Assembly (NCBI RefSeq): GCF_000151205.2
Contig: NC_016051.1
Span: forward strand, 806,001 to 870,000
Direction of reading: 5' to 3'
From: Thermococcus sp. AM4
GTDB taxonomy: Archaea; Methanobacteriota_B; Thermococci; Thermococcales; Thermococcaceae
Length of the DNA: 64,000 nucleotides
Shown here: piece after piece, positions 1 through 64,000 of the stretch
Layout: every line of letters starts with the position of its first letter
How positions within the stretch are numbered: position 1 is the first letter of the stretch
The notes under the pieces: model-generated
The model's input: only the letters and a program-made list of their open reading frames with translations
Databases searched by the model: none
What the model was told of the DNA's origin: nothing
Program-made: the position numbers and the translations under genes

Positions 1-360
1 GAAAATCTTGATGTCCACCACGGGAGTTCCGTCGAGGGCGTCAATCTCGTCTATGTATAGCCTCCCATCCTCGATGCGGTGTATCCTGACGGTGTAGAGA
101 GCTATCGGATTCGGCCTGTAGGGCGAGCGCGTGGCAAAAACGCCGGTGAGCGGGTTCTTTGGGTTTCCGTAGGGGTGCACCTTGAGGATTTTTCTTCTGG
201 CGGGCGTGTCGCTCTCGTGGAACCAGAGGACGAGCTTGACCCAGTCACCTTCTCTGAGGCCCTCCGTTGCCTCCCGGAACTCGGGCAGGATTTCGATGTG
301 CGTTTCCCCGCTTTTCCTCACGAAGCCGACGGGGGTTATTTTGAAGGGCTCGAAGTTCAT
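1..360 (-). CDS. trmO: tRNA m6t6A37 methyltransferase TrmO (TsaA/YaeB family), 3' end outside window
   Basis: Read on the minus strand from an ATG at 360, the product begins MNFEPFKITPVGFVRK and continues for 120 residues to the window edge. The TsaA-like family signature region with RSPYRPNPIALY is clear (SPxRPNPI motif, SAM binding). Members methylate N6-threonylcarbamoyladenosine at position 37 of tRNAs that read ACN codons. A TATA box (TTATAAAT on the plus strand, about 391-398) lies about 30 bp ahead of the ATG, so the mRNA is probably nearly leaderless. Only the C-terminal part is missing because of the window boundary; nothing suggests a broken gene. Confidence 0.88.
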   Translation of the reverse strand, partial: MNFEPFKITPVGFVRKSGETHIEILPEFREATEGLREGDWVKLVLWFHESDTPARRKILKVHPYGNPKNPLTGVFATRSPYRPNPIALYTVRIHRIEDGRLYIDEIDALDGTPVVDIKIF

Positions 361-410
361 GGGCACCACATCTTTAGTTCACGGGGGATCTTATAAATCC
401 CAGCACTCCG

Positions 411-461
411 CAACTTTTAAAAATGGCTGTTGTTTTCAAAATACAAAGGTAAATTGAAAAC
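411..461 (+). promoter_or_regulatory. moxR operon promoter with inverted repeat
   Basis: An AT-rich TATA-like element (cttttaaaaa, about 413-422) is followed by a perfect 8-bp inverted repeat, GTTTTCAA at 432-439 and TTGAAAAC at 454-461, with centres 22 bp apart. The repeat straddles the expected transcription start, a position typical of archaeal repressors. The regulator is unknown. Confidence 0.5.
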
Positions 462-479
462 ATTTGCGAGGTGTAGACA

Positions 480-1454
480 GTGAAGCCCAGCAGGTTCAGG
501 AGTATTGTGGAAGAGATAACGTCCACGATATCTTCGGTGTACATTGGAAACGAAACGCCGATAAGAAAGACCCTTGCAGCCCTTCTCGTGAACGGCAACG
601 TTCTCTTTGAAGACTATCCGGGACTCGGCAAGACCCTTCTCGCCAAAGCCTTTGGAAAGACGCTCGGACTCAGCTACACGAGGATCCAATTCACCCCGGA
701 CCTCCTGCCCGCAGACATAATAGGAACCAAGGTGTGGCGCCACGATAAGGGGGTTTTTGAACTCGTTAAAGGCCCAATTTTCACCAACGTCCTGCTCGCG
801 GACGAGATAAACCGGGCTCCCCCAAAGACCCAGTCGGCACTGCTTGAGGCCATGGAAGAGAGGCAGGTGACGATAGAGGGGGAAACCCACAGGCTTGAGA
901 GGCCTTTTTTCGTCATAGCAACCCAGAACCCCATAGAGTTCGAGGGAACGTACCCGCTCCCGGAGGCCCAGCTTGACCGCTTTCTCCTCCGTCTGAGCGT
1001 CGGTTACCCCAAGAACTTAGAAACCGAAATAGCCATCATGGAGGCCCGCCTGCGCTGGGGCAAGGACGATCCCACCGGGGACATAAAACCTGTGATTGAC
1101 AGGGAAACCCTCTTAGAAATGCAGGCCCTCGTCGAGGAGAGCGTCTTCGTCGGACGGGAAATCCTGACCTACATTGCGAGGCTTGTAAGAAACGCGCGTT
1201 CTGACGGAAGGGTTGAGGCCGGCCCGAGTCCAAGGGGAGCACTTGCCCTGATGAAGATCGCCAAGGCCAACGCTTTAATGGAGGGAAGGGATTACGTCAT
1301 CCCAGACGACGTAAAAGCCTTCGCAATCGAGGCATTGGCCCACAGGATAGTCATAAAACCGGAGCGTGCCTTTGAGGGCGTCATGGGTAGGGATGTGGTT
1401 TTGAGTGCCCTCCAGAAAACACCTGTACCAAAGGGAGAGAACGATGAGGCGTGA
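480..1454 (+). CDS. MoxR-family AAA+ ATPase
   Basis: 324 residues from a GTG start. The AAA+ core shows Walker A PGLGKTLLAKA near residue 45, Walker B LLADEINRAP, sensor 1 IATQNPIE and the arginine-finger segment LPEAQLDRF, followed by the helical lid domain. MoxR ATPases act as chaperone-like partners of von Willebrand/DUF58 proteins, in maturation of membrane-associated or metal-containing complexes. It heads an operon in which the next genes overlap by 4 to 20 nt and the fourth is DUF58, the classic MoxR partner. The start follows a GAGGTG ribosome site; the substrate of the system cannot be read from the sequence. Confidence 0.92.
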   Translation: MKPSRFRSIVEEITSTISSVYIGNETPIRKTLAALLVNGNVLFEDYPGLGKTLLAKAFGKTLGLSYTRIQFTPDLLPADIIGTKVWRHDKGVFELVKGPIFTNVLLADEINRAPPKTQSALLEAMEERQVTIEGETHRLERPFFVIATQNPIEFEGTYPLPEAQLDRFLLRLSVGYPKNLETEIAIMEARLRWGKDDPTGDIKPVIDRETLLEMQALVEESVFVGREILTYIARLVRNARSDGRVEAGPSPRGALALMKIAKANALMEGRDYVIPDDVKAFAIEALAHRIVIKPERAFEGVMGRDVVLSALQKTPVPKGENDEA

Positions 1455-3402
1455 GGGATACGCTCTGATGTTGCTCCTCTTCATTTTCCTCGCAACCTTG
1501 ACCCTTGGATACGGGAGTTCTTTCAACTCTGGAGACGGCAGTAAAACGAGGAACATCATAAGTGAACTCCTGAAAGAAACATCCAACAAAACCGAAAAAG
1601 TTAGCGGTTTAGATTCTGGAATCAACGGAAAGCCGACTTTGATGGAACCGTTCACCCCCCATCGTAGTGGAAATCAGGAGCCTGGAATCCCACCGACCGA
1701 CTTGAAGTTCACCCCAACTAACCTGAAGGTTCAATGTCCTGTTGCAATCCTGCCGAGGGATCCCATGCTGGTCTGCGTTAAACGGCCCGCCAAGAGCGTT
1801 CCACTTATCTCCTGGAGCTTCCCCCGGGACTTTAAGATGGTGGTCTGGTACAGGGGAACGTACTACATCCCCTACATCAAAAGCCCCACTGGCCCGGACT
1901 ACCTGAAGGGCATCAACGGCCGGCCCCGGTATAGCCTCGACACGGAGACCCCAATCGTCGTAACGACCTATGGAATCTCAAAGAGGTTCAGGGTTTACAC
2001 CAACTTCACGGGCCCGCTCAACTATACCTCCGGACTTCCCCTTAAGGTTGAATCCTGGACTGAGAGCGGCTCCACAGTCCTTTACACATTCGAAATCCCT
2101 CCCCTTGATAGAAACTACACCCCTGGTTACTATCCCGTTTTCATCTCCATCCAACCCAAAACCGGCAGGACCGTTCTCCTCATGTGGATAGCCCTCCTTG
2201 AAAAGCCCTTCGTTAAGATAACAAAATACCCCAATGTCCTTGCTGGCAACGGTGATCTTAGAATGTCAGTTTCGGGAACCGTTGTTTACCCAAACGGAAG
2301 CCCAGTCAATGACGGTATTATCACCGTAACCCTCAACAGGACAAAGAACACAACGGGCACTATAGTCGGTACCGTTCGGATCAGCAACGGCACGTTCAAC
2401 CTGACCGCCGTCATCCCGGAGGGTGAAACGCCCGGAAGCTACCACATAATCGCCCACTACAGCGGTTACCTCGCATACCCCTCCAACAGCGATCCGGTAG
2501 TCAGGATAAAGAGAGTTCCAGAGGTCAGACTTGAGCGTCTAAACGGGACACTCGAGATTTTTCTAAACTGGAACGGCAATCCCCTGCCCAACAGGACGAT
2601 AACCATTGTCGCTGGAAACCTGAGCACGAATCTCACGACCGATGCAAAAGGCCGCGCATTCCTCAGAATCGACAACGCCACAGGAACCATCAGGGTGGTG
2701 TATTCTGGGGATAGCCTTTATTTACCCCTCGACAGAACATTTAAAATTCCCCCCGCGGGAAAAGGTGGGAAAACGGATTCCACAGGTAAAAAGACGAGGC
2801 ACTTCCCCAGCGCTTCTCAAATCCTGGGGTTAGCAAAATTAGCATCCGGACTTTTCATAGGTGCGGGCCTCGTCTACGTTGTGATGAAGCGTAAGAACCT
2901 CCCCAAACTCCCCCTACAATCCCCACTGGCCAGTGAGGAGCCTTTAAAAGTTCTCCGGCCGACCAGGAGGGTTTTCCTGCTCGATGAGCCGATAAGGATC
3001 GTGCTGAACAGGCCCGCTGAAGCCTTCCTTGACGGGGAGCCCCTTGGGAAGGGGGACACGTTTGAACTCCGGCCGGGAGTTGGAACCCACGTCTTCTCGT
3101 CAGAGAGCATTAGTTTTGAGTTCTATGTTCTTCCCCCGCGAGAAGCCGTGATTAAGGCCTACAATCTTCATTTCCTCCCCTATGTGGAGTCCCGGGGAGT
3201 GCCCACCGGGAGAAGAACTCCCTTCGAAATAATTAAGGATCTCAGGGGAAAGGGGCTTAATGAATCGGCCCTTGAAGAGATCGCGCTACTCTTCGTTCTC
3301 GCCGACTACGCGGAGCGTCCCCTCAGGACCCGTAGCTTCCAAGAGTTCATAAAAGCCCTTGAGAGACTGGGGGTGTTCGATAATGGAGATGAAGAAGGTT
3401 AA
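1444..3402 (+). CDS. membrane protein with extracellular Ig-like repeats and C-terminal DUF4129 domain
   Basis: 652 residues from ATG 1444 (GGGAGAG just upstream), overlapping the moxR stop. A hydrophobic signal segment (residues about 7-22) precedes a roughly 430-residue outer region rich in Asn-x-Ser/Thr sites and beta-strand patterns; the part around residues 280-350 looks like a bacterial-type Ig/carboxypeptidase-regulatory repeat (SGTVVYPNGSPVNDG). One membrane helix follows near residue 460, then a cytoplasmic tail whose end (RRTPFEIIKDLRGKG, then LFVLADYAERP) matches the DUF4129 pattern. DUF4129 proteins commonly sit in moxR-DUF58-transglutaminase loci. Here no transglutaminase core is visible; the outer region may bind a cell-surface partner. 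The more upstream start at 1405 would place a charged stretch before the signal and lies deep inside moxR. Confidence 0.7.
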   Translation: MRREGYALMLLLFIFLATLTLGYGSSFNSGDGSKTRNIISELLKETSNKTEKVSGLDSGINGKPTLMEPFTPHRSGNQEPGIPPTDLKFTPTNLKVQCPVAILPRDPMLVCVKRPAKSVPLISWSFPRDFKMVVWYRGTYYIPYIKSPTGPDYLKGINGRPRYSLDTETPIVVTTYGISKRFRVYTNFTGPLNYTSGLPLKVESWTESGSTVLYTFEIPPLDRNYTPGYYPVFISIQPKTGRTVLLMWIALLEKPFVKITKYPNVLAGNGDLRMSVSGTVVYPNGSPVNDGIITVTLNRTKNTTGTIVGTVRISNGTFNLTAVIPEGETPGSYHIIAHYSGYLAYPSNSDPVVRIKRVPEVRLERLNGTLEIFLNWNGNPLPNRTITIVAGNLSTNLTTDAKGRAFLRIDNATGTIRVVYSGDSLYLPLDRTFKIPPAGKGGKTDSTGKKTRHFPSASQILGLAKLASGLFIGAGLVYVVMKRKNLPKLPLQSPLASEEPLKVLRPTRRVFLLDEPIRIVLNRPAEAFLDGEPLGKGDTFELRPGVGTHVFSSESISFEFYVLPPREAVIKAYNLHFLPYVESRGVPTGRRTPFEIIKDLRGKGLNESALEEIALLFVLADYAERPLRTRSFQEFIKALERLGVFDNGDEEG

Positions 3403-4195
3403 TTCAGCCATCTCAACGGTCTTCACCTGGACAGTAATCGGTTTGATGTTCATGAAGGATCCCATCCCTTCCATTCTACTCGGCATCGGAGCGGGGGTTG
3501 CAGTGTTCGCCCGATATGCCGGAAGATACCGCGACCTCCTCATCCGGGGTGCTGGGTTTGGAATAGGTTCCATCGCGTTTCTCCTTTACCCCAGTTCCCG
3601 GTGGTACAGGTGGTTCTTCGTTTGGATCACCGCGTGGGTTGCAGTCTCCTATATCCTCTCCTATCTTCTGAGGGCGAAGTTCAAGAGCGACTTCGTTGAA
3701 AGGAACTTCCTCGCGTTCCTCTCCGTGGGGGCAGTCTTTTCGTTCCTTCTTGCGTACCCGGATCCGAGGGGAGCACTGCGTTTGCTGATCCTACTAACTA
3801 TAAGCGCGCTGATCCTTTACTTGACCTATGCCGTCTCCACGTACATTTCCTCACACTTTGGAAGGGGGTCGCGCATTAAACCTCTCCCGCTCCACTCTCT
3901 CAAAGTTCGAGATGACCACTACTCAAGAGAACTCAAAAAGATCATAAGCACCTTCGTTGAGAACGGAGACAAAGTTCCCCTGGCAGTTTTCCTTATCAGA
4001 AACGCTCCGGAGGGCCTAACCGAAGACCAGATTCGCGAAATCGTGAGACCAATCGTTGATTACTCGCCACCTCACGTATCTTCCCTGTTGCCTCCCTGGG
4101 TTGCCGAAAAGATTATGGAGGAGGAAAGGGCAAGGAGAGCCGAGGTTCTCAGGCAGACCCTTAGAAAGCTCGGCTTTTTGGGGGTTGACTCATGA
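3383..4195 (+). CDS. polytopic membrane protein of the MoxR/DUF58 operon, unknown function
   Basis: 270 residues starting MEMKKVNSA at 3383, overlapping the previous stop by 20 nt and itself overlapping the DUF58 start (ATGA, 4192-4195). The first 165 residues contain about six hydrophobic segments; the last 100 residues are soluble and charged, with a helical region EGLTEDQIREIVRP. I do not recognise a family. Operon position and overlap argue that it works in the membrane with the DUF58 and DUF4129 proteins. Confidence 0.7.
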   Translation: MEMKKVNSAISTVFTWTVIGLMFMKDPIPSILLGIGAGVAVFARYAGRYRDLLIRGAGFGIGSIAFLLYPSSRWYRWFFVWITAWVAVSYILSYLLRAKFKSDFVERNFLAFLSVGAVFSFLLAYPDPRGALRLLILLTISALILYLTYAVSTYISSHFGRGSRIKPLPLHSLKVRDDHYSRELKKIISTFVENGDKVPLAVFLIRNAPEGLTEDQIREIVRPIVDYSPPHVSSLLPPWVAEKIMEEERARRAEVLRQTLRKLGFLGVDS

Positions 4196-5439
4196 GGCGG
4201 ATGAATGTCCTCCTGCTAATTACTCTGACCCCGTTCTCAATCGCCCTTCTTACGGGAATTTTTGGCCTCGCGTATGCGAGTCTGATCCCGGCGTCAATAC
4301 TCGCGTACTCCCTGGTGGTGGAACCCCCCTCTGGTTTCCACGTGGAAAGGACTGTTGAGGCGGATAAGATAGCCGTCGACAGACGGGCCAAGGTTCGTGT
4401 AAAGCTCACCGTTGAGCGGGGCGCGGGTTTGGTTTTCATCGGGGACGTTGCATCCCCCGGACTTCGGGTTTACGGCCGAAACCGCAGGGTTTTTGTAAAG
4501 CTCCCGAGACGGGTTCTGAAGGTCGAGTATTCCTACGAGGTCTCCCCCTGTAAAAGAGGCCTCCACTCAATCTCGCCTGTGGAGGTTATAAGCCAGGACT
4601 TCCTTGGAGTCCTCGGAACTAACTACGAGATATTTGAAGACGAGGTAACAATAGAGGCAAGACCCGCTGTCAGCAGTCCCAGGATGGACCTTCTAAAGAG
4701 GACTCGGGCCAGAAGACTTGGTCTGCCCCTTCTTCTTTCCCGCAGGGGCGCGTCGTCTAGAGAGTTCAAGGAGATCAGAAATTACCTGCCGGGAGACCCG
4801 CTCAATGCGGTTAACTGGAAAGCGACCGCCCGCCTCGACGTTCCCCTCGTCAATGAGTATGAACCCGAGGGCATGGCAACGGTCATGATCTACGCGGACA
4901 CGACGGCCGAGATGGGGACGGGGGACATCTTCAACGGGGCCCTCGAAAGCGCCCTCAGCCTCTCGCTTTCCCTGGTCTACACCCTTCTCCGGGCAAACCT
5001 GAAGGTCGGCCTTTACCTGGCGGGCTCCGAAAGGCTCGTGACACCGAGAATTGGAGCTCAGGCGTTTTCAAGCTTTATGAGGGCCGTTCTTTCCGCAGGC
5101 CCATCCCCCAATCCGGAACCGATAACACTTGCAGTGGAGCGCTCAAAAAAGGCAGGAAAGATAGATCTCGCGGTAATCATAACTCACATTACCCCCTACA
5201 AGGTCCTTGAGCTGAAGGAAGCTATCGAAAAGCTCAGAAAAACCTTCAATTGCAGGGTTCTGCTCGTGGATATCAACCCGTATGGGGCAATGGACGAGGA
5301 TCTCATGCACCTTTCGCGCATTCACAAGCGAAAGCTTGCCAGGAAACTTGGAGTGCCCGTGATAGAGTGGATCCCCTCACGGGAAAAGTCGAGCACGGTC
5401 CTGAAGAAAATCTTAGGGGGTGCCTACTTTGCGCTTTAG
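4192..5439 (+). CDS. DUF58 domain-containing protein (MoxR partner)
   Basis: 415 residues. Two hydrophobic segments at the N terminus (residues 5-45) are followed by a beta-rich region and then the DUF58 signature REFKEIRNYLPGDPLNAVNWKATAR (first part only matters: GDPLNAVNWKATA), with a vWA-like fold after it (MIYADTTAEM as the MIDAS-like strand). DUF58 proteins pair with MoxR ATPases. The ATG overlaps the upstream TGA, implying translational coupling. Confidence 0.9.
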   Translation: MRRMNVLLLITLTPFSIALLTGIFGLAYASLIPASILAYSLVVEPPSGFHVERTVEADKIAVDRRAKVRVKLTVERGAGLVFIGDVASPGLRVYGRNRRVFVKLPRRVLKVEYSYEVSPCKRGLHSISPVEVISQDFLGVLGTNYEIFEDEVTIEARPAVSSPRMDLLKRTRARRLGLPLLLSRRGASSREFKEIRNYLPGDPLNAVNWKATARLDVPLVNEYEPEGMATVMIYADTTAEMGTGDIFNGALESALSLSLSLVYTLLRANLKVGLYLAGSERLVTPRIGAQAFSSFMRAVLSAGPSPNPEPITLAVERSKKAGKIDLAVIITHITPYKVLELKEAIEKLRKTFNCRVLLVDINPYGAMDEDLMHLSRIHKRKLARKLGVPVIEWIPSREKSSTVLKKILGGAYFAL

Positions 5440-6331
5440 GGTCTCAACGAATTCACTCAAGCTCGCCGTTCTGGTCTCGTTGCTCCCGCTGGCATGGTTG
5501 GCTTCACTGACGGGCGTCCTTCAGTTGCTCGCTCAGACAGTGGAGGCCCAATTGGGGATCCCTGTTCCTCCCCTGCTTGCGGGAATTGTCATCGTGCTCG
5601 TTCCCGCGTTTGCATACACCTATATAACAGGAGATCTGTTTAAACTCTTTCTCGCGGCACTTGCTCTATACCTACTCCCGGCGATCTTTGGAATGGACTT
5701 TGATCTGCTCGATAGATACGTTCCCGGGGCTATCGTGCTGTTTACCGGTTTTCTATTGGCGCTCTTTATAGCGTGGATTGAGCGAGATCTCGGTTATGTC
5801 AGGAATGAAGAGAGAGAAGGACTTTTGATCTTGGCCCTTCGCGAGGTTCTCATGCCCCTGCTCCTAGGAATACTGCTGACGGTTCCGCTCCTGTGGCGCA
5901 GTTCCTTCGGAAAACACCCGAGGAACCTTCTTCCCCTGGCCTTTCTGCCTCCACTCCTTCTCTTCGCCACCATGACCTTTGCGCTTCGCTTTCGGAGAGA
6001 CCACAACGAGGTGCCGCGATCCCCTAAAAAGTCCTATCTAATCCTCCGCACCGCGATGAAGGCGGGAGATTCCTTCGTTATCGACATCCAGGAGAGAACT
6101 GAGAGGAGTGTAACGTTCGCTTTATCGGGAGGCTTTCCCGTGCACCGACCGGTACTCCTTAAGATTGAGTGGAACAACGAACCCCCCGAGGTCGTTGTCC
6201 TCAGATCCCCCTGGGACACAAGAATCCTCCTAAAAGCGGGGGAATTAAGAAAAGGAGAAGAGGATTACTTTCTCTACCTCCCTACGTCCCGTGCTCCCAG
6301 CTCTCTAAGTATTTTCTCTGCTCCTCCGTGA
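5429..6331 (+). CDS. polytopic membrane protein, last gene of MoxR operon
   Basis: About 300 residues. A TTG at 5429 is placed 6 nt after GGTG, so I prefer it to the GTG at 5420 that forms part of that ribosome site. Six hydrophobic segments occupy residues 10-195; the remaining 105 residues form a soluble beta-rich tail. The last 50 nt overlap the 3' end of the convergent ahcY gene, so both C termini share DNA. No family recognised; role presumably tied to the MoxR/DUF58 machinery. Confidence 0.65.
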
Positions 6332-7547
6332 GCTCCTCAATCTTTATTCCCATTGCGCTTAGCTTAATCCTCGCGACCATCTCGTCAATCTCCCTCGGCA
6401 GGACGTAAACTTTGGGCTTAAGCCTCTCGTGGTTCTCCTTGATGTACTGCGCCGCCTTCGCCTGCAGTGCAAAGCTCATGTCCATAATCTCCGCCGGATG
6501 GCCGTCGGCCGCCGCTAAATTGACCAGCCTTCCGTCGGCTAAGAGGTAGAGCCTCCTTCCGTCCTTAAGCTTGTACTCCCTGATGTTGGGCCTCGGCTCG
6601 CTTATCTCAACGGCGAGCTCCTCCAGGTCGGGCTTCCATATCTCAACGTCGAAGTGGCCGGCGTTGGCGAGGATTACCCCGTCCTTCATCAGCTCGAAGT
6701 GCTCCCTGCGAATGCACTTGATGTTGCCCGTTGAGGTGACGAAGATGTCGCCTACCTTTGCCGCTTCCTTCATGTCCATGACGAGGAATCCGTCCATCCT
6801 CGCCTCCAGTGCCCTAATCGGGTCAACCTCAACAACGATTACGGTAGCGCCGAGACCCCTTGCCCTCATCGCTATTCCCCTTCCGCACCAGCCGTAGCCG
6901 ACAACGACGACGTTCTTTCCTGCGACGAGCAGGTTGGTTGTCCTTATTATGCCGTCCCACGTGGACTGGCCGGTTCCGTAGCGATTGTCAAAGAGGTACT
7001 TCGTGTAGGAGTCGTTCACCGCTATGATCGGGAACCTCAGAACCCCGTCCTTCTCCATCGCGCGGAGCCTGATAACGCCGGTCGTGGTTTCCTCGCTTGC
7101 GCCCCAGATGTCGTCTATCAACTCTTGCCTTTCGCGGTGAACGGTGCTTATCATGTCCGCGCCGTCGTCTATGATGATGTTGGGCCTTATATCCAGAGCG
7201 CGGTGCATGTTCTCGTAGTACTCCTCCCTGCTCTCGCCCCTAATCGCGTAGACCTTGACGCCGGCCTTGGCTAAGGCCGCGACGACATCATCCTGCGTGC
7301 TCAGCGGGTTGCTGGCGGCGGCAGAAACCTCCGCTCCTCCGGCCTTGAGGGTCAGGAGCAGGAAGGCGGTCTTCATTTCGAGGTGAAGGGTTGTGGCGAT
7401 TCTGACGCCCTTAAAGGGCTTCTCCCTCTCGAACTCCCCCCTTATCGTCTGGAGAACGGGCATGAAGCGCGAGACCCAGTCAATCTTCTTCTCCCCGCTC
7501 GGTGCGAGCGAGATGTCCTTAACACAGTAATCCTTCGTGCAGTCCAT
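6282..7547 (-). CDS. ahcY: adenosylhomocysteinase (S-adenosylhomocysteine hydrolase)
   Basis: 421 residues from ATG 7547, beginning [11 protein letters not shown]. It hydrolyses S-adenosylhomocysteine to adenosine and homocysteine, relieving product inhibition of methyltransferases. The NAD-binding Rossmann motif [10 protein letters not shown] is near residue 215, and [10 protein letters not shown] and the [11 protein letters not shown]-like [13 protein letters not shown] segment are present; length fits the archaeal family. GGTG lies 6 nt before the chosen ATG; a GTG at 7556 would lie inside that site. Convergent with the MoxR operon, divergent from the cyclase-family gene. Confidence 0.95.
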
Positions 7548-7600
7548 ATCAATCACCGGTGGGTTTTTAATTTCCGGAGTTAAAAAGGGTTGGTGTTGGC

Positions 7601-8167
7601 ATGATAGTCGACCTCTCGCTCCCCCTCGGAGAGGACACGCCGGTTTACCCCGGCGACCCTGAGGTGAAGGTCAAGCCCTGGGCCTTCATCGAGCGCGACG
7701 GCTACTACATGAATGCCCTCAAGCTTGGCGAGCACTCCGGGACGCACGTAGATGCTCCGGCTCACTTCATCCCCGGCGGGAAGACGGTAGACGAGATGCC
7801 CCTTGAGAAGTTCATCGGCGAGGCCTTCGTCGTTGACGTCCGCGATGGGGAGGGAACCGTCAAGCTCGACGAACTGCCCGATTCAGGTTATTACGGGAAA
7901 ATCGTCCTCTTCCTAACCGGCGGAAGGGAACTTTCGCCCGAGGTCGCGCTATTCCTCGTGGCGGAGGGGGTTAAAGCCGTTGGCACGGACGCGATGAGCA
8001 TCGGCGACGAGACGGTTCACACGATTCTACTCAGCGAAGAGGTGCCGGTGTTCGAGAACCTCGTTAACCTCGATATCCTGCTCGGGAGGACCTTCACCTT
8101 CGTGGCCTTTCCCCTGAAAATCGAGGGCGGCTCCGGAAGTCCGGTAAGGGCGGTGGCACTGCTATGA
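7601..8167 (+). CDS. cyclase-family hydrolase (arylformamidase/isatin hydrolase-like)
   Basis: 188 residues. The metal-binding family motif [12 protein letters not shown] is at residues 46-57, with the N-terminal [18 protein letters not shown] typical of the cyclase family (PF04199). Relatives hydrolyse formyl-kynurenine, isatin or cyclic amides using two metal ions. The substrate here is unknown; no tryptophan degradation genes are nearby. The ATG is 5 nt after GGTG. The last 6 nt overlap the end of the convergent coiled-coil gene. Confidence 0.85.
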
Positions 8168-9169
8168 TTCCTCGGACTCCTCGCGCTCGAGAAGCATCTT
8201 GAGGGCCTGGGACAACTTCTCGTTCTTCTCGCGGAGGGCAGCGTTTTCCCGCTCCAGTTCATCAAGACGCTCCTGGAGACGCTTCAGCTCGCTGAGTAGG
8301 GGGGCAACCTTGGATTTTGGAACGTATTCCTCCTTCATGCGCCTGACCGCTTCGAGCGCTTCCTCAAGGGAACCGGCCCCCGTCAGCCGGAGGAGCTCAC
8401 GTTCGGCCTTTGAGAGCCTTCCCGTCTTCTTCTCGTACTCCTGGACCCTCTTCTGAAGCTCTTCAATTCTCCTGTTCAGCTCGGCGTAACTGGAGAGCTT
8501 CTTCTTCAGCTCAGCAAGTTCTCCCTCCTTTCTCTTGAGGGCCCCCCTGAGCCTCTCAACCTCTCGTTTCAGCTCGTAGTTCTCGATTATGAGCCTCTCG
8601 TGGCGCTCCTGCAGCTCCTTCAGGGATTTCGCGAGATCCCCGCTGAAGCCCAGAATAGAGCCCTCAAGCTCCCTTATGCGCCGGTCCACGAGTTCCTCGA
8701 CCTTCTCCTCGATGAGGCGGAGGTAGCTCTTCTCGAACCTCGCCAGTATCTCGGCCTGGTTCATCTCGAGCTTTTCCTCGAGCTCGTTTATCCTCGGCAG
8801 GAGGTTGCTTATGCCCTCTATGAGGAGGGTTTTCCTCTGGACATCGCTCAGGCCCTTTTCGAGAACGTTTATGCGCTTCTCCAGCGCGGAATCGCGCTCC
8901 CTCATCTCGGTCCTCGTGTCCTCAAGCTTCTGGCTCAGGGACTCGATTCGCTCCCCGAGGAGACCGCGCTCGATGTGAAACTCCTTTATGAAAGAGGCCA
9001 GCGCCTGGAGGGAGAAGAGTGAGTAGTCGCCTAACTTTTCGGCCTCCGGGACGACGGCCTTAACGGTATCCCAGTCCCTCAGGGTTTTAAGCTCCGAAAG
9101 AATCTCTGGATGCCTCTCCCGGAGGTAGTCCCATGTAACTCCCTGCTTTCCCTTGTCGAACATTCCCAT
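8162..9169 (-). CDS. coiled-coil protein, unknown function
   Basis: 335 residues beginning MGMFDKGKQGVTWDYL. A 100-residue N-terminal part is followed by nearly continuous heptad-rich Glu/Lys/Arg/Leu sequence to the C terminus, so the protein should be a long helical rod. I prefer ATG 9169: a TATA box (CTATATAAG, about 9194-9202) lies 29 bp upstream, predicting a leaderless mRNA starting at this ATG; a TTG at 9181 has no ribosome site. No enzymatic motif is visible. It could be structural or DNA/membrane organising; the sequence does not decide. Confidence 0.75.
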   Translation of the reverse strand: MGMFDKGKQGVTWDYLRERHPEILSELKTLRDWDTVKAVVPEAEKLGDYSLFSLQALASFIKEFHIERGLLGERIESLSQKLEDTRTEMRERDSALEKRINVLEKGLSDVQRKTLLIEGISNLLPRINELEEKLEMNQAEILARFEKSYLRLIEEKVEELVDRRIRELEGSILGFSGDLAKSLKELQERHERLIIENYELKREVERLRGALKRKEGELAELKKKLSSYAELNRRIEELQKRVQEYEKKTGRLSKAERELLRLTGAGSLEEALEAVRRMKEEYVPKSKVAPLLSELKRLQERLDELERENAALREKNEKLSQALKMLLEREESEES

Positions 9170-9268
9170 CAAAGTGTTCAACGAATCCAGAACTTATATA
9201 GCTTTTGTGTAGGCGGTTCCTAAGGACGGAGGTAACGCAGGTGTTAGAAGAACCCAGCACGGAGAAAT

Positions 9269-9397
9269 TAGTGGCCGGCGGCGTTCCCGGTTTCCCGCCC
9301 CCTCTCGGAGGGCAGTACACCCGGGAACGCAGGCGGGCTTAACTTCCGGGGTCGAAACGAGACCGGGTGTAACCCCGCCGCCATGGCCGCCGTGCCG
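9269..9397 (-). rRNA. rrf: 5S ribosomal RNA
   Basis: On the minus strand the sequence contains the characteristic archaeal 5S blocks: GGCACGGCGGCCAT at the 5' end, CACCCGGTCTCGTTTCGA, CCCGGAAGTTAAGCCC, GTACTGCCCTCCGAGAGGG and GCCGCCGGCCACTA at the 3' end. The terminal CGGCGGC and GCCGCCG pair as helix I. About 128 nt; end positions are judged from the helix and may be off by a few nt. It stands alone, without 16S or 23S nearby, as seen in Thermococcales. Confidence 0.9.
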
Positions 9398-9416
9398 ATA
9401 CCTCCCTCCAGAGATG

Positions 9417-9427
9417 ACTTTATAAAC
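9417..9427 (-). promoter_or_regulatory. TATA box of the 5S rRNA gene
   Basis: TTTATAAAG on the minus strand, preceded by a purine-rich BRE-like CGCAAAG, lies about 25 bp before the 5' end of the 5S rRNA. Confidence 0.65.
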
Positions 9428-9477
9428 TTTGCGGTCCGGCAAAGGTTTATCAGATCCAACCGCCAATCTAAAACGCC

Positions 9478-11004
9478 ATGGAGGAGCTCTACCTTGAACT
9501 CATGAGGATCGCAAGCCCAATCGGCGAACCCCTGACACCTGAAAAGAGAGCCCGGGATTTCATAGCCGAACTGCAGGGGACTCCCAACGGGGAGGAGATA
9601 ACCGTAAGGGGCTTCCTGCTGCTCAGAAAACCTCCAAACGCACCCAAAGATGCCGCGTACTACCTGCTCTCCGCCCTGAGCCCGAGCGAGCTCAGAAAAC
9701 TCCCCAGCAGCGCCCCGAGACCATACATCGTCGTGAGGATCGGGCCGGAAACATCGATAGGGGGGAAATTCCTCTCGGGCTCGTACGTTGAGGTCAGGGG
9801 GATCCTTGAGCCGTACCCATGGGGAAACCTCCGAATGATCCGGGCCCTCTCGCTGAGGAGCGCGGACTACTCGGACTACTGGAAGGACTACAGGGAGATG
9901 GCACTCGGCCCGAACGAGGTGGAGGAGCTCATCGAAAGCTCGATATACACCAACAGGGAGTTCCAGCTGGGCCTCATCTACGCCCTCTACGGCTCGCCGC
10001 CCGTGCTCGAGTCACCGAGGGGATGGAGCGAGGGGTACGAGCTCTCGATCCTCGGTCAGAGGGGCCGGGAAGGTTCACTGCTGACCCTCTGGAGGATCCT
10101 CAGGTTTCTCTACACAAGTCTCCCCGAGGAGCTCAGGTTCAGGAAGGGGAAAAGGAGCGTCTTTACCGACGGTTTCCTTGACCTCGATTTCAAGATCTTC
10201 GATCCAAACGGCACGCCGGTGAGATACTACGTTCCGAGAACCCCCGGAAAAGTGAGCAGGTACGCCGAAAGGATGATCCTCGCGAAGAAACTCGCCGGGA
10301 TGCTCGCCCTTCCGAAGAGGGCCAGCCCGACAGACGGCCTGAGCAGCAGGGCGGAGACACCCTTCGTCTTTATTCCCGAGGAGGACGAGCGCCCTTACCT
10401 CGAAAACGAGTCCATGCTGAGGGACTACCTGCCGAACCTGATCGTCACGATCTTCGTTGAGAGGGAGCGGATAAAGAGCCTCTCGACGTCCGGAAAACTT
10501 GGGGAGACATTCCAGAGAAAGTTCGAGGACTGGCTAATGGAGAAGAGAAACGAGTACGGGTGGGCCTTTGACGTGCTCACCATTCCCGGTGGCGTTTTTG
10601 ACGTGGGAATACGCTACGAGCTGAGCCTTCGGCTCCTCGGATCGATGGCGAGGCTGGATGGGAAGGTCAGGAGGAGCCACCTCGGAAGGGTAAAAACGCT
10701 CAACGACGAGATCCTCAACGACTGGATGGCGGTTCTCTCGTCCATGCCCCAGAGCGAACTCCAGAGGCTGCTGAAGCTTTACAGGGGCTACATGCCCGGC
10801 GATCATCGGGCCGCAAAGGCGCTCCAGCTCTTCAGGAACCTCGCCTCAACAACCTTCACGGGGGAAGTTGCGAGGGAAACGTTCAGGGCCGAGCTCATAA
10901 GGGCAGGGTTCTCCGAGGAAGCCGCCGAGAGGATCATCGAGACGCTCGTGAGGGAGGGCTACCTCTACGAGCCCTCCGCGGGAGTTCTAAAGCTCGTTCG
11001 GTGA
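9478..11004 (+). CDS. unrecognised protein with possible OB-fold and C-terminal winged helix
   Basis: 508 residues. The ATG lies about 30 bp after a weak TATA box (aggtttatc, near 9444), consistent with a leaderless mRNA. The N-terminal third has strand patterns of an OB-fold (YVEVRGILEPYPWGNLRMIRA). A middle region has no Walker motifs. The last 70 residues (EVARETFRAELIRAGFSEEAAERII and onward) resemble a winged helix of the kind found at MCM C termini. I see no catalytic signature. The gene stops 5 nt before rnp4 starts, so they are probably cotranscribed. A nucleic-acid-binding role is inference only. Confidence 0.7.
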   Translation: MEELYLELMRIASPIGEPLTPEKRARDFIAELQGTPNGEEITVRGFLLLRKPPNAPKDAAYYLLSALSPSELRKLPSSAPRPYIVVRIGPETSIGGKFLSGSYVEVRGILEPYPWGNLRMIRALSLRSADYSDYWKDYREMALGPNEVEELIESSIYTNREFQLGLIYALYGSPPVLESPRGWSEGYELSILGQRGREGSLLTLWRILRFLYTSLPEELRFRKGKRSVFTDGFLDLDFKIFDPNGTPVRYYVPRTPGKVSRYAERMILAKKLAGMLALPKRASPTDGLSSRAETPFVFIPEEDERPYLENESMLRDYLPNLIVTIFVERERIKSLSTSGKLGETFQRKFEDWLMEKRNEYGWAFDVLTIPGGVFDVGIRYELSLRLLGSMARLDGKVRRSHLGRVKTLNDEILNDWMAVLSSMPQSELQRLLKLYRGYMPGDHRAAKALQLFRNLASTTFTGEVARETFRAELIRAGFSEEAAERIIETLVREGYLYEPSAGVLKLVR

Positions 11005-11009
11005 TGGGA

Positions 11010-11369
11010 ATGGGGAAGAAGAGGTTCATCAGGGAAAGGGAGCAGAGGGAGAAGAAGAGGATCGCCCGGGAGAGGGTTGAGACGCTCTTCACGATGGCGG
11101 AGAGGGTGTTTCCGTACAGCAGGGAGCTGGCCAACAGGTACGTGGAGATAGCCCTCGCCGTCCAGCAGAAGGCGAAGATAAGGCTCCCGAGGAAGTGGAA
11201 GAGGCGGTACTGCAAGAGGTGCCACTCATTCCTCGTCCCCGGCGTCAACGCAAGGGTAAGGCTGAGGAGCCGGCCGTACCCCCACGTGGTCGTCAAGTGC
11301 CTTGAGTGCGGCCACATAATGCGCTATCCCTATCTGAGGGAGAAGAAGGAAGGCAGGAAAAAGTCCTAA
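11010..11369 (+). CDS. rnp4: RNase P protein component 4 (Rpp21/Rpr2)
   Basis: 119 residues. Rpp21 binds the RNase P RNA together with Rpp29 and helps 5' processing of tRNA precursors. The zinc site is formed by CKRC (after RKWKRRY) and CLEC (in VVKCLECGHIMRYP); the helical N-terminal region with FPYSRELANRYVEIA is typical. ATG 11010 follows GGTG by 6 nt, with that GGTG overlapping the previous stop. The stop overlaps that of the convergent HEAT-repeat gene by 4 nt. Confidence 0.93.
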   Translation: MGKKRFIREREQREKKRIARERVETLFTMAERVFPYSRELANRYVEIALAVQQKAKIRLPRKWKRRYCKRCHSFLVPGVNARVRLRSRPYPHVVVKCLECGHIMRYPYLREKKEGRKKS

Positions 11370-12121
11370 CCGCTTTCCTCCTCTGATTCGGCGAGGGCTA
11401 TCCTCATGAGGCCCTCCTTAACCTTCTCCATGACGAGTTCGCTGCGGTCGTTGAGTTCCTGGAACTTGACCTTGATGATCTTCCTGAACTTCGGGCTCTT
11501 GAGTGCCAGCTCCGTCAGCGTCTCGACGGCGCTTATCCTCACTATCTCGTTCCTGTCGTAGAGGAGTGACAGAAGCCTTGGAAGGAAAGGAGTGGCGTAG
11601 CGGGTCTGGTTTTCAGCGAGGGCGGAGATGAAGTTGAGGGCCGCGAGACGATCGGTCTCATCGGGAGAAGTCAGCATCGAGGCTATCTCCCTCGCTATGT
11701 TGCCGAGCAGCCTGGGATTGTTCCGCATGATCTCCTCGAGGACGTAGGCCATGTTTATCCTGATCTTCGGATCGCCGATGCGGTAGTTGGCGAGGATCAC
11801 CGGGACTGCGCCCCTGACGAGCTCGGGCTTGATCCTGGAGAGCACGCCGATGGCCCTCGCTATCTCAAGGGTAAGGGGTATCGCCTCGCTCTTCCGTATC
11901 ATCACGAGCAGCTTCCTGAGCAGGGGGTCGATCAACTCCTCATGATCCTCGATGACGTTCATTATTACTATCAGAGCGTTTTTCTGGACTATCCAGAGGT
12001 CGTCGTCGAGGTACTTTATCACCTGATCGAGGACGTCCTTGTCGTACGAGGCCCGGACTATAACCTCGTCAAGCTTCTCGCCCGTCGCGAGGGCCTCCCT
12101 AACGTCCAGCTCTTCCTCCAT
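11366..12121 (-). CDS. HEAT-repeat protein of the chemotaxis operon
   Basis: 251 residues, beginning MEEELDVREALATGEKL, made of about six helical HEAT-like repeats (for example KPELVRGAVPVILANYRIGD and DRNEIVRISAVETLTELALK). ATG 12121 is 6 nt after GGTG. It overlaps the end of the beta-propeller gene by 23 nt and so belongs to the cheY-cheA-cheC-cheF transcript. In Halobacterium salinarum a HEAT_PBS protein encoded beside the CheF (DUF439) proteins was found in the Che-archaellum interaction set; this neighbour may be a counterpart, inferred from context and repeat type, not from demonstrated homology. Confidence 0.78.
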   Translation of the reverse strand: MEEELDVREALATGEKLDEVIVRASYDKDVLDQVIKYLDDDLWIVQKNALIVIMNVIEDHEELIDPLLRKLLVMIRKSEAIPLTLEIARAIGVLSRIKPELVRGAVPVILANYRIGDPKIRINMAYVLEEIMRNNPRLLGNIAREIASMLTSPDETDRLAALNFISALAENQTRYATPFLPRLLSLLYDRNEIVRISAVETLTELALKSPKFRKIIKVKFQELNDRSELVMEKVKEGLMRIALAESEEESG

Positions 12122-13394
12122 GGGAACCACCCCTCACGGCAAAAGCAGCGAGCACGGACAGGAAAACGATGAAGGCCGGCCCGCAGATGCCCTTAGATTT
12201 TCCAATCTTTGACAGGTCCAGAACGTAGAAGTACGAGCTCCCAGTTCCAGCGACCACTAAGCTTCCATCGATCGCCAAGCTCCGGACGTAGCCAACGTTG
12301 AGGTCCTTCCAGAGAACCTTTCCGTTTTCCGGGTTTAGGACGTACAGGCCCCCCTCGCTGTAGATCTTCGTGACGTTGCCCTCTTTCCTGCTCTCGAACC
12401 TGCCGATTCCAACGACGAGCTTGCCGTCGCCGTAGGCGAGCGTTTTGGCCCTGTACGGGAAGTCCTCGCTCCAGAGGAGCTTCCTCTCCTTCAGGTCGTA
12501 GGCGGCCACCTTTCCGTTCCTTCCGTCGAAGCCCGAAACGTAGAGGGTGTCCCCAACGACGAGGAGATCCTCAACGAAGAACGTGCTCTCGTTCCACAGC
12601 ACGTGGCCCTCTCCATCGACCATCAGGAGGTAGCCCCGGGTGTTGTTGAAGCCCGTTCCCGCTATGGCCATGCCGTCCCAGACCTCCAGGTCCCTGACCC
12701 ACCAGCCGGTGCTGATGTTCCAAAGTAACCTGCCGTCGTAGGAAACGCCGTAGAGCGCGCCGAACTGGTAGTGGGCGGAGTATCCCGAGGGCAGGCCCGA
12801 GCCCACGTAAACGACATCCCCCACTCTAATTCTGCCCGGCATAGTGGGAAGCTTAACCCTCCAGCCGCCTTTGAGGGAGAGGCTTCCGTTGTCGAGGAGT
12901 CTGGCCTTGAAAACTTCCCCCGAACTGCTGAACGTGCCGTTGGTGTACCAGATGTCCCCATCCACTCCGTAGACGTAGCCGTCCCTCATGACGAAGTCGT
13001 ACAGCTTGTTGGGGGTTGGGAAGTTGGCCTTTATGCGGCCGTTCTTATCGAAGAACACGAAACCGCCGAGCCCCCCAGCGAGAACCCCGTTCCGGAGGGG
13101 CCGGATTTTAATCACGTAGCCCGAATCGTTCACCCAGAGCCTGCTCCCGTTGCTCGAATACGCGGCCATGAGGCCGAGGTAGTAGATCCCGATGAGCTCC
13201 TTTCCGGCGGTCATCCTGTAATCGCAGGCAGCGTAGATCGTGCCGTTTGAGATGGCAACCGCCTCTATGCTCTTCTGGTACGGGATGTTCTCTCCAACGG
13301 TCCCCTTGAACAGCAGGGGGTTCTCCTCCGCCATTACCGGCGCGAGAAATCCCAGCAAGAGCATCAAAGCCAGTCCAAGGGCTTTTCCCTTCAT
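12099..13394 (-). CDS. secreted membrane-anchored PQQ-like beta-propeller protein
   Basis: 431 residues. A signal peptide (residues 1-22, MKGKALGLALMLLLGF) is followed by repeated blades with the PQQ/quinoprotein-like pattern of VGDTLYVSG, DGKLVVGIG, NGKVLWK and LVVAGTGSSYFYVLDL, and a C-terminal membrane helix (GPAFIVFLSVLAAFAV). Several Asn-x-Thr/Ser sites suit an outside location. It overlaps cheF (ATGA at 13391-13394) and the HEAT gene, so it is cotranscribed with chemotaxis genes. It may be an extracellular ligand-binding or archaellum-associated element; no quinone or metal site is evident. Confidence 0.75.
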   Translation of the reverse strand: MKGKALGLALMLLLGFLAPVMAEENPLLFKGTVGENIPYQKSIEAVAISNGTIYAACDYRMTAGKELIGIYYLGLMAAYSSNGSRLWVNDSGYVIKIRPLRNGVLAGGLGGFVFFDKNGRIKANFPTPNKLYDFVMRDGYVYGVDGDIWYTNGTFSSSGEVFKARLLDNGSLSLKGGWRVKLPTMPGRIRVGDVVYVGSGLPSGYSAHYQFGALYGVSYDGRLLWNISTGWWVRDLEVWDGMAIAGTGFNNTRGYLLMVDGEGHVLWNESTFFVEDLLVVGDTLYVSGFDGRNGKVAAYDLKERKLLWSEDFPYRAKTLAYGDGKLVVGIGRFESRKEGNVTKIYSEGGLYVLNPENGKVLWKDLNVGYVRSLAIDGSLVVAGTGSSYFYVLDLSKIGKSKGICGPAFIVFLSVLAAFAVRGGSHGGRAGR

Positions 13395-14251
13395 CCTTCA
13401 CCGCCCTCCTTAAGTTTCCTTGCCAGGGGAGTTGGCTCCACGACCTTTCTTATGCCCTTAATCCGTAGGAGCCCCTTCCTTATCAAACTGTCGTAGATCC
13501 TCTCAACGTCGATTGGATCCATCCTCAGAACGCGCGGCACTTCAAGCGGGTCTATGCCCGTGAGCAGGGCATCGAGAACTTCCCTCTCAACGGGCTCAAG
13601 CTCTGGACACCGCAGCTCCCTTTCGAGCCAGGGGAACTCCCGGGAGAGATCCGCGAGGTAGCCCCATCTCAGAGGAGAAAAACGCTGGAGGTAGCGCAGA
13701 ACGAAGAGCCTGACCTTCCTCCCCTCGATCTTGACCTCGAATTCCTCCGTGCCATAGGGGGAGTGAACTCTAAGCCTCCACACGCCGTTCTCGCAGGAGG
13801 CCTCGCCCACCGAAGAGAAGCTTATCAGTCTCTCCCCCTCCTTCCCAACCGCTAAAAGACGCCCGGGCCCGATTACGCGCAGGTACGCAACATTCCAGTC
13901 TTCCCCGGGCTTCCGTACAAAGACCGGAACCCCGTTCAAAAGCTCAACGAAGATCCTGTGGATGAATGCCTCGAACTTTCCCCTGTCGTAGATTAGGGGG
14001 TTGTCCCCAACGCTCAGTATCAGAACTCGATCGTCTGAGAAGCGAAGGGTGAAGTTGGGCTCATCGCAGGGGAAAGGGGGAAGGAAACCGAGATCCTCGA
14101 GCAGGGAGAAGGAGAAGAAGTCCTCACCGAGCTTTCCATCCACGAATCTCATGGAAACGCCGCTGTGGCTTAAGGTGACCACGACCTCCCTTTTCCTGGT
14201 TCTCTTGCCGTCTCTGAGAACTTCAGCCCGGGCCCTCACCTCAGCGGGCAT
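13391..14251 (-). CDS. cheF: archaeal taxis protein CheF (DUF439)
   Basis: 286 residues from ATG 14251 (GGGGTTGAAT upstream), starting MPAEVRARAEVLRDG. The N-terminal two thirds are beta-rich with a PH-like strand pattern; the C-terminal region (EREVLDALLTGIDPLEVPRV onward) is a winged-helix-like helical segment. CheF proteins bind phospho-CheY and link it to the archaellum motor in archaea. The family call rests on this architecture and on its position directly after cheC. An upstream in-frame start at 14383 would run inside cheC and gives non-family sequence. The start overlaps the cheC stop by 11 nt. Confidence 0.75.
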   Translation of the reverse strand: MPAEVRARAEVLRDGKRTRKREVVVTLSHSGVSMRFVDGKLGEDFFSFSLLEDLGFLPPFPCDEPNFTLRFSDDRVLILSVGDNPLIYDRGKFEAFIHRIFVELLNGVPVFVRKPGEDWNVAYLRVIGPGRLLAVGKEGERLISFSSVGEASCENGVWRLRVHSPYGTEEFEVKIEGRKVRLFVLRYLQRFSPLRWGYLADLSREFPWLERELRCPELEPVEREVLDALLTGIDPLEVPRVLRMDPIDVERIYDSLIRKGLLRIKGIRKVVEPTPLARKLKEGGEG

Positions 14252-14846
14252 ATTCAACCCCCCTGGACCGCCTAAAGGTTCTCCTGAAGGGCTCGGGGTG
14301 CTCGGCCAGTTTCTCGATAAAGCCAGCGGAGGGGATGATGTAGACGTCAAGATTACTCCCGTGATCGTCGTGCACCAGCCCAACGAAGACGGGAAGTCTC
14401 TTTCCTCCTCCGAGGAAGTTCAGGATCCTTTCGAGCTGATCAACGGTTTTTATAGGAAAGGGCACGCTGGGAAGGAGATCGTAGCCCATGATGTTCGAGA
14501 GCCTGCTGGCAAACTGGCCGGCTATGACGTTGCCCATCTCCCTGAGAAGGGACTCCATGAGATCCCTTATGTCGTAAGTTTCGAGAATTCCGGTCTTTTT
14601 CAGCTTCAGGAGGCGGCTCACGATGGCGGAGGAGTTCTCGAAGTCGAAGGCCATTATGAGTTCCGGGCCCTCACCTATGGCAAAGCCCACTAAACTGACG
14701 CCCTCTAAGAGACCTTCAATGACCAGATCTGAGGACGAGATAACGCGGAACTCGGAGAGCTCCATCTTGCCGCTCGGATCGATTTTGGCAAGCGACTCTC
14801 TGAGGGCGATCTCAAGCAGCTCCCTCACGAGGTTAACCCTTCTCAC
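14241..14846 (-). CDS. cheC: CheC/CheX-type CheY-P phosphatase
   Basis: 201 residues from GTG 14846, overlapping the cheA stop by 14 nt. The family motif LLREMGNVIAGQF (E-x2-N, the CheY-P dephosphorylation site) is near residues 100-112. I see only one such site, unlike two-site CheC proteins. A beta-strand region VYIIPSAGF and a charged tail complete it. It probably resets phospho-CheY signalling. No CheD partner is present in the window. Confidence 0.82.
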   Translation of the reverse strand: MRRVNLVRELLEIALRESLAKIDPSGKMELSEFRVISSSDLVIEGLLEGVSLVGFAIGEGPELIMAFDFENSSAIVSRLLKLKKTGILETYDIRDLMESLLREMGNVIAGQFASRLSNIMGYDLLPSVPFPIKTVDQLERILNFLGGGKRLPVFVGLVHDDHGSNLDVYIIPSAGFIEKLAEHPEPFRRTFRRSRGVEYAR

Positions 14847-17064
14847 GCAGCAACCCCTCCATAAGACTGATCAGATCAATAAGCGGAACCGGCTCATTGC
14901 CCCCCAGTATTATCACCCCGGTGAACACGCTCTCCTCGGGCTCGCCGAAGGGAACCAGAGAACGGAGCGACCTGACAACCGTCTCCCTCTCCCCGAGAAT
15001 TCTATCAACGAGCACGAGCACCTTTTCCCGTCCCTCACGGTCGAACTGGAAGAGGAGCCCCTCAACCTCCCCCTCCGGCAGGGGGGCGAAGTCTTCAACC
15101 ACATCATGGAGAAGGACAGCCGGGAAAATCCCCGACTCAACGGCCGCGACGTAGACACCTCCAACCTTTCTGACGCTCTCCACTCCAAGTCTGAACTTGC
15201 CGAGCACCCCTATTGAGGGGACGGCGTATTTCTTTCCCCCGACCTCGACGGTGTAAACCCGAAGGATCAGCACATCAGCAGGAACCCTCAGCGTTATCAC
15301 AGTGCCCCTGCCCTCCTCGCTGCTCACGTGGACGCTGCCGTGAAGTTCCCTGATGGACTCCATGACCACGCTCAGCCCAAAGCCCCGCCCGCTCTCCTCG
15401 GAAACCTCCCTCTCGGTGCTCATTCCAGGCCTGAATATCAGCATGAGCGCCTCCTTCCGGGAAAGCCTCTTGGCTTCCTCCGGCGTTATTATGCCCCTTT
15501 CAACGGCCCTTTTCTTGACCTCAGCGATGTTGATGCCCCTGCCATCGTCCCTAACGCTGATCTCAACGTAGCTCGGATGAGGGACGATTGTTATCTCAAT
15601 GAGCCCCTCCGGTGGCTTCCCGAGTCTGACCCTCTCCTCAGTCCTTTCAATACCGTGAATAACTGCGTTTCTGAGTATGTGCACGAGGGCCTCCCAGACG
15701 ACGGCGGCAACGGCCCTATCGACGGCGACGTCTTCTCCAATGATAACGACCCCAACCCGCTTCCCCCTCTCTTCGGCCAGCTTCTTGATCGAGGGGACCA
15801 GTTCCTCTATCCTGTTCTTTAGCCTCACCGTCCGCATGGACGTTACCGTCTCCCTCAGCCTCTGCACGGCCTCCGAAAGTTTGTTGCTCAGTTCCACCAT
15901 CTGTTCCGGGCCACAGTCGCCGGAAACAACGTCCCTCAGCCATTCCTCTATTGCAACGAGCTCGCCGAGGGAGTAGAGGAGCTCGTCCAGGGCGGAGACA
16001 TCAACGGGAACCGTCCTTTTCCGAGTCCTGATTGGAGAGGGTCTAAAGGCGTTCTCTGGGAGCGATCTCGTCTCCATGAAATCCTCATCCAGCCCCTCGA
16101 CCCTGATCACGTCCTTAACCCAGGGGTGGCGGAGGATAAGCTCCCTGATCTTCTCGAAGGGCATGTTGCTTTCAAGAAGAACCTCAAAGAAACCCTCGCC
16201 GAGAAGCGTACCTTCCCTTATCTCCTTCTCAGGGGGCTTCACCGATAGGAGCCTACCCGCCTTCCTGAGGTCCTGGATGATAAGAAGCGCCCGTGCAGCC
16301 TTAAAAGGAGTCTCCTCTGTAAGGTAAACCCTGAGCCGGAGCCTTTCTCCTTTCCCTCCGTTTTGTCCTTCATGTCCCTGCACCTCCACCTTCCTGACAC
16401 CGTTCACGGAGCCAAGCTCTTCCCTTATTTCATCGGGGCTTAATGGAGTCTCAATGACCAGTTTGAGCCTTTCCCCGGGTTTGACCCTGCCCTCTATGAT
16501 GTCGCTGACGTCGGGATCAGAGGAGACCAAACGGCCCAGTCTTTGAAGTTTGGACAGAACCGCGAAGGTCCACACCGGGATCTTCTCGGGCACGGGTTCA
16601 AAGTCCACCGTCACCTCGTACCTCCTCTCCAGCGCAACCTTCAGTGGGGGAAGCCTTCCGGCCTTTCTGGAGGCGTTTTTGAGGTAGAGCGTGGCCTTCG
16701 CTATCACTGGGGAGAGCTCAACTTCCCTCTCGTCCCCGAAGTCCTCGATCGAGTGTATGAGCCTGTCAATCGTGACGATGAGCTCCCAGATTATGGAGAG
16801 AAGCTCCTCGTCGGGGGAGAGGTCCCCTGCGCGTATCATGTCCAGAATCGTCTCAAGCCAGTGGGCGGCTTGGGTGAGCTTTGGAAACCCCGCCAGAGAG
16901 GCCGTTCCTTTAACGGTGTGGGCACTTCGTATCATATCCTCAACGGTTTTCGAGAGGTTTTCCTCCTCACCCCTAAGCCGGGAAAAAAGCTCTTTGAGTT
17001 CGGCGACCTTCTCCTTTGCCTCCTCCAGGAAACTCTCGATGTAGTTTGTCCCGATGACGCCCAC
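14833..17064 (-). CDS. cheA: chemotaxis histidine kinase CheA
   Basis: 743 residues from GTG 17064. Domains in order: Hpt P1 with phospho-acceptor His49 in SAHTVKGTA; two P2-like ferredoxin-fold segments (about residues 140-225 and 240-330) that should bind response regulators; dimerisation helices (about 350-430); HATPase core with N box HILRNAVIHGIE, G1 DDGRGIN and G2 GRGFGLS; and a CheW-like P5 domain to the end. It transfers phosphate to CheY in response to receptors, none of which lie in this window. Cotranscription with cheY is likely, across an 83-nt gap that contains an 11-bp inverted repeat. Confidence 0.95.
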   Translation of the reverse strand: MGVIGTNYIESFLEEAKEKVAELKELFSRLRGEEENLSKTVEDMIRSAHTVKGTASLAGFPKLTQAAHWLETILDMIRAGDLSPDEELLSIIWELIVTIDRLIHSIEDFGDEREVELSPVIAKATLYLKNASRKAGRLPPLKVALERRYEVTVDFEPVPEKIPVWTFAVLSKLQRLGRLVSSDPDVSDIIEGRVKPGERLKLVIETPLSPDEIREELGSVNGVRKVEVQGHEGQNGGKGERLRLRVYLTEETPFKAARALLIIQDLRKAGRLLSVKPPEKEIREGTLLGEGFFEVLLESNMPFEKIRELILRHPWVKDVIRVEGLDEDFMETRSLPENAFRPSPIRTRKRTVPVDVSALDELLYSLGELVAIEEWLRDVVSGDCGPEQMVELSNKLSEAVQRLRETVTSMRTVRLKNRIEELVPSIKKLAEERGKRVGVVIIGEDVAVDRAVAAVVWEALVHILRNAVIHGIERTEERVRLGKPPEGLIEITIVPHPSYVEISVRDDGRGINIAEVKKRAVERGIITPEEAKRLSRKEALMLIFRPGMSTEREVSEESGRGFGLSVVMESIRELHGSVHVSSEEGRGTVITLRVPADVLILRVYTVEVGGKKYAVPSIGVLGKFRLGVESVRKVGGVYVAAVESGIFPAVLLHDVVEDFAPLPEGEVEGLLFQFDREGREKVLVLVDRILGERETVVRSLRSLVPFGEPEESVFTGVIILGGNEPVPLIDLISLMEGLLREKG

Positions 17065-17074
17065 CCCCGTAAAG

Positions 17075-17145
17075 GGCCGGCCGGGCGGTGGATCCCTGGA
17101 ACCCTGGCCCTATCGTCCTTCTCAGTCTCACTCCCCCGGCCGGCC
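17075..17145. repeat. GC-rich 11-bp inverted repeat between cheY and cheA
   Basis: Perfect arms GGCCGGCCGGG at 17075-17085 and CCCGGCCGGCC at 17135-17145 enclose 49 nt and fill almost all of the space between cheY and cheA. In RNA they would form a strong stem just before the cheA start, which could be an mRNA processing, attenuation or stability element. Confidence 0.75.
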
Positions 17146-17147
17146 GC

Positions 17148-17516
17148 CTATTCCTGGCCCGACAGTACTCTCTCGACCTCCTTGAGCACCTGTGAGGGTT
17201 CAAAGGGTTTGACTATATAACCGGACGCCCCGGCCTCGATGCATTCTATAAGCTTCTTATCGCTGTCCACGGAGGTTATCATGATAACCTTGGCGTTGGG
17301 GTCGATCTTTTTTATCTCCCTCAGGGCTGTTATGCCGTCCATGTCGGGCATTATTATGTCGAGGGTAACGATATCGGGGCGGAGCTTCGAGTATAGCTCA
17401 ACCGCTTCCTTACCCGTTGAGGCTTCTCCCACCACCTCATGCCCCGCCTCGGTGAATATTTTCCTGAGCAGGATCCTTGCGAAGAGCGCGTCGTCAACTA
17501 TCAGTACTCGCGCCAT
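17148..17516 (-). CDS. cheY: chemotaxis response regulator CheY
   Basis: 122 residues, a single receiver domain. The acidic pair is in LIVDDALF, phospho-acceptor Asp in TLDIIMPDMDG (near residue 54), Thr in MITSVD and Lys in IVKPFEP. No output domain. Phospho-CheY acts on the archaellum motor through CheF in archaea. ATG 17516 follows GGAGGGAC. It is the first gene of the minus-strand chemotaxis operon. Confidence 0.95.
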   Translation of the reverse strand: MARVLIVDDALFARILLRKIFTEAGHEVVGEASTGKEAVELYSKLRPDIVTLDIIMPDMDGITALREIKKIDPNAKVIMITSVDSDKKLIECIEAGASGYIVKPFEPSQVLKEVERVLSGQE

Positions 17517-17560
17517 CGTCCCTCCCTCTAAACTGTGTTTTTCGTAAACTAAAACCCTTA

Positions 17561-17585
17561 TGTGTAGGTAATTGTGTAGCTACAC
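17561..17585 (-). promoter_or_regulatory. CTACA repeats upstream of cheY
   Basis: On the minus strand TAGCTACACA and TACCTACACA are spaced exactly 12 bp; the first forms a perfect palindrome GTGTAGCTACAC (17574-17585). The same core at the same period precedes the first archaellin gene (19216-19249). The block sits just upstream of the likely TATA region (about 17543-17552), the usual place for an archaeal activator. Confidence 0.65.
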
Positions 17586-17663
17586 TCCACCAATCTCCGC
17601 GGTTTTGGAAAATCTACAATACCCACTCGCGGCCATGATCAACATTTGGAAAAAATACAACGA

Positions 17664-18638
17664 TCAGGGCATGAGGGTCACTCTCAGCAGGCTGCGACCG
17701 AGGGGTTCTATGGAGACGTCGAAGCCGTTGCCTTCGATAGCCCTGATGACCTCCTCCCTCCGGGGGAAGCCCACAAAGTCCTTGTTCAGCCTCTCGAAGA
17801 ACTCCAGGGCCTCGATGTGTCTGAACTCCTCTCTGAAGGGCTCAAGGATAATCAGCCGTCCACCGGGTTTGAGGGTTTCCAGAGTTCTCTTCAGAACCCT
17901 GCCGTAGTCCTCGGGCTTCAGGTACTCCAAGAGATAGCTTATAACCGCAACGTCGTATTCGTTTACGGGCCGTATCAGGCGGACGTCGAGCTCTTTCAGC
18001 TCAACGGGGAGGTTGTCCATCTCAGCGCGGCTCCTCGCTATCTCCAGGATCGCGGAGGAGTAATCAACTCCGGTGTAGAAGCCATCGTAACCCACGATTC
18101 TTCCGAAGTAACTGGGCGCGGCCGATCCGCAGCCGAGATCAAGCACGCTCATCCCCGGTCTGAGTTCCGCAGCGGCTGAGATGGCTTTTCTGTAAAGATC
18201 CGCGAAGTCCGTGGTCATCCTTATATCCCAGAAATCAGCATCTTTGTCGAAGTCCATGAGCACGTGGGGATGCGTTGGCGTTATGAACGCGTAGTCTACC
18301 ATCCTGTATATCTCCTCAAGCGTTGAAACCCATCCGGGTAAAAGCGTATCGTAGTGCTCCTGCGGGACCTTCAGCGTGTAGGAGAACCCGTTGAGCTTTA
18401 ACCTGCCCTCGTGCTCCTCGGCAATACCTATGGCCTTCAGGGTGTCCAGAAACTCAAGGAGTAGCCTTCTGTTCGGTATGCCAACGGAATCGAGGACTTC
18501 CCTGTGAGTTGGCTCCCTTGAAAGGACCTTGAAAATGCCGTGCTTTGTGCCGAGCTGTATTATGTGGAGTATCGCCATCCTGACCATCTGCTCGATGTTG
18601 GAATCGACCACTGGAACGAGCCTTTCCAAGCTGTCCAT
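17664..18638 (-). CDS. SAM-dependent methyltransferase with N-terminal winged helix
   Basis: 324 residues from ATG 18638 (6 nt after GGTG), beginning MDSLERLVPVVD. The first 100 residues resemble the dimerising winged-helix domain of O-methyltransferase-like proteins; the Rossmann SAM-binding motif VLDLGCGSAAPSYFGRI is near residue 165, followed by VDYSSAILE and the late strand GGRLIILEPF. It starts 10 nt after earA ends, so it is probably cotranscribed with the archaellum regulator. That placement between chemotaxis and archaellum genes suggests motility-related methylation, but the substrate is unknown. Confidence 0.8.
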   Translation of the reverse strand: MDSLERLVPVVDSNIEQMVRMAILHIIQLGTKHGIFKVLSREPTHREVLDSVGIPNRRLLLEFLDTLKAIGIAEEHEGRLKLNGFSYTLKVPQEHYDTLLPGWVSTLEEIYRMVDYAFITPTHPHVLMDFDKDADFWDIRMTTDFADLYRKAISAAAELRPGMSVLDLGCGSAAPSYFGRIVGYDGFYTGVDYSSAILEIARSRAEMDNLPVELKELDVRLIRPVNEYDVAVISYLLEYLKPEDYGRVLKRTLETLKPGGRLIILEPFREEFRHIEALEFFERLNKDFVGFPRREEVIRAIEGNGFDVSIEPLGRSLLRVTLMP

Positions 18639-18648
18639 GCCGACCACC

Positions 18649-18984
18649 TCACATGAACTTCCTGTAATACCTGTAGTATTCCTTGAGGTATTCAACCACC
18701 TGCCTTCCGTACTCGGTGAGCCTGTAGTACTTGAAGCCGCCGTTGGTTATTTCCTCGACGAGACCGAGGTAGACGAGGGAGCTTTCGCCGTTGTAGCGGT
18801 TTCCCAGTCCGACCAGGGCCCCCCGAACGTTCGATGGATCGGACCCAACAACCCTGGCGATCTCAGAAAGGTACGTTGCCGACGGGTATATTTCATTCAG
18901 GTACAGAAGAATTCTCTTCCTCAGTTCACTCCTGTGGAGGGATCTTAATACCTGCGGGTCTATGATCATTGTCCTTACGGCCAT
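18649..18984 (-). CDS. earA: archaellum transcriptional regulator EarA-like winged-helix protein
   Basis: 111 residues. A helix-turn-helix (ATYLSEIARVVGSDPSNVRGAL) is followed by a wing (GLVEEITNGGFKYYRLTEYG) and an aromatic, charged tail. Its size, its divergent position directly upstream of the archaellin operon and its MarR/wHTH type fit EarA, the euryarchaeal activator of archaellum transcription. ATG 18984 follows GGTGGGGGAG. A TATA box about 100 bp upstream (19082-19092) predicts a long leader. Confidence 0.75.
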   Translation of the reverse strand: MAVRTMIIDPQVLRSLHRSELRKRILLYLNEIYPSATYLSEIARVVGSDPSNVRGALVGLGNRYNGESSLVYLGLVEEITNGGFKYYRLTEYGRQVVEYLKEYYRYYRKFM

Positions 18985-19080
18985 TTCTCCCCCACCTCCA
19001 GTGCTTCTCTGCGGCCTTTAGCCCGCTGATTTTACTGGCCCACTGATCATCCATGGCAGCCAACACTCTGTTTGTTTGGA

Positions 19081-19093
19081 TACTATATAACGT
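19081..19093 (-). promoter_or_regulatory. TATA box of earA and methyltransferase
   Basis: CGTTATATAGTA on the minus strand. Expected start of transcription near 19060, leaving about 75 nt of untranslated leader before earA. The rest of 18985-19215 shows no gene. Confidence 0.5.
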
Positions 19094-19215
19094 TTTTGGT
19101 TTTAAATTGTATGCATTCCAGCACTTGTCCATTTAATCTGTGGCCAATTCATTGAATATAATTCATTTTGCAGGATTTTCAAAGTTTGTTTAGGGGATTT
19201 CCAAAGAGCGAGGTT

Positions 19216-19278
19216 CACCTACATATGCACCTACATAACCAGCTACACCACTAAGAACAAAAAAGTGCTTTATATCCA
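19216..19278 (+). promoter_or_regulatory. archaellin operon promoter with three 12-bp-period repeats
   Basis: CACCTACATA at 19216-19225, again at 19228-19237, and CAGCTACACC at 19240-19249 form three direct repeats with a period of exactly 12 bp. A TATA box (gctttatatcc, about 19268-19277) follows about 20 bp later. Transcription should begin near 19297, giving a short leader with GGGGGTG before the first archaellin start. The repeats are the likely binding site of EarA. Confidence 0.7.
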
Positions 19279-19324
19279 AAGCTTGTAATCATTAATGCAA
19301 ACAACCCCAGGGGGTGCATGGCTG

Positions 19325-19972
19325 ATGAAGGCCAAGAGCAGAAGAGGTGCGGTTGGTATTGGAACCTTGATTGTGTTTATAGCGATGGTGCTAGTGGCGG
19401 CAGTGGCTGCAGCAGTGCTCATTAACACGAGCGGCTTCCTCCAGCAGAAGGCCTCCAGCACCGGCAGACAGAGCACCGAACAAGTCGCCAGCGGAATACA
19501 GGTCATGAAAGTTACGGGCCATGTCAGCAGCGGAAAGATCGACAAGCTCGCTATCTACGTCGCCCCAAACGCGGGCAGCTCGGGCATTGACCTCAGCAAT
19601 ACCAAGCTTATACTCAGCAACGGAACAGTTCAGGCAGTTCTCAAGTACTCAGGAACCTATGCAAACGCAAGCAGTGATATATTCTCTGGAACGGTCTGGC
19701 CAGACCCAGCTACTGATGCGACTAAGTTTGGCCTTATAGTCGTCCAGGACTACGACGGCTCGCTCTGGAAGAGCCCGAGCACTCCAACACTCAACGCCGG
19801 AGACATAGCTATCCTCGCTGTTACCGTAGGAGGAACTAACGCAATATTCGGCAATGGAATTCCAGTGAGGACCCACATAACTGGCAAAGTAGTTCCGGAG
19901 TTTGGTGCCCCAGGCGTCATCGACTTCACAACCCCAAGCACCTACACCTCAGATATAGTGAACCTGCAGTGA
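19325..19972 (+). CDS. flaB1: archaellin (preflagellin) 1
   Basis: 215 residues from ATG 19325, preceded by GGTG with an 8-nt gap; the upstream ATG at 19295 would give an unusually long leader peptide. The short class III signal MKAKSRRG ends in Gly before [20 protein letters not shown], the site cut by the preflagellin peptidase (ArlK), which is not in the window. The hydrophobic helix builds the filament core; the rest is the variable outer domain. The first third is identical at DNA level to flaB2. Confidence 0.93.
19364..19505 (+). repeat. 142-bp block identical between archaellins 1 and 2
   Basis: 19364-19505 is identical to 20029-20170 (offset 665). A second identical block of 51 bp lies near the 3' ends (19898-19948 and 20587-20637). 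Intervening parts differ markedly, which points to gene conversion or selection on the helical core and C terminus. Confidence 0.85.
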
Positions 19973-19986
19973 GGAGGTGATGGGAA

Positions 19987-20661
19987 ATGAGATTCCTTAA
20001 GAAGAGGAAGGGTGCCGTCGGAATAGGCACCTTGATTGTGTTTATAGCGATGGTGCTAGTGGCGGCAGTGGCTGCAGCAGTGCTCATTAACACGAGCGGC
20101 TTCCTCCAGCAGAAGGCCTCCAGCACCGGCAGACAGAGCACCGAACAAGTCGCCAGCGGAATACAGGTCACCAGCGTCGTCGGCTACACTCCGGACAAGG
20201 ACAAAATAACAAGGCTCGCCATCTACGTTACCCCCAATGCTGGAAGCAAGGGCATTGACCTCAGCAACACCAAGGTCATACTCAGTAACAATGTTACCGA
20301 GGCAATCCTTCACTATGACAAGAATGCTAACACCTATGTTAAGGGACCCGTTGCAAACATCTTCAACAACATCCTAAACGATGGTACAAACACCTTCAAC
20401 TGGTCCGAGCTCACCAGCACCACCTTTGGAATAATCGTTATTCAGGACTACGACAAGTCGGTTCAGAAGACTGCACCGACCCTCAGTGCCGGTGACATTG
20501 TCGTACTTGCAGTTGATGTCTCTAAAGTCTTCAGCACCATGAGTGGAATTCCCGTCAGAACCCACATAAGCGGACAGATCGTCCCCGAGTTTGGTGCCCC
20601 AGGCGTCATCGACTTCACAACCCCAAGCACCTACACCCAGAACGTTATTGACCTCCAGTGA
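19987..20661 (+). CDS. flaB2: archaellin (preflagellin) 2
   Basis: 224 residues. Signal MRFLKKRKG precedes [13 protein letters not shown], with peptidase cleavage expected after Gly9. ATG follows GGAGGTGATGGGAA. It is 14 nt downstream of archaellin 1. The central outer domain differs from archaellin 1, so the two subunits should present different surfaces on the same filament. Confidence 0.93.
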
Positions 20662-20720
20662 TCCCAGCGCTTCTCTAATTTTCCCTTTCGTTCTTTTAAG
20701 GATTTTCAGGAGGTGATGCT

Positions 20721-21377
20721 ATGAGAAGGGGAGCAATCGGCATCGGCACGCTGATAGTCTTCATAGCTATGGTCCTAGTGGCTGCAATAGCCGCAGGAGT
20801 TATCATAGGTACAGCGGGCTACCTCCAGCAGAAGGCCCAGGCCACGGGCAGGCAGACCACCCAGGAAGTCGCCAGCGGGCTGAAGATCGTCAACATCTAC
20901 GGGTACATACCGACCAACCCCCCAAGCAGCGGGCTCATTGAGAGGATGGCCATCTTCGTAACACCGAACGCCGGAAGTGAGGGAATCGACCTCAGTAACG
21001 TTAAGATAGTGCTCAGCGACGGGAAGAGGCTCGTGGTCTACAACTACTCCGCCCAGTTCCTGAACCCGGGCAGCATAAAGGACCTCTTCAACGTGACCGA
21101 GATACCCATCTGGACGGCAATAAACAACACCGCCAGCTTTGGAATAGTCGTCGTTAACGACATAGGAAGTAAGATGCAGGACACCCACCCCACGCTGGAG
21201 TTCGGTGACATGGTGGCGCTCTGCATATGGACCAACATGTTCCAGAGCGATGGCGGTAACGGCATAGGCCCGAGCACAAAGATAACAGGAAAGGTGATAC
21301 CCGAGCGGGGAGCCGCTGGAGTTATCGACTTCACGACACCCGCCACGTTCAGCGAGAACGTGATGCAGCTCCAGTGA
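20721..21377 (+). CDS. flaB3: archaellin (preflagellin) 3
   Basis: 218 residues with the very short leader MRRG before [13 protein letters not shown]. The ribosome site AGGAGGTGATGCT is strong. A 59-nt gap separates it from archaellin 2. With archaellin 4 it forms a second pair (shared ATGRQTTQEVASGLK-like segment and GYLQQKA), more distant from the first pair. Confidence 0.92.
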   Translation: MRRGAIGIGTLIVFIAMVLVAAIAAGVIIGTAGYLQQKAQATGRQTTQEVASGLKIVNIYGYIPTNPPSSGLIERMAIFVTPNAGSEGIDLSNVKIVLSDGKRLVVYNYSAQFLNPGSIKDLFNVTEIPIWTAINNTASFGIVVVNDIGSKMQDTHPTLEFGDMVALCIWTNMFQSDGGNGIGPSTKITGKVIPERGAAGVIDFTTPATFSENVMQLQ

Positions 21378-21388
21378 GGTGGTGAAAG

Positions 21389-22039
21389 ATGCCAGGAAGA
21401 CGCGGTGCCATCGGCATTGGCACCCTGATCGTGTTCATAGCGATGGTACTAGTGGCGGCAGTAGCCGCTGGAGTGCTCATAGCGACCAGCGGTTACCTCC
21501 AGCAGAAGGCCATGAGCACCGGCAGACAGACCACCCAGGAAGTTGCCAGCGGACTCAAGGTTATGAACATCTACGGCTACGTCCCCGTGAGTCCGCCCAG
21601 CGCCGGCAACATAACTGAACTCGTTATATACGTCACACCCAACGCCGGAAGCAGCGGCATCGACCTCAGCTACGTCAAGGTCGTCCTCAGCGACGGCTCC
21701 AAGATGACGGTCTTCAAGTACAACCCCAACGCGTTCTACACCGGGGACATAGACAACGTGTTCACCCTGCCCGTCTGGGTCAACGTGACCGGCACGAACT
21801 TCGGCATAGCTGTGGTTCAGGACTCAGACCTCAGCATGATAAACAACAAGGACCACCCTGTCCTGAACTGGGGTGACATCGCGGCACTGCTGATAAACAC
21901 GACCGGGTTTGGCAAGGGCGCTGGACTGCCGCCAGCCACTCACGTTACCGGTAAAGTGATACCCGAGAACGGTGCCGCCGGAGTCGTGGACTTCGTAACA
22001 CCTCACGCCTACACGGACAAGATACTGACACTGCAGTGA
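21389..22039 (+). CDS. flaB4: archaellin (preflagellin) 4
   Basis: 216 residues; leader MPGRRG before [13 protein letters not shown]. Preceded by GAGGTGGTGAAAG, 11 nt after archaellin 3. The end of the gene is followed directly by arlC, so structural subunits and motor genes can share one transcript. Confidence 0.92.
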   Translation: MPGRRGAIGIGTLIVFIAMVLVAAVAAGVLIATSGYLQQKAMSTGRQTTQEVASGLKVMNIYGYVPVSPPSAGNITELVIYVTPNAGSSGIDLSYVKVVLSDGSKMTVFKYNPNAFYTGDIDNVFTLPVWVNVTGTNFGIAVVQDSDLSMINNKDHPVLNWGDIAALLINTTGFGKGAGLPPATHVTGKVIPENGAAGVVDFVTPHAYTDKILTLQ

Positions 22040-22053
22040 AAGGGGGTGGCAGA

Positions 22054-22533
22054 ATGGCACTGGCTTTCCTTTCATCTTTATTTGGGAAGAAGAAAAAGGA
22101 GGAAGTGGCCACCCCCGAAGCGGAGGAAGTAACGTACGAGGAGCTCGAAGAGACCGTGGAGAACAGGGAGGAAAACGAGCAGATAACCCAGCTCATGGAG
22201 AGGATAAACGAGATCGAGAACGACCTCCCGAGGATAAAGATAAGCATCGACACCATAAAGAAGCAGATACAGGAGCTCCGCGACGACATCGACAGGCTCG
22301 ACAAGACCATCAAGGACGTCATGATGCTCTACGAGGTCATCAGCCAGGAGATCAACCCCTTCAAGGAGCAGATGGGGCAGGAGAACCCGCTCAGCAACGA
22401 AATACAGGAGCTCAGAAAGGAGCTGGAGAACCTCAAGATGGAGCTGGCCCAGGTCAAGAACGACATCAAGGTGCTGGCAGGGTATGGTGTGGACATAGAC
22501 TCGATAATCTACGAGGTGCTGGCGGAGGTGTGA
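22054..22533 (+). CDS. arlC: archaellum protein ArlC (FlaC)
   Basis: 159 residues from ATG 22054 (GGGGGTG upstream), starting MALAFLSSLFGKKKK. A charged helical, coiled-coil-forming protein; ArlC with ArlD/E makes the cytosolic ring around the euryarchaeal archaellum motor and links it to CheF. The amphipathic N terminus may touch the membrane. Confidence 0.85.
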   Translation: MALAFLSSLFGKKKKEEVATPEAEEVTYEELEETVENREENEQITQLMERINEIENDLPRIKISIDTIKKQIQELRDDIDRLDKTIKDVMMLYEVISQEINPFKEQMGQENPLSNEIQELRKELENLKMELAQVKNDIKVLAGYGVDIDSIIYEVLAEV

Positions 22534-22537
22534 TGCA

Positions 22538-23896
22538 ATGCAGCTAGCGGGGTTCGTCACCGAGGCCGACATCAACGCCAAGCTCTCGGAGCTCAAGGGC
22601 AAGGTACCCACCGTCGTCATAAACGAGCTCAGGGAGAAGCTGATAGCCAGGAAGGACCAGCTCACGCCGGAACAGCTCGACAAGATCGTCAAGAAGGTCC
22701 TCGAAACCTACGGAAACCAGGCCACGAAGTACGAGCAGCTGAGCAAGCGCGTCGATGAACTGGGCAAGAGGCTCACGGAACTCGGCATACAGCTCAGCCG
22801 GCTCATAGAGAGTCTCGAGGAGGCTAGGTTCAAGGTTCAGGAGAAGAAGGCCGAAGAGGTCACCGAGAAGGTTGAGGAAGTTCACGAGAAGATCGGAAAG
22901 CTCGAGGAGATGCTCGAAAAGAAAGAGGAGAAGAAGGAAGAGGAGGAACTCTCGGAGGAAGCCAAGAAGAAGCTTGAGGAGCTTCACAGAAAGGTCGAGG
23001 AGCTCGAGGAGAAGCTCAGCGGAAAGGTTGCCGAGGAGGTCATAGAGGAGGCAAAGGCCAAGGTCGAGGAGCTCGAAAGGAAGCTGGAGAGCGGGGAGGC
23101 AGTCACGGAGGAGGAGCTCAAGGAGGCCATGGAGAAGGTCGAGGAAGTAAAGGCCGAGGAAGTTGAGGAAGTTCCAGTGGAGGAGAAACCAGAGGAAGAA
23201 GAGGAAGAGGTTCCCGCTCCTGAGGAAGGGGCTGAGGAAGAGGTACAGGAGATTGCCGAGGGGGCAGAAGAGATCACCGAGGAAGAAAGACAGGAAGAAG
23301 TCGAAGAGGTTGAAGAAGCCGAAAAGCCCGAAGAAGTTGAGGTTGTTGGGGAAACGCCCGAGGAAGAGGTTGTTGAAGAGGTTCCCGCTCACGAGGAGGT
23401 TGTTGAGGTTACGCCTTCCCCCGAAGTTGTTGAGGAGGAAAAAGCCGAAGAAGGTGGTGTTGAGATGGCAGAAGGAAAACTCCAGATTCCCGAGGATATT
23501 GCGAACCTTCTCTTCGAGGAGGAGCCAAGAAAGGCCAGGCTCGAGAAGCTCCCGGAGGACGTCGTATCAACGATGATAGCCCTCAAGTGGCTCGGATTCC
23601 TCATCGACAGGGTCGGCATACAGAACCTGGAGAGGGTCCTCGAGTTCTACTACGAGATCGGCTGGATAAGCGAGGAAGTGCTCAACCAGCTGCTCCGCTA
23701 CGCCAAGGGCACTAGGCCGCACCACAGGGACCCCGAGTGGAAGCCGGCCGACAAGCTGACCGTGCAGGACCACCTGATAAGCCTGCTCTTCATAGAGAGG
23801 CTCAGGGGGCTGAGGATCAACAGGGACGTCCTCGACAAGCTTGAGAGGGAGATAAAGCTCCTGGAGAAGACACTGGACGAGTTTTACGGCATCTGA
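22538..23896 (+). CDS. arlD: archaellum protein ArlD/ArlE-like (FlaD/E) with long acidic linker
   Basis: 452 residues; ATG 22538 is 7 nt after GGAGGTG. Residues 1-110 are helical; residues about 110-310 are extremely Glu-rich with Val/Glu and Pro interruptions; the last 125 residues hold the conserved FlaD/E domain (LPEDVVSTMIALKWLGFLID and KGTRPHHRDPEWKPADKLT). Together with ArlC it forms the cytosolic part of the motor that receives taxis signals. The 200-residue acidic linker is longer than the conserved core and reads as a flexible, highly negative tether. Confidence 0.88.
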   Translation: MQLAGFVTEADINAKLSELKGKVPTVVINELREKLIARKDQLTPEQLDKIVKKVLETYGNQATKYEQLSKRVDELGKRLTELGIQLSRLIESLEEARFKVQEKKAEEVTEKVEEVHEKIGKLEEMLEKKEEKKEEEELSEEAKKKLEELHRKVEELEEKLSGKVAEEVIEEAKAKVEELERKLESGEAVTEEELKEAMEKVEEVKAEEVEEVPVEEKPEEEEEEVPAPEEGAEEEVQEIAEGAEEITEEERQEEVEEVEEAEKPEEVEVVGETPEEEVVEEVPAHEEVVEVTPSPEVVEEEKAEEGGVEMAEGKLQIPEDIANLLFEEEPRKARLEKLPEDVVSTMIALKWLGFLIDRVGIQNLERVLEFYYEIGWISEEVLNQLLRYAKGTRPHHRDPEWKPADKLTVQDHLISLLFIERLRGLRINRDVLDKLEREIKLLEKTLDEFYGI

Positions 23897-23926
23897 CTAG
23901 GCAATAGCAGAGCGGGGGAGGGTACA

Positions 23927-24427
23927 ATGGGCTTCAGCGTTTCAGCGAGTGCAGCGATAATCTTTATCTCATTTTTGATCGCGGCAACAACGCTCTACAC
24001 CGCCTGGGACAACAGCTACAACAACGTTCAGGCAGCTCAGGAGGACTGGTACAATCTCCGAGTCTCTCAGGTTCATTTTAGCATTAACGTGATAGATCTC
24101 AACCGTGTGGACATTGATGGGGACGGATACGATGATTTGGAAATTGATTTCACCTATGGGGGAATCCCCACAAAGACCGTAATAGATGTACTCCTCGATG
24201 GTGTGTACCATAACAGAGTCACGAGTTCAAAACTCAAATATCTGATTCCAGGCAACTCCTACGCAATCTATGTCCAAAATGGCGTTCCAGACACAAACTC
24301 TCACCGCGTAATACTAGCATTCAAGAATGGATGCAAGCTCATCATACAATACCACTATTCAACAACACAGGGTGATGTAGTTTTGGACTCCCAGCCAGTG
24401 ACAACCTGTCCAGTGGAGGTGAGCTGA
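23927..24427 (+). CDS. arlF: archaellum stator protein ArlF (FlaF)
   Basis: 166 residues. N-terminal membrane helix (ASAAIIFISFLIAATTLYTA) followed by a beta-sandwich outer domain. ArlF binds the S-layer and with ArlG anchors the stator in the pseudoperiplasm. The stop overlaps the arlG start by one nt. The segment DIDGDGYDDLEID looks like a calcium-binding Asp-rich loop. This gene has noticeably higher AT content than its neighbours. Confidence 0.88.
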   Translation: MGFSVSASAAIIFISFLIAATTLYTAWDNSYNNVQAAQEDWYNLRVSQVHFSINVIDLNRVDIDGDGYDDLEIDFTYGGIPTKTVIDVLLDGVYHNRVTSSKLKYLIPGNSYAIYVQNGVPDTNSHRVILAFKNGCKLIIQYHYSTTQGDVVLDSQPVTTCPVEVS

Positions 24428-24900
24428 TGGCGGCAGGAGGACCCGCCAGCGAGCTGATAATGTTCATCGTGGCAGTTATCGTTGCCGGTACCGTCGCGGG
24501 GGCATTAACATACGTGACAACCGACATAGCCCATGGGATAAACGATCGGGGAGCCCTCATGGCGGACAAGCTCAGAACGGACTTCGCGATAATCAACGAC
24601 CCCACGAACATCCCAGTTTACGGAACGGGGCCGTACAACTACACGTTTTACGTGAAAAACACGGGGAAAATCCAGTTCCCATTCAACCCGGACGCGGTTC
24701 AGGTCTTCATAGATGGAAACCTGGTCCCGCCCTCAAACCTGACGTTCACGGACATCAACAACAACACGATCACATACCTCAACCCCTACGAAGTCGGCCA
24801 GATCATAGTCACCCTGGGCACTGCACTCCCCACGGGCACCCACAAAATCCTGGTCGTCCTAGAGAACGGTGTCAAGAGGGAGCTGATCTTCGAGACGTGA
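24427..24900 (+). CDS. arlG: archaellum stator protein ArlG (FlaG)
   Basis: 157 residues: a membrane helix (ASELIMFIVAVIVAGTVAGAL) and a beta-sandwich domain with VKNTGKI, the FlaG/F-type fold. ArlG forms filaments capped by ArlF as part of the stator. GGAGGTGAGCTG precedes the ATG, which shares a base with the arlF stop. Confidence 0.88.
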   Translation: MAAGGPASELIMFIVAVIVAGTVAGALTYVTTDIAHGINDRGALMADKLRTDFAIINDPTNIPVYGTGPYNYTFYVKNTGKIQFPFNPDAVQVFIDGNLVPPSNLTFTDINNNTITYLNPYEVGQIIVTLGTALPTGTHKILVVLENGVKRELIFET

Positions 24901-24929
24901 AATAAAATCAGCCAGCGGGGGTGATCGTG

Positions 24930-25628
24930 ATGGTCGAGGAACTGCTCAAGATCGAGCTCAAGGGCGATGAGCTTCACAGACGCCTTGGCGGCGGCATTCC
25001 AGCGGGTACTATCATGCTCCTTGAAGGGGACAGGGGGACGGGGAAGTCAATATTCGTCCAGAGACTCCTCTACGGTTTTCTAATGAACGGCTACAACGCG
25101 AGCTACATCTCAAGTCAGTACACCACGGTGGAGTACATAAAGCAGATGACCTCCCTCGGCTATGACATAATCCCTTTTCTAATCAGGAAGAAGCTCGTTT
25201 TTGTGTCGCTCTATCCCCTCCTGAGCGGGGTTAGCGAGAAGAGAAAGTTTCTGAGCAGACTTCTTGGCGAGCCCCGCCTCTGGGAGCCGAACGTCATGAT
25301 CATCGATTCATTTTCATCGCTCCTTTCCAGGGAGCAGGAACCGAACGCAATCCGGGATTTCCTCCTCTACGTGAAGAAGCTGGCCTCCCTCGACAAGGTC
25401 ATAATAATGACCGCCAACACCGAGGAGATCGACAGGGATTCGCTCTTCGTGCTGGAGGAGGCCGCAACGCTCCTGATCCGGCTGAACGTCAAGGTGTTCG
25501 GTGGCGACCTCAAGAATTCGGCGATGATAGTGAAGTACAACAACGCCAAGGGCATCTTCCAGAAGATAATCCCCTTCCGCGTGGAGCCTAAGGTGGGGCT
25601 GATAGTGGAGATCGCGGCGGTGGTGTGA
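24930..25628 (+). CDS. arlH: archaellum ATP-binding protein ArlH (FlaH)
   Basis: 232 residues from ATG 24930 (6 nt after GGTG), starting MVEELLKIELKG. RecA/KaiC-like fold with Walker A EGDRGTGKSIF and Walker B-like VMIIDSFSS. ArlH binds ATP but is thought to regulate rather than drive the motor, docking on ArlI. It is directly followed by arlI. Confidence 0.92.
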   Translation: MVEELLKIELKGDELHRRLGGGIPAGTIMLLEGDRGTGKSIFVQRLLYGFLMNGYNASYISSQYTTVEYIKQMTSLGYDIIPFLIRKKLVFVSLYPLLSGVSEKRKFLSRLLGEPRLWEPNVMIIDSFSSLLSREQEPNAIRDFLLYVKKLASLDKVIIMTANTEEIDRDSLFVLEEAATLLIRLNVKVFGGDLKNSAMIVKYNNAKGIFQKIIPFRVEPKVGLIVEIAAVV

Positions 25629-25629
25629 T

Positions 25630-27267
25630 ATGGCGCAGGTGATCAAGAGCGACACGCTGGAGGAGGCAATGCGGAGGAACCCCCACCTTAGGAGGTACGT
25701 GGAGAGCTTCAGGAAAAAGTACGGCAAAATGCCGGAGTTCCACGCCCAGCTCAGCAGGGACATGAAGGAGATAATGTACCCCAACATACTCTACCCCGTC
25801 GGCGATCCAATATTCATCCACATCTACGGCGACCAGAAGACCGACAAGAAGTACATCGTCATAGAGCCCAGGATAGAATCACCAATCGAGGAAAAGAAGT
25901 ACGACATGATAAAGGACCGCATACTTGAAATCGCCCCAACCAGAAACATTCCTGAGGATCAGGAGGAGTTCGAGAGGTTCCTCGATGCCCTCTACGACGA
26001 GGCCGTTCTCTCGCTGGTAAAGGGCAAAAGGAAAATTCCGGGAACGAAAGAACCTTTCAGCCTCACCAAGGAGGAGATGGAGAAGTTCCGCTACCTCATA
26101 AAGCGAGACATCATCGGAATCGGCCCCCTCGAGCCCCTCGCCAGGGATCCCTACATCGAGGATATCCACATCATCGGCGCCAACTACGTCTCGCTCGTCC
26201 ACAAGATATTCGAGGCCCTGCCGACCAACATAACCTTCGGCGACAACGTTAAACTAGCCGACTACTTCAAGAACATCTCGGAGCGCATTGGAAGGCCCGT
26301 AAGCGACAGGAACCCGATAGTGGACGGAGCCCTCCCCGACGGCTCCCGTATCAACATAATCTACTCGCCAGACATCTCTCTCAAGGGTCCGAGCGCCACA
26401 ATCCGTAAGTTCACTGCGACGCCGATAAGCATAGTCCAGCTCATATCATGGGGAACCCTGAGCGCAGAGGTTGCCGCATACCTCTGGATAGCGCTCGAGT
26501 ACGGAATGAGCGTCTTCGTCTGCGGTGAGACCGCTTCCGGTAAGACCACCCTGCTAAACTCGATAATTCCCTTCATCAAGCCGGGTTCAAAGATATTCAC
26601 CGCCGAGGACACGCCCGAGGTTCAGGTTCCACACCCCACGTGGCAGAGGCTCATCACCCGTGAACGCGGTCCCGAGGAGAGCAGGGTTACCCTCTTCGAC
26701 CTCCTCAAAGCGGCCCTGCGTTCGAGGCCCAACTACATCATCGTCGGTGAGATCCGTGGTGCCGAGGGAGCGATAGCGTTCCAGGCCATGCAGACAGGAC
26801 ACCCGGTTATGAGCACCTTTCACGCCGGCGACGTCAAGAAGATGATACAGCGCTTCACAGGCCACCCGATAAACGTTCCGATAACCTTCATCGACAACCT
26901 CAACATAGCTGTCTTCCAGCAGGCGGTTTACCTGAAGGGCAAGTTCCTGAGGAGAACCGTGAGCGTCGTCGAAATAGAGGGCTACTACGAGGAACTGGGT
27001 GGAGTGGCCACGAGAAACGTTTTCGAATGGGATCCGGTCAACGACAGGCACATATTCCGCGGATTCAACAACTCCTACATTCTCGAGAGGAAGATAGCCG
27101 AGATAGCCGGCTACGAGGATCCAAAGGATATATACAACGAGCTCTTCCTCAGGGCGAGGATCCTGCAGAGAATGGTGGAGCTTGGCATAACCAACTACTG
27201 GGACGTCTACCGCGAGATCAAGGCGTTCTACCAGCGCGGTATCGAGGGCCTGAGCTTCAGGCTCTGA
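25630..27267 (+). CDS. arlI: archaellum assembly and rotation ATPase ArlI (FlaI)
   Basis: 545 residues, type II/IV secretion ATPase fold. Walker A GETASGKTTLLNSI, Asp box and Walker B (YIIVGEIRGAEGAIAFQAMQ) and His box (GHPVMSTFHAGD) are intact. The N-terminal 180 residues contain the archaellum-specific region. It powers both filament assembly and rotation together with ArlJ. Confidence 0.96.
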   Translation: MAQVIKSDTLEEAMRRNPHLRRYVESFRKKYGKMPEFHAQLSRDMKEIMYPNILYPVGDPIFIHIYGDQKTDKKYIVIEPRIESPIEEKKYDMIKDRILEIAPTRNIPEDQEEFERFLDALYDEAVLSLVKGKRKIPGTKEPFSLTKEEMEKFRYLIKRDIIGIGPLEPLARDPYIEDIHIIGANYVSLVHKIFEALPTNITFGDNVKLADYFKNISERIGRPVSDRNPIVDGALPDGSRINIIYSPDISLKGPSATIRKFTATPISIVQLISWGTLSAEVAAYLWIALEYGMSVFVCGETASGKTTLLNSIIPFIKPGSKIFTAEDTPEVQVPHPTWQRLITRERGPEESRVTLFDLLKAALRSRPNYIIVGEIRGAEGAIAFQAMQTGHPVMSTFHAGDVKKMIQRFTGHPINVPITFIDNLNIAVFQQAVYLKGKFLRRTVSVVEIEGYYEELGGVATRNVFEWDPVNDRHIFRGFNNSYILERKIAEIAGYEDPKDIYNELFLRARILQRMVELGITNYWDVYREIKAFYQRGIEGLSFRL

Positions 27268-27277
27268 GGTGATGACC

Positions 27278-29008
27278 ATGCCCGACAAGGAGAAGATCAG
27301 CGTCTTCACCAAGGCAGACCTCGACATGAAGACGTACGTTCGAAAGATCCTCATTCCAAACGTGGTTATCTCAGCGGTTCTCTTCATAGTCGCCTCGATC
27401 ATATCACGGCTGTTCATGCTCTCGTCCGCGCTCACAATGATGCTCTACGCCATTCCCGTCGTTCTGCTCATCTACGCCGCACTCTACCCATACATCCAGG
27501 CCGATTCAAAGAAGATCTCGATAAACTCCCGCATCCCCTACTTCATAACCTACTTCGCAGTCCTCTCAACCAGCGAAATGGGCAGGGCTGACCTCATCAA
27601 GGTGCTCGCGAGCGATCCAAAGCTCGGCGCCATAGCGAGCGAGCTGAAGAAGGTCTACATTATCGTCGATAAGCTTCACCGTTCGATGCCCGAGGCCTTC
27701 CGCTTCCTGGCGAGGAGAACACCGAGTAAAGTTTTCGCGGACTTCCTGGACAGGCTCGCCTATTCCCTCGACAGCGGTGTGGACATGAAAGAGTACCTCT
27801 TCCAGGAGCAGAAAACCGTCATGGACGACTACGAGACCTTCTACGAGGGTGCCCTCTACGATCTGGACGTGTTCAAGGAGATATACGAATCGATAATCAT
27901 CTCTGTCGTCTTTATGGCGAGCTTCATAATCATCGGTCCGCTGATAACGGGCCAGGACATCGGAAGGCTGGCCCTCTACACCCTCGCGATAATCCTCGCG
28001 GCCGAGATAGGAGTGTTTCTCGTCATAAAGTTTAGAATGCCCGAGGATCCAATATGGGCGGACACCAAGGGAATAGAAACGGAGAGAATGAAGAGGCTCA
28101 AAAGGGCCGGCCAGATATCCGCTCTTGGCGTCGTCATAATGGGACTTGTGTACTACCTCTTCATCGCCCCGAGGTTTGATATACCAGAACCCTTCGCCGT
28201 CGCCCTGATCTTCACGCCCCTCTACTACGTCGGACATCTTGCGGCGAAGGAGGAGCAGTCGATATTCAGGAAGGACGAGAACTTCGCGGCTTTTATAAGG
28301 AGCCTCAGCTCTTCCCTGGCTGCCAGCGGAACGTCCCTCGTCCTCGTCCTCAAGTACCTCAGCGCCCACGACTTCGGATCCCTTACGGACGACATAAAGG
28401 CCCTCTACCGGAGGCTCGCCATACGCGTCGACAGGGAAAGGGCTTGGGACTTCTTCATTGCGGGAACGGGGAGCTGGCTGATCGGCATCTTCTCGGAGAT
28501 ATTCAGGGAAGCGATAAGGCTCGGAGCCGAGCCGGATTACGTCGGTCTCGTCATCAGCAGGAACTTCGAGAGGCTCGTCCGCCTAAGGAGAAAGAGACAG
28601 CAGAGCATGGCGAGCTTCATAGGCATAATCTACGGTTTAACGGCGTCGTTCGCCTTCGCCCTGGCGGCTTCGTTCCAGGTTGCGGCCTCGATAAACACCC
28701 TCTTCGCCCAGCTCAAGGTGCCAACCGAGTACATAGGCGATATAATCCACGTTATCCCCCCGGCTGGAATGAGCTTCGTCATGTACGTGATGCTGACCAT
28801 AATGGTGATCCACTCGTTCCTCTCGGCGATAGCAATAAAGACCGCCGACGGCGGCCACTGGATAGTCGCGCTGAAGTACTTCGTCATCCTCCTGTGGATC
28901 TTCGCCGCGGGAATGTACGCGGGACAGGTGCTGATGAGCAAGATGATGGGCATAAACAGCCAGACCGAAACGACCCAGCTCCTGAGGGTTCTGGTGTCTT
29001 CCATCTGA
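27278..29008 (+). CDS. arlJ: archaellum membrane platform protein ArlJ (FlaJ)
   Basis: 576 residues from ATG 27278, which is 6 nt after GGTG; start codons at 27269 and 27272 lie in or beside that site. Two T2SF-type cytoplasmic domains (residues about 80-215 and 330-440) separate groups of membrane helices, about eight in total. It is the membrane core of the motor and the partner of ArlI. Last gene of the archaellum operon. Confidence 0.94.
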   Translation: MPDKEKISVFTKADLDMKTYVRKILIPNVVISAVLFIVASIISRLFMLSSALTMMLYAIPVVLLIYAALYPYIQADSKKISINSRIPYFITYFAVLSTSEMGRADLIKVLASDPKLGAIASELKKVYIIVDKLHRSMPEAFRFLARRTPSKVFADFLDRLAYSLDSGVDMKEYLFQEQKTVMDDYETFYEGALYDLDVFKEIYESIIISVVFMASFIIIGPLITGQDIGRLALYTLAIILAAEIGVFLVIKFRMPEDPIWADTKGIETERMKRLKRAGQISALGVVIMGLVYYLFIAPRFDIPEPFAVALIFTPLYYVGHLAAKEEQSIFRKDENFAAFIRSLSSSLAASGTSLVLVLKYLSAHDFGSLTDDIKALYRRLAIRVDRERAWDFFIAGTGSWLIGIFSEIFREAIRLGAEPDYVGLVISRNFERLVRLRRKRQQSMASFIGIIYGLTASFAFALAASFQVAASINTLFAQLKVPTEYIGDIIHVIPPAGMSFVMYVMLTIMVIHSFLSAIAIKTADGGHWIVALKYFVILLWIFAAGMYAGQVLMSKMMGINSQTETTQLLRVLVSSI

Positions 29009-29019
29009 GAAAGGCTTAA

Positions 29020-29712
<693 letters not shown>

Positions 29713-29741
29713 CCTTTAATAACTCCCACCATACCCGAAAA

Positions 29742-29797
29742 CGCGATGATGAGATTGGCCTTTGGGGTACCGATGCCCGGGATCGACGGCCTGAGCC
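29742..29797 (+). ncRNA. probable C/D box small RNA
   Basis: A box C ATGATGA (29746-29752) is followed 38 nt later by a box D CTGA (29791-29794), and the flanking GC/GC can close the terminal kink-turn stem. A weak internal C'-like CGATG is at 29771-29775; a D' box is not clear. A TATA-like TTTAATAA (29715-29722) sits about 27 bp before box C. Such RNAs guide 2'-O-methylation of rRNA or tRNA. The D guide would be the bases ending ATCGACGGC; the target was not determined. Confidence 0.45.
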
Positions 29798-29840
29798 AAA
29801 AACTTTAAATTGTCCCGATATTTCTTTTTCATGATGGTAA

Positions 29841-30863
29841 ATGGAAGTCCTTCGATGCGAGCACTGTGGGGCTCCCCTCGACGTAACGCCAGAGGACGTA
29901 ATCGTTGTATGTCCATACTGCGGCTATCCTAACTCCTACGACAGAATTTTTACCGAAAAGAACGTCTTCTTTGTTGAGAGCCTCCCAAAGAAGGAAATCC
30001 TGCGCCTCTTCTGGGAGCGCGTGAGGAGGGACAGGGACTACCTGGGCCTCCGCGGGAAGATCGAGGTTGCGAAGGTTGAGGGATTCTACGTTCCGCTGTG
30101 GTTCGGCAGGGTAAAGGGAAGGGGATACGTTAGGTACGTGGACAAAATCAGGGAGGGCAACAAGACGAAAAGGGTCGTCAGATCCCGGGAATTCCGGGAG
30201 GAATCTGTCGTCTGCGTCCCCGCAAGGAGGGGAGTCTACGATATAGCCGTTGAAGCCCTGGCAGAGAAGTTTGAGAGGGGCGGCTACCTCACCTTCAAGA
30301 AAATTGAGGACGCGCTCAGGTACATGATGGACGTACGGCCAATATCAAAGCTCACTCCAGAGAAGTGGGAGGAACTCGAACCGGAATTCCTGAACACCGA
30401 TTTCGGAAGGGAGCAGGCAAAGGCGGCACTCCTAGACAGGGCGTCGGACAGGGCCAAGGAAATCCATGCTCCAGGGGACACCGAGGTAAAGGCCTTCGGA
30501 TTCGGCGGGGAAGTTGAGGAGGTTGCCCTCGTATTTTATCCGCTCTGGAAGGTTTACTACGACATCGGGGGCGGGACGTATTTCATTGCATACGACGGCC
30601 ACAAAGGGAGGGAAGTACTCGCCCTTGAGCCTGTAAGGGTCTGGCGGAAGATGGCGTACGGCCTTGCGGCGCTGGTGGGAGTGAGTGTGGCGGCTTTGTT
30701 CTCAACCCCCTACGGCAACGTGGAATACTGGGGGCTCGTTGCCCATGCCAAACAGGGGGCACCCCTGGCCCTGATAATCCCGGCGCTGCTCGCCTACTTC
30801 GGGTTTGAGCTGGCCAGGGGCTACGGGAGGAAGATGGCGCGTGACGTGAGGGTCGAAAGATGA
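29841..30863 (+). CDS. zinc-ribbon membrane protein, unknown function
   Basis: 340 residues. An N-terminal zinc ribbon (CEHCGAPLDV, CPYCGYPN) precedes a 220-residue charged soluble region and two C-terminal membrane helices (ALVGVSVAALF and ALIIPALLAYFGF). A TATA box (ACTTTAAAT, about 29803-29811) lies 35 bp upstream. It is a paralogue of the next gene, with which it overlaps by 4 nt. No family with known role recognised. Confidence 0.78.
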   Translation: MEVLRCEHCGAPLDVTPEDVIVVCPYCGYPNSYDRIFTEKNVFFVESLPKKEILRLFWERVRRDRDYLGLRGKIEVAKVEGFYVPLWFGRVKGRGYVRYVDKIREGNKTKRVVRSREFREESVVCVPARRGVYDIAVEALAEKFERGGYLTFKKIEDALRYMMDVRPISKLTPEKWEELEPEFLNTDFGREQAKAALLDRASDRAKEIHAPGDTEVKAFGFGGEVEEVALVFYPLWKVYYDIGGGTYFIAYDGHKGREVLALEPVRVWRKMAYGLAALVGVSVAALFSTPYGNVEYWGLVAHAKQGAPLALIIPALLAYFGFELARGYGRKMARDVRVER

Positions 30864-31807
30864 AAATCAGGTGTCCTAACTGCGGTGCCGAGTTCGAGGC
30901 GGAAGGGGAAATGGTGACGTGTCCCTACTGCGGATTCCAGATAAAACTCGGCGAATCCAGAACGTTTACTTACCCCCTGCGGGTCGAAAATCCCTGGAAC
31001 GTGCTGGCATCTTTTATACGCCTCCAGCGCCTGTCCCCGACCGACGTTGAATGGAAAGCCCGTATCATTGAGAGAGAACTCCTCTATGTTCCATTTTATG
31101 TCTTCTTCGTGAAGGCAAGGGGAGTTGCTAGTAGGGGCATCATTTCCAAAGAAGGGGCAGGTTACGTTGAGTTCTTCAACTATGCCACCGTGCCCGCAGT
31201 TGAGGGCTTTGAGGAGCTCGTTAACTACCCCTTACCCGTGAGGGGCAGGAGGTATTTCGATGGACACGTCAAAGGTAGGCTCCTTGAAAAGACGATTGAA
31301 GCCTCCGAGGCCGTGAAACGACTCAAGGATGAACTCAGAAGCATCCTCAAGAACGAAGCGCGACGGTACTTCCACTGGAGCAACGTTGAGGTGGGAATGC
31401 CAACGTTTGATGTCCACCTTGACGGACTTGTCTATTATCCGGTCTGGCGAATCAGGTATAAATACGGCTTTTTCACGTATCTGGCCTACGTGGACGGCGC
31501 CGATGGGAGGATCCCCTACGCCGAATTCCCGATAGCCCTGCCCAAGAGGTTCGTCAACTTCACCTTAGGATCCCTTCTTCTGGCATCGGGCCTTTTCCTC
31601 TGGAGGGTTCTTTCCCCCTACGGAGCGACATCTATCGTTGGTTCGATGGGTGCTGCCGTTGTTGCTTCCTTCCCGTCGCTGAGGCGCGCATTCACCCCTC
31701 GCGGAAGAGCCAGTGAACACCGTCTCCTGGCCGAGATGGCCGAGGACTACGCCCCGGAGGAGGAAGCCTTCGGGACGATAAAGCGCTTCTGGAAGGCCCA
31801 CATGTGA
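30860..31807 (+). CDS. zinc-ribbon membrane protein, paralogue of the preceding gene
   Basis: 315 residues. Same architecture: zinc ribbon CPNCGAEF and CPYCGFQI, a soluble part containing LYVPFYVFFVKARG and VYYPVWRIRYKYG, and a C-terminal hydrophobic pair (LGSLLLASGLFLW, VGSMGAAVVASF). The LYVP-F and YYP-W segments align with FYVPLWFGR and FYPLWKVYY in its neighbour, supporting tandem duplication. Translationally coupled by overlap (ATGA). Confidence 0.78.
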   Translation: MKIRCPNCGAEFEAEGEMVTCPYCGFQIKLGESRTFTYPLRVENPWNVLASFIRLQRLSPTDVEWKARIIERELLYVPFYVFFVKARGVASRGIISKEGAGYVEFFNYATVPAVEGFEELVNYPLPVRGRRYFDGHVKGRLLEKTIEASEAVKRLKDELRSILKNEARRYFHWSNVEVGMPTFDVHLDGLVYYPVWRIRYKYGFFTYLAYVDGADGRIPYAEFPIALPKRFVNFTLGSLLLASGLFLWRVLSPYGATSIVGSMGAAVVASFPSLRRAFTPRGRASEHRLLAEMAEDYAPEEEAFGTIKRFWKAHM

Positions 31808-31867
31808 TCGTCAAATTTTTAAATCCCCTCTTTTAGTTACCTTCGGAAAGATTAAGGGGGTGAGACC

Positions 31868-33193
31868 TTGCCGGCTGTCATAGAGGAGGTCGCTAAGGTT
31901 TCCTTTGAGAGAGTTGGAATGCACTCCCACATAAAGGGCCTCGGCCTCGATGAGAACGGAAGGGCCAAGTTCATCGCCGACGGCATGGTCGGCCAGGTTA
32001 AGGCGAGGGAAGCGGCCGGAATAGCGGTCGAGCTCATAAAGCGCGGAAAGCTCGCCGGCAAGGGAATCCTCCTCGTCGGCCCGACCGGGAGCGGTAAAAC
32101 GGCGATAGCGATGGGTATAGCGAGGGAGCTCGGCGAGGACGTTCCCTTCGTCCAGATAGCGGGAAGCGAGATTTATTCCGCTGAAGTCAACAAGACGGAG
32201 TTCCTCAAGCAGGCCATGAGACGGGCGATAGGCGTTAGAATCAGCGAGGAGAGGAAGGTCTACGAGGGCGAGGTCAAGAAGATTGAGATAAGGCGCACGA
32301 GGCACCCGTTCAACCCCTACGTCGAGATTCCGGAGAGCGTCATCATAACCCTCCGCACGAGGGACGACGAGAAGACGATAAGGGCCGGCAGGGAGATAGC
32401 CTACCAGCTCATGGAGCTCGGCGTTGAGGAAGGCGACGTCATACAGATTGACGCCGAAACGGGCAAGGTCTCGAAGGTCGGGACGACGAAGGAGGAAGAG
32501 GGGCTCTTCTTCAAGCGCAAGGTCAGCCTTCCGAGCGGTCCGGTGCTCAAGATAAAGGAGTTCACCTACACCGTTACGCTCCACGACCTTGACGTTGCCA
32601 ACGCCCGCGGAAACATCTTCGGCCTGCTATTCAGCACTGGGGCGGAGATAAGCGACGACGTCAGGAGGCGCGTCGACGAGACTGTTAAGAGCTGGATTGA
32701 AGAGGGAAGGGCAACGCTTGTTCCTGGAGTGCTCTTCATAGACGAGGTTCACATGCTCGACATCGAGGCATTCTCGTTCCTTGCGAGGGCCATGGAGAGC
32801 GAGCTCGCGCCGATTCTCATCCTGGCCACCAACAGGGGAAGGACGAAGATAAGGGGCACCGACATCGAGGCCCCGCACGGAATCCCAGTTGACATGCTCG
32901 ACAGGTTGCTCATAATCAACACCGAACCTTACAAGAAAGAGGAAATCAGGGAGATAGTCAAGATTCGCGCGAGGGAGGAGAAGATTGAGGTGAGCGAGGA
33001 GGCCATAGAGTACCTCGCGGAGCTCGGCGAGAAGACCAGCCTGCGCTACGCGGTCCAGCTCCTCGCCCCGGCGAGTGTCTTGGCCAAGGGCGGAAGGGTC
33101 GAGAGGGAGCACGTTGAAAAGGCCAAGGAGTACTTCGCCGACCTCAGGAGGAGCATCGAGTTCGTCGAGAAGCTCGAGGGAATGCTGCATTGA
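31868..33193 (+). CDS. RuvB-like AAA+ helicase (TIP49/reptin-pontin family)
   Basis: 441 residues from a TTG 5 nt after GGTG. Walker A LVGPTGSGKTAIAMG near residue 75, the OB-type insertion domain II (residues about 125-250), Walker B LFIDEVHMLD, sensor 1 LATNRG and sensor 2 SLRYAVQLLAPA. Eukaryotic relatives RuvBL1/2 serve in chromatin remodelling and assembly of RNP and kinase complexes; the archaeal role is not settled. The neighbouring gene downstream on the other strand is the AT-rich KAP gene. Confidence 0.93.
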   Translation: MPAVIEEVAKVSFERVGMHSHIKGLGLDENGRAKFIADGMVGQVKAREAAGIAVELIKRGKLAGKGILLVGPTGSGKTAIAMGIARELGEDVPFVQIAGSEIYSAEVNKTEFLKQAMRRAIGVRISEERKVYEGEVKKIEIRRTRHPFNPYVEIPESVIITLRTRDDEKTIRAGREIAYQLMELGVEEGDVIQIDAETGKVSKVGTTKEEEGLFFKRKVSLPSGPVLKIKEFTYTVTLHDLDVANARGNIFGLLFSTGAEISDDVRRRVDETVKSWIEEGRATLVPGVLFIDEVHMLDIEAFSFLARAMESELAPILILATNRGRTKIRGTDIEAPHGIPVDMLDRLLIINTEPYKKEEIREIVKIRAREEKIEVSEEAIEYLAELGEKTSLRYAVQLLAPASVLAKGGRVEREHVEKAKEYFADLRRSIEFVEKLEGMLH

Positions 33194-33199
33194 ATGTTT

Positions 33200-35044
33200 T
33201 TATTTTAAAATATCTTGGTAATTTTCAGTTTGCGTGACTTCTTCAATTGATTGGAGAATGATAACCAGCTTACCTTTTGTTCTCTCATCCTTTATGGCAT
33301 CAAGATTCCTAGTTATCTCAACTTTGGCGGATAGTGGGGGCGATAATATTTTTCCATGAAGATAGCGGAATACTTTGGAATCTAAACCATATAACACTAC
33401 TACAGTTTTTTCAAGGGGTTTTCCTAAGTATCTTGGTGCGCTATTATGGATGTCAAGGAACTTGCGGAGTACCATGTCAAGATTGCGTCTACTGTGAGCA
33501 ATTTTAATCTCAACTAGTATGTATCCATACTCAGTCATTACAATAATGTCTGGCCTAATTCTTTTCCGGTCTGCACCCTTAATTACAGGTTCAATTAGTA
33601 TGTTGTTATGACCATAATGTTTTGATAATAGATTAAGGGTATGCGTAAATGCTAATGAATGGAGATTTTCATAGTCAATGTGTTTTTTGATAGTACTAAA
33701 GGGCACATCGAGAAATATGCTCTCATCCTCTTGAGTATCTTTTCCTATTGTAGATCTGATTTTTAATATCTTTTTTATCACGGGATATTCTTGCTTGAAT
33801 AGAGGAGAGTCTCCTAGTAGATCTCTTAGTTTTTCAATATCTTCCTCTTTAAGATCAAAATCATAATCGCTTAAATTAGTATCTTCTTTCTTAACGATTC
33901 CCTGTAGTTGGGAAAATTCTTCCTCGCTACCTTTTTCAAGATAACTAACTAGTTCATGCCACAGATAGTCAATGATACTCATGTCTAAGACTATTTCCAA
34001 CAACTCATCGCTCTTAATTCCAAGTTTTTCTTTTTTGTTAATGCTCTTTGCAAGAGCATATCTTAATATAAAAGTATTTAGAAATCTTTTTATCTCTCGT
34101 GGAGTTAGAGATTCCTCTAGAGCATTAACAATTTTTGTTCGTATCTTATTGAGTCTTTCGGTAGTTACTTCATAGCTTAACTTTGTCTTTTTAAATATAT
34201 CATCAATTATCTTTTCTGCGATTTCTTCTTTGTCCCATTCTGGAAGGTTTATCCGAACTTGGAAGAATTTACTAAGATAATCTTCTGATGAATATTCCTC
34301 AGAGTATCCAACTTTTTCATAATACTTCTGTAGGAGAGCTTTTGTGACATATGGATTTAATGCAATCACATATATAATCCCTTCAATATCCAAGAATATT
34401 TTTATTGAATTTAAGATTTCTATAGCTTTATCAGGAGCACACCTGTCTAAGTCATCAACAAGTACTACTATTCTAAACTTGGGATTGTCTGTCCTAAGTT
34501 CTTTAATGGCATCTTCTAAGTACCTGAGTACATCATAATAAATATTTTTCTCGGGAGAAATCTCCGAGAGTATCTCCACGTTTTCTTTTTCAGAATCAAA
34601 AGAACCTCCAAAGCCAGTTGAAATTGATACGGGGGTTCCAGGTACGCCAAATCCTATTTGTGTATTTTTAATGATTCCTTCTATGACTCTAAGAGTCTTC
34701 CTTAGTTTCTCTTTAGTAGTTTCCCTAAGAGATGAGTTCTTTGATTCCCAGTTTTTGAGTGCAAAATAAATAGACTTCAATAATGGAAGCGTTGCATAGT
34801 GATTCTCACGCTCGTATCTCCATGCATTAAAAAAAACAACTACAATATTCTTTTGATTGTCATTCAAATGTTTTTCAAGGGACTTTAGAAAGGATGTTTT
34901 TCCTATACCCCACCCTCCAAAGACCCCAATTGTAAACCTCGGAGGCTCGCTATTGGTTATTATCTCTGATACTATTGTAACATAGTCCTTAAAGGAATCT
35001 TCTACAGGCACATCAGGTATTATCTGAGGAATGAATTCGGACAT
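33200..35044 (-). CDS. KAP-family P-loop NTPase with C-terminal PD-(D/E)XK-like domain
   Basis: 614 residues. Walker A GVFGGWGIGKTSFLKS near residue 40; the KAP Walker B signature IVVLVDDLDRCAPDKAIEIL follows near residue 205. No clear membrane helices interrupt the two motifs, so it is probably soluble. The C-terminal 125 residues show a restriction-endonuclease-like pattern: Asp499 in RPDIIV and Glu512-x-Lys514 in ILVEIK. KAP NTPases are patchy, mobile and often tied to conflict systems. Codon and base use is much more AT-rich than all neighbours, indicating recent acquisition. A TATA box (TTTATAAAA, about 35073-35081) about 30 bp ahead of ATG 35044 predicts a leaderless mRNA, so it can be expressed. 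Confidence 0.82.
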   Translation of the reverse strand: MSEFIPQIIPDVPVEDSFKDYVTIVSEIITNSEPPRFTIGVFGGWGIGKTSFLKSLEKHLNDNQKNIVVVFFNAWRYERENHYATLPLLKSIYFALKNWESKNSSLRETTKEKLRKTLRVIEGIIKNTQIGFGVPGTPVSISTGFGGSFDSEKENVEILSEISPEKNIYYDVLRYLEDAIKELRTDNPKFRIVVLVDDLDRCAPDKAIEILNSIKIFLDIEGIIYVIALNPYVTKALLQKYYEKVGYSEEYSSEDYLSKFFQVRINLPEWDKEEIAEKIIDDIFKKTKLSYEVTTERLNKIRTKIVNALEESLTPREIKRFLNTFILRYALAKSINKKEKLGIKSDELLEIVLDMSIIDYLWHELVSYLEKGSEEEFSQLQGIVKKEDTNLSDYDFDLKEEDIEKLRDLLGDSPLFKQEYPVIKKILKIRSTIGKDTQEDESIFLDVPFSTIKKHIDYENLHSLAFTHTLNLLSKHYGHNNILIEPVIKGADRKRIRPDIIVMTEYGYILVEIKIAHSRRNLDMVLRKFLDIHNSAPRYLGKPLEKTVVVLYGLDSKVFRYLHGKILSPPLSAKVEITRNLDAIKDERTKGKLVIILQSIEEVTQTENYQDILK

Positions 35045-35155
35045 ACATGATACAATAGATGGATAGTTTTATAAATTTTACGAATAATTTGGTCTTTGGT
35101 AGATAGTTTCATAATACTTTTAAGCTTTAATTCTTTAACGCTCACGGTGGGAGTA

Positions 35156-35669
35156 CGGGCAAACAAACGCCATTGTTCTTGTTCTGATTCTCCTCGGGGC
35201 ACTCGTTAGCGGGTGCATCTCGACCCCGGGAATAACTCAAACCCAGACCTACGGTGCCAGGAACGCCCCAACATCTTCTTCTCCCAGGACTCAAACCAGC
35301 GAAAGCTCGTCCTTCACGAGCACCGTTGGAAGCGCGGAGATAAATGGAACATTTTCCGGCTGGCTGATGGCCCCGATAACCTCTTCAAGAAACCGAACGA
35401 TTCCTAGAGTCAATGAACTCCACCCTCTACAGGCTCAGGATCATGGTGGTTGCAGAAAACAGAACTGAGGAAACGACGTTCTATTTGGTAAACGTCTCAG
35501 GATGTGGAGTCCCGAGCACCCGGACAGAGTAACCGGAAACGTGCTCGGTGCGCGGCTTATCATAAAGGAAGAGAAGGGGAAATTCCTGCTCAGCGCCGTA
35601 TGCAACGGTACGGCCGTTCCCCTCGGGTGTCTGAGGATACCCGACTCAACCACGTCTCCCAGAACCTAA
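35156..35669 (+). pseudogene. decayed lipoprotein gene with several frameshifts
   Basis: A lipoprotein signal LILLGALVSGC (Cys codon 35214-35216) is followed by a Thr/Ser-rich linker, but the frame must shift near 35373, near 35403 and again near 35505 to follow what looks like one protein: SAEINGTFSGWLMAP, then DNLFKKPNDS, then STLYRLRIMVVAENRTEE, then GNVLGARLIIKEEKGKFLL, ending at TAA 35667. GGTG (35147-35150) has at the right distance ACG (35156) where ATG would be expected, and that codon is out of frame with the signal. So the start and at least three frames are lost. The original function is unknown. Confidence 0.75.
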
Positions 35670-36280
35670 AGCATTCCAGCTTTCACAAGCGCACAGAGGA
35701 CGTCGAAGAATGCCGAACCGAGCCAGTGCAGGAGAAAGCTCTGGAGGAAGCTTCTCCCCCGGAGGTCCATCCAGCCGAAGAGTATCCCGGCGAGAAAGGA
35801 ATAGGGGATCTCAACCGCCGGCTTTCCGAGGTGGACGAGGGCATAGGGGATGTCCTGGGCGAGGATCGCCGCCCACTTCCTCTCGGATGCGAGGGGAAAG
35901 AGCAGAAATCCCCTGAAGAAAGCCTCGTGGGCCAACATGACGACGCCTATGACGAGCTCCTTCCATAGAAACCCCATCCAGCTTGAATAGACAAAGTTCG
36001 GGTAGTAGGCCACCATTGAGGGCACCGCGAGACCGGCAAAGCTCATAACAACCGCCAGGCCGAGAAAGGCGAAGAAAACCCTCCAGTTATCGTCGGGAAA
36101 CCTTAGTCCAACATCGGAGGGCCTGAAACCGAGAACCAGAGAAACTGCCAGGGGGACGAGAAGGTACCACAAAACGAGCCAGAGGGCCCATCTCTCAAGG
36201 GAACCGTCAAAAAACCTGGGAACGAAGGATAGGGGGAGAAGAACAGCGAACAGAACGTAGGGGTTTCTCCGCAGGCCCAT
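35666..36280 (-). CDS. CPBP-family intramembrane metalloprotease (CAAX protease-like)
   Basis: 204 residues, about six membrane helices. CPBP motif 1 appears as HEAFFRGFLLFP (Glu-Ala instead of the usual Glu-Glu, then Arg), motif 2 as PYALVHLG and motif 3 as LLHWLGSAFFD. Relatives process prenylated or other membrane proteins or give bacteriocin immunity. ATG 36280 follows GGTG by 6 nt. Its stop overlaps the end of the lipoprotein pseudogene. Confidence 0.8.
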   Translation of the reverse strand: MGLRRNPYVLFAVLLPLSFVPRFFDGSLERWALWLVLWYLLVPLAVSLVLGFRPSDVGLRFPDDNWRVFFAFLGLAVVMSFAGLAVPSMVAYYPNFVYSSWMGFLWKELVIGVVMLAHEAFFRGFLLFPLASERKWAAILAQDIPYALVHLGKPAVEIPYSFLAGILFGWMDLRGRSFLQSFLLHWLGSAFFDVLCALVKAGML

Positions 36281-36283
36281 CGA

Positions 36284-37195
36284 TCACACCATGAAGCTTA
36301 TGGTTACCGTTCCCGGGTACCTCTTGACCTCGATTCCGCGGTTTGTGAAGGCTATGCCTATCTCGAGCGGCCTGTTAGGGTTGGCCCTTCTCGCGACCCT
36401 TATGCCGATTTCGTCGCCGAGGCGATCCTTGTTGAGCCTCGCAACGTAGGAGTAGAGGAGCCTTATGAAGTTCCTATAGTCGTGCATGTCGTTGAGGAAC
36501 TCCCTCTGCTCGGGGTTGAGGCGGGGCATGACGTACCTGTGGAAGAACCAGTCGAACGTTCCAGCGGTTTCAGAGGAGTACACGAAGAGGAGCTTGTAGA
36601 AGTCTATGTTCTTGTTGCCGAAGACCGAATCCATGTAGGGAATCGCCTTGCCCAGGAGCCTGCTGGCCTCGGTGAAGTTCAGGTTGACCAGCCTCACGAA
36701 GACGTCGCTCCCCTTCATCTCAAGGTGGATGAACCGGTTGTTGCCGAAGTCCATGTAGACGTGGCTGTAGAACATGACGAAGTTCCTCGGTCTCGTGCTC
36801 ATCTGCTGGAGGATACGCATCATCACGTCCCTCAGCCTCGCCAGCCTGGTCGGATCGCCGATGAGAACAGCCTCTATGCCCCCAACTCTCTCCCTGAGCA
36901 CGACGTCCCTGTCGAGTCTGAACTCAACCTCCCTCCTCCAGCCGGGCATGTTGTAGCGGTTGAGGATCCTGAACTCAAGGAGGGACACCATCGCGCTCTT
37001 CTCAAGGTTTCCAAACCTCTTCTTGAAGACGACCACTGGATGATAGCTAGAGGCCGGGTTGAGGTACGAGACAGGTATCTCCGTCACCTTCACGAAGGCA
37101 TCCAGGGCCTCTCTGATCTTTCTCTCGTCAGCCTGTGAAAACCTGCCGACGAGATCCCTGACCAGCATCTCAAAGCGCTCCCTCGTCACCGCCAT
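36284..37195 (-). CDS. conserved-looking soluble protein, unknown function
   Basis: 303 residues from ATG 37195 (5 nt after GGTG), beginning MAVTRERFEMLVRDLVGRF. Mixed alpha/beta with no membrane helix and no nucleotide-binding loop. Notable segments are VVVFKKRFGNLEKSAMVSLLEF, RPRNFVMFYSHVYMDFGNN and the C-terminal beta hairpin GIEVKRYPGTVTISFMV. Base composition is like the chromosome. It is immediately upstream of the CPBP gene (3-nt gap). I do not recognise a family. Confidence 0.7.
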   Translation of the reverse strand: MAVTRERFEMLVRDLVGRFSQADERKIREALDAFVKVTEIPVSYLNPASSYHPVVVFKKRFGNLEKSAMVSLLEFRILNRYNMPGWRREVEFRLDRDVVLRERVGGIEAVLIGDPTRLARLRDVMMRILQQMSTRPRNFVMFYSHVYMDFGNNRFIHLEMKGSDVFVRLVNLNFTEASRLLGKAIPYMDSVFGNKNIDFYKLLFVYSSETAGTFDWFFHRYVMPRLNPEQREFLNDMHDYRNFIRLLYSYVARLNKDRLGDEIGIRVARRANPNRPLEIGIAFTNRGIEVKRYPGTVTISFMV

Positions 37196-37276
37196 GCTCC
37201 CACCAGAATAGTACTCCAACGACCGAAATTATAAACCTCTCGGCGGAACCAATAAGAAAAGCGGAAAATGAGGGGC

Positions 37277-38212
37277 TCACTGCCCCGTCTTCTCGTCATC
37301 CTCAGGTGCGGTTGCTTCACCCGCTTCGTTCTCCCCAACGATCTCTTCGGTGGGCTCTGCCTTATTTTCGGTCTCTTCTTTGACTTCACCGGTCTCATCG
37401 CTCTCGGCCTTCTCCTCTTGGACGGTCTCAGCGAGCACCTCTTCAGTCTCCTCTTGCTCCTCAACATTCTCTTCAACGTTCTCCTCGGCGGCTTCCTCCG
37501 GAGGCTTGAGGAGCTCCTCAACACTGGGCTTGAAGGTTACCTCCTCGTAACCCAGGAACTTGAGGTCGCTCTCGAGGAGTATCTCGCCGAGGACGAGGGT
37601 GTTCTTATCGATTTCCTCAAGAACGGGCGTGAAGTTTATCGTGACGTCCTTCTCGCCCACCTCGATGACGACCTTGCTGGCGTCAATCCTCGGGAGGCGG
37701 AGCTCGATCATTGCCTTAACTTTCTCTATCGGGTCCTCAACCTTCTCCACTATCTCGACCTCGTAGACGAGGTGCTTGCCGGCGTAGGGATGGTTGAAGT
37801 CAACGCGGACGCGGCCCCCGCTGACTGTGAGAACCCTTCCCTTAATCTTCCTGCCGCCCTCACCCTCAATCTCGACCGGCATTCCTGGGAACGGGATTAT
37901 GCCCTGCCTCCTGAACTGTCCGAGGGTAAAGACCTTTATGAGCTTCGGATCGCGCTTTCCAAAGCCTTTCTCGGGCGGAACGATGATCTCGTACTTCTTA
38001 CCAACCTCGAGGCCCTCGAGCTGCTCATCAAGCCCCTTTATAACGTGGCCTGCCCCAACAGCTATCGGAACGGGGCCGTAAACGCCGTTCTCCTTGTAAA
38101 TGCCAGCCTGCTTGGCTATTTCCTCCTCTGTGGTGTCGAAAATCTCGCCGGTTTCCTTAATCCTTCCGGTGTAGCGGAGCCTTATGACGTCTCCCTTCTC
38201 GACCTTGACCAT
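37277..38212 (-). CDS. long-type FKBP peptidyl-prolyl cis-trans isomerase with acidic tail
   Basis: 311 residues. FKBP fold in residues 1-90 (GDVIRLRYTGRIKETGEIFDTT, VGAGHVIKGLDEQLEGLEVG) with the IF (insert-in-flap) domain through residue 155 (VDFNHPYAGKHLVYEVEIVE), as in archaeal 26-29 kDa FKBPs with chaperone activity. A further alpha/beta domain runs to about residue 235. The last 75 residues are almost wholly Glu with Ala, Thr and Val, an unusual disordered acidic tail. Divergent from cysS. Confidence 0.9.
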   Translation of the reverse strand: MVKVEKGDVIRLRYTGRIKETGEIFDTTEEEIAKQAGIYKENGVYGPVPIAVGAGHVIKGLDEQLEGLEVGKKYEIIVPPEKGFGKRDPKLIKVFTLGQFRRQGIIPFPGMPVEIEGEGGRKIKGRVLTVSGGRVRVDFNHPYAGKHLVYEVEIVEKVEDPIEKVKAMIELRLPRIDASKVVIEVGEKDVTINFTPVLEEIDKNTLVLGEILLESDLKFLGYEEVTFKPSVEELLKPPEEAAEENVEENVEEQEETEEVLAETVQEEKAESDETGEVKEETENKAEPTEEIVGENEAGEATAPEDDEKTGQ

Positions 38213-38322
38213 CTTTACAACCCCCTTTTTCTTGCCTACTCCGAGTTGTGGAGTTGGTTTTTAAGCTTTCCCGCGGCGATAAGCTAATAAAAAGGCCCTC
38301 CCAAAAGGCCCCGGTGGTGGGA

Positions 38323-39753
38323 ATGGCGATTAGGATATACAACACCCTCACGAGGCAGAAGGAGGAGTTCAAACCGCTCCGCGAAGGCGAGGTTAGAATG
38401 TACGTCTGCGGCCCAACGGTTTACGATTACCCCCATCTCGGCCACGCGAGAACTTACATTGCCTTCGACGTCATAAGGCGCTACCTTGAGCACAGGGGCT
38501 ATACGGTTCTCATGGTGATGAACTTCACGGACATAGACGATAAAATCATCAAGCGCGCCAACGAGACAGGGGAAGACCCAAAGGAGCTCGCGGAGCGCTT
38601 TTTGAGGATTTTCCTCGAGGACATGAAGGCCTTAAAGGTCAAGCCGGCCGACGTTTACCCGCGCGTCACCGAGCACATGGACGAGATAATCAACTTCGTG
38701 AAGAAGCTGGAGGAGAAGGGCTACGCCTACGAAGGCTCTGACGGCGTTTACTTCGAGGTCAGGAAGTTCAAAGATTATGGAAAGCTGAGCAAGATAAAAC
38801 TCGAGGACCTCGTGAAGGGCGCGCGCGTCGAGCCTGGAGAGGGCAAGAGGAACCCCGAGGACTTCGCCCTCTGGAAGAAGGCCAAGCCCGGCGAGCCCAA
38901 GTGGGAGAGCCCCTGGGGAGAGGGGAGGCCCGGCTGGCACATAGAGTGCTCCACGATGAGCAGCAAATACCTCGGCGAGAGCTTCGACATCCACGGCGGA
39001 GGAAACGACCTCATCTTTCCCCATCATGAAAACGAGATAGCCCAGAGCGAGGCCTGCTTCGGCCACGAGTGGGTTCACTACTGGATGCACACCGGCTTCC
39101 TGATGGTGAACGGCGAGAAGATGAGCAAAAGTTTAGGCAACTTCGTAACCGTTAGAGAACTCCTCAAGCGCTACGACCCGGAGGTAATCAGGCTCTTCGT
39201 TCTCCAGAGGCACTACCGCTCGCCCCTCGACTACAGCGAAGAAGGTATAGAGCACGCCAAGAACAACCTTGAGAGGCTTTACAACACTCTCGAAAACATC
39301 CGCGTGGCGATGGGGCGGGCGGAAATATCCTTCCGCTGGGACGAGCCCGAGTTCAGGGTCTACGAGGCCATAAGAGACGCGAGGAGGAAGTTCTACGAGG
39401 CCATGGACGACGACTTCAACACGGCCGAGGCTTTGAAGGCGGTCTTCGAGGTCAGCAACGCTATCAATAGATACCTTACCGAGGTCGAGACACCAAAGGA
39501 GAGCATCCTCAGGAAGGCGTGGGAGTTCTTCAGAGATGTTGGCGAGGTCTTCGGCCTGTTCGAGGACTACTTCAAGGAGCAGAGGGCCGGAAACGAAGAG
39601 GCCTTGATAGACCTACTCATCGAGGTCCGCGCCCAGCTCAGGAAGGAGAGGAAGTTCGACTTGGCCGACAGAATCAGGGACGAGCTGAGGAAGCTCGGAA
39701 TCCAGCTGGAGGACACACCGCAGGGGACGGTCTGGAAGAGGATTAAGGTCTGA
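38323..39753 (+). CDS. cysS: cysteinyl-tRNA synthetase
   Basis: 476 residues from ATG 38323 (GGTGGTGGGA upstream), starting MAIRIYNTL. Class I synthetase: HIGH-type PHLGHARTY, zinc ligands in CGPTVYDYP, IECSTM and HHENEIAQSEA, and KMSKS in GEKMSKSLGNFV. It charges tRNA-Cys. The extended start at 38248 lies in the promoter region and is not used. Confidence 0.97.
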   Translation: MAIRIYNTLTRQKEEFKPLREGEVRMYVCGPTVYDYPHLGHARTYIAFDVIRRYLEHRGYTVLMVMNFTDIDDKIIKRANETGEDPKELAERFLRIFLEDMKALKVKPADVYPRVTEHMDEIINFVKKLEEKGYAYEGSDGVYFEVRKFKDYGKLSKIKLEDLVKGARVEPGEGKRNPEDFALWKKAKPGEPKWESPWGEGRPGWHIECSTMSSKYLGESFDIHGGGNDLIFPHHENEIAQSEACFGHEWVHYWMHTGFLMVNGEKMSKSLGNFVTVRELLKRYDPEVIRLFVLQRHYRSPLDYSEEGIEHAKNNLERLYNTLENIRVAMGRAEISFRWDEPEFRVYEAIRDARRKFYEAMDDDFNTAEALKAVFEVSNAINRYLTEVETPKESILRKAWEFFRDVGEVFGLFEDYFKEQRAGNEEALIDLLIEVRAQLRKERKFDLADRIRDELRKLGIQLEDTPQGTVWKRIKV

Positions 39754-39930
39754 GAGAAGTTTCTCATCGTCTTTTGATTTAATCACCCTCTCCAGACTTC
39801 TTTTTAAAACTCCCCTCTCTCAGGATTTATCTTTAACCAAAAAGATAGATTCAGGTTGTCGAAGAACTTTGTATCACATGTGTCGCAGCTCCCCAGAGTT
39901 TCGGGGATATGTCTGACACGGGCTCACTTC

Positions 39931-40212
39931 TTAGATTACTCCTTTCTCATGGAGCATGTTGAGGTATTCCTCGTAGTTCATGGGGCATTTCACGAAGTCG
40001 TCGAACTTCTTGGGGTCGTCGAAGTGGAGTTGTTTCATGATTCTCTTCACGAGGGCCGGCCCGAGTTCCTCTTTGTCTTTCCCTCGACTGAGAATTGTCA
40101 TCACGCGCTTTTTCTTGCCGTTCTCGGTCAGGATGTACTTGGTGTGCCGGCCGCCTTCCTTTTCGATGAAGCCCTTCTTTCGCAGGGCTTTCTGGAGTTC
40201 TCTTCGTTTCAT
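39931..40212 (-). CDS. hicA: HicA-family mRNA interferase toxin
   Basis: 93 residues. HicA double-stranded-RNA-binding-like fold: KALRKKGFIEKEGGRHTKYIL carries the catalytic His after Gly-Gly-Arg, followed by VMTILSRGKDKEELGPALVKRIMKQL. The start overlaps the antitoxin stop (ATGA), antitoxin first. The 177 bp between this gene and cysS hold no gene. Confidence 0.82.
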   Translation of the reverse strand: MKRRELQKALRKKGFIEKEGGRHTKYILTENGKKKRVMTILSRGKDKEELGPALVKRIMKQLHFDDPKKFDDFVKCPMNYEEYLNMLHEKGVI

Positions 40213-40598
40213 GAGCTCACCTCTACGTGCCGGAGAAGTGCTTCCCGCAGTTTTCTGGCGTCCTCGTCAAGGTTGTCCTCGTCTTCGAGGATGTATTCCT
40301 CGATGAGAGCTTTGAAAACATCTTCCGCATCTCTTAGGGCTCTAGTTAATGTCTCACCGCAGCCGTAGAGCTCCAGCTCGGGGTTTTCCACGCACCAGAT
40401 GTTTTCCTCGCGGTTGTACTCAACTTTGAGGGGGATTGGAGCTTTGAGCTTGTAGCCTGCGAATTCACCGGTTAGTTGCAGGGTTTCGAGGATTGGGGGG
40501 AGGATTTTCTTGAGTTCAACGAGCTCAAGTTTGAGTTCCTGGAGTTCTTTTTCTATTCGTTCGATTCGGTGGATGATGACTTGGACGCTTTCACTCAT
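40209..40598 (-). CDS. hicB: HicB-family antitoxin with N-terminal coiled coil
   Basis: 129 residues. The first 40 residues form a heptad coiled coil (RIERIEKELQELKLELVELKKIL); the middle has the partial RNase H-like HicB core (KVEYNREENIWCVENPELELYGCGETLTRALRDAEDVFKALIEEY read in part). The terminal region is helical and acidic. HicB usually has a DNA-binding domain for autoregulation; here I see none, so control of the operon may differ. Confidence 0.75.
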   Translation of the reverse strand: MSESVQVIIHRIERIEKELQELKLELVELKKILPPILETLQLTGEFAGYKLKAPIPLKVEYNREENIWCVENPELELYGCGETLTRALRDAEDVFKALIEEYILEDEDNLDEDARKLREALLRHVEVSS

Positions 40599-40659
40599 AG
40601 GCCCACCCCTGAATTAGTGTTTTATGTCTGTCAATACTGCGATATTCCTTAAAAGGTTT

Positions 40660-40830
40660 GAGAGATTTTCCAGTGTGGACTCTTGCCCGCTTTTCGAAAA
40701 ATCCCCTCCGCCTGGGGGGATGAAGGAGCATGAAGTTTGGGGAAGACCGAGATAGCCAAGCAGTTGGCTACCTGAATAACAAAAGAAGTTAGGGAACGAA
40801 GCAACCCTCGGTTCAGCCTCAAAAAGGCAG
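40660..40830. other. structured intergenic stretch between hicB and pyk
   Basis: The 257 bp between hicB and pyk contain three strong hairpins: ATCCCC/GGGGAT (40701-40706 and 40716-40721), TAGCCAA/TTGGCTA with loop GCAG (40753-40770) and a bulged GAAC/GTTC stem near 40795-40815. No credible protein is encoded on either strand. It may be the folded leader of the hicBA mRNA, a small RNA, or the relic end of a transposable element. Confidence 0.5.
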
Positions 40831-40855
40831 TAAAAATAAAACACATCAAAATCAC

Positions 40856-42280
40856 TCACGGCACCTGGAAAATCCTTATGGTGTTCGTGCCGACGGTCTT
40901 GCCCACCGGAGCGCCTTTGGTCAGCAGTACGGTGTCCTCTTCCCTTGCCAGACCGAGGCCCTTTATGACCTGAAGAATCTCAGCCTCGTCGTCGCTCTCG
41001 ACCACGAAGGGATAAACTCCGTAGCTGAGCATCAAACTGTTGGCGACCTTCTCGTCCCGTGTGAAGGCGAGGATCCACTGCTTGGGCCGGAAGCGCGAGA
41101 TAAGCCTTGCCGTGTAGCCGCTCCTTGTAGGCGTCAGTATGTAGCGCGCGTCTATGACCTGAAGGGCCTCGATTATGCTCCGCGTTATGGCGTCCTTTAT
41201 CGTGCCCTTCTTCGGTATCTTCTCCTTCCACTCCAGCATCCTCACGTTGCCAAAGCTCTCACGGTAGCCTTCCGTCGCCCGTGCAATCCTCGCCATCATC
41301 CTCACGGCGTCAACGGGGTACTTGCCCACTGCAGTTTCCTCCGAGAGCATCACCGCATCGGCGCCGTCCAGGATGGCGTTGGCGACGTCCGTAACCTCTG
41401 CACGGGTCGGCAGTTTCTCTGTGGTCATGCTCTCCAGCATCTGCGTAGCCACTATCGCGGGCTTTCCGGCCATGACGGCCTTTTCTATGAGCTTCTTCTG
41501 AAGTATTGGGAGCTTCTCTATCGGCATCTCAACGCCGAGGTCTCCCCTGGCAATCATCACCCCATCGGCGGCACTCAATATCTCATCAAAGTTCCTAACC
41601 GCGTCGGGCCGCTCTATCTTGGCCACGACGAAAAGCCGGGCGTTGCGCTCCTTTATGAAATGCCTGACTTTGAGGACATCATATGCCGAACCGACGAAAC
41701 TTATGCCTGCAATGTCAACGTCGTTCTCGATCATGAACTCAAGTATCTCGAAGTCCCTCTCGGTTACGGCCTCCAGTGGGATTCTGGCGTTTGGAACGTT
41801 TATGCCCTTATGGGAGTACAGCGTCCCTCCCACAACTACCTTACAGATAACCTCCTTTTCGGTGACCTTAACGACCCTCAGAACAATGAAACCGTCGCTG
41901 AGGTAGATAGTATCGCCTGGGGAAACAAGCTTTGGAAAGTCCTTGAACTCCACTGGAATTATGCCCTCCATTCCCTCCACGTCCTCAACGGTTAGCGTCA
42001 CCGTCTGGTTCCGCCTCAGCTCGACCTTGCCCTCTAAGAGTTTGCCGACGCGAATCTTAACGCCGGGCAGATCACCGAGTATTGCAACCCTGCGGCCGAG
42101 CTTCTTGGAGGCCTCTCTAATTCTTTTTATGACCTTTTCATGTTCCTCGAAAGTCCCGTGGGAGAAGTTCAGCCTCGCAACGCTCATTCCTGCTTTGATC
42201 AGGCTCTCTATTGTCCTTCTGTCGTTCGATGCGGGCCCTATCGTTGCTATGATCTTTGTCTTATGGGAAGGCAGTCGCAT
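40856..42280 (-). CDS. pyk: pyruvate kinase
   Basis: 474 residues. Catalytic barrel motifs: RLNFSHG, substrate-binding signature VVAKIERPDAVRNFDEIL, GDLGVEMP, ATQMLESMTTEKLPTRAEVTDVANA (metal and phosphate region) and DGADAVMLSEETAVGKYP. Converts phosphoenolpyruvate and ADP to pyruvate and ATP. GGTG lies 5 nt before ATG 42280; a TATA-like element (GATATATTAAAG, minus strand, about 42321-42332) sits 40-50 bp upstream. Confidence 0.97.
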   Translation of the reverse strand: MRLPSHKTKIIATIGPASNDRRTIESLIKAGMSVARLNFSHGTFEEHEKVIKRIREASKKLGRRVAILGDLPGVKIRVGKLLEGKVELRRNQTVTLTVEDVEGMEGIIPVEFKDFPKLVSPGDTIYLSDGFIVLRVVKVTEKEVICKVVVGGTLYSHKGINVPNARIPLEAVTERDFEILEFMIENDVDIAGISFVGSAYDVLKVRHFIKERNARLFVVAKIERPDAVRNFDEILSAADGVMIARGDLGVEMPIEKLPILQKKLIEKAVMAGKPAIVATQMLESMTTEKLPTRAEVTDVANAILDGADAVMLSEETAVGKYPVDAVRMMARIARATEGYRESFGNVRMLEWKEKIPKKGTIKDAITRSIIEALQVIDARYILTPTRSGYTARLISRFRPKQWILAFTRDEKVANSLMLSYGVYPFVVESDDEAEILQVIKGLGLAREEDTVLLTKGAPVGKTVGTNTIRIFQVP

Positions 42281-42775
42281 GGCATCACCACCAATGAAGG
42301 ATCTCTGGAAGAGAAGGTACTTTAATATATCGTCCCGTCAGAAATACAACTATTTAACGTAATTAGCCCCATTTGATGTCTCTCAAATGATGCTTGGTAT
42401 TGTTACGCTAATTAAAAGAGACAAAATTTTTATTTAGACATTTAATTAATCTAACTTTAAACAAGATTATTTATAATACAAAATAAATGCAAATAAATTT
42501 TAGAATTGATAATATTGTCTATAGCAAAACATTAAAACATAATTTTTTTAGTTAGTTAACTACTAACAAGAGTTAATATATCACCACAAAGAACTGAACT
42601 TTGAAGCTATAAGTTACTTTATTTGATAGTTTATATTTTAGCATACCCAAAGAAGTGACAGAAAAGGCAACATACATTAAGAATGGAATTTGGAGCCAAA
42701 AATCTCCCCACATTTTGAGGGTTGACACTGTTGAGCGTCCTTTCAAGAGCGCCTTTGGGCGAACCAGAAACCGGC

Positions 42776-42872
42776 AACGGGGATAGGAATGATTGCCCGC
42801 AAACCTCCCCGTTAATGGTGAGAGGTTAACTTGTTGAAACCCTCACCCCTCAAGACGAGGAGGCGGTCAGAT
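42776..42872 (+). mobile_element. probable relic right end of an IS200/IS605-type element (omega-RNA-like hairpins)
   Basis: A 7-bp stem AACGGGG/CCCCGTT (42776-42782 and 42807-42813) is followed by CCCTCACCCCTCAAGACGAGG and then GGCGGTCAG. This is like the conserved hairpin-plus-GGAGG-GTCA end of IS605/tnpB elements, with the stem partly decayed. No tnpB frame survives next to it. The assignment is by pattern and needs database comparison. Confidence 0.4.
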
Positions 42873-43072
42873 GCAGAACAACAGAATAATTCAGGAACAG
42901 CGGTTAGGGTTAGACATGCAGGTTTTATCCTCTATCTTGAACCACTTCACTCCAGTTCCTAAGTTGCAGTATCCACTCTAAAAACCTGCCAAGCAGAGGA
43001 ATGGGTAATGAGTCACCCAATGACAATCTGATGGCTTTCATGATCCAATGCAATGCCTTTACTTATACATTG

Positions 43073-43104
43073 ATTTTGGATATAAGGCACATTATATCCA
43101 AAAT
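43073..43104. repeat. 13-bp perfect inverted repeat containing paired TATA elements
   Basis: Arms ATTTTGGATATAA (43073-43085) and TTATATCCAAAAT (43092-43104) flank GGCACA. Each arm holds a TATA-like sequence, so this may be a divergent promoter or operator rather than a terminator. Confidence 0.8.
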
Positions 43105-43377
43105 TCCTGGACAACATTAGCCATTCAAGAGGGCTGTTTCAGATATGCCCATAGGCCAACTCCGCTCTAATAAACAAAACAACGGGGTTCTTGGTTTTTA
43201 ACCCAATGTATTTGCTCAAGATTTGTCTTGATCTTCTCGCTTATAGCTGTTAACCACGATTAATTGTAACTAAGAAAATTTTCTTTGGATCGGGGCTTTT
43301 AGGGGCAAAACTCCATGAAAAAGCATACTGTACAGTGTGTGCTATATATCTGGGCCCTTTTGATACTCTACAATCTC

Positions 43378-43399
43378 GTAAATTTTTTGAAAAATTTAC
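43378..43399. repeat. 22-bp palindrome in the AT-rich arm
   Basis: Arms GTAAATTTTT (43378-43387) and AAAAATTTAC (43390-43399) around TG. It lies about 280 bp beyond the purB stop, within sequence that is very AT-rich. Confidence 0.8.
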
Positions 43400-43652
43400 T
43401 TTTTTAAAGTGTAAATAAATTAGAATAAAAAAGTTATAAATTTAACGCTGATTTATTTTTGTAAAAGTACTGTTAATAAAAATCAAAAATAAAAAAGAGC
43501 TAAAATTAACAAAGATAATCATTAAAAAAGTCAAAAATATGATACAATCAAAACGTAAACACACTCCCAAAAATACAGAGAGTTGATCTTTGAATGTGAG
43601 AATCATAGAGAGATCGTGAATAAAAAATCAGAAGGAAATTCTAAAGAAGACA

Positions 43653-44993
43653 TCATAAACGCTCGCGAACGTAGCGAAGCACGTTGTCAACTATCTGAGG
43701 AGCAACACCGATGTAATTCTCGGGTCTCAGCGAGGCTAAATCTTCCTCGCTCAGGTACTTCCTAACTTCCTCGCTCTCCTTCACGACCTCAAGGAAGTCC
43801 CCTCCCTCCTCAAAGGCCTTCATGGCCAATTGCCTAACGAGCTCGTGCGCCTCCTGCCTGCCCATGCCCTTCTCGGCGAGCTTCAGCATCAGCGGCTCGG
43901 CCATTATGAGGTTGTGAGTCATGTAGAGGTTGCGCTCGATGTTCTCCGGGAAGAATTCAAGGCCCTTGAGAACGCGAATTGTGACGCGGAGCATCTCGTC
44001 GAGGAGAACGAAGCTCTCGGGCAGAATAACGCGCTCGACGGAGGAGTTCGTAAGGTCCCTCTCGTGCCACAGCGGATTGTTGAGCAGCGCGGGGATAACG
44101 TTCGAGTAGATAACCCTCGCCAGACCGCAGACCTTCTCCGTCCTTATCGGGTTCCTCTTGTGGGGCATCGTCGAAGAGCCCACCTGCTTCTTTCCAAATG
44201 GCTCGCTTACCTCAAGGATTTCCGTCCTCTGGAGGTTTCTAATCTCAAGGCCGATTTTATCGAGGGTTGATGCAACCAAGGCCAAAAACATCATCAGCTC
44301 GGCGTATAAGTCCCTCGGAACGAGCTGGTTGGTTATCAGCGCTGGCTTAAGGCCAAGGTCCTCCATGACGAGCCTCTCAATCTCGAGGGCATTCTCCCCG
44401 AATGAAGCGGCAGTTCCAACGGCACCACGCATCTTGCCAACGAGAACGCGCTTCTTGAGCTCTTCAAGCCTCTCAAGGTGTCTCTGAACCTCGTCGAGCC
44501 AGAGGGCGAACTTCATGCCGTAAGTTGTTGGAACCGCGTGCTGTCCGTGGGTCCTGCCGATGCAGACGGTGTACTTGTGCTCCTCGGCGAGTTTCATGAG
44601 AACGTCGCGGAGCTCCCTAAGGTAGCGCTCGATGAGCTCGAGGCTCTCCTTTATGAGGAGTGCGTTGGCGGTGTCGATTATGTCGTTGGAGGTCGCGCCG
44701 AGGTGGACGTACTTCCCGTCCTCGCCGCAGACCTCGCTTAAGGCCTTGACGACGGCCATTATGTCGTGGTGTATTTCGGCCTCTATCTCCTTGACGCGTT
44801 CGAGTTTCACCCACTCAGTGCTGGCCCTCTCGGAAATCACGCGGGCACTTTCCTCGGGAATGTTGCCGAGCTTCGCGTGGGCCCTCGCCAAGGCCGCCTC
44901 AACGTCGAGGAGCTTTTGAAGCTTGTTCTCCTCGTCCCAGATGCGCCTCATCTCCTCGCTCCCGTAGCGGTAGTCAATCGGATGAACGGCCAT
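43653..44993 (-). CDS. purB: adenylosuccinate lyase
   Basis: 446 residues from ATG 44993 (6 nt after GGTG), starting MAVHPIDYRYGSEEMRRIW. Fumarase/aspartase superfamily signature SSTMPHKRNP, catalytic His regions GRTHGQHAVPTTYG and HLGATSNDIIDTANA. It acts twice in purine synthesis, releasing fumarate from SAICAR and from adenylosuccinate. The 3' end borders the gene-free AT-rich region. Confidence 0.97.
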   Translation of the reverse strand: MAVHPIDYRYGSEEMRRIWDEENKLQKLLDVEAALARAHAKLGNIPEESARVISERASTEWVKLERVKEIEAEIHHDIMAVVKALSEVCGEDGKYVHLGATSNDIIDTANALLIKESLELIERYLRELRDVLMKLAEEHKYTVCIGRTHGQHAVPTTYGMKFALWLDEVQRHLERLEELKKRVLVGKMRGAVGTAASFGENALEIERLVMEDLGLKPALITNQLVPRDLYAELMMFLALVASTLDKIGLEIRNLQRTEILEVSEPFGKKQVGSSTMPHKRNPIRTEKVCGLARVIYSNVIPALLNNPLWHERDLTNSSVERVILPESFVLLDEMLRVTIRVLKGLEFFPENIERNLYMTHNLIMAEPLMLKLAEKGMGRQEAHELVRQLAMKAFEEGGDFLEVVKESEEVRKYLSEEDLASLRPENYIGVAPQIVDNVLRYVRERL

Positions 44994-45189
44994 CGTAATC
45001 ACCACTCTTGTGATTATTCAGCAGGTTAAAATGTTTTCTTTTGGCATCTCAGCGTCAATAACGTGCGGGATAATGGACAATTTTGAGGTCGGCTCGACCA
45101 TTAAGAAGACTGGAGTGGGGAGAGAACCGAAAAGTATTTAACCCTATGCCCGCGATAGCCTAACGACAAAACTTCCGGAGGTGCCAGAA

Positions 45190-45465
45190 ATGGCTGAGGA
45201 GCACGTCGTCTACATCGGAAAGAAGCCGGTTATGAACTACGTCCTGGCCGTTATAACCCAGTTCAACGAGGGTGCCAAGGAGGTCACCGTTAAGGCTCGC
45301 GGTAGGGCTATCAGCAGGGCCGTTGACGTCGCCGAGATCGTCAGGAACAGGTTCCTCCCAGAGGTCAGGGTTAAGGAGATCAAGATCGGCACCGAGGAGC
45401 TTCCGACCGCCGACGGCAGGACCGCCAACACCTCGACCATCGAGATCGTTCTCGAGAAGCCGTGA
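45190..45465 (+). CDS. albA: Alba DNA/RNA-binding chromatin protein
   Basis: 91 residues from ATG 45190 (6 nt after GGTG). Hallmarks are [17 protein letters not shown], with the nucleic-acid-contacting lysine, and [26 protein letters not shown] box (AAGTATTTAACC, about 45132-45143) precedes it. Alba is an abundant archaeal chromatin protein. Confidence 0.97.
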
Positions 45466-45570
45466 ATTGATTAAATCCCTTTCCTTTTACTCTCACCCTC
45501 AGCTCCAAACTCTTTTGAAGTCGTGGAAAGGTTTAATACCTCGCTCCCCAAGTTGTTACGGGGGAACCAC

Positions 45571-46260
45571 GTGGGCGAGGGGAAGATTATAGAGATCAGC
45601 GATGAGACCGCAAAGCTTTTGGCCCAGATCATAACGAACGAGAAGGCCTTAGCTATTCTGCATGCCATTGAGGACGAGCCGAAGTCCCTGACCCAGATCG
45701 CGGAGGAACTTGGGTTCCCCCTATCCACGGTGAGCTACCACATAGACAGAATGCTAAAAGTTGGCCTTGTGGAAGTGGCCGGAAAGAAGTACGGCAAGAA
45801 ACTCCAGGAGGTTAAACTTTACCGGGCCTCCAACAAGCCAATTCTCATCGTGCCGAGAAGGGAGGCGCCGAAGGTCACGAAGAAGCTGTCCGCCTTCGAG
45901 AAACTCCACGTGATAAGCCTTAGCGTTGCCTCGATAGTTTCGCTCCTCGTTTACAAGGTTTTAGAAAGGTTCGCTGGAACAAGGGTCGTTGGAACCCTTT
46001 CCACGAACAACACCTCTGCAGTTGAGCTTAACGCGGTTAAATCAAACGTCACGACGACCCCCGGGAGGTTTATTCCGGGTTCAGTCTCTCAGGTTTCACC
46101 GAACGTGACGAGTAACACAACCATCGTTTCCCCTACAACTCCCGTGAAAAATGTTACACACAACGCCCAAGGGGGCGATCTGGCCCTGCTCGGCGCGGTT
46201 CTAGCCTTTGCGGTGGTCTTTGCCGTGACGTACCTTCTCCTGAGGAGGAAACGTTTTTAA
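45571..46260 (+). CDS. membrane-anchored ArsR-like winged-helix regulator
   Basis: 229 residues from GTG 45571. The TATA box (AAAGGTTTAATACC, 45526-45539) lies inside the longer reading frame, so a start at 45523 is impossible for a transcript from this promoter. The first 85 residues form a winged helix (LTQIAEELGFPLSTVSYHIDRML); a membrane helix follows near residue 125, then a Thr/Asn/Ser-rich outer stretch and a second helix (LALLGAVLAFAVVFAVTYLLL) before RRKRF. Such topology suggests a regulator held at the membrane that senses the outer face; the target is unknown. Confidence 0.78.
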   Translation: MGEGKIIEISDETAKLLAQIITNEKALAILHAIEDEPKSLTQIAEELGFPLSTVSYHIDRMLKVGLVEVAGKKYGKKLQEVKLYRASNKPILIVPRREAPKVTKKLSAFEKLHVISLSVASIVSLLVYKVLERFAGTRVVGTLSTNNTSAVELNAVKSNVTTTPGRFIPGSVSQVSPNVTSNTTIVSPTTPVKNVTHNAQGGDLALLGAVLAFAVVFAVTYLLLRRKRF

Positions 46261-46296
46261 GAGTGTAGCCCAACTCCCTCCGAAGGGGTGATAGAG

Positions 46297-46824
46297 TTGG
46301 CAGAGATCAGCGTGGGTCAGATCGTCAAGAGGAAGGCCATCATTGTAAAGCCCGACGACACCGTTCACAAAGTTGCCAAGATCCTCGCCCGGAACAGGGT
46401 GGGGAGCGCGGTGGTCGTGGAGAACGACGAGATAGTCGGAGTTGTAACCGATCGCGACATTCTGGACAAAGTCGTTGCCAAGGGGAAAGACCCGAAGAAG
46501 GTCAAGGTTAAGGACATAATGACCCAGAACCCCGTGACGATTGAAGACGATTACAGCATCTCCGACGCGATAGACAGGATGATGGAAAAGGGCATCAGAA
46601 GGCTACTCGTTACAAGACTTGGAAGGCCCCTCGGTTTCGTTACCGCCGCGGATCTGCTCTCTGCACTGAACGCGTACAACCACGAGGAGGAGGAAGTCGA
46701 GGAAGAGACCGAAGTCTACGGAATATGCGAAATATGCGGCCAGTACGGACCCCTATACCGGGTGTATATCGAAGGAGAGGAGAAGTGGGTCTGCGAGGCC
46801 TGCAAGGACAGCCTCAACCTCTAG
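46297..46824 (+). CDS. tandem CBS-domain protein with C-terminal zinc ribbon
   Basis: 175 residues from TTG 46297, exactly 6 nt after GGTG. Two CBS motifs (residues about 8-60 and 70-125, for example VGSAVVVENDEIVGVVTDRDIL and GIRRLLVTRLGRPLGFVTAADLL) usually bind adenosyl ligands and sense energy state. After a Glu-rich linker comes CEICGQYGPLY and CEACKDSL, a two-CxxC zinc site. The effector output is unknown. Overlaps the convergent NTPase gene by 11 nt. Confidence 0.85.
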   Translation: MAEISVGQIVKRKAIIVKPDDTVHKVAKILARNRVGSAVVVENDEIVGVVTDRDILDKVVAKGKDPKKVKVKDIMTQNPVTIEDDYSISDAIDRMMEKGIRRLLVTRLGRPLGFVTAADLLSALNAYNHEEEEVEEETEVYGICEICGQYGPLYRVYIEGEEKWVCEACKDSLNL

Positions 46825-47350
46825 CCTTCAGCTCTCTCATTATCTCATCGAGGATTATTCCGAACTCCCTGTTCCTGTTCTCAACGCTTAGAACATGAAG
46901 CCTTCCGAGGGGCCTGAACTTGTCGGCCATCCTCCTGTGGACGACCGCTAAGAGATGCTTGTCCGAGTTCAGCACCTCGCCAACGGCCTTCACGAACTCG
47001 TCGCTCTTGTACTCCATCGGGCCGATTTCGTCTATTACAACCAAGTCCGCCTCGACCAGCGCGCGCCTTATCGCCGAAACCCCAACTCGCTCAAGCTCAT
47101 CAACGTGGACGACGTATTTTCCGAAGGGAACCCCCGGCAAATGCGAAGTTCCGCGCAGGCTCGCGAGCGTTCCTTCTTCACCGGTGTCGAGGGCGATGAT
47201 TTTGAAGCCTATTCTCCTTCCGTTTCGCCTTACCTCTCTCGTTATCATGCCTCCAACGATGTAGCCCCATCTCTCAACTTCCCTCGCGACCCTCTCGACG
47301 AGCGTCGTCTTCCCAACCCCTGCCGGGCCGGTCACGAAAACCCTGACCAT
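46814..47350 (-). CDS. nucleoside-triphosphatase, THEP1 type
   Basis: 178 residues from ATG 47350, 6 nt after the first GGTG of GGTGGTG. Walker A VTGPAGVGKTTLVERV, GGMITREVRRNGRRIGF and Walker B VVIDEIGPMEYKS match the THEP1/NTPase family, which hydrolyses ATP, GTP and other NTPs and dNTPs. The cell role is unclear. Divergent from the mtnA-type gene. Confidence 0.9.
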   Translation of the reverse strand: MVRVFVTGPAGVGKTTLVERVAREVERWGYIVGGMITREVRRNGRRIGFKIIALDTGEEGTLASLRGTSHLPGVPFGKYVVHVDELERVGVSAIRRALVEADLVVIDEIGPMEYKSDEFVKAVGEVLNSDKHLLAVVHRRMADKFRPLGRLHVLSVENRNREFGIILDEIMRELKARG

Positions 47351-47405
47351 TTTCACCACCGAAGGAGCTTTAAGTTCCTCCCTTAAACCCTTTGGGGTGG
47401 TCGCG

Positions 47406-48479
47406 GTGGAGATAAGGTATAAGCCTGAAGAACTCACGAGGCTCCCGAGGAGCGTTCGCTACGAGCCCGGAAAGGTTATCATGATTGACCAGACGCTTTT
47501 GCCGAGGGAGTTCAAGACCATCGAGCTGAAGACCGTTGAAGAGGTCGCCGAAGCTATCGTCACGATGAAGGTGCGCGGGGCTCCTGCCATTGGCGCGGCT
47601 GCCGCCTTCGGTCTTGCCCTCTACGCGGACACGAGTAAAGCCAGAACCAAGGACGAGTTCATGGACGGATTCTACCGGGCCTACGACCTGCTGAAGAACA
47701 CGCGCCCCACCGCCGTAAACCTCTTCTGGGCACTCAACAGGATTAAGAAGCTCGTCGAGGAGAACGCCGAGAGTCCTCTGGAGGAAATAAGGAAGCTCAT
47801 AGTTGCCGAGGCGCAGAGGATAGCGGACGAGGACGTCGAGGCGAACCTCAGAATGGGCCACTACGGTGCCGAGGCCCTGCCTGAGGGCAACGTTCTCACC
47901 CACTGCAACGCCGGAAGCTTGGCTACCGTCCAGCTCGGGACCGTTGGAGCCGTTCTGCGCGTGATGAACAAGGACGGAACTCTCAGACTTCTCTGGGTGG
48001 ACGAGACGAGGCCCGTCCTTCAGGGGGCCAGGCTTTCCGCCTGGGAGTACCACTACGATGGAATTCCGCTGAAACTGATAACGGACAACATGGCCGGCTT
48101 CGTGATGCAGCAGGGAAAGGTTGACGCGATAATAGTCGGCGCCGACCGGATAGTGGCCAACGGCGACTTCGCGAACAAGATAGGCACCTACACCCTGGCG
48201 GTTCTCGCGAAGGAGCACGGGATACCGTTCTTCACGGTCGCACCGCTATCAACGATTGACATGAGCATGAAGAGCGGGAAGGAGATACCGATTGAGGAGA
48301 GGAAGCCGGAGGAAGTTCTGACCTGCGGCGGTTGCAGAATCGCCCCAGATGTAGACGTCTACAACCCGGCCTTCGACGTCACACCGCACAGGTATCTGAC
48401 CGGCATAATAACCGACAGGGGCGTCGTCTACCCGCCGTTTGAGAGGAACCTGAAGAGGTTGTTCAAGGAGCAGGAATGA
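47406..48479 (+). CDS. mtnA: S-methyl-5-thioribose-1-phosphate isomerase (eIF2B-like family)
   Basis: 357 residues. GTG 47406 is 6 nt after GGTG; the GTG at 47397 is part of that site. Family motifs MKVRGAPAIGAAAAFGLAL, THCNAGSLATV (catalytic Cys), DETRPVLQGARL, VGADRIVANGDFANKIGTY. It converts methylthioribose-1-phosphate to methylthioribulose-1-phosphate in methionine salvage. The related archaeal ribose-1,5-bisphosphate isomerase is shorter and lacks the N-terminal extension seen here, so mtnA is preferred. Confidence 0.88.
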   Translation: MEIRYKPEELTRLPRSVRYEPGKVIMIDQTLLPREFKTIELKTVEEVAEAIVTMKVRGAPAIGAAAAFGLALYADTSKARTKDEFMDGFYRAYDLLKNTRPTAVNLFWALNRIKKLVEENAESPLEEIRKLIVAEAQRIADEDVEANLRMGHYGAEALPEGNVLTHCNAGSLATVQLGTVGAVLRVMNKDGTLRLLWVDETRPVLQGARLSAWEYHYDGIPLKLITDNMAGFVMQQGKVDAIIVGADRIVANGDFANKIGTYTLAVLAKEHGIPFFTVAPLSTIDMSMKSGKEIPIEERKPEEVLTCGGCRIAPDVDVYNPAFDVTPHRYLTGIITDRGVVYPPFERNLKRLFKEQE

Positions 48480-48480
48480 G

Positions 48481-48768
48481 CTATTTCTTTCTCCTTATTT
48501 TCCCAAGCAACTCCCTAATCCTTCTCAGAACAGACTTCTCTTCCTCAATATCCTCGACGAAAACACCCTCTATTTCGCCGAGGCGCTCCTCGAAGGCCGG
48601 CAGGAGAAGGCCAACCAACTCAAGTGGTTCGAGACAGGGGCAGTCAACGGAGTAGTCGAGCGGTTCTCCGTCAGGAAACTCCGCCCTGAGCGTTAGACCT
48701 CCCTTCTCCTTCCTGACTTCAAAATGGGCGATGCCGTTCTTTCCGACGACCTTTCCCCTGACGAGCAT
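48481..48768 (-). CDS. small conserved-looking protein, unknown function
   Basis: 95 residues starting MLVRGKVVGKNG. A TATA box (CCTTTAAATTTT, plus-strand mirror near 48790-48800) lies about 27 bp upstream, so the mRNA should be leaderless at this ATG; the longer frame to 48912 has no such signal. Beta-rich first half (CPCLEPLELVGLLLP contains a Cys pair) and a helical basic tail LLGKIRRKK. No family recognised. Confidence 0.6.
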   Translation of the reverse strand: MLVRGKVVGKNGIAHFEVRKEKGGLTLRAEFPDGEPLDYSVDCPCLEPLELVGLLLPAFEERLGEIEGVFVEDIEEEKSVLRRIRELLGKIRRKK

Positions 48769-48829
48769 CGAAGGTAGTTTGGAGGAAAATTTAAAGGCCT
48801 TTTTTGAACGGAGGGTTGAAAACGAGAAG

Positions 48830-49345
48830 TTAAAGTTCCTTTTCGAGGATAAACGCCCTCTCGAGGTAGCCTCTCTTTTTATACCAATCAAGGGCAGGGT
48901 TGTTGATCTCAACGCGGAGCGAGACCTTTGAGGCTCCTTTCTCTCTCGCCCACTCTTCGGCTTTTTTGAGAAGTGCCGAGCCTATTCCAAGGCTATGAAC
49001 TTTGGTCTCAATGTCAAAAATATAAGCCGTGGGCACAAAATCCACTGTGTCCTCCATGATACAGATCCAAACGTGGCCGAGGTATCTCCCATAGGGGTCC
49101 ACCGCAACAAAGAACTTGTGCTCCCCATGAGCCAAGAGGCGGTTTATAACGCGATAGTATGCCGAGGTATATTCATCGCCCAGATCTGCCCGCGAGAACT
49201 CTCTGCTCACTGCCAGATCATACTCGAAAATTTCATCAAGGTAGTCCTCCCCTTCAGTTATTTTAAAGTTCTTGGCAGTCTCCTCAATCGGGGGCAACTC
49301 AGTTTTCTTTTTCCTTCCCCAGAGCACCGCTAACAGCCTCCTCAC
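48830..49345 (-). CDS. GNAT-family N-acetyltransferase
   Basis: About 171 residues. GNAT motif A, the acetyl-CoA loop, is VHSLGIGSALLKKAEEWA; motif B follows as VEINNPALDWYKKRGYLERAF. The N terminus is uncertain: GTG 49345, or GTG 49327 placed 9 nt after AGGAGG. Either start overlaps the end of the PP-loop gene, which implies cotranslation with the PLP/DUF1611/PP-loop set. The substrate is unknown; a protein or an amino-acid product of that pathway are both possible. Confidence 0.82.
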   Translation of the reverse strand: MRRLLAVLWGRKKKTELPPIEETAKNFKITEGEDYLDEIFEYDLAVSREFSRADLGDEYTSAYYRVINRLLAHGEHKFFVAVDPYGRYLGHVWICIMEDTVDFVPTAYIFDIETKVHSLGIGSALLKKAEEWAREKGASKVSLRVEINNPALDWYKKRGYLERAFILEKEL

Positions 49346-50762
49346 GCGTTATCCTCACCCATTTGTTCCCCTTTAGGTAGGCGTAACCCCTCGTGTAGCC
49401 TTCAAAAATCGAGTAGAGTTTTTCTCTGAATTCCCGGGGAATTGCATCAATCCTTGAGCTTTTCCCGTCGAAATGCACCATCTCCACATACCAATGAGGC
49501 TTTCCATCGAGCGGGAAGTTGGGAAAGCGGCGCTTTATTAGGTAGAGCGAGTGTTCGAGCTCATCGCGGTCGAGCCTTACGAGGCCCTTCCTCAGCCTTT
49601 CAGGGAGCGTGACTATGTGCCAGTCCCTGTACTTAATCAACCTCGGATTGATGCCGTTGGCGAGCAGGAAGGTAAGGATTCCGTTGCACTTGAAGCAGGT
49701 TCCGCAGGGAACGTAGTCGTCGCCCTCCCTGTGGACCGAGTGGCAGCTCCTCTGAAGGACGAAGAGTTCTGGATAGCGGCTGTGAAGAATCCTCTCCACT
49801 ATGAGACCCGTCAAAGGCCTCACCGCTGACCACTGGCGGATTTTAAGGCCCCTCTCGGCGAACCAGCGCGTCATGTAGAGCTCGAAGTCCTGGCTCTGGT
49901 CGTAGGTGGCGTTGTAGTGCTCTATCCCGTGGAAGGGCTCGTAGGAGCGGGGGTCGTCGTACTCGTTGCCGAAGAGCAGGTCCCCGATGGAGTACTTGTA
50001 GAGCAGCGGCAGGAAGGCGAAGGCGTAGCCCTCAAAGAAGAACAGCCTAATTGGATAAACTTCGGCCCTCTTCCTCCTCCCGACGCCGTGCAGGATTCTC
50101 ATGTTCCGCTCTATGAAGGTGTAGAGCCTGTCGGCGTTGCTCCAGACTTTCCTTGTATTCGGTTCATTCTTTTCGAACCAGCGGTATGCAGGAACCGCCA
50201 CGCGCCAGTGGGCACCGGATTCGTTGTAGAAAAACGGGTAAACCTCGCAGCCGAGCTCCTTCATGAGTCCGTAGGTCAAGAGGCTTTCCTTCCCGCCGCT
50301 GAGCATGACCGCACAGCGGGAGTAGTCGGGCTCGAAGTCTATTTCCTCCTCTTCGATTCCCTCCGGGGTTAGCTTCGCCATCGGCTCGGCCATCTCGGGC
50401 TTTATCTCCTTTGGCACGAACTCCGGTCTTAAGAACTCGCTCGGATTCGCGATTCTGTTCACGAAAATATCTCTCGCGGTCACGCGCATCATGTCCTCAA
50501 AGAACCTCATGTCCCTGCTATCGAGGGTGAACTCGAACCGAATTTCGGGCGTGAAGAGGCCGTAGTTTATAGCTGGGACGATGCTCATGAGCTTGGCAAA
50601 GGCTTCTATCTTAGGAATCCTCTCGCGGTAGGAGTGGACGAGCTCGTAGCCCTTTTCCTCGCCGTCAATTCCGAGGACGTAGCGCGCTTTGATGCGCCTT
50701 GAGGAAATCCTCGGCCGCTCTATGGCGATGTAGTCAAAGCACTTCAGCTCTGGCAGGCTCAC
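49299..50762 (-). CDS. PP-loop superfamily ATP pyrophosphatase with Cys cluster (QueC-like C-terminal site)
   Basis: 487 residues from GTG 50762, 7 nt after GGTG. A 150-residue N-terminal region without recognised motifs precedes the PP-loop VMLSGGKESLLTYGL (near residue 155), which activates a carbonyl or carboxylate by adenylation. Near residue 345 RSCHSVHREGDDYVPCGTCFKCNGI resembles the CxxC-rich metal site of QueC-type enzymes. It probably adenylates a substrate for amide, nitrile or thio-group formation. It overlaps DUF1611 upstream (29 nt) and GNAT downstream. Not QueC itself: the N-terminal extension and neighbours differ. Confidence 0.78.
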   Translation of the reverse strand: MSLPELKCFDYIAIERPRISSRRIKARYVLGIDGEEKGYELVHSYRERIPKIEAFAKLMSIVPAINYGLFTPEIRFEFTLDSRDMRFFEDMMRVTARDIFVNRIANPSEFLRPEFVPKEIKPEMAEPMAKLTPEGIEEEEIDFEPDYSRCAVMLSGGKESLLTYGLMKELGCEVYPFFYNESGAHWRVAVPAYRWFEKNEPNTRKVWSNADRLYTFIERNMRILHGVGRRKRAEVYPIRLFFFEGYAFAFLPLLYKYSIGDLLFGNEYDDPRSYEPFHGIEHYNATYDQSQDFELYMTRWFAERGLKIRQWSAVRPLTGLIVERILHSRYPELFVLQRSCHSVHREGDDYVPCGTCFKCNGILTFLLANGINPRLIKYRDWHIVTLPERLRKGLVRLDRDELEHSLYLIKRRFPNFPLDGKPHWYVEMVHFDGKSSRIDAIPREFREKLYSIFEGYTRGYAYLKGNKWVRITREEAVSGALGKEKEN

Positions 50763-51819
50763 CGCCAGTCACCTCCCTCCTAGAGAGCCGTAGGATAAGC
50801 CTCGCTATATCGCCGACCCCCTGGAGGAAGGGGACGCGCGTCATAATCCCGGTCTCGGCCTCTATCTTCCTCGCCCACTCAAGGGCTTCATCATCGCTCA
50901 AACCGGAGGAGTTAATCGTTATCGCCACAGGCTTCTTCCCGCTGAGGAGCTCTATGAGCTGGATGTAAACTTCAAGCGGGGGGATTTTGAACTCGGGGAA
51001 ATCGTCGTAGGTCCTCCTCGAGGGGGCGTGCTGGAGGACGATGAAGTCGGGTCTCGCCGCGGCAATCAGGTCAAAGCCGCCTGGAAATGCCGGATGGAGG
51101 AGCGAGCCCTCGCCGTGGGTGACGATTACGTCTGGCCTCTCCCCAACCCAGGCGCGGTAGAAGACGTCCTCTATCGCCCCCGGCACGAAGTCGTCTATTA
51201 TCGAGTCCGTGACTATAGCGTACCTGAAGCCCTGCATCCAGCCGGTCTGGCCCATCGCTATAAACTCGCTCTTTAAGCCGAGCTCTTTAAACGCCTCGTG
51301 GAGCATTATCGCAACGGTTCTCTTTCCTATCGCCGCGTCCGTCCCGAGAACAGCTACCTTTACCGCTTTAACCTCCGCTATCTTCCCCGTGAAGGGAATC
51401 CTCGTGTTGTAGAAAATCTTCCTCACGTCGACTATCTCCACGCCGTAGCGCCTCGCGAGGTGCTTGAAGTAGGGGTCGTCGCTCAGGAACTCGTGGAGGC
51501 CATTCACAACGCCGAGGCCGTTCTTTATTGCATTCTCAACGATTTTCCGGTAGTTCTCAGGCAGTTTTCCTCCCGGAGTTGCGACGCCGATGATGAGCCA
51601 CTTCGCGTTCGGGTTTTCGTGGAGCGCCTCCTCCAGAGAGGCGTATATCGGGATTCCGCGCCTTATTCCGTCGAGGACCTCACCTGCGTCCTTTCCCGCG
51701 AGCGTTGAATCTATCAACCCCACGATTTTGAACCTCTTTGAATAGCGGACGAGGCCGTGGGCGGTCTTCCCGTCGGTCGTTAGATAACGCCCCTCGGTAA
51801 GGATTAGCGCCTCATCCAA
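50734..51819 (-). CDS. DUF1611-family protein (P-loop NTPase-like, D-amino-acid N-acyltransferase relatives)
   Basis: 361 residues. TTG 51819 is exactly 6 nt after GGTG and overlaps the PLP-gene stop by 8 nt; the TTG at 51840 has no such site. A Rossmann-like N-terminal domain (GLVRYSKRFKIVGLIDSTLAGKDAG in part) leads to the second domain with AVLGTDAAIGKRTVAIML as P-loop, GQTGWMQGFRYAIV, and VTHGEGSLLHPAFPGG. Some DUF1611 members (DgcN) act on D-glutamate. Substrate here is unknown. Confidence 0.82.
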   Translation of the reverse strand: MDEALILTEGRYLTTDGKTAHGLVRYSKRFKIVGLIDSTLAGKDAGEVLDGIRRGIPIYASLEEALHENPNAKWLIIGVATPGGKLPENYRKIVENAIKNGLGVVNGLHEFLSDDPYFKHLARRYGVEIVDVRKIFYNTRIPFTGKIAEVKAVKVAVLGTDAAIGKRTVAIMLHEAFKELGLKSEFIAMGQTGWMQGFRYAIVTDSIIDDFVPGAIEDVFYRAWVGERPDVIVTHGEGSLLHPAFPGGFDLIAAARPDFIVLQHAPSRRTYDDFPEFKIPPLEVYIQLIELLSGKKPVAITINSSGLSDDEALEWARKIEAETGIMTRVPFLQGVGDIARLILRLSRREVTGGEPARAEVL

Positions 51820-52783
51820 CCCGGACACCCCCAGTGACAACGAGGACGAACCGTCCGTTTCTCAGGTTAAATTTCCTCACGAACTTCACGAGGCCGGCCA
51901 GCACTAAAGCCGACGCGGGAAGGGGTCTTATCCCTGCCACGACGCGCATCAGCTCGGCACACCTCAGGGCGGTGTCGTCGGCGAATCCGAAGACGTAGCC
52001 GTTTGACTCGCGGACGGCTTTCAATGCCCCGTCGGCATCGAAGGACCTCTCCGAAACGAGGGGCTCGTTGAGTTCCGTCTCCGCGAAGTCTCCGTTTCCA
52101 TCGCCGTAGAACCTCCTCAGGATTTCGTTGCCAAAAGCGGTAGTCACGCCGACCATCCTCGGAGCCAGACCGACAGCCTTAAACCCCTCCCAGAGACCCG
52201 CCATCGTCGTCCCGTTGCCGAGGGGCACGAAGACCGCGGTGGGGTTCACCCTTGACGCAATCCAGAGGGCCATCTCCGAGTAGGCCCTTATATCAACGGC
52301 GCGGTTACTTCCCGGGTTGGCGTCGTAGAAGCCGTTCTCCCTCGCGAAGGCCATGCTGGCCCTGACGGCCTCCTCGTAGGTGCCGGGAACTTCGATGACC
52401 TCCGCGCCGAGCGCCCTCATCTCGGGGAGCCTTTCGAGGGTATAGTCTCTGGGAACAAATATCACCGCTTTCAAGCCCGCGAGGGCGGAGTAATAGGCTA
52501 TTGCCACGCCGTAGTTGCCGCATGTGCCGACCGTTATCCCCGGAAAACCGTGTTTAACGGCCTCACCAACGTGGGCGAGGGCGATCCTGTCCTTGTGGGT
52601 CCCGGTTGGGTTGACGCCCTCGTAGTCGACGTAGACCTCCCTAACGCCGAGGAGCTCCTCCAAAACCGTGGCACGGAAGAGTCTGCCGAGGCCGCCGGGC
52701 CCCTCACCTGCCTCAGATTCACTCTCTGAAAGACCTTCTTTGGACCTATAAGATCCGGAGCAGGCTGCTTTTATGGCTTCCAT
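51812..52783 (-). CDS. PLP-dependent enzyme, threonine-synthase-like fold type II
   Basis: 323 residues. The PLP lysine lies in GVNPTGTHKDRIALAH (near residue 64), the phosphate-binding loop is PLGNGTTMAGLWEG, and CGNYGVAIAYYSALAG contacts the substrate as in threonine synthase and cysteate synthase. It is shorter than authentic threonine synthase, lacking its N-terminal domain. A TATA box (TTTATATACC, about 52830-52839) drives the set. As first gene it probably supplies or modifies the amino acid used by the DUF1611 and PP-loop enzymes. Confidence 0.82.
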   Translation of the reverse strand: MEAIKAACSGSYRSKEGLSESESEAGEGPGGLGRLFRATVLEELLGVREVYVDYEGVNPTGTHKDRIALAHVGEAVKHGFPGITVGTCGNYGVAIAYYSALAGLKAVIFVPRDYTLERLPEMRALGAEVIEVPGTYEEAVRASMAFARENGFYDANPGSNRAVDIRAYSEMALWIASRVNPTAVFVPLGNGTTMAGLWEGFKAVGLAPRMVGVTTAFGNEILRRFYGDGNGDFAETELNEPLVSERSFDADGALKAVRESNGYVFGFADDTALRCAELMRVVAGIRPLPASALVLAGLVKFVRKFNLRNGRFVLVVTGGVRVG

Positions 52784-52997
52784 GGTTTAATTCCCCCGAT
52801 ATTTGGAATGGGGCATCATCGGGTTGGCTAATGGTATATAAACCTTTCTCCCAGGTATGGCCTTTTTCAGGGCCTAAATATGTTAGGAGCCAGTAAAATT
52901 TTTAGAAAGCCGAATAATTGCCATAAAAATGGAAAAGAAAAGTTTTTAACCCGTTGTCTAACCGTAAAGTGCCCCAGAACGGGGCGAGGTGGTGGAA

Positions 52998-53177
52998 ATG
53001 TACCCACCCAAGAAGAAGGTTCGGCCCAAGATTGAAGAGGAGGAAGAGGAGTTCGACCCCCTTGAAAGCGTTGAAGAAGCCTATGAGGACTACGATGAAT
53101 ACGATACCGAATGGGACGAGGAGAGCTGGGACACTGAAGATGAAGATGACTGGAACTGGGATGAGGACGAGGACTGA
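52998..53177 (+). CDS. very acidic small protein
   Basis: 59 residues from ATG 52998, 6 nt after GGTG, with a TATA box (AGTTTTTAACCC, about 52938-52949) about 50 bp ahead. A basic start MYPPKKKVRPK is followed by about 45 residues made almost wholly of Asp, Glu, Tyr and Trp (DEYDTEWDEESWDTEDEDDW). It should be disordered. The promoter, ribosome site and stop make it a credible gene. Its role could be binding of a basic partner such as a chromatin protein; no family recognised. Confidence 0.72.
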   Translation: MYPPKKKVRPKIEEEEEEFDPLESVEEAYEDYDEYDTEWDEESWDTEDEDDWNWDEDED

Positions 53178-53216
53178 GGGTTAAGTTTTTAAACTCTCTC
53201 CTTTTCTTCCGCGGCC

Positions 53217-54494
53217 ATGCCGGTCAGTCAGAAGCGCAAGAGAGCGAACCTCAAGAAGCTTGAGAGAAAGAGCCAGATGAGGCACCGGCCGAATCCGGAG
53301 AAGTGGTTTTACTCCTTCGTCCCCTTCAAGGTCTCAACCGGTGGGGCGGCGCCTTTAATTCCCCTCCTCACAATGGAGCTCGGTGGTGGCCCGAGGGAGG
53401 TCGGCCTCGTCAACGCTGTCGGAAGTCTGTCCTCGATGCTCGGCGGTCTCTTCTGGGGGAAACTCAGCGACAGGCTTAACAGGCGGAAGGTCTTCCTGAT
53501 ACTCGGTTTCCTCGGGACGGCGCTGTCGACCTTTCTGTTCGCCCTCGCGGGGAGCATTCCATCGGTGGTTTTCGCAAACGCAATCTACACCTTCTTCATA
53601 GCCGCGACCGTCCCGATTCCCGTCCTCATAATAACCAAGGTCTTCCGCCTTGAGGACTGGGACTACGCCATAGGGAGGTTCAACGAAATAGGTGGCTGGG
53701 CGTGGGTGCTCGGGCTCGTGATTGGTTTTATCCTGTCCCACCTGCTCCCCATCAGGTGGATTTTCGCCGTTCTCGGCCTAATCGGTCTGCTCTCCGTCCC
53801 GTGGGGAATGCGGACGATAAGGGAGGTCCCACTTCACCTCGACAGAAAAGTCCTCGGGGTCTACGCGGGCTACGTCGTCGAGAAGTTCCGCTACCTCCCG
53901 AACTTTATAACGCACCTCCCGAGGTTCTCCACCTGCGGTTTTGAGAGGCTCTACCTCTCGGCCCTCCTCTTCTGGTTCGGGGCCATGCTCTACTTCACAC
54001 AGTTTCCCGTCCTGCTTAAGGCAAGGGGCTTCGGGGCCTCGGTGCTCTACCTGATGAGCATAGGGAACTCCTCAATCTCGGCCTACATGTACACCCGCGT
54101 GGGGAGGCGCGTTAAGGAGAGGGGTGGTTACGGAACACTCAGATTCGGCCTCCTCCTCAGGGGACTCGCGTTCCTCCTGCTCGCCGTTGCAACGCCCATC
54201 AAGGGGCCCCTATTCCCGGTTCTCGCCTTCGTATCCTACTTCCTTGCGGGCTACACATGGGCATTCATCGGCATATCAACGACCGCCGTGATTTCCCGCC
54301 TCGCCCCACCCGAAAAGAAGGGGACGCTGATAGGGGCCTACAACCTCGTGAGCTCCCTCGGGGCCATAGCCGGCAACCTGACGAGTGGTTTCGTTGTTTC
54401 AATGCTCGGTTTTGCTGGCAACTTCGCCCTCGCGTCCGTCTTCCTCTTCCTCTCGCTCATCCCCATAGCCCGTCCGAAGGCTAAAGCTCGATAA
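53217..54494 (+). CDS. MFS transporter
   Basis: 425 residues, 12 predicted membrane helices. A basic 30-residue N-terminal tail precedes helix 1; loop 2-3 signature GLFWGKLSDRLNRRKVF. A TATA box (AAGTTTTTAAAC, about 53182-53193) 28 bp upstream predicts a leaderless mRNA at the ATG. The substrate is unknown. The 3' end overlaps the convergent MBL gene by 14 nt. Confidence 0.88.
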   Translation: MPVSQKRKRANLKKLERKSQMRHRPNPEKWFYSFVPFKVSTGGAAPLIPLLTMELGGGPREVGLVNAVGSLSSMLGGLFWGKLSDRLNRRKVFLILGFLGTALSTFLFALAGSIPSVVFANAIYTFFIAATVPIPVLIITKVFRLEDWDYAIGRFNEIGGWAWVLGLVIGFILSHLLPIRWIFAVLGLIGLLSVPWGMRTIREVPLHLDRKVLGVYAGYVVEKFRYLPNFITHLPRFSTCGFERLYLSALLFWFGAMLYFTQFPVLLKARGFGASVLYLMSIGNSSISAYMYTRVGRRVKERGGYGTLRFGLLLRGLAFLLLAVATPIKGPLFPVLAFVSYFLAGYTWAFIGISTTAVISRLAPPEKKGTLIGAYNLVSSLGAIAGNLTSGFVVSMLGFAGNFALASVFLFLSLIPIARPKAKAR

Positions 54495-55137
54495 CGCTTC
54501 CAGTCCTCACCGCCACGAACTTCCCGGGGTACTTTCTCCGCACGTAGGCCTTTGCCTCCTCGCCCGAGCAGTGGGCAGGGGCTATGAACTCCGTCATCCC
54601 GGCAAGCCTATCGAGAGTCTTTCTGGACGGATAGTGAAAGCCACCGATTACGAGGTGCGCTTTTTCGTGGCCAGAGACCTCAAGAACGGCCCTCGTCAGC
54701 CTGTCCACACCCGGGTGAGAGCAGCCGACTATGACGACGAGACCGGAGTTCGTCTCAACCCCAACTGCCTGCTCGAAGTTTTCGACCGGTCCAGATGTCC
54801 AGACGCCCGGAAAGAACTCCCCCGCACCCTCAACGGGAACCACGTTCAGCCCCCAGCCGGGAGCGGACTCGATGGGCGGAGAATAGAGGTCAAGCCCCGG
54901 GTTCAGCTCCCCAATCAGCGGAAAGCCGCCGTAGTGGTCGTAGTGCCAGTGGCTGAGAACCGTGAAGTCGAGGTTCGTCAAGGGAACGCCAAGGAGTTCA
55001 GCGTTGTGGAGAATTACCTCTCCCCTCGTGTCAGCATCGAAGAGGAAGCGGTTCTTTCCCCCGACGAGGACGCTCCAGCCCCAGTCGTTGATGAACCCCT
55101 CCCCGGGAGTGTTGTCGTTTAGGATTACGAGCCTCAT
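54481..55137 (-). CDS. MBL-fold metallo-hydrolase
   Basis: 218 residues from ATG 55137 (5 nt after GGTG), starting MRLVILNDNTPGEGF. Metal site SHWHYDHYGG, then GCSHPG, GGFHYPS and APAHCSG. The arrangement resembles proteins annotated as 7,8-dihydropterin-6-methyl ribofuranosylaminobenzene phosphate synthase-like (Tflp group). The actual substrate is unknown. The long upstream extension to 55389 runs through the promoter of the divergent dehydrogenase and is rejected. Confidence 0.85.
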   Translation of the reverse strand: MRLVILNDNTPGEGFINDWGWSVLVGGKNRFLFDADTRGEVILHNAELLGVPLTNLDFTVLSHWHYDHYGGFPLIGELNPGLDLYSPPIESAPGWGLNVVPVEGAGEFFPGVWTSGPVENFEQAVGVETNSGLVVIVGCSHPGVDRLTRAVLEVSGHEKAHLVIGGFHYPSRKTLDRLAGMTEFIAPAHCSGEEAKAYVRRKYPGKFVAVRTGSVIEL

Positions 55138-55272
55138 GGAGCCACCTCCAAAAACTCCCGCAGGGCACCGAAGCGCATCCAGCTTACGTCTATGAACATG
55201 TACCTTAAACGTTGCGAAAGTTAATGACGAGACCGTTAAAAGGACTCCCGCGAACTTAGTCCGGTGGTGGCG

Positions 55273-56409
55273 ATGTTCTGGCTCAAGACAAGAATCATCG
55301 AGGGCAAAGGTTCTCTTGAGAAGCTCAGGAAAGAGGCGAGCGGGCACGAGAAGGTCCTTATTCTGGCCAGCAACTCGATGAAAAAGCACGGCTTCCTGAG
55401 AGAGGTGGAGGATTACGTTAGGGAAGCGGGAGCGGAGGTTCTGTCCATAGCCGGCCTTCCGGCGGAGCCGAGCGTGGAAACGATAGAGGAGTTCCTGCCG
55501 AAGGTGAGGGAGTTCAAGCCAGACCTGTTGATAGCGCTCGGCGGTGGAAGCGTGATAGACACGACGAAAGCGCTGAAGGTCTTCTACGATGCTCCCGAGC
55601 TGAAGTTCGAGGAGATAGCCTTCATAGACCGCTTTTCAAGGCCCAAACCCGTCCCTAAGCTGAAGACGAAGCTCATAGCGATTCCCTCGACGAGCGGTGC
55701 CGGGAGCGAGGTCTCCGGAGCGAGCGTTCTGAAGAAGGGAGGAATCAAGTACAACATCGTTACGCCCGAGATAGCGCCCGATGTGGCGATACTCGACCCG
55801 AGGCTACCGATGACGATGCCAAGGGAGGTAGCGCGGAACTCCGGGTTGGATGTGCTCGTCCACGGAATAGAGGCTTACACAACCAAAGTCGCCAACGACT
55901 TCAGCGACGCGATGGCGATTAAGGCAATAAAGACCGTCTTCAGCTACCTTGAGAAGAGCCTCGAGGGTGACGAGGAAGCGCGCGAAAGGATGCACTACGC
56001 CTCTACGATGGCCGGGATAGCTTTCCTCAACGCGCGCCTCGGTCTCTGCCACGCGATGAGCCACAAGGCCGCTTGGCTCGGTCCGCACGGACTTCTCAAT
56101 GCCATATTCCTGCCCTACGTCATGGAGTTCAACGCCGGGAGAAGCGACTACGCGAGGAGGCGCTACGACGAGATAGCGAGGGAACTCGGACTTAAGGACT
56201 GGAGGGCGCTGGTTGATGCCGTCAGAGAGCTTAACGAGCGGACGGGCGTTCCGAAGCTGAGCGAGCTGGTTGACGAGGAAACTTTCATGGCGAGGCTCGA
56301 CGAGATGGCCGAGAAGGCCTACCGCGACGGACTGGTGTTCTTTAACCCGGTTGAACCAAGGCCAGAAGAGATAAGGGAGCTGTATTTGAAGGCCTTCAGA
56401 GGAGAGTAA
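55273..56409 (+). CDS. iron-containing alcohol dehydrogenase
   Basis: 378 residues from ATG 55273 (6 nt after GGTG), starting MFWLKTRIIEGKGSL. NAD(P)-binding loop LIALGGGSVIDTTKA near residue 95; metal ligands in NSGLDVLVHGIEAYT, LGLCHAMSHKAAWLGPHG. Thermococcales Fe-dependent dehydrogenases of this kind reduce aldehydes formed from amino-acid fermentation, usually with NADPH. Confidence 0.93.
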   Translation: MFWLKTRIIEGKGSLEKLRKEASGHEKVLILASNSMKKHGFLREVEDYVREAGAEVLSIAGLPAEPSVETIEEFLPKVREFKPDLLIALGGGSVIDTTKALKVFYDAPELKFEEIAFIDRFSRPKPVPKLKTKLIAIPSTSGAGSEVSGASVLKKGGIKYNIVTPEIAPDVAILDPRLPMTMPREVARNSGLDVLVHGIEAYTTKVANDFSDAMAIKAIKTVFSYLEKSLEGDEEARERMHYASTMAGIAFLNARLGLCHAMSHKAAWLGPHGLLNAIFLPYVMEFNAGRSDYARRRYDEIARELGLKDWRALVDAVRELNERTGVPKLSELVDEETFMARLDEMAEKAYRDGLVFFNPVEPRPEEIRELYLKAFRGE

Positions 56410-56430
56410 AAGGGGAAGAAAAGCTGGATT

Positions 56431-57924
56431 TCAGCCAACTTTTACCTCCTTTTCTCCCCCGTTCTCGACCCCGCGAATCTTTCCGCCCTTCATGACCTCG
56501 ACGATAGCTAAGCTGAGTATCGCCAGGAAGAGGTAGATTCCGGCGGAGGTTCCAAAGAGCACCTCGTAGGCCTTCGTTGTCGGTATCTTTATCTTAACCC
56601 AAGATGGGGCACCGGGCGGGTGGAAGAGGGTGTAGTAGGTGCTCATGACGGTTCCCGCTATAGCTGGCCCCCACGTCGAGCCGAAGTTCCTAAACAGGCT
56701 GTTGGCACCGGTCGCGACGCCCATGACCCTCTGCGGGACGCTGAAGACGAGGACGTTGATGAAGGAGATGTTCATCAGCGTTATTCCCGCGCCAACGTAG
56801 GTTATCATCGCCACGAAGGCCCAGAGGTGGTTCGGCGGGAATTGTGGAGCATACTTGGCCAGAACTGCGAGGCCCGAACTCGCGATGAGAGCGCCCGTTA
56901 TTGCGAGGGGTTTGGCGCCGATTTTCGGCATCAGCTTACCTGCCAGGGGGGCTATTACGAGCATGACGCCCGCCATTGGGGTCATGAGCAGACCGCTGTC
57001 GAGTATGCTCTTGCCGAAGCCGTACGGTGGCTTCATCTGGAAGATGTAGGTGTTCGCCTGGCTCATCATCGAGATTCCAAAGGCCGCGAACATGATTCCG
57101 AGGTTCACTATGGCAGGATTGCGGGATGTCACGATGTCGAGGGGAATTATCGGGTTCTCCGCCCGTTTCTCCCAGAGGACGAGCAGGACCGCGCCGACTA
57201 TCGAGACAGCGAAGAGGACGAGGGTTTCCCTTGCGGTCCAGCCGACGTTCGGGGCGCGCGTTACAGCGACGAGTGCCGGAACGACGGCCCAAACGAGGAG
57301 CAGAGCGCCCTGCCAGTCGAGCTTTCCGGGGTTGATGTATCTGCTCTCGCGGAGTATCTTCCACGCGAGGATGAACATCAACACGGCGAATGGGGCGGCG
57401 GTATGGTAGGTCCAGCGCCAGCCCCAGTGCTGGGTAACGTAAGCTCCGAGCGGGAGGGCTATGACCATTCCCACACCGAACATCGCGCTTATCATTCCCT
57501 GAACCTGGGGCACCATCTCGGGCGGGAACTCCTCACGAACGAGGCTGAAGGCGAGCGGGAATATTGCCATTCCAAAGCCCTGGATTGCCCTGCTAAAGAG
57601 CAACCAGCGGAAACTCGGCGCAAAGCCGTTGAGTATGACGCCGAGGGTGTAGAAACCGAGGGCAACGAGAAACATCTTCTTCTTGCCATACATGTCGCCG
57701 AGCTTTCCAAAGACCGCGACGCTGACCGTTCCGACGAGGAGGTAGATTGTGAGAACCCAGCTGACGTCGTTGGGGTTTATCGCGAACTCCTTCTGAATCG
57801 TTGGCAACGCCGGTGTGAGCATCGCCTCAGTGTACATGACGAGGAGAGGGAGGAGAACCACGACGAGCGCCGCCTTCTTTGCATAGCTGAGGTCATAGGT
57901 TTCACCGTTCCTCGTGACGTTCAT
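56431..57924 (-). CDS. MFS multidrug exporter, DHA2/EmrB type
   Basis: 497 residues with about 14 membrane helices. Motif A FGKLGDMYGKKKMF and motif C-like GMVIALPLGAYVTQHWGWRWTYH place it with drug:H+ antiporters of 14-TM type. GGTG is 7 nt before ATG 57924. The operator-like repeat between TATA box and start suggests inducible expression. Confidence 0.92.
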   Translation of the reverse strand: MNVTRNGETYDLSYAKKAALVVVLLPLLVMYTEAMLTPALPTIQKEFAINPNDVSWVLTIYLLVGTVSVAVFGKLGDMYGKKKMFLVALGFYTLGVILNGFAPSFRWLLFSRAIQGFGMAIFPLAFSLVREEFPPEMVPQVQGMISAMFGVGMVIALPLGAYVTQHWGWRWTYHTAAPFAVLMFILAWKILRESRYINPGKLDWQGALLLVWAVVPALVAVTRAPNVGWTARETLVLFAVSIVGAVLLVLWEKRAENPIIPLDIVTSRNPAIVNLGIMFAAFGISMMSQANTYIFQMKPPYGFGKSILDSGLLMTPMAGVMLVIAPLAGKLMPKIGAKPLAITGALIASSGLAVLAKYAPQFPPNHLWAFVAMITYVGAGITLMNISFINVLVFSVPQRVMGVATGANSLFRNFGSTWGPAIAGTVMSTYYTLFHPPGAPSWVKIKIPTTKAYEVLFGTSAGIYLFLAILSLAIVEVMKGGKIRGVENGGEKEVKVG

Positions 57925-57934
57925 ATCTCTTCAC

Positions 57935-57966
57935 CGATATGTCGAACGATATATCGCTTTATAAAG
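57935..57966 (-). promoter_or_regulatory. exporter promoter and operator-like repeats
   Basis: A TATA box TTTATAAAGC (minus strand, about 57957-57966) is followed by two palindromic units 12 bp apart, CGATATATCG (57947-57956) and CGATATGTCG on the plus strand (57935-57944). They cover the expected transcription start, a classic repressor position. No candidate regulator gene is adjacent. Confidence 0.65.
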
Positions 57967-58025
57967 TTAGCGGTAGGGGTTGAAAGCGAGTAAGGTATAT
58001 AACCACTATTGAGAAACACCAAACC

Positions 58026-58238
58026 ATGAAAGTCATAAGCGTGAAAGTTCCAGAATGGGTTTCGGAACAGGAAGCCGAGCTCTGGATAGCGGAGGGACTC
58101 GGGAAGAAGATATCAAGAAAGATAGTCCTTGAGGCCCTTGCCGAAGGAATACCCCTGGATAAGAAATTCTTTGAGGAAACAAGGGAAGAAGTCTGGGCCG
58201 AAGTAAAGCACAAATATATCAAAATGGGATTGATATGA
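58026..58238 (+). CDS. vapB: VapB-like antitoxin
   Basis: 70 residues, MKVISVKVPEWVSEQEAELW, a short strand followed by helices as in archaeal VapB-type antitoxins. The ATG follows a TATA box (AGGTATATAACC, about 57991-58002) by 30 bp, so the mRNA is leaderless. It overlaps the toxin start (ATGA). Confidence 0.78.
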   Translation: MKVISVKVPEWVSEQEAELWIAEGLGKKISRKIVLEALAEGIPLDKKFFEETREEVWAEVKHKYIKMGLI

Positions 58239-58714
58239 GGGTCGTTGTTGATAGCAACATTCTGTTTTCCATCATAGTATCTGGAAGGAAATCAAAGGCA
58301 TTCAGGCTTCTCGAAGAGCACGAGCTTACCCTCTTCGCCCCGGAAGAGGTCATCCTTGAGTTCAGACGGCACTCCACTAAACTTAAGAAGTTTGCAAAGG
58401 ACTTTGAATACCGAACGTTTCTGACCTTTTCACTGGTTCAGATAATCCCGCTTGAGTTTTATTCCAACAAAATCAGAGAGGCTTATCAGATAGCCTCCAA
58501 GTTTGATGAAAAAGATACGCCCTTCATAGCCTTGGCCATGAAGCTTGGTATTCCCCTATGGACGGGAGATAAAAAGATTCTGAGCGCGGCTATCTCAACG
58601 GGAAGATTTTTGGCCCTCGATTCTACTGCATTAGAGTCTCTGCTGAATGGAAATACGCTGGAAAACGTAATCAACGAAATGAAAACTCGACTTGGTATTT
58701 TGAGAACACAGTAA
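58235..58714 (+). CDS. vapC: VapC-like PIN-domain ribonuclease toxin
   Basis: 159 residues. PIN-domain acidic residues: Asp6 in VVVDSNILF, Glu in EEVILEFRR, Asp in FDEKDTPFIALAM and Asp in LWTGDKKI. VapC toxins cleave tRNA or rRNA and are neutralised by VapB. Base use matches a foreign or accessory gene only mildly. Confidence 0.85.
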   Translation: MRVVVDSNILFSIIVSGRKSKAFRLLEEHELTLFAPEEVILEFRRHSTKLKKFAKDFEYRTFLTFSLVQIIPLEFYSNKIREAYQIASKFDEKDTPFIALAMKLGIPLWTGDKKILSAAISTGRFLALDSTALESLLNGNTLENVINEMKTRLGILRTQ

Positions 58715-58745
58715 AGTTCAAGAACTGAAGGTTCTCCCTTGAATC

Positions 58746-61526
58746 ATGCACCTCCTCCTCAGGAAGGCCATCAGAGAGCGCTTTGGGAAGCTCAACCGGC
58801 TCCAGCAGGACTCGTTCAGGGAGGTTAGCTCCGGGAAGAGCGTTCTAATCATTGCCCCGACCGGTTCCGGAAAAACGGAAGCGGCAGTCCTGCCGGTTTT
58901 CAACGAAATCCTTGAGGAAGGATTAAAACCGATTTCGGCGCTCTACATAGCCCCGCTCAAGGCGTTAAACAGGGATTTGCTTGAGAGGCTCGAATGGTGG
59001 GGAAGGAAGCTCGGAATAACCGTCGAGGTCAGGCACGGCGATACGTCAGCCTACAGGAAGGCGAAGCAGACGAAGAACCCGCCCCAAATGCTAATCATCA
59101 CCCCCGAAACCCTCGGCGTGATTCTGACGGTTAAGTCCCTCCGGAAGCACCTGAGCAACGTGAAGTTCGTCATCGTTGACGAGATAGCGGAGCTTGTAGA
59201 CAATAAGCGCGGTTCTCAGCTCCTCCTGAACCTTGAGAGACTTGCCGAGATTGCTGACTTCCGGCGAATCGGAATGACGGCGACGGTTGGCAACGAGGAA
59301 GAAGTGAGGGACTGGCTCAGAGCCGAGGCGATAGTAAAGCCGAACTGGCGGAAAGCCTACCGCTTCCACGTGCTCTATCCAAAGCCGAAGGAGGAAGACA
59401 GGGAGCTTGCGGAGAAGCTGAGCGTCTCGCCGGAGATAGCGTCGAGGCTTAGAACGCTGTGGGAAATCGTTGAGAGACACGGAAAGGCTCTGATATTCAC
59501 CAACACGCGCCAGTTCGCCGAGGTTCTTGCGCACAGGCTGAAGGCCTGGGGGAAGCCTGTCGAGGTTCACCACGGCTCGCTTTCGAAGGAGGCGCGCGTC
59601 AGAGCCGAGAAGGCCCTCAAGGAGGGAGAAATCAAGGCCCTAATCTGCACCTCCTCGATGGAGCTCGGCATAGACATAGGTGATGTGGACGTCGTAATAC
59701 AGTATATGAGTCCGAGGCAGGTGAACAGGCTGGTTCAGCGCGTCGGCAGGGCGAAGCACAGGATTGGAGAGGTCAGCGAGGGCTACGTCATAGCGACGAA
59801 CGTCGAGGACTACCTCCAGAGCATCATCATAGCGAAGAGAGCTTTGGAGGGGCGCTTCGAGGCGGTCGAGCCGATAGGCGGGCTTGACGTCTTAGCGCAT
59901 TTCGTCGTTGGGTTGCTCATCGAACACAAACGCCTTCCGCGCGAGAGGCCCTACGAGATAGCGAAACGAGCGTATGTTTACAGAGATTTGAGCTGGAGCG
60001 ATTACCTCGACGTTCTCCATGTTCTGGAGGACGCTCGCCTTGTCGGCTACGATGAGGAGAGCAACCTCCTCTACCTCAGGAGGGGAGCGTTCCAGTACTA
60101 CTACGAGAACCTCTCGACGATTCCGGACGAGGTCTCGTGGCGCGTTTTCGACGCCAAAAGCGGGCACGTCATAGGAAGACTTGACGAGAGCTTCGTGATG
60201 GACCTCGAGGAGGGCATGGAGTTCGTCATGAACGGGCGGAGCTGGATAGTGCTCAAGATAGACGACGAGGCGAGGCTTTTGAAGGTTCGCGAGAGCAAGA
60301 GCCTCGAGAGCGCGATACCGAGCTGGGAGGGCGAGATGATTCCGGTTCCCTTCGGGGTTGCCTTCGACGTCGGCAGGCTGAGGAGGGAGTTAGCCTTCGA
60401 CTTCAGAAAGGCATTGGGCCTTCTGGAGGGCGTTGAGTTCAGCGAAGATGAGCTTAGAAGGGCCCTCGAGGAAATCAGGGACGAGCCGTTTCCAACGGAT
60501 AGGGACATCGTAGTTGAGAGCACGCCGAAAGCTTTGGTAATCCACGCGGACTTCGGGAGCAGGGCGAACGAAGCGATAGGGAGGATAGTCCACTCGCTCT
60601 TAATCCTCCGCTACGGCCGGGTCTTCTCCGTAAGGAGTCAGGGGCACGCGATAGTCTTCAAGACTCCGTTCCAGCTCAATCCGGAGGAGGTCAAGCGCTA
60701 CCTCTACCAGGAACCCGAAAGCGTCGAGCTCATTCTGGCGAAGTCGCTGAGGGATTCGCACGCCTACCGCTGGAGAATGCTGAACGTGGCCAAGCGCTTT
60801 GGGGCGCTGAGGCGGGACGCGAGGATAAGGAGAATCGAGAGGCTCTTCGAGGGGACGGTGATTGAGAGGGAAACGCTCAACGAGCTCTACCACGACAAGG
60901 TTGACGTCAAAAAGGCGGAGCTCGTGATGGAGTTGCTCAAGGCCGGTTCGCTGAGGGTGAAGACCGTCCTAAGAAAGGAGCCGTCAACTCTGGCGAGGCT
61001 CAACATGACGGTGAGCGGGGAGTTCCTGCTGTCGGGTGTTCTTGAGAGGGACGAGCTGATTGAGCTGTTCAGGAAGAGGTTGCTCGAGCACGAGGTCGTT
61101 CTCGTCTGCACCAACTGCGGGTGGCACTCGAAGACGAAGGTGGCGAGACTTCAAAACATTAATCTGAGGCAGTGCCCGCGCTGTGGTTCAAAGATGTTGG
61201 CGGTGGCGCACCCGATTGACGCCGAGGAGTTCCTCTCGGTGCTTGAGAAAGTGAGGCACGGAAAACCGCTGGAGAGGAAGGAGGAGAGAGCCTACAGGAA
61301 GCTGTTAAAGGCGGCAGATTTGGTCGATACCTACGGCTTCGAAGCGGTGTTAGCCTTGGCGAGCTACGGAACGGGACCGGATACTGCCGCGCGACTGCTT
61401 GCGCAGTACAAAGGGGATGCATTAATCCTCGCGCTCATGGAGAGGGAAAGGCAGTTCATAAGGACGAGGCGGTTCTGGGTCGATAGGAAGGAGAAGGAAA
61501 GCGACAAAGCCGGAAACGGAAGCTAG
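58746..61526 (+). CDS. Lhr-type DEAD/DEAH helicase with zinc finger
   Basis: 926 residues. RecA domains: Q-type LNRLQQDSFREV, Walker A APTGSGKTEAAV, motif II VDEIAEL, motif III TATVGN, motif V TSSMELGIDIGD, motif VI QRVGRAKHR; then winged helix and Lhr core domains. A zinc site near residues 785-810 (CTNCGWHS, CPRCGS) is present. Lhr helicases unwind RNA-DNA and DNA duplexes in repair or RNA metabolism. Motif II reads DEIA rather than the usual DEIH or DEVH. The ribosome site (GAAGG) is weak. Confidence 0.9.
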   Translation: MHLLLRKAIRERFGKLNRLQQDSFREVSSGKSVLIIAPTGSGKTEAAVLPVFNEILEEGLKPISALYIAPLKALNRDLLERLEWWGRKLGITVEVRHGDTSAYRKAKQTKNPPQMLIITPETLGVILTVKSLRKHLSNVKFVIVDEIAELVDNKRGSQLLLNLERLAEIADFRRIGMTATVGNEEEVRDWLRAEAIVKPNWRKAYRFHVLYPKPKEEDRELAEKLSVSPEIASRLRTLWEIVERHGKALIFTNTRQFAEVLAHRLKAWGKPVEVHHGSLSKEARVRAEKALKEGEIKALICTSSMELGIDIGDVDVVIQYMSPRQVNRLVQRVGRAKHRIGEVSEGYVIATNVEDYLQSIIIAKRALEGRFEAVEPIGGLDVLAHFVVGLLIEHKRLPRERPYEIAKRAYVYRDLSWSDYLDVLHVLEDARLVGYDEESNLLYLRRGAFQYYYENLSTIPDEVSWRVFDAKSGHVIGRLDESFVMDLEEGMEFVMNGRSWIVLKIDDEARLLKVRESKSLESAIPSWEGEMIPVPFGVAFDVGRLRRELAFDFRKALGLLEGVEFSEDELRRALEEIRDEPFPTDRDIVVESTPKALVIHADFGSRANEAIGRIVHSLLILRYGRVFSVRSQGHAIVFKTPFQLNPEEVKRYLYQEPESVELILAKSLRDSHAYRWRMLNVAKRFGALRRDARIRRIERLFEGTVIERETLNELYHDKVDVKKAELVMELLKAGSLRVKTVLRKEPSTLARLNMTVSGEFLLSGVLERDELIELFRKRLLEHEVVLVCTNCGWHSKTKVARLQNINLRQCPRCGSKMLAVAHPIDAEEFLSVLEKVRHGKPLERKEERAYRKLLKAADLVDTYGFEAVLALASYGTGPDTAARLLAQYKGDALILALMERERQFIRTRRFWVDRKEKESDKAGNGS

Positions 61527-62839
61527 TAGAAATCCTCCAAATCCCAGATGAGGTAGCATTTCTTCCTCAGCCCCTCCTTTCCCTCAACGCTCCTCGCGAT
61601 GATTCCAAACCGGAACTTTCCATCAAAGCGGACGAGCTCTGCTTTGCCCTCCAGCCCCTTCAAAATCCTCCCCGCGTCCCTTTCGCTCAGGTCCCGCCAC
61701 TTAACCTCAATCAGGCTGGCGATGTCTCCTCCCAATGCAACGATGTCTATTTCTTCGCCCCTGAACCACCACCTGCCGAGGGTCTCGAACTCAAACGGCC
61801 TCTTGAAGAGAAGGAACTCCCTCGCGAGGTCCTCAAAGCGAACCGAGAAAACCTTGTAGAGGTCGGCGAGCTTGGCGGTTCCCGAGGCTATCTCGGCCAT
61901 CTGGGGGTAAGTCAGAACAAACCAGCTCAGCAGAACCGGGTCGCTTATCCGATATAGGCTCACCTTCCTGCTCCCGAGGATTGGTGTTTCCTTCTCGACG
62001 AAGCCGAGCCTCATGAGGGTCTCGATGTAGGGGTAAACGCTCCTCGCCGGAAGGCCGAGGTAGTTCGCAATCCTCTCAAGCCTCCTGTTGCCCTCTGCAA
62101 TCGCCCTGAGGATGGAGAAATAGCTTTTCAGCTCCCTCAGCTCCTCTCCGAGGATTATGTAGGGTTCGTCGTAGAACAGGCCGTAGTCGCTCAAGAACTC
62201 TTCTCTAACGAACTCCTCAATCGATGAGTAGCGGGAAGCGAGCCTCAGATAGGGCGGAATCCCTCCAACGAGCATGTAAGCTCGTATCCCATATTCTTTA
62301 TCCTCAAAAAACTTCAGGGCGTTGGGGTAATCTAAGGGCTTCAGGTGAAGGCTCCTCGTCCTCCTGCCGTAGAGGGGCGAAGCGTGGCTCAGAACATCGT
62401 CCCACATCATGCCAAGCAGGGAGCCGGAGATGACGAGCATGACGTTTTTCTCACTCAGAATCCCGTCCCAGACCCTCTGGAGGTCGCTCAGAATCTTCCG
62501 GTCGGACTTTATGGCGTAGGTGAACTCGTCGAGGACTATGAGGCAGTCCTCTGCCCTCTCGGCGAGGTAACTCAGAAGGTCGAACCAGTTATCAGTCTCA
62601 ACCTTCAGTATCAGCTCGTCCCTGAGGAACGAGGCAAGGGCGCGCTTGAACTCCCTCATCTGCACTTCCTTTATCGCCTCGGGGAACGTAAAGAAGAAGG
62701 TCTTCCTGCCCTTGGAGAACTCGCGCATCAGCCTCGTCTTTCCAACTCTCCTCCTTCCGTAGAGAACGACGAAAGACGGCCTATTCTCCCACTCCCGCTC
62801 GAGAACCTTCATTTCCTTCTCGCGGTCTATGAACTCCAC
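61523..62839 (-). CDS. archaeal ATPase with DUF234 nuclease-like C terminus
   Basis: 438 residues from GTG 62839, which is 6 nt after GGTG; GTG 62848 lies in front of it. Walker A VLYGRRRVGKTRLM near residue 30, Walker B CLIVLDEFTYA, sensor VISGSLLGMM. A winged helix follows (IANYLGLPARSVYPYIETLM). The C-terminal domain carries the PD-(D/E)XK pattern EEIDIVALGG and LIEVKW, i.e. DUF234. These proteins are numerous and mobile in Thermococcales; function unknown, possibly toxin-like or regulatory. A TATA box (TTTATATATAAT) lies at about 62864-62875. Confidence 0.88.
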   Translation of the reverse strand: MEFIDREKEMKVLEREWENRPSFVVLYGRRRVGKTRLMREFSKGRKTFFFTFPEAIKEVQMREFKRALASFLRDELILKVETDNWFDLLSYLAERAEDCLIVLDEFTYAIKSDRKILSDLQRVWDGILSEKNVMLVISGSLLGMMWDDVLSHASPLYGRRTRSLHLKPLDYPNALKFFEDKEYGIRAYMLVGGIPPYLRLASRYSSIEEFVREEFLSDYGLFYDEPYIILGEELRELKSYFSILRAIAEGNRRLERIANYLGLPARSVYPYIETLMRLGFVEKETPILGSRKVSLYRISDPVLLSWFVLTYPQMAEIASGTAKLADLYKVFSVRFEDLAREFLLFKRPFEFETLGRWWFRGEEIDIVALGGDIASLIEVKWRDLSERDAGRILKGLEGKAELVRFDGKFRFGIIARSVEGKEGLRKKCYLIWDLEDFY

Positions 62840-62960
62840 AGCTTTCACCAGATTGTATAAGCGCGATTATATATAAATGCGTTTCGATGAAATCCCCAAT
62901 CCCCAACCAGTAACTGGGGGCCTGCTTAATAAGATTGGGTCAAAGGGGAAAAAGAAAATC

Positions 62961-64000
62961 TCACTCCTTTGGTTCGTTCCCGCCGTAAATCTCGTTGAGG
63001 GCCTTGAGGAACTCACTTGCCGTAACAACGTCCCTGACGTCTATGCGCTCGAACTTGGTGTGCGAGATGTCGAGGTTGCCGGGGCCGAAGACTATCGTCC
63101 TCGTTCCGTTGTACATGAAGTTTATCGCGTCCGTCCAGCTCCTCATTCCGCCGAACTCGTCGAGACCCGTCCTGTCCATCGCCTTCTTGGCGAGCTGGAC
63201 TATCTCCTCGTCCGGCTCGAGCCTGTAGCCGTCCCATATCTCGGTGTACTCGTAGCTCTTGGTGTACTCGTCGAGTATCGGGTCCATTAAATCCAGAACG
63301 TCCTCGACCTCCTGCTCCGGCAGAAGCCTCGCCTCGAGCCTTCCCTTGCACAGGGCGGGGATTAAGTAGACGGGGTTCTCGCAGACGAGCTCCTGAATGC
63401 CTATGTGCGGGTCGAAAAACTCGCCTTTAGCTTTGAAGGGTTCGAGCTTCTTGAGTTCTTCCAGCATCTTGTATGTCTCTTCAATCGCGTTGACACCGCT
63501 CTCCGGGCAGGCGCCGTGGGCTTCCTTGCCGTCCACTTCGAAATACGCCTCGATGTTGCCTGCGTGGGCGATGTGAACCTCAAGGTCGGTCGGCTCAAGG
63601 ACAACGGCCATTCTCGGTTTGTAGCGCTCCATGAAGAGCGCGCTCCCGCGACCGCCGAGTTCCTCGTCGCTGACGAAGACAATGCCGACGTTAAGGTCTT
63701 TGTTTTCCTTCCTCAGCTCCTCGAGCATGAGCAGAATCGCGGCCGCTCCACCCTTGATGTCGCTCGCGCCGGTGCCGTAGATTATGTTTCCCCTGACGAA
63801 GGGCTCGGCTCGAATCGGTATGGTGTCAACGTGGACTTCGTAGAAAAGCTCCGCTTCCGGGTTCACAACGAGGTCTATTATCTCGCCGTCGCTCTCTATC
63901 TTGACGTCGTAGTCGAGCCTGTGCAGGAACTCCATGATGTGGAGCATGAGCCTGTCTTCCTGGCCCGAAGGCGAGGGTATCTTCAAAAGCTGGAGGAGTA
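62961..64000 (-). CDS. M20-family metallopeptidase/deacylase, 5' end outside window
   Basis: At least 346 residues; the frame is open to the window end (LLQLLKIPSPSGQED), so the N terminus lies beyond 64000 and the TTG at 63986 is internal. Metal ligands: His-Val-Asp in VHVDTIP, Asp in GASDIKGG, Glu pair in SDEELGGRGS, Glu in VLEPTD and His in ISHTKFERI. Relatives are LysK-type deacetylases, dipeptidases and desuccinylases. No lysine or arginine biosynthesis genes are adjacent, so the substrate is open. Confidence 0.9.
   Translation of the reverse strand, partial: LLQLLKIPSPSGQEDRLMLHIMEFLHRLDYDVKIESDGEIIDLVVNPEAELFYEVHVDTIPIRAEPFVRGNIIYGTGASDIKGGAAAILLMLEELRKENKDLNVGIVFVSDEELGGRGSALFMERYKPRMAVVLEPTDLEVHIAHAGNIEAYFEVDGKEAHGACPESGVNAIEETYKMLEELKKLEPFKAKGEFFDPHIGIQELVCENPVYLIPALCKGRLEARLLPEQEVEDVLDLMDPILDEYTKSYEYTEIWDGYRLEPDEEIVQLAKKAMDRTGLDEFGGMRSWTDAINFMYNGTRTIVFGPGNLDISHTKFERIDVRDVVTASEFLKALNEIYGGNEPKE

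Follow-up and report, generated by a model that had tools for sequence, protein, structure and literature searches.

Does the CTACA repeat in front of cheY at this locus place the chemotaxis genes under the regulator that controls the archaellum (arl) operon? The window, by which we mean the whole analysed stretch of 64,000 nucleotides, covers positions 806001–870000 of a single-contig, 2.09-Mb genome of Thermococcales type. It holds a che cluster, the first archaellin gene of the arl operon and, close to both, earA, the presumed activator (Table 1). The evidence set out below makes it very likely that one regulator, probably EarA, turns on swimming and steering together.

The forward strand at window positions 17561–17585 reads TGTGTAGGTAATTGTGTAGCTACAC, and its reverse complement, GTGTAGCTACACAATTACCTACACA, includes TAGCTACACA and TACCTACACA, whose units begin at an offset of exactly 12 bp. 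The repeat is located between the methyltransferase gene and cheY. On the minus strand, positions 17562–17581 read AGCTACAC-N4-ACCTACAC, immediately 5′ of cheY and its TATA-like element, which looks weak; the CTACA repeat with a 12-bp period claimed in the sequence-only reading could be read directly. The identity of this spacing with that of the archaellin promoter, also claimed there, holds as well: the three units at 19217–19248, which are ACCTACAT-ACCTACAT-AGCTACAC in order, are likewise 12 bp apart. Both cheY units fit the EarA-operator unit A[CG][CG]TACA[CT]. Absent from the earlier reading was the observation that the upstream cheY unit is one arm of the 12-bp palindrome GTGTAGCTACAC; the GTGTA of the opposite, inverted arm is also kept in seven diverged cheY promoters. 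The BRE/TATA-like sequence of cheY, AAGGGTTTTAG, differs from the arl TATA.

Table 1. Coordinates of genes and promoter features in the window
Feature	Position	Strand	Remarks
cheY	17148..17516	-	PF00072 8e-32; first gene of the che cluster
cheA	14833..17064	-	Hpt, P2, dimerisation, HATPase and CheW domains
cheC/cheX-like gene	14241..14846	-	weak match
330-aa conserved protein, che cluster	13391..14383	-	neighbour kept in two relatives
earA, presumed activator	18649..18984	-	PF07381 1e-32
methyltransferase gene between earA and cheY	17664..18695	-	same place in relatives
arlB, first archaellin gene of arl operon	19295..19972	+	PF01917 4e-44
upstream unit AGCTACAC of cheY promoter	17574..17581	-	
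downstream unit ACCTACAC	17562..17569	-	12 bp from upstream unit; abuts BRE position
12-bp palindrome GTGTAGCTACAC	17574..17585	.	
apparently weak BRE/TATA-like element ATAAGGGTTTTAG	17549..17561	-	core AAG-GTTTTAG conserved (cheY promoter alignment)
three tandem units before arlB	19217..19248	+	starts 19217, 19229, 19241; 12-bp period
TATA box TTTATAT	19269..19275	+	28 bp from start of nearest unit

The che cluster (window 11366–17516) also encodes a PQQ-repeat protein and a HEAT-repeat protein beside the 330-aa protein, for which no Pfam or NCBIfam match was found; the order of these three genes is identical in two relatives. Despite the presence of CheY, CheA and a CheC-like protein, no protein in the whole genome matched the chemoreceptor signalling domain PF00015, and CheW was found nowhere in the genome except as the domain of CheA itself.

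The specificity of the repeat was assessed in the window, in the genome and in 94 genomes, genome-wide scoring consisting of pattern searches plus 400 kb of genome stretches. CTACA-N7-CTACA occurred five times in the window, against 0.03 occurrences expected from shuffles: once at cheY, twice in overlap at the archaellin promoter, and twice within genes (25091 and 36754), the last two being set aside as regulatory sites because they are intragenic. As a genome-wide detector the bare pair was rejected as not specific (13 matches, and 11 for the reversed control). The full pair, ASSTACAY-N4-ASSTACAY, was matched exactly at four sites in the 2.09-Mb genome, and its reversed control at none; the four lie at cheY, at arlB (two, overlapping) and at an intergenic site at genome position 597045. 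Pairs with two mismatches fell nearly all in coding sequence and were treated as chance. Across the 94 genomes, the exact full pair was about ten times commoner than its reversed control and occupied 122 places, 72 near earA or arl, 9 at che and 41 elsewhere. The 41 include promoters of chemoreceptor genes of three kinds (membrane, PilJ-type and soluble), of a gene for a Vps4-like AAA ATPase and of a gene here called MLLTRHA, together with archaellin promoters without earA found nearby and a few intragenic sites. The many non-motility matches that the sequence-only reading had named as damaging to its idea were not seen in these genomes, the exact matches lying mostly at arl, che and chemoreceptor promoters alongside a few other recurrent targets.

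For examination of the che promoters of relatives, a weight matrix was built solely from 22 arl promoters of related genomes. All of the 30 che promoters tested first scored between 19.6 and 30.8 bits with this matrix; among 3320 windows taken from 400 kb of this genome, just three sites exceeded 12.2 bits, all in stretches picked for already-known matches. With weaker matches counted, 37 of the 39 che operon starts examined in Thermococcales had the element (at least 19.6 bits). Two non-orthologous promoter types bear it, cheY-first and cheR-first; in other Thermococcales cheY sits within a cheR-first operon, and the element is found 5′ of cheR. Eight genomes share the arrangement of the window, with the cheY promoter following the methyltransferase gene, and all eight keep the pair. 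Alignment of seven cheY promoters gave a conserved block, GTGTA-CTACAYA...ACCTACAC..AAG-GTTTTAG, between diverged intergenic flanks; the pair is conserved in position and spacing while the flanking sequence diverges. Only two basal genomes have a che promoter without the element, though EarA is present in both and their arl regions keep arl-type units.

The matrix trained on arl alone, the 37 of 39 che starts and the shared targets therefore support the regulon idea. The shared regulator proposed in the sequence-only reading gains from the high score of cheY with the arl-only matrix, from recurrence of the motif at cheR and chemoreceptor genes, and from T. kodakarensis transcriptomes, in which fla, che and two receptor genes move together (PMC8643681, PMC8155482). 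Its further remark, that such a regulon is not evident from gene order, carries little weight here because earA, che and arl adjoin in the window, but stands for genomes in which che lies elsewhere.

Promoter geometry was compared across the target classes. The start of a unit lies 26–28 bp before a TATA-like element in the majority of the arl, cheY, cheR, ATPase and DUF835 promoters, and the 12-bp unit spacing is common to arl, cheY, cheR and ATPase promoters. The promoters of the membrane MCP genes have the motif in reverse orientation and at a greater distance from the TATA, a point against the EarA reading. The cheY arrangement is like that of the Thermococcales arlB0 operator assigned to EarA in Pyrococcus, in which one to three copies of A[CG][CG]TACA[CT] lie 5′ of the BRE/TATA (PMC10665913); that operator, however, was described at arlB0 only, che promoters not being treated, and its nearest unit is 9 nt from the BRE, whereas that of cheY abuts it. 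In this respect cheY resembles Methanococcus maripaludis, in which the EarA sites, repeated TACA-core units at the fla promoter, stand immediately upstream of the BRE and fla transcription needs EarA (PMC5512572). The M. maripaludis promoter differs in its shorter, 6-bp consensus, TACATA (cited in PMC10665913), and in its four sites, and no che control was reported for it in the literature found.

On these grounds we consider it probable that the repeat is an EarA operator and that EarA switches on cheY–cheA–cheC jointly with the arl operon. Sites, spacing, conservation and targets are shown here, while the need for EarA at arl and the co-expression of fla and che are taken from the literature; that EarA is what binds the che sites we infer. 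In the mechanism that we propose, EarA, encoded about 1.1 kb upstream, would contact one face of the DNA at the CTACA units, which are arranged in tandem and are in part palindromic, and, positioned beside a weak BRE/TATA, would recruit TFB. Recruitment of TFB would then turn on cheY–cheA–cheC along with the arl operon. Among related Thermococcales this operator may widen the regulon to the cheR-first operon, chemoreceptor genes, the Vps4-like ATPase and the DUF835 protein.

The strongest alternative is that che, the extra targets or both answer to a second regulator of similar sequence specificity, with EarA serving arl only. Four genomes (G020, G027, G041 and G049) have no detectable EarA and nevertheless retain the element, though in degraded form in G027, at DUF835 and/or other non-arl genes; persistence of DUF835 or MLLTRHA sites in such genomes would suit a second regulator, as would the two basal EarA-bearing genomes without a che site. 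Sites in EarA-lacking genomes may reflect another binding factor, recent loss of EarA or, as in the fragmented G049, an assembly gap. EarA, on the other hand, is the sole PF07381 match in this genome, the arl-only matrix recovers che, and EarA was found in every che-bearing genome with a full-length cheY match, although this co-occurrence could merely reflect a requirement of taxis for archaella. An unrelated factor of identical specificity is also less parsimonious, and we regard a second regulator as unlikely. A scan of genome contigs with EarA returned matches in Thermococcales only, and no credible relative of EarA was found among solved structures.

A second alternative comes from T. kodakarensis, in which Villain 2021 (PMC8643681) found TTTGTGTABSTGBTTATGTAGGT before fla, che, two MCP, AAA ATPase and flavoprotein genes. 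The reverse complement of this 23-bp motif, ACCTACATAAVCASVTACACAAA, is the 12-bp tandem found here, and its targets (fla, che, two MCPs, AAA ATPase) overlap ours; by hand comparison, the cheY site of the window agrees with it at 18 of 23 positions and the cheR site of L073, probably T. kodakarensis itself to judge by its gene positions, at 22 of 23. The motif was called of unclear function, EarA was unmentioned, and the study, unlike ours, concerned one species and named neither the cheY-first promoter type nor DUF835. It marks the genes most gyrase-induced and most histone-mutant-repressed, with fla, che and two MCPs co-deregulated, and a sensitivity to topology was put forward as speculation; fla and che also drop together in T. 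kodakarensis histone mutants (Sanders 2021, PMC8155482). The element might, accordingly, give the response to supercoiling and histones without any dedicated activator. We think this very unlikely, since the unit fits the arlB0 motif assigned to EarA, archaellation is abolished on deletion of EarA in Pyrococcus furiosus (Stockl 2023, PMC10665913), and conserved bases, fixed 12-bp spacing and a near-fixed TATA distance are what a protein-binding site would show; effects of topology could be superimposed on those of EarA. Chance likeness of short AC-rich repeats, for which the near parity of the bare pair with its reversed control genome-wide might speak, is refuted by the excess of the full pair over its control, the conserved block in diverged intergenic DNA and the 37 of 39 che promoters, and deserves practically no credence.

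Further candidate targets of EarA were then considered. The DUF835 gene (1109884 in this genome; locus 1109807–1110336, L144, L265–L292) encodes a single-domain protein of 150 aa and co-occurs with cheY in the genus. Nearly all of its 28 orthologs have the element, usually with one unit 26–28 bp before the TATA. By raw counts that ignore shared ancestry, 22 of 24 che-bearing genomes of the genus possess the gene, against 5 of 37 that lack che. From sequence, its product is a candidate new taxis component.

The Vps4-like AAA ATPase gene (loci L154–L156, L161, L164, L168, L170 and L193–L201), divergent from a serS-looking gene, has the element in nine Thermococcus genomes; eight orthologs of another genus, and the paralogs, are without it. 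The MLLTRHA gene (genome 597045, L014; elsewhere L097, L100, L102, L169, L174 and L223–L252) has the motif in a minority of genomes, often in palindromic form and also in two genomes without EarA; in several genomes it lies divergently to a gene for a DUF5658 membrane protein. At genome 241177 (L001, L136), a motif pair followed by an arl-like AACAAAAAAGCTTATATAG promoter lies between two convergent genes. With no evident ORF and no Rfam match, this site was not retained as a gene promoter, and it is possible that it serves a small RNA; Rfam gave no match at three motif loci.

The link is in part already known, as both the motif shared by fla, che and MCP promoters of T. kodakarensis and, for Pyrococcus, the attribution of its archaellin copy to EarA are published. 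The accessible text of Stockl 2023 (PMC10665913) uses Villain solely as a source of RNA-seq data; it describes directly EarA-regulated genes as still to be identified and urges a knockout transcriptome, especially in chemotactic species. In the openly accessible literature searched, no paper linking motif, EarA and che was found, nor any experiment on EarA at che promoters. The element thus likely extends the regulon of a known regulator, through a link partly published for one species. We lean, by a little, towards the wider view that EarA is the master switch of a Thermococcales swimming-and-sensing regulon that takes in arl, both types of che operon, chemoreceptors, the Vps4-like ATPase and, with a role in taxis, the DUF835 protein, which would account for the published supercoiling- and chromatin-responsive motif. 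The conserved sites provide a concrete target list for the EarA regulon, offer an explanation for the joint fla, che and receptor shifts in two T. kodakarensis transcriptomes whose common motif had stayed unexplained, and point to the unstudied DUF835 protein as a likely component of taxis.
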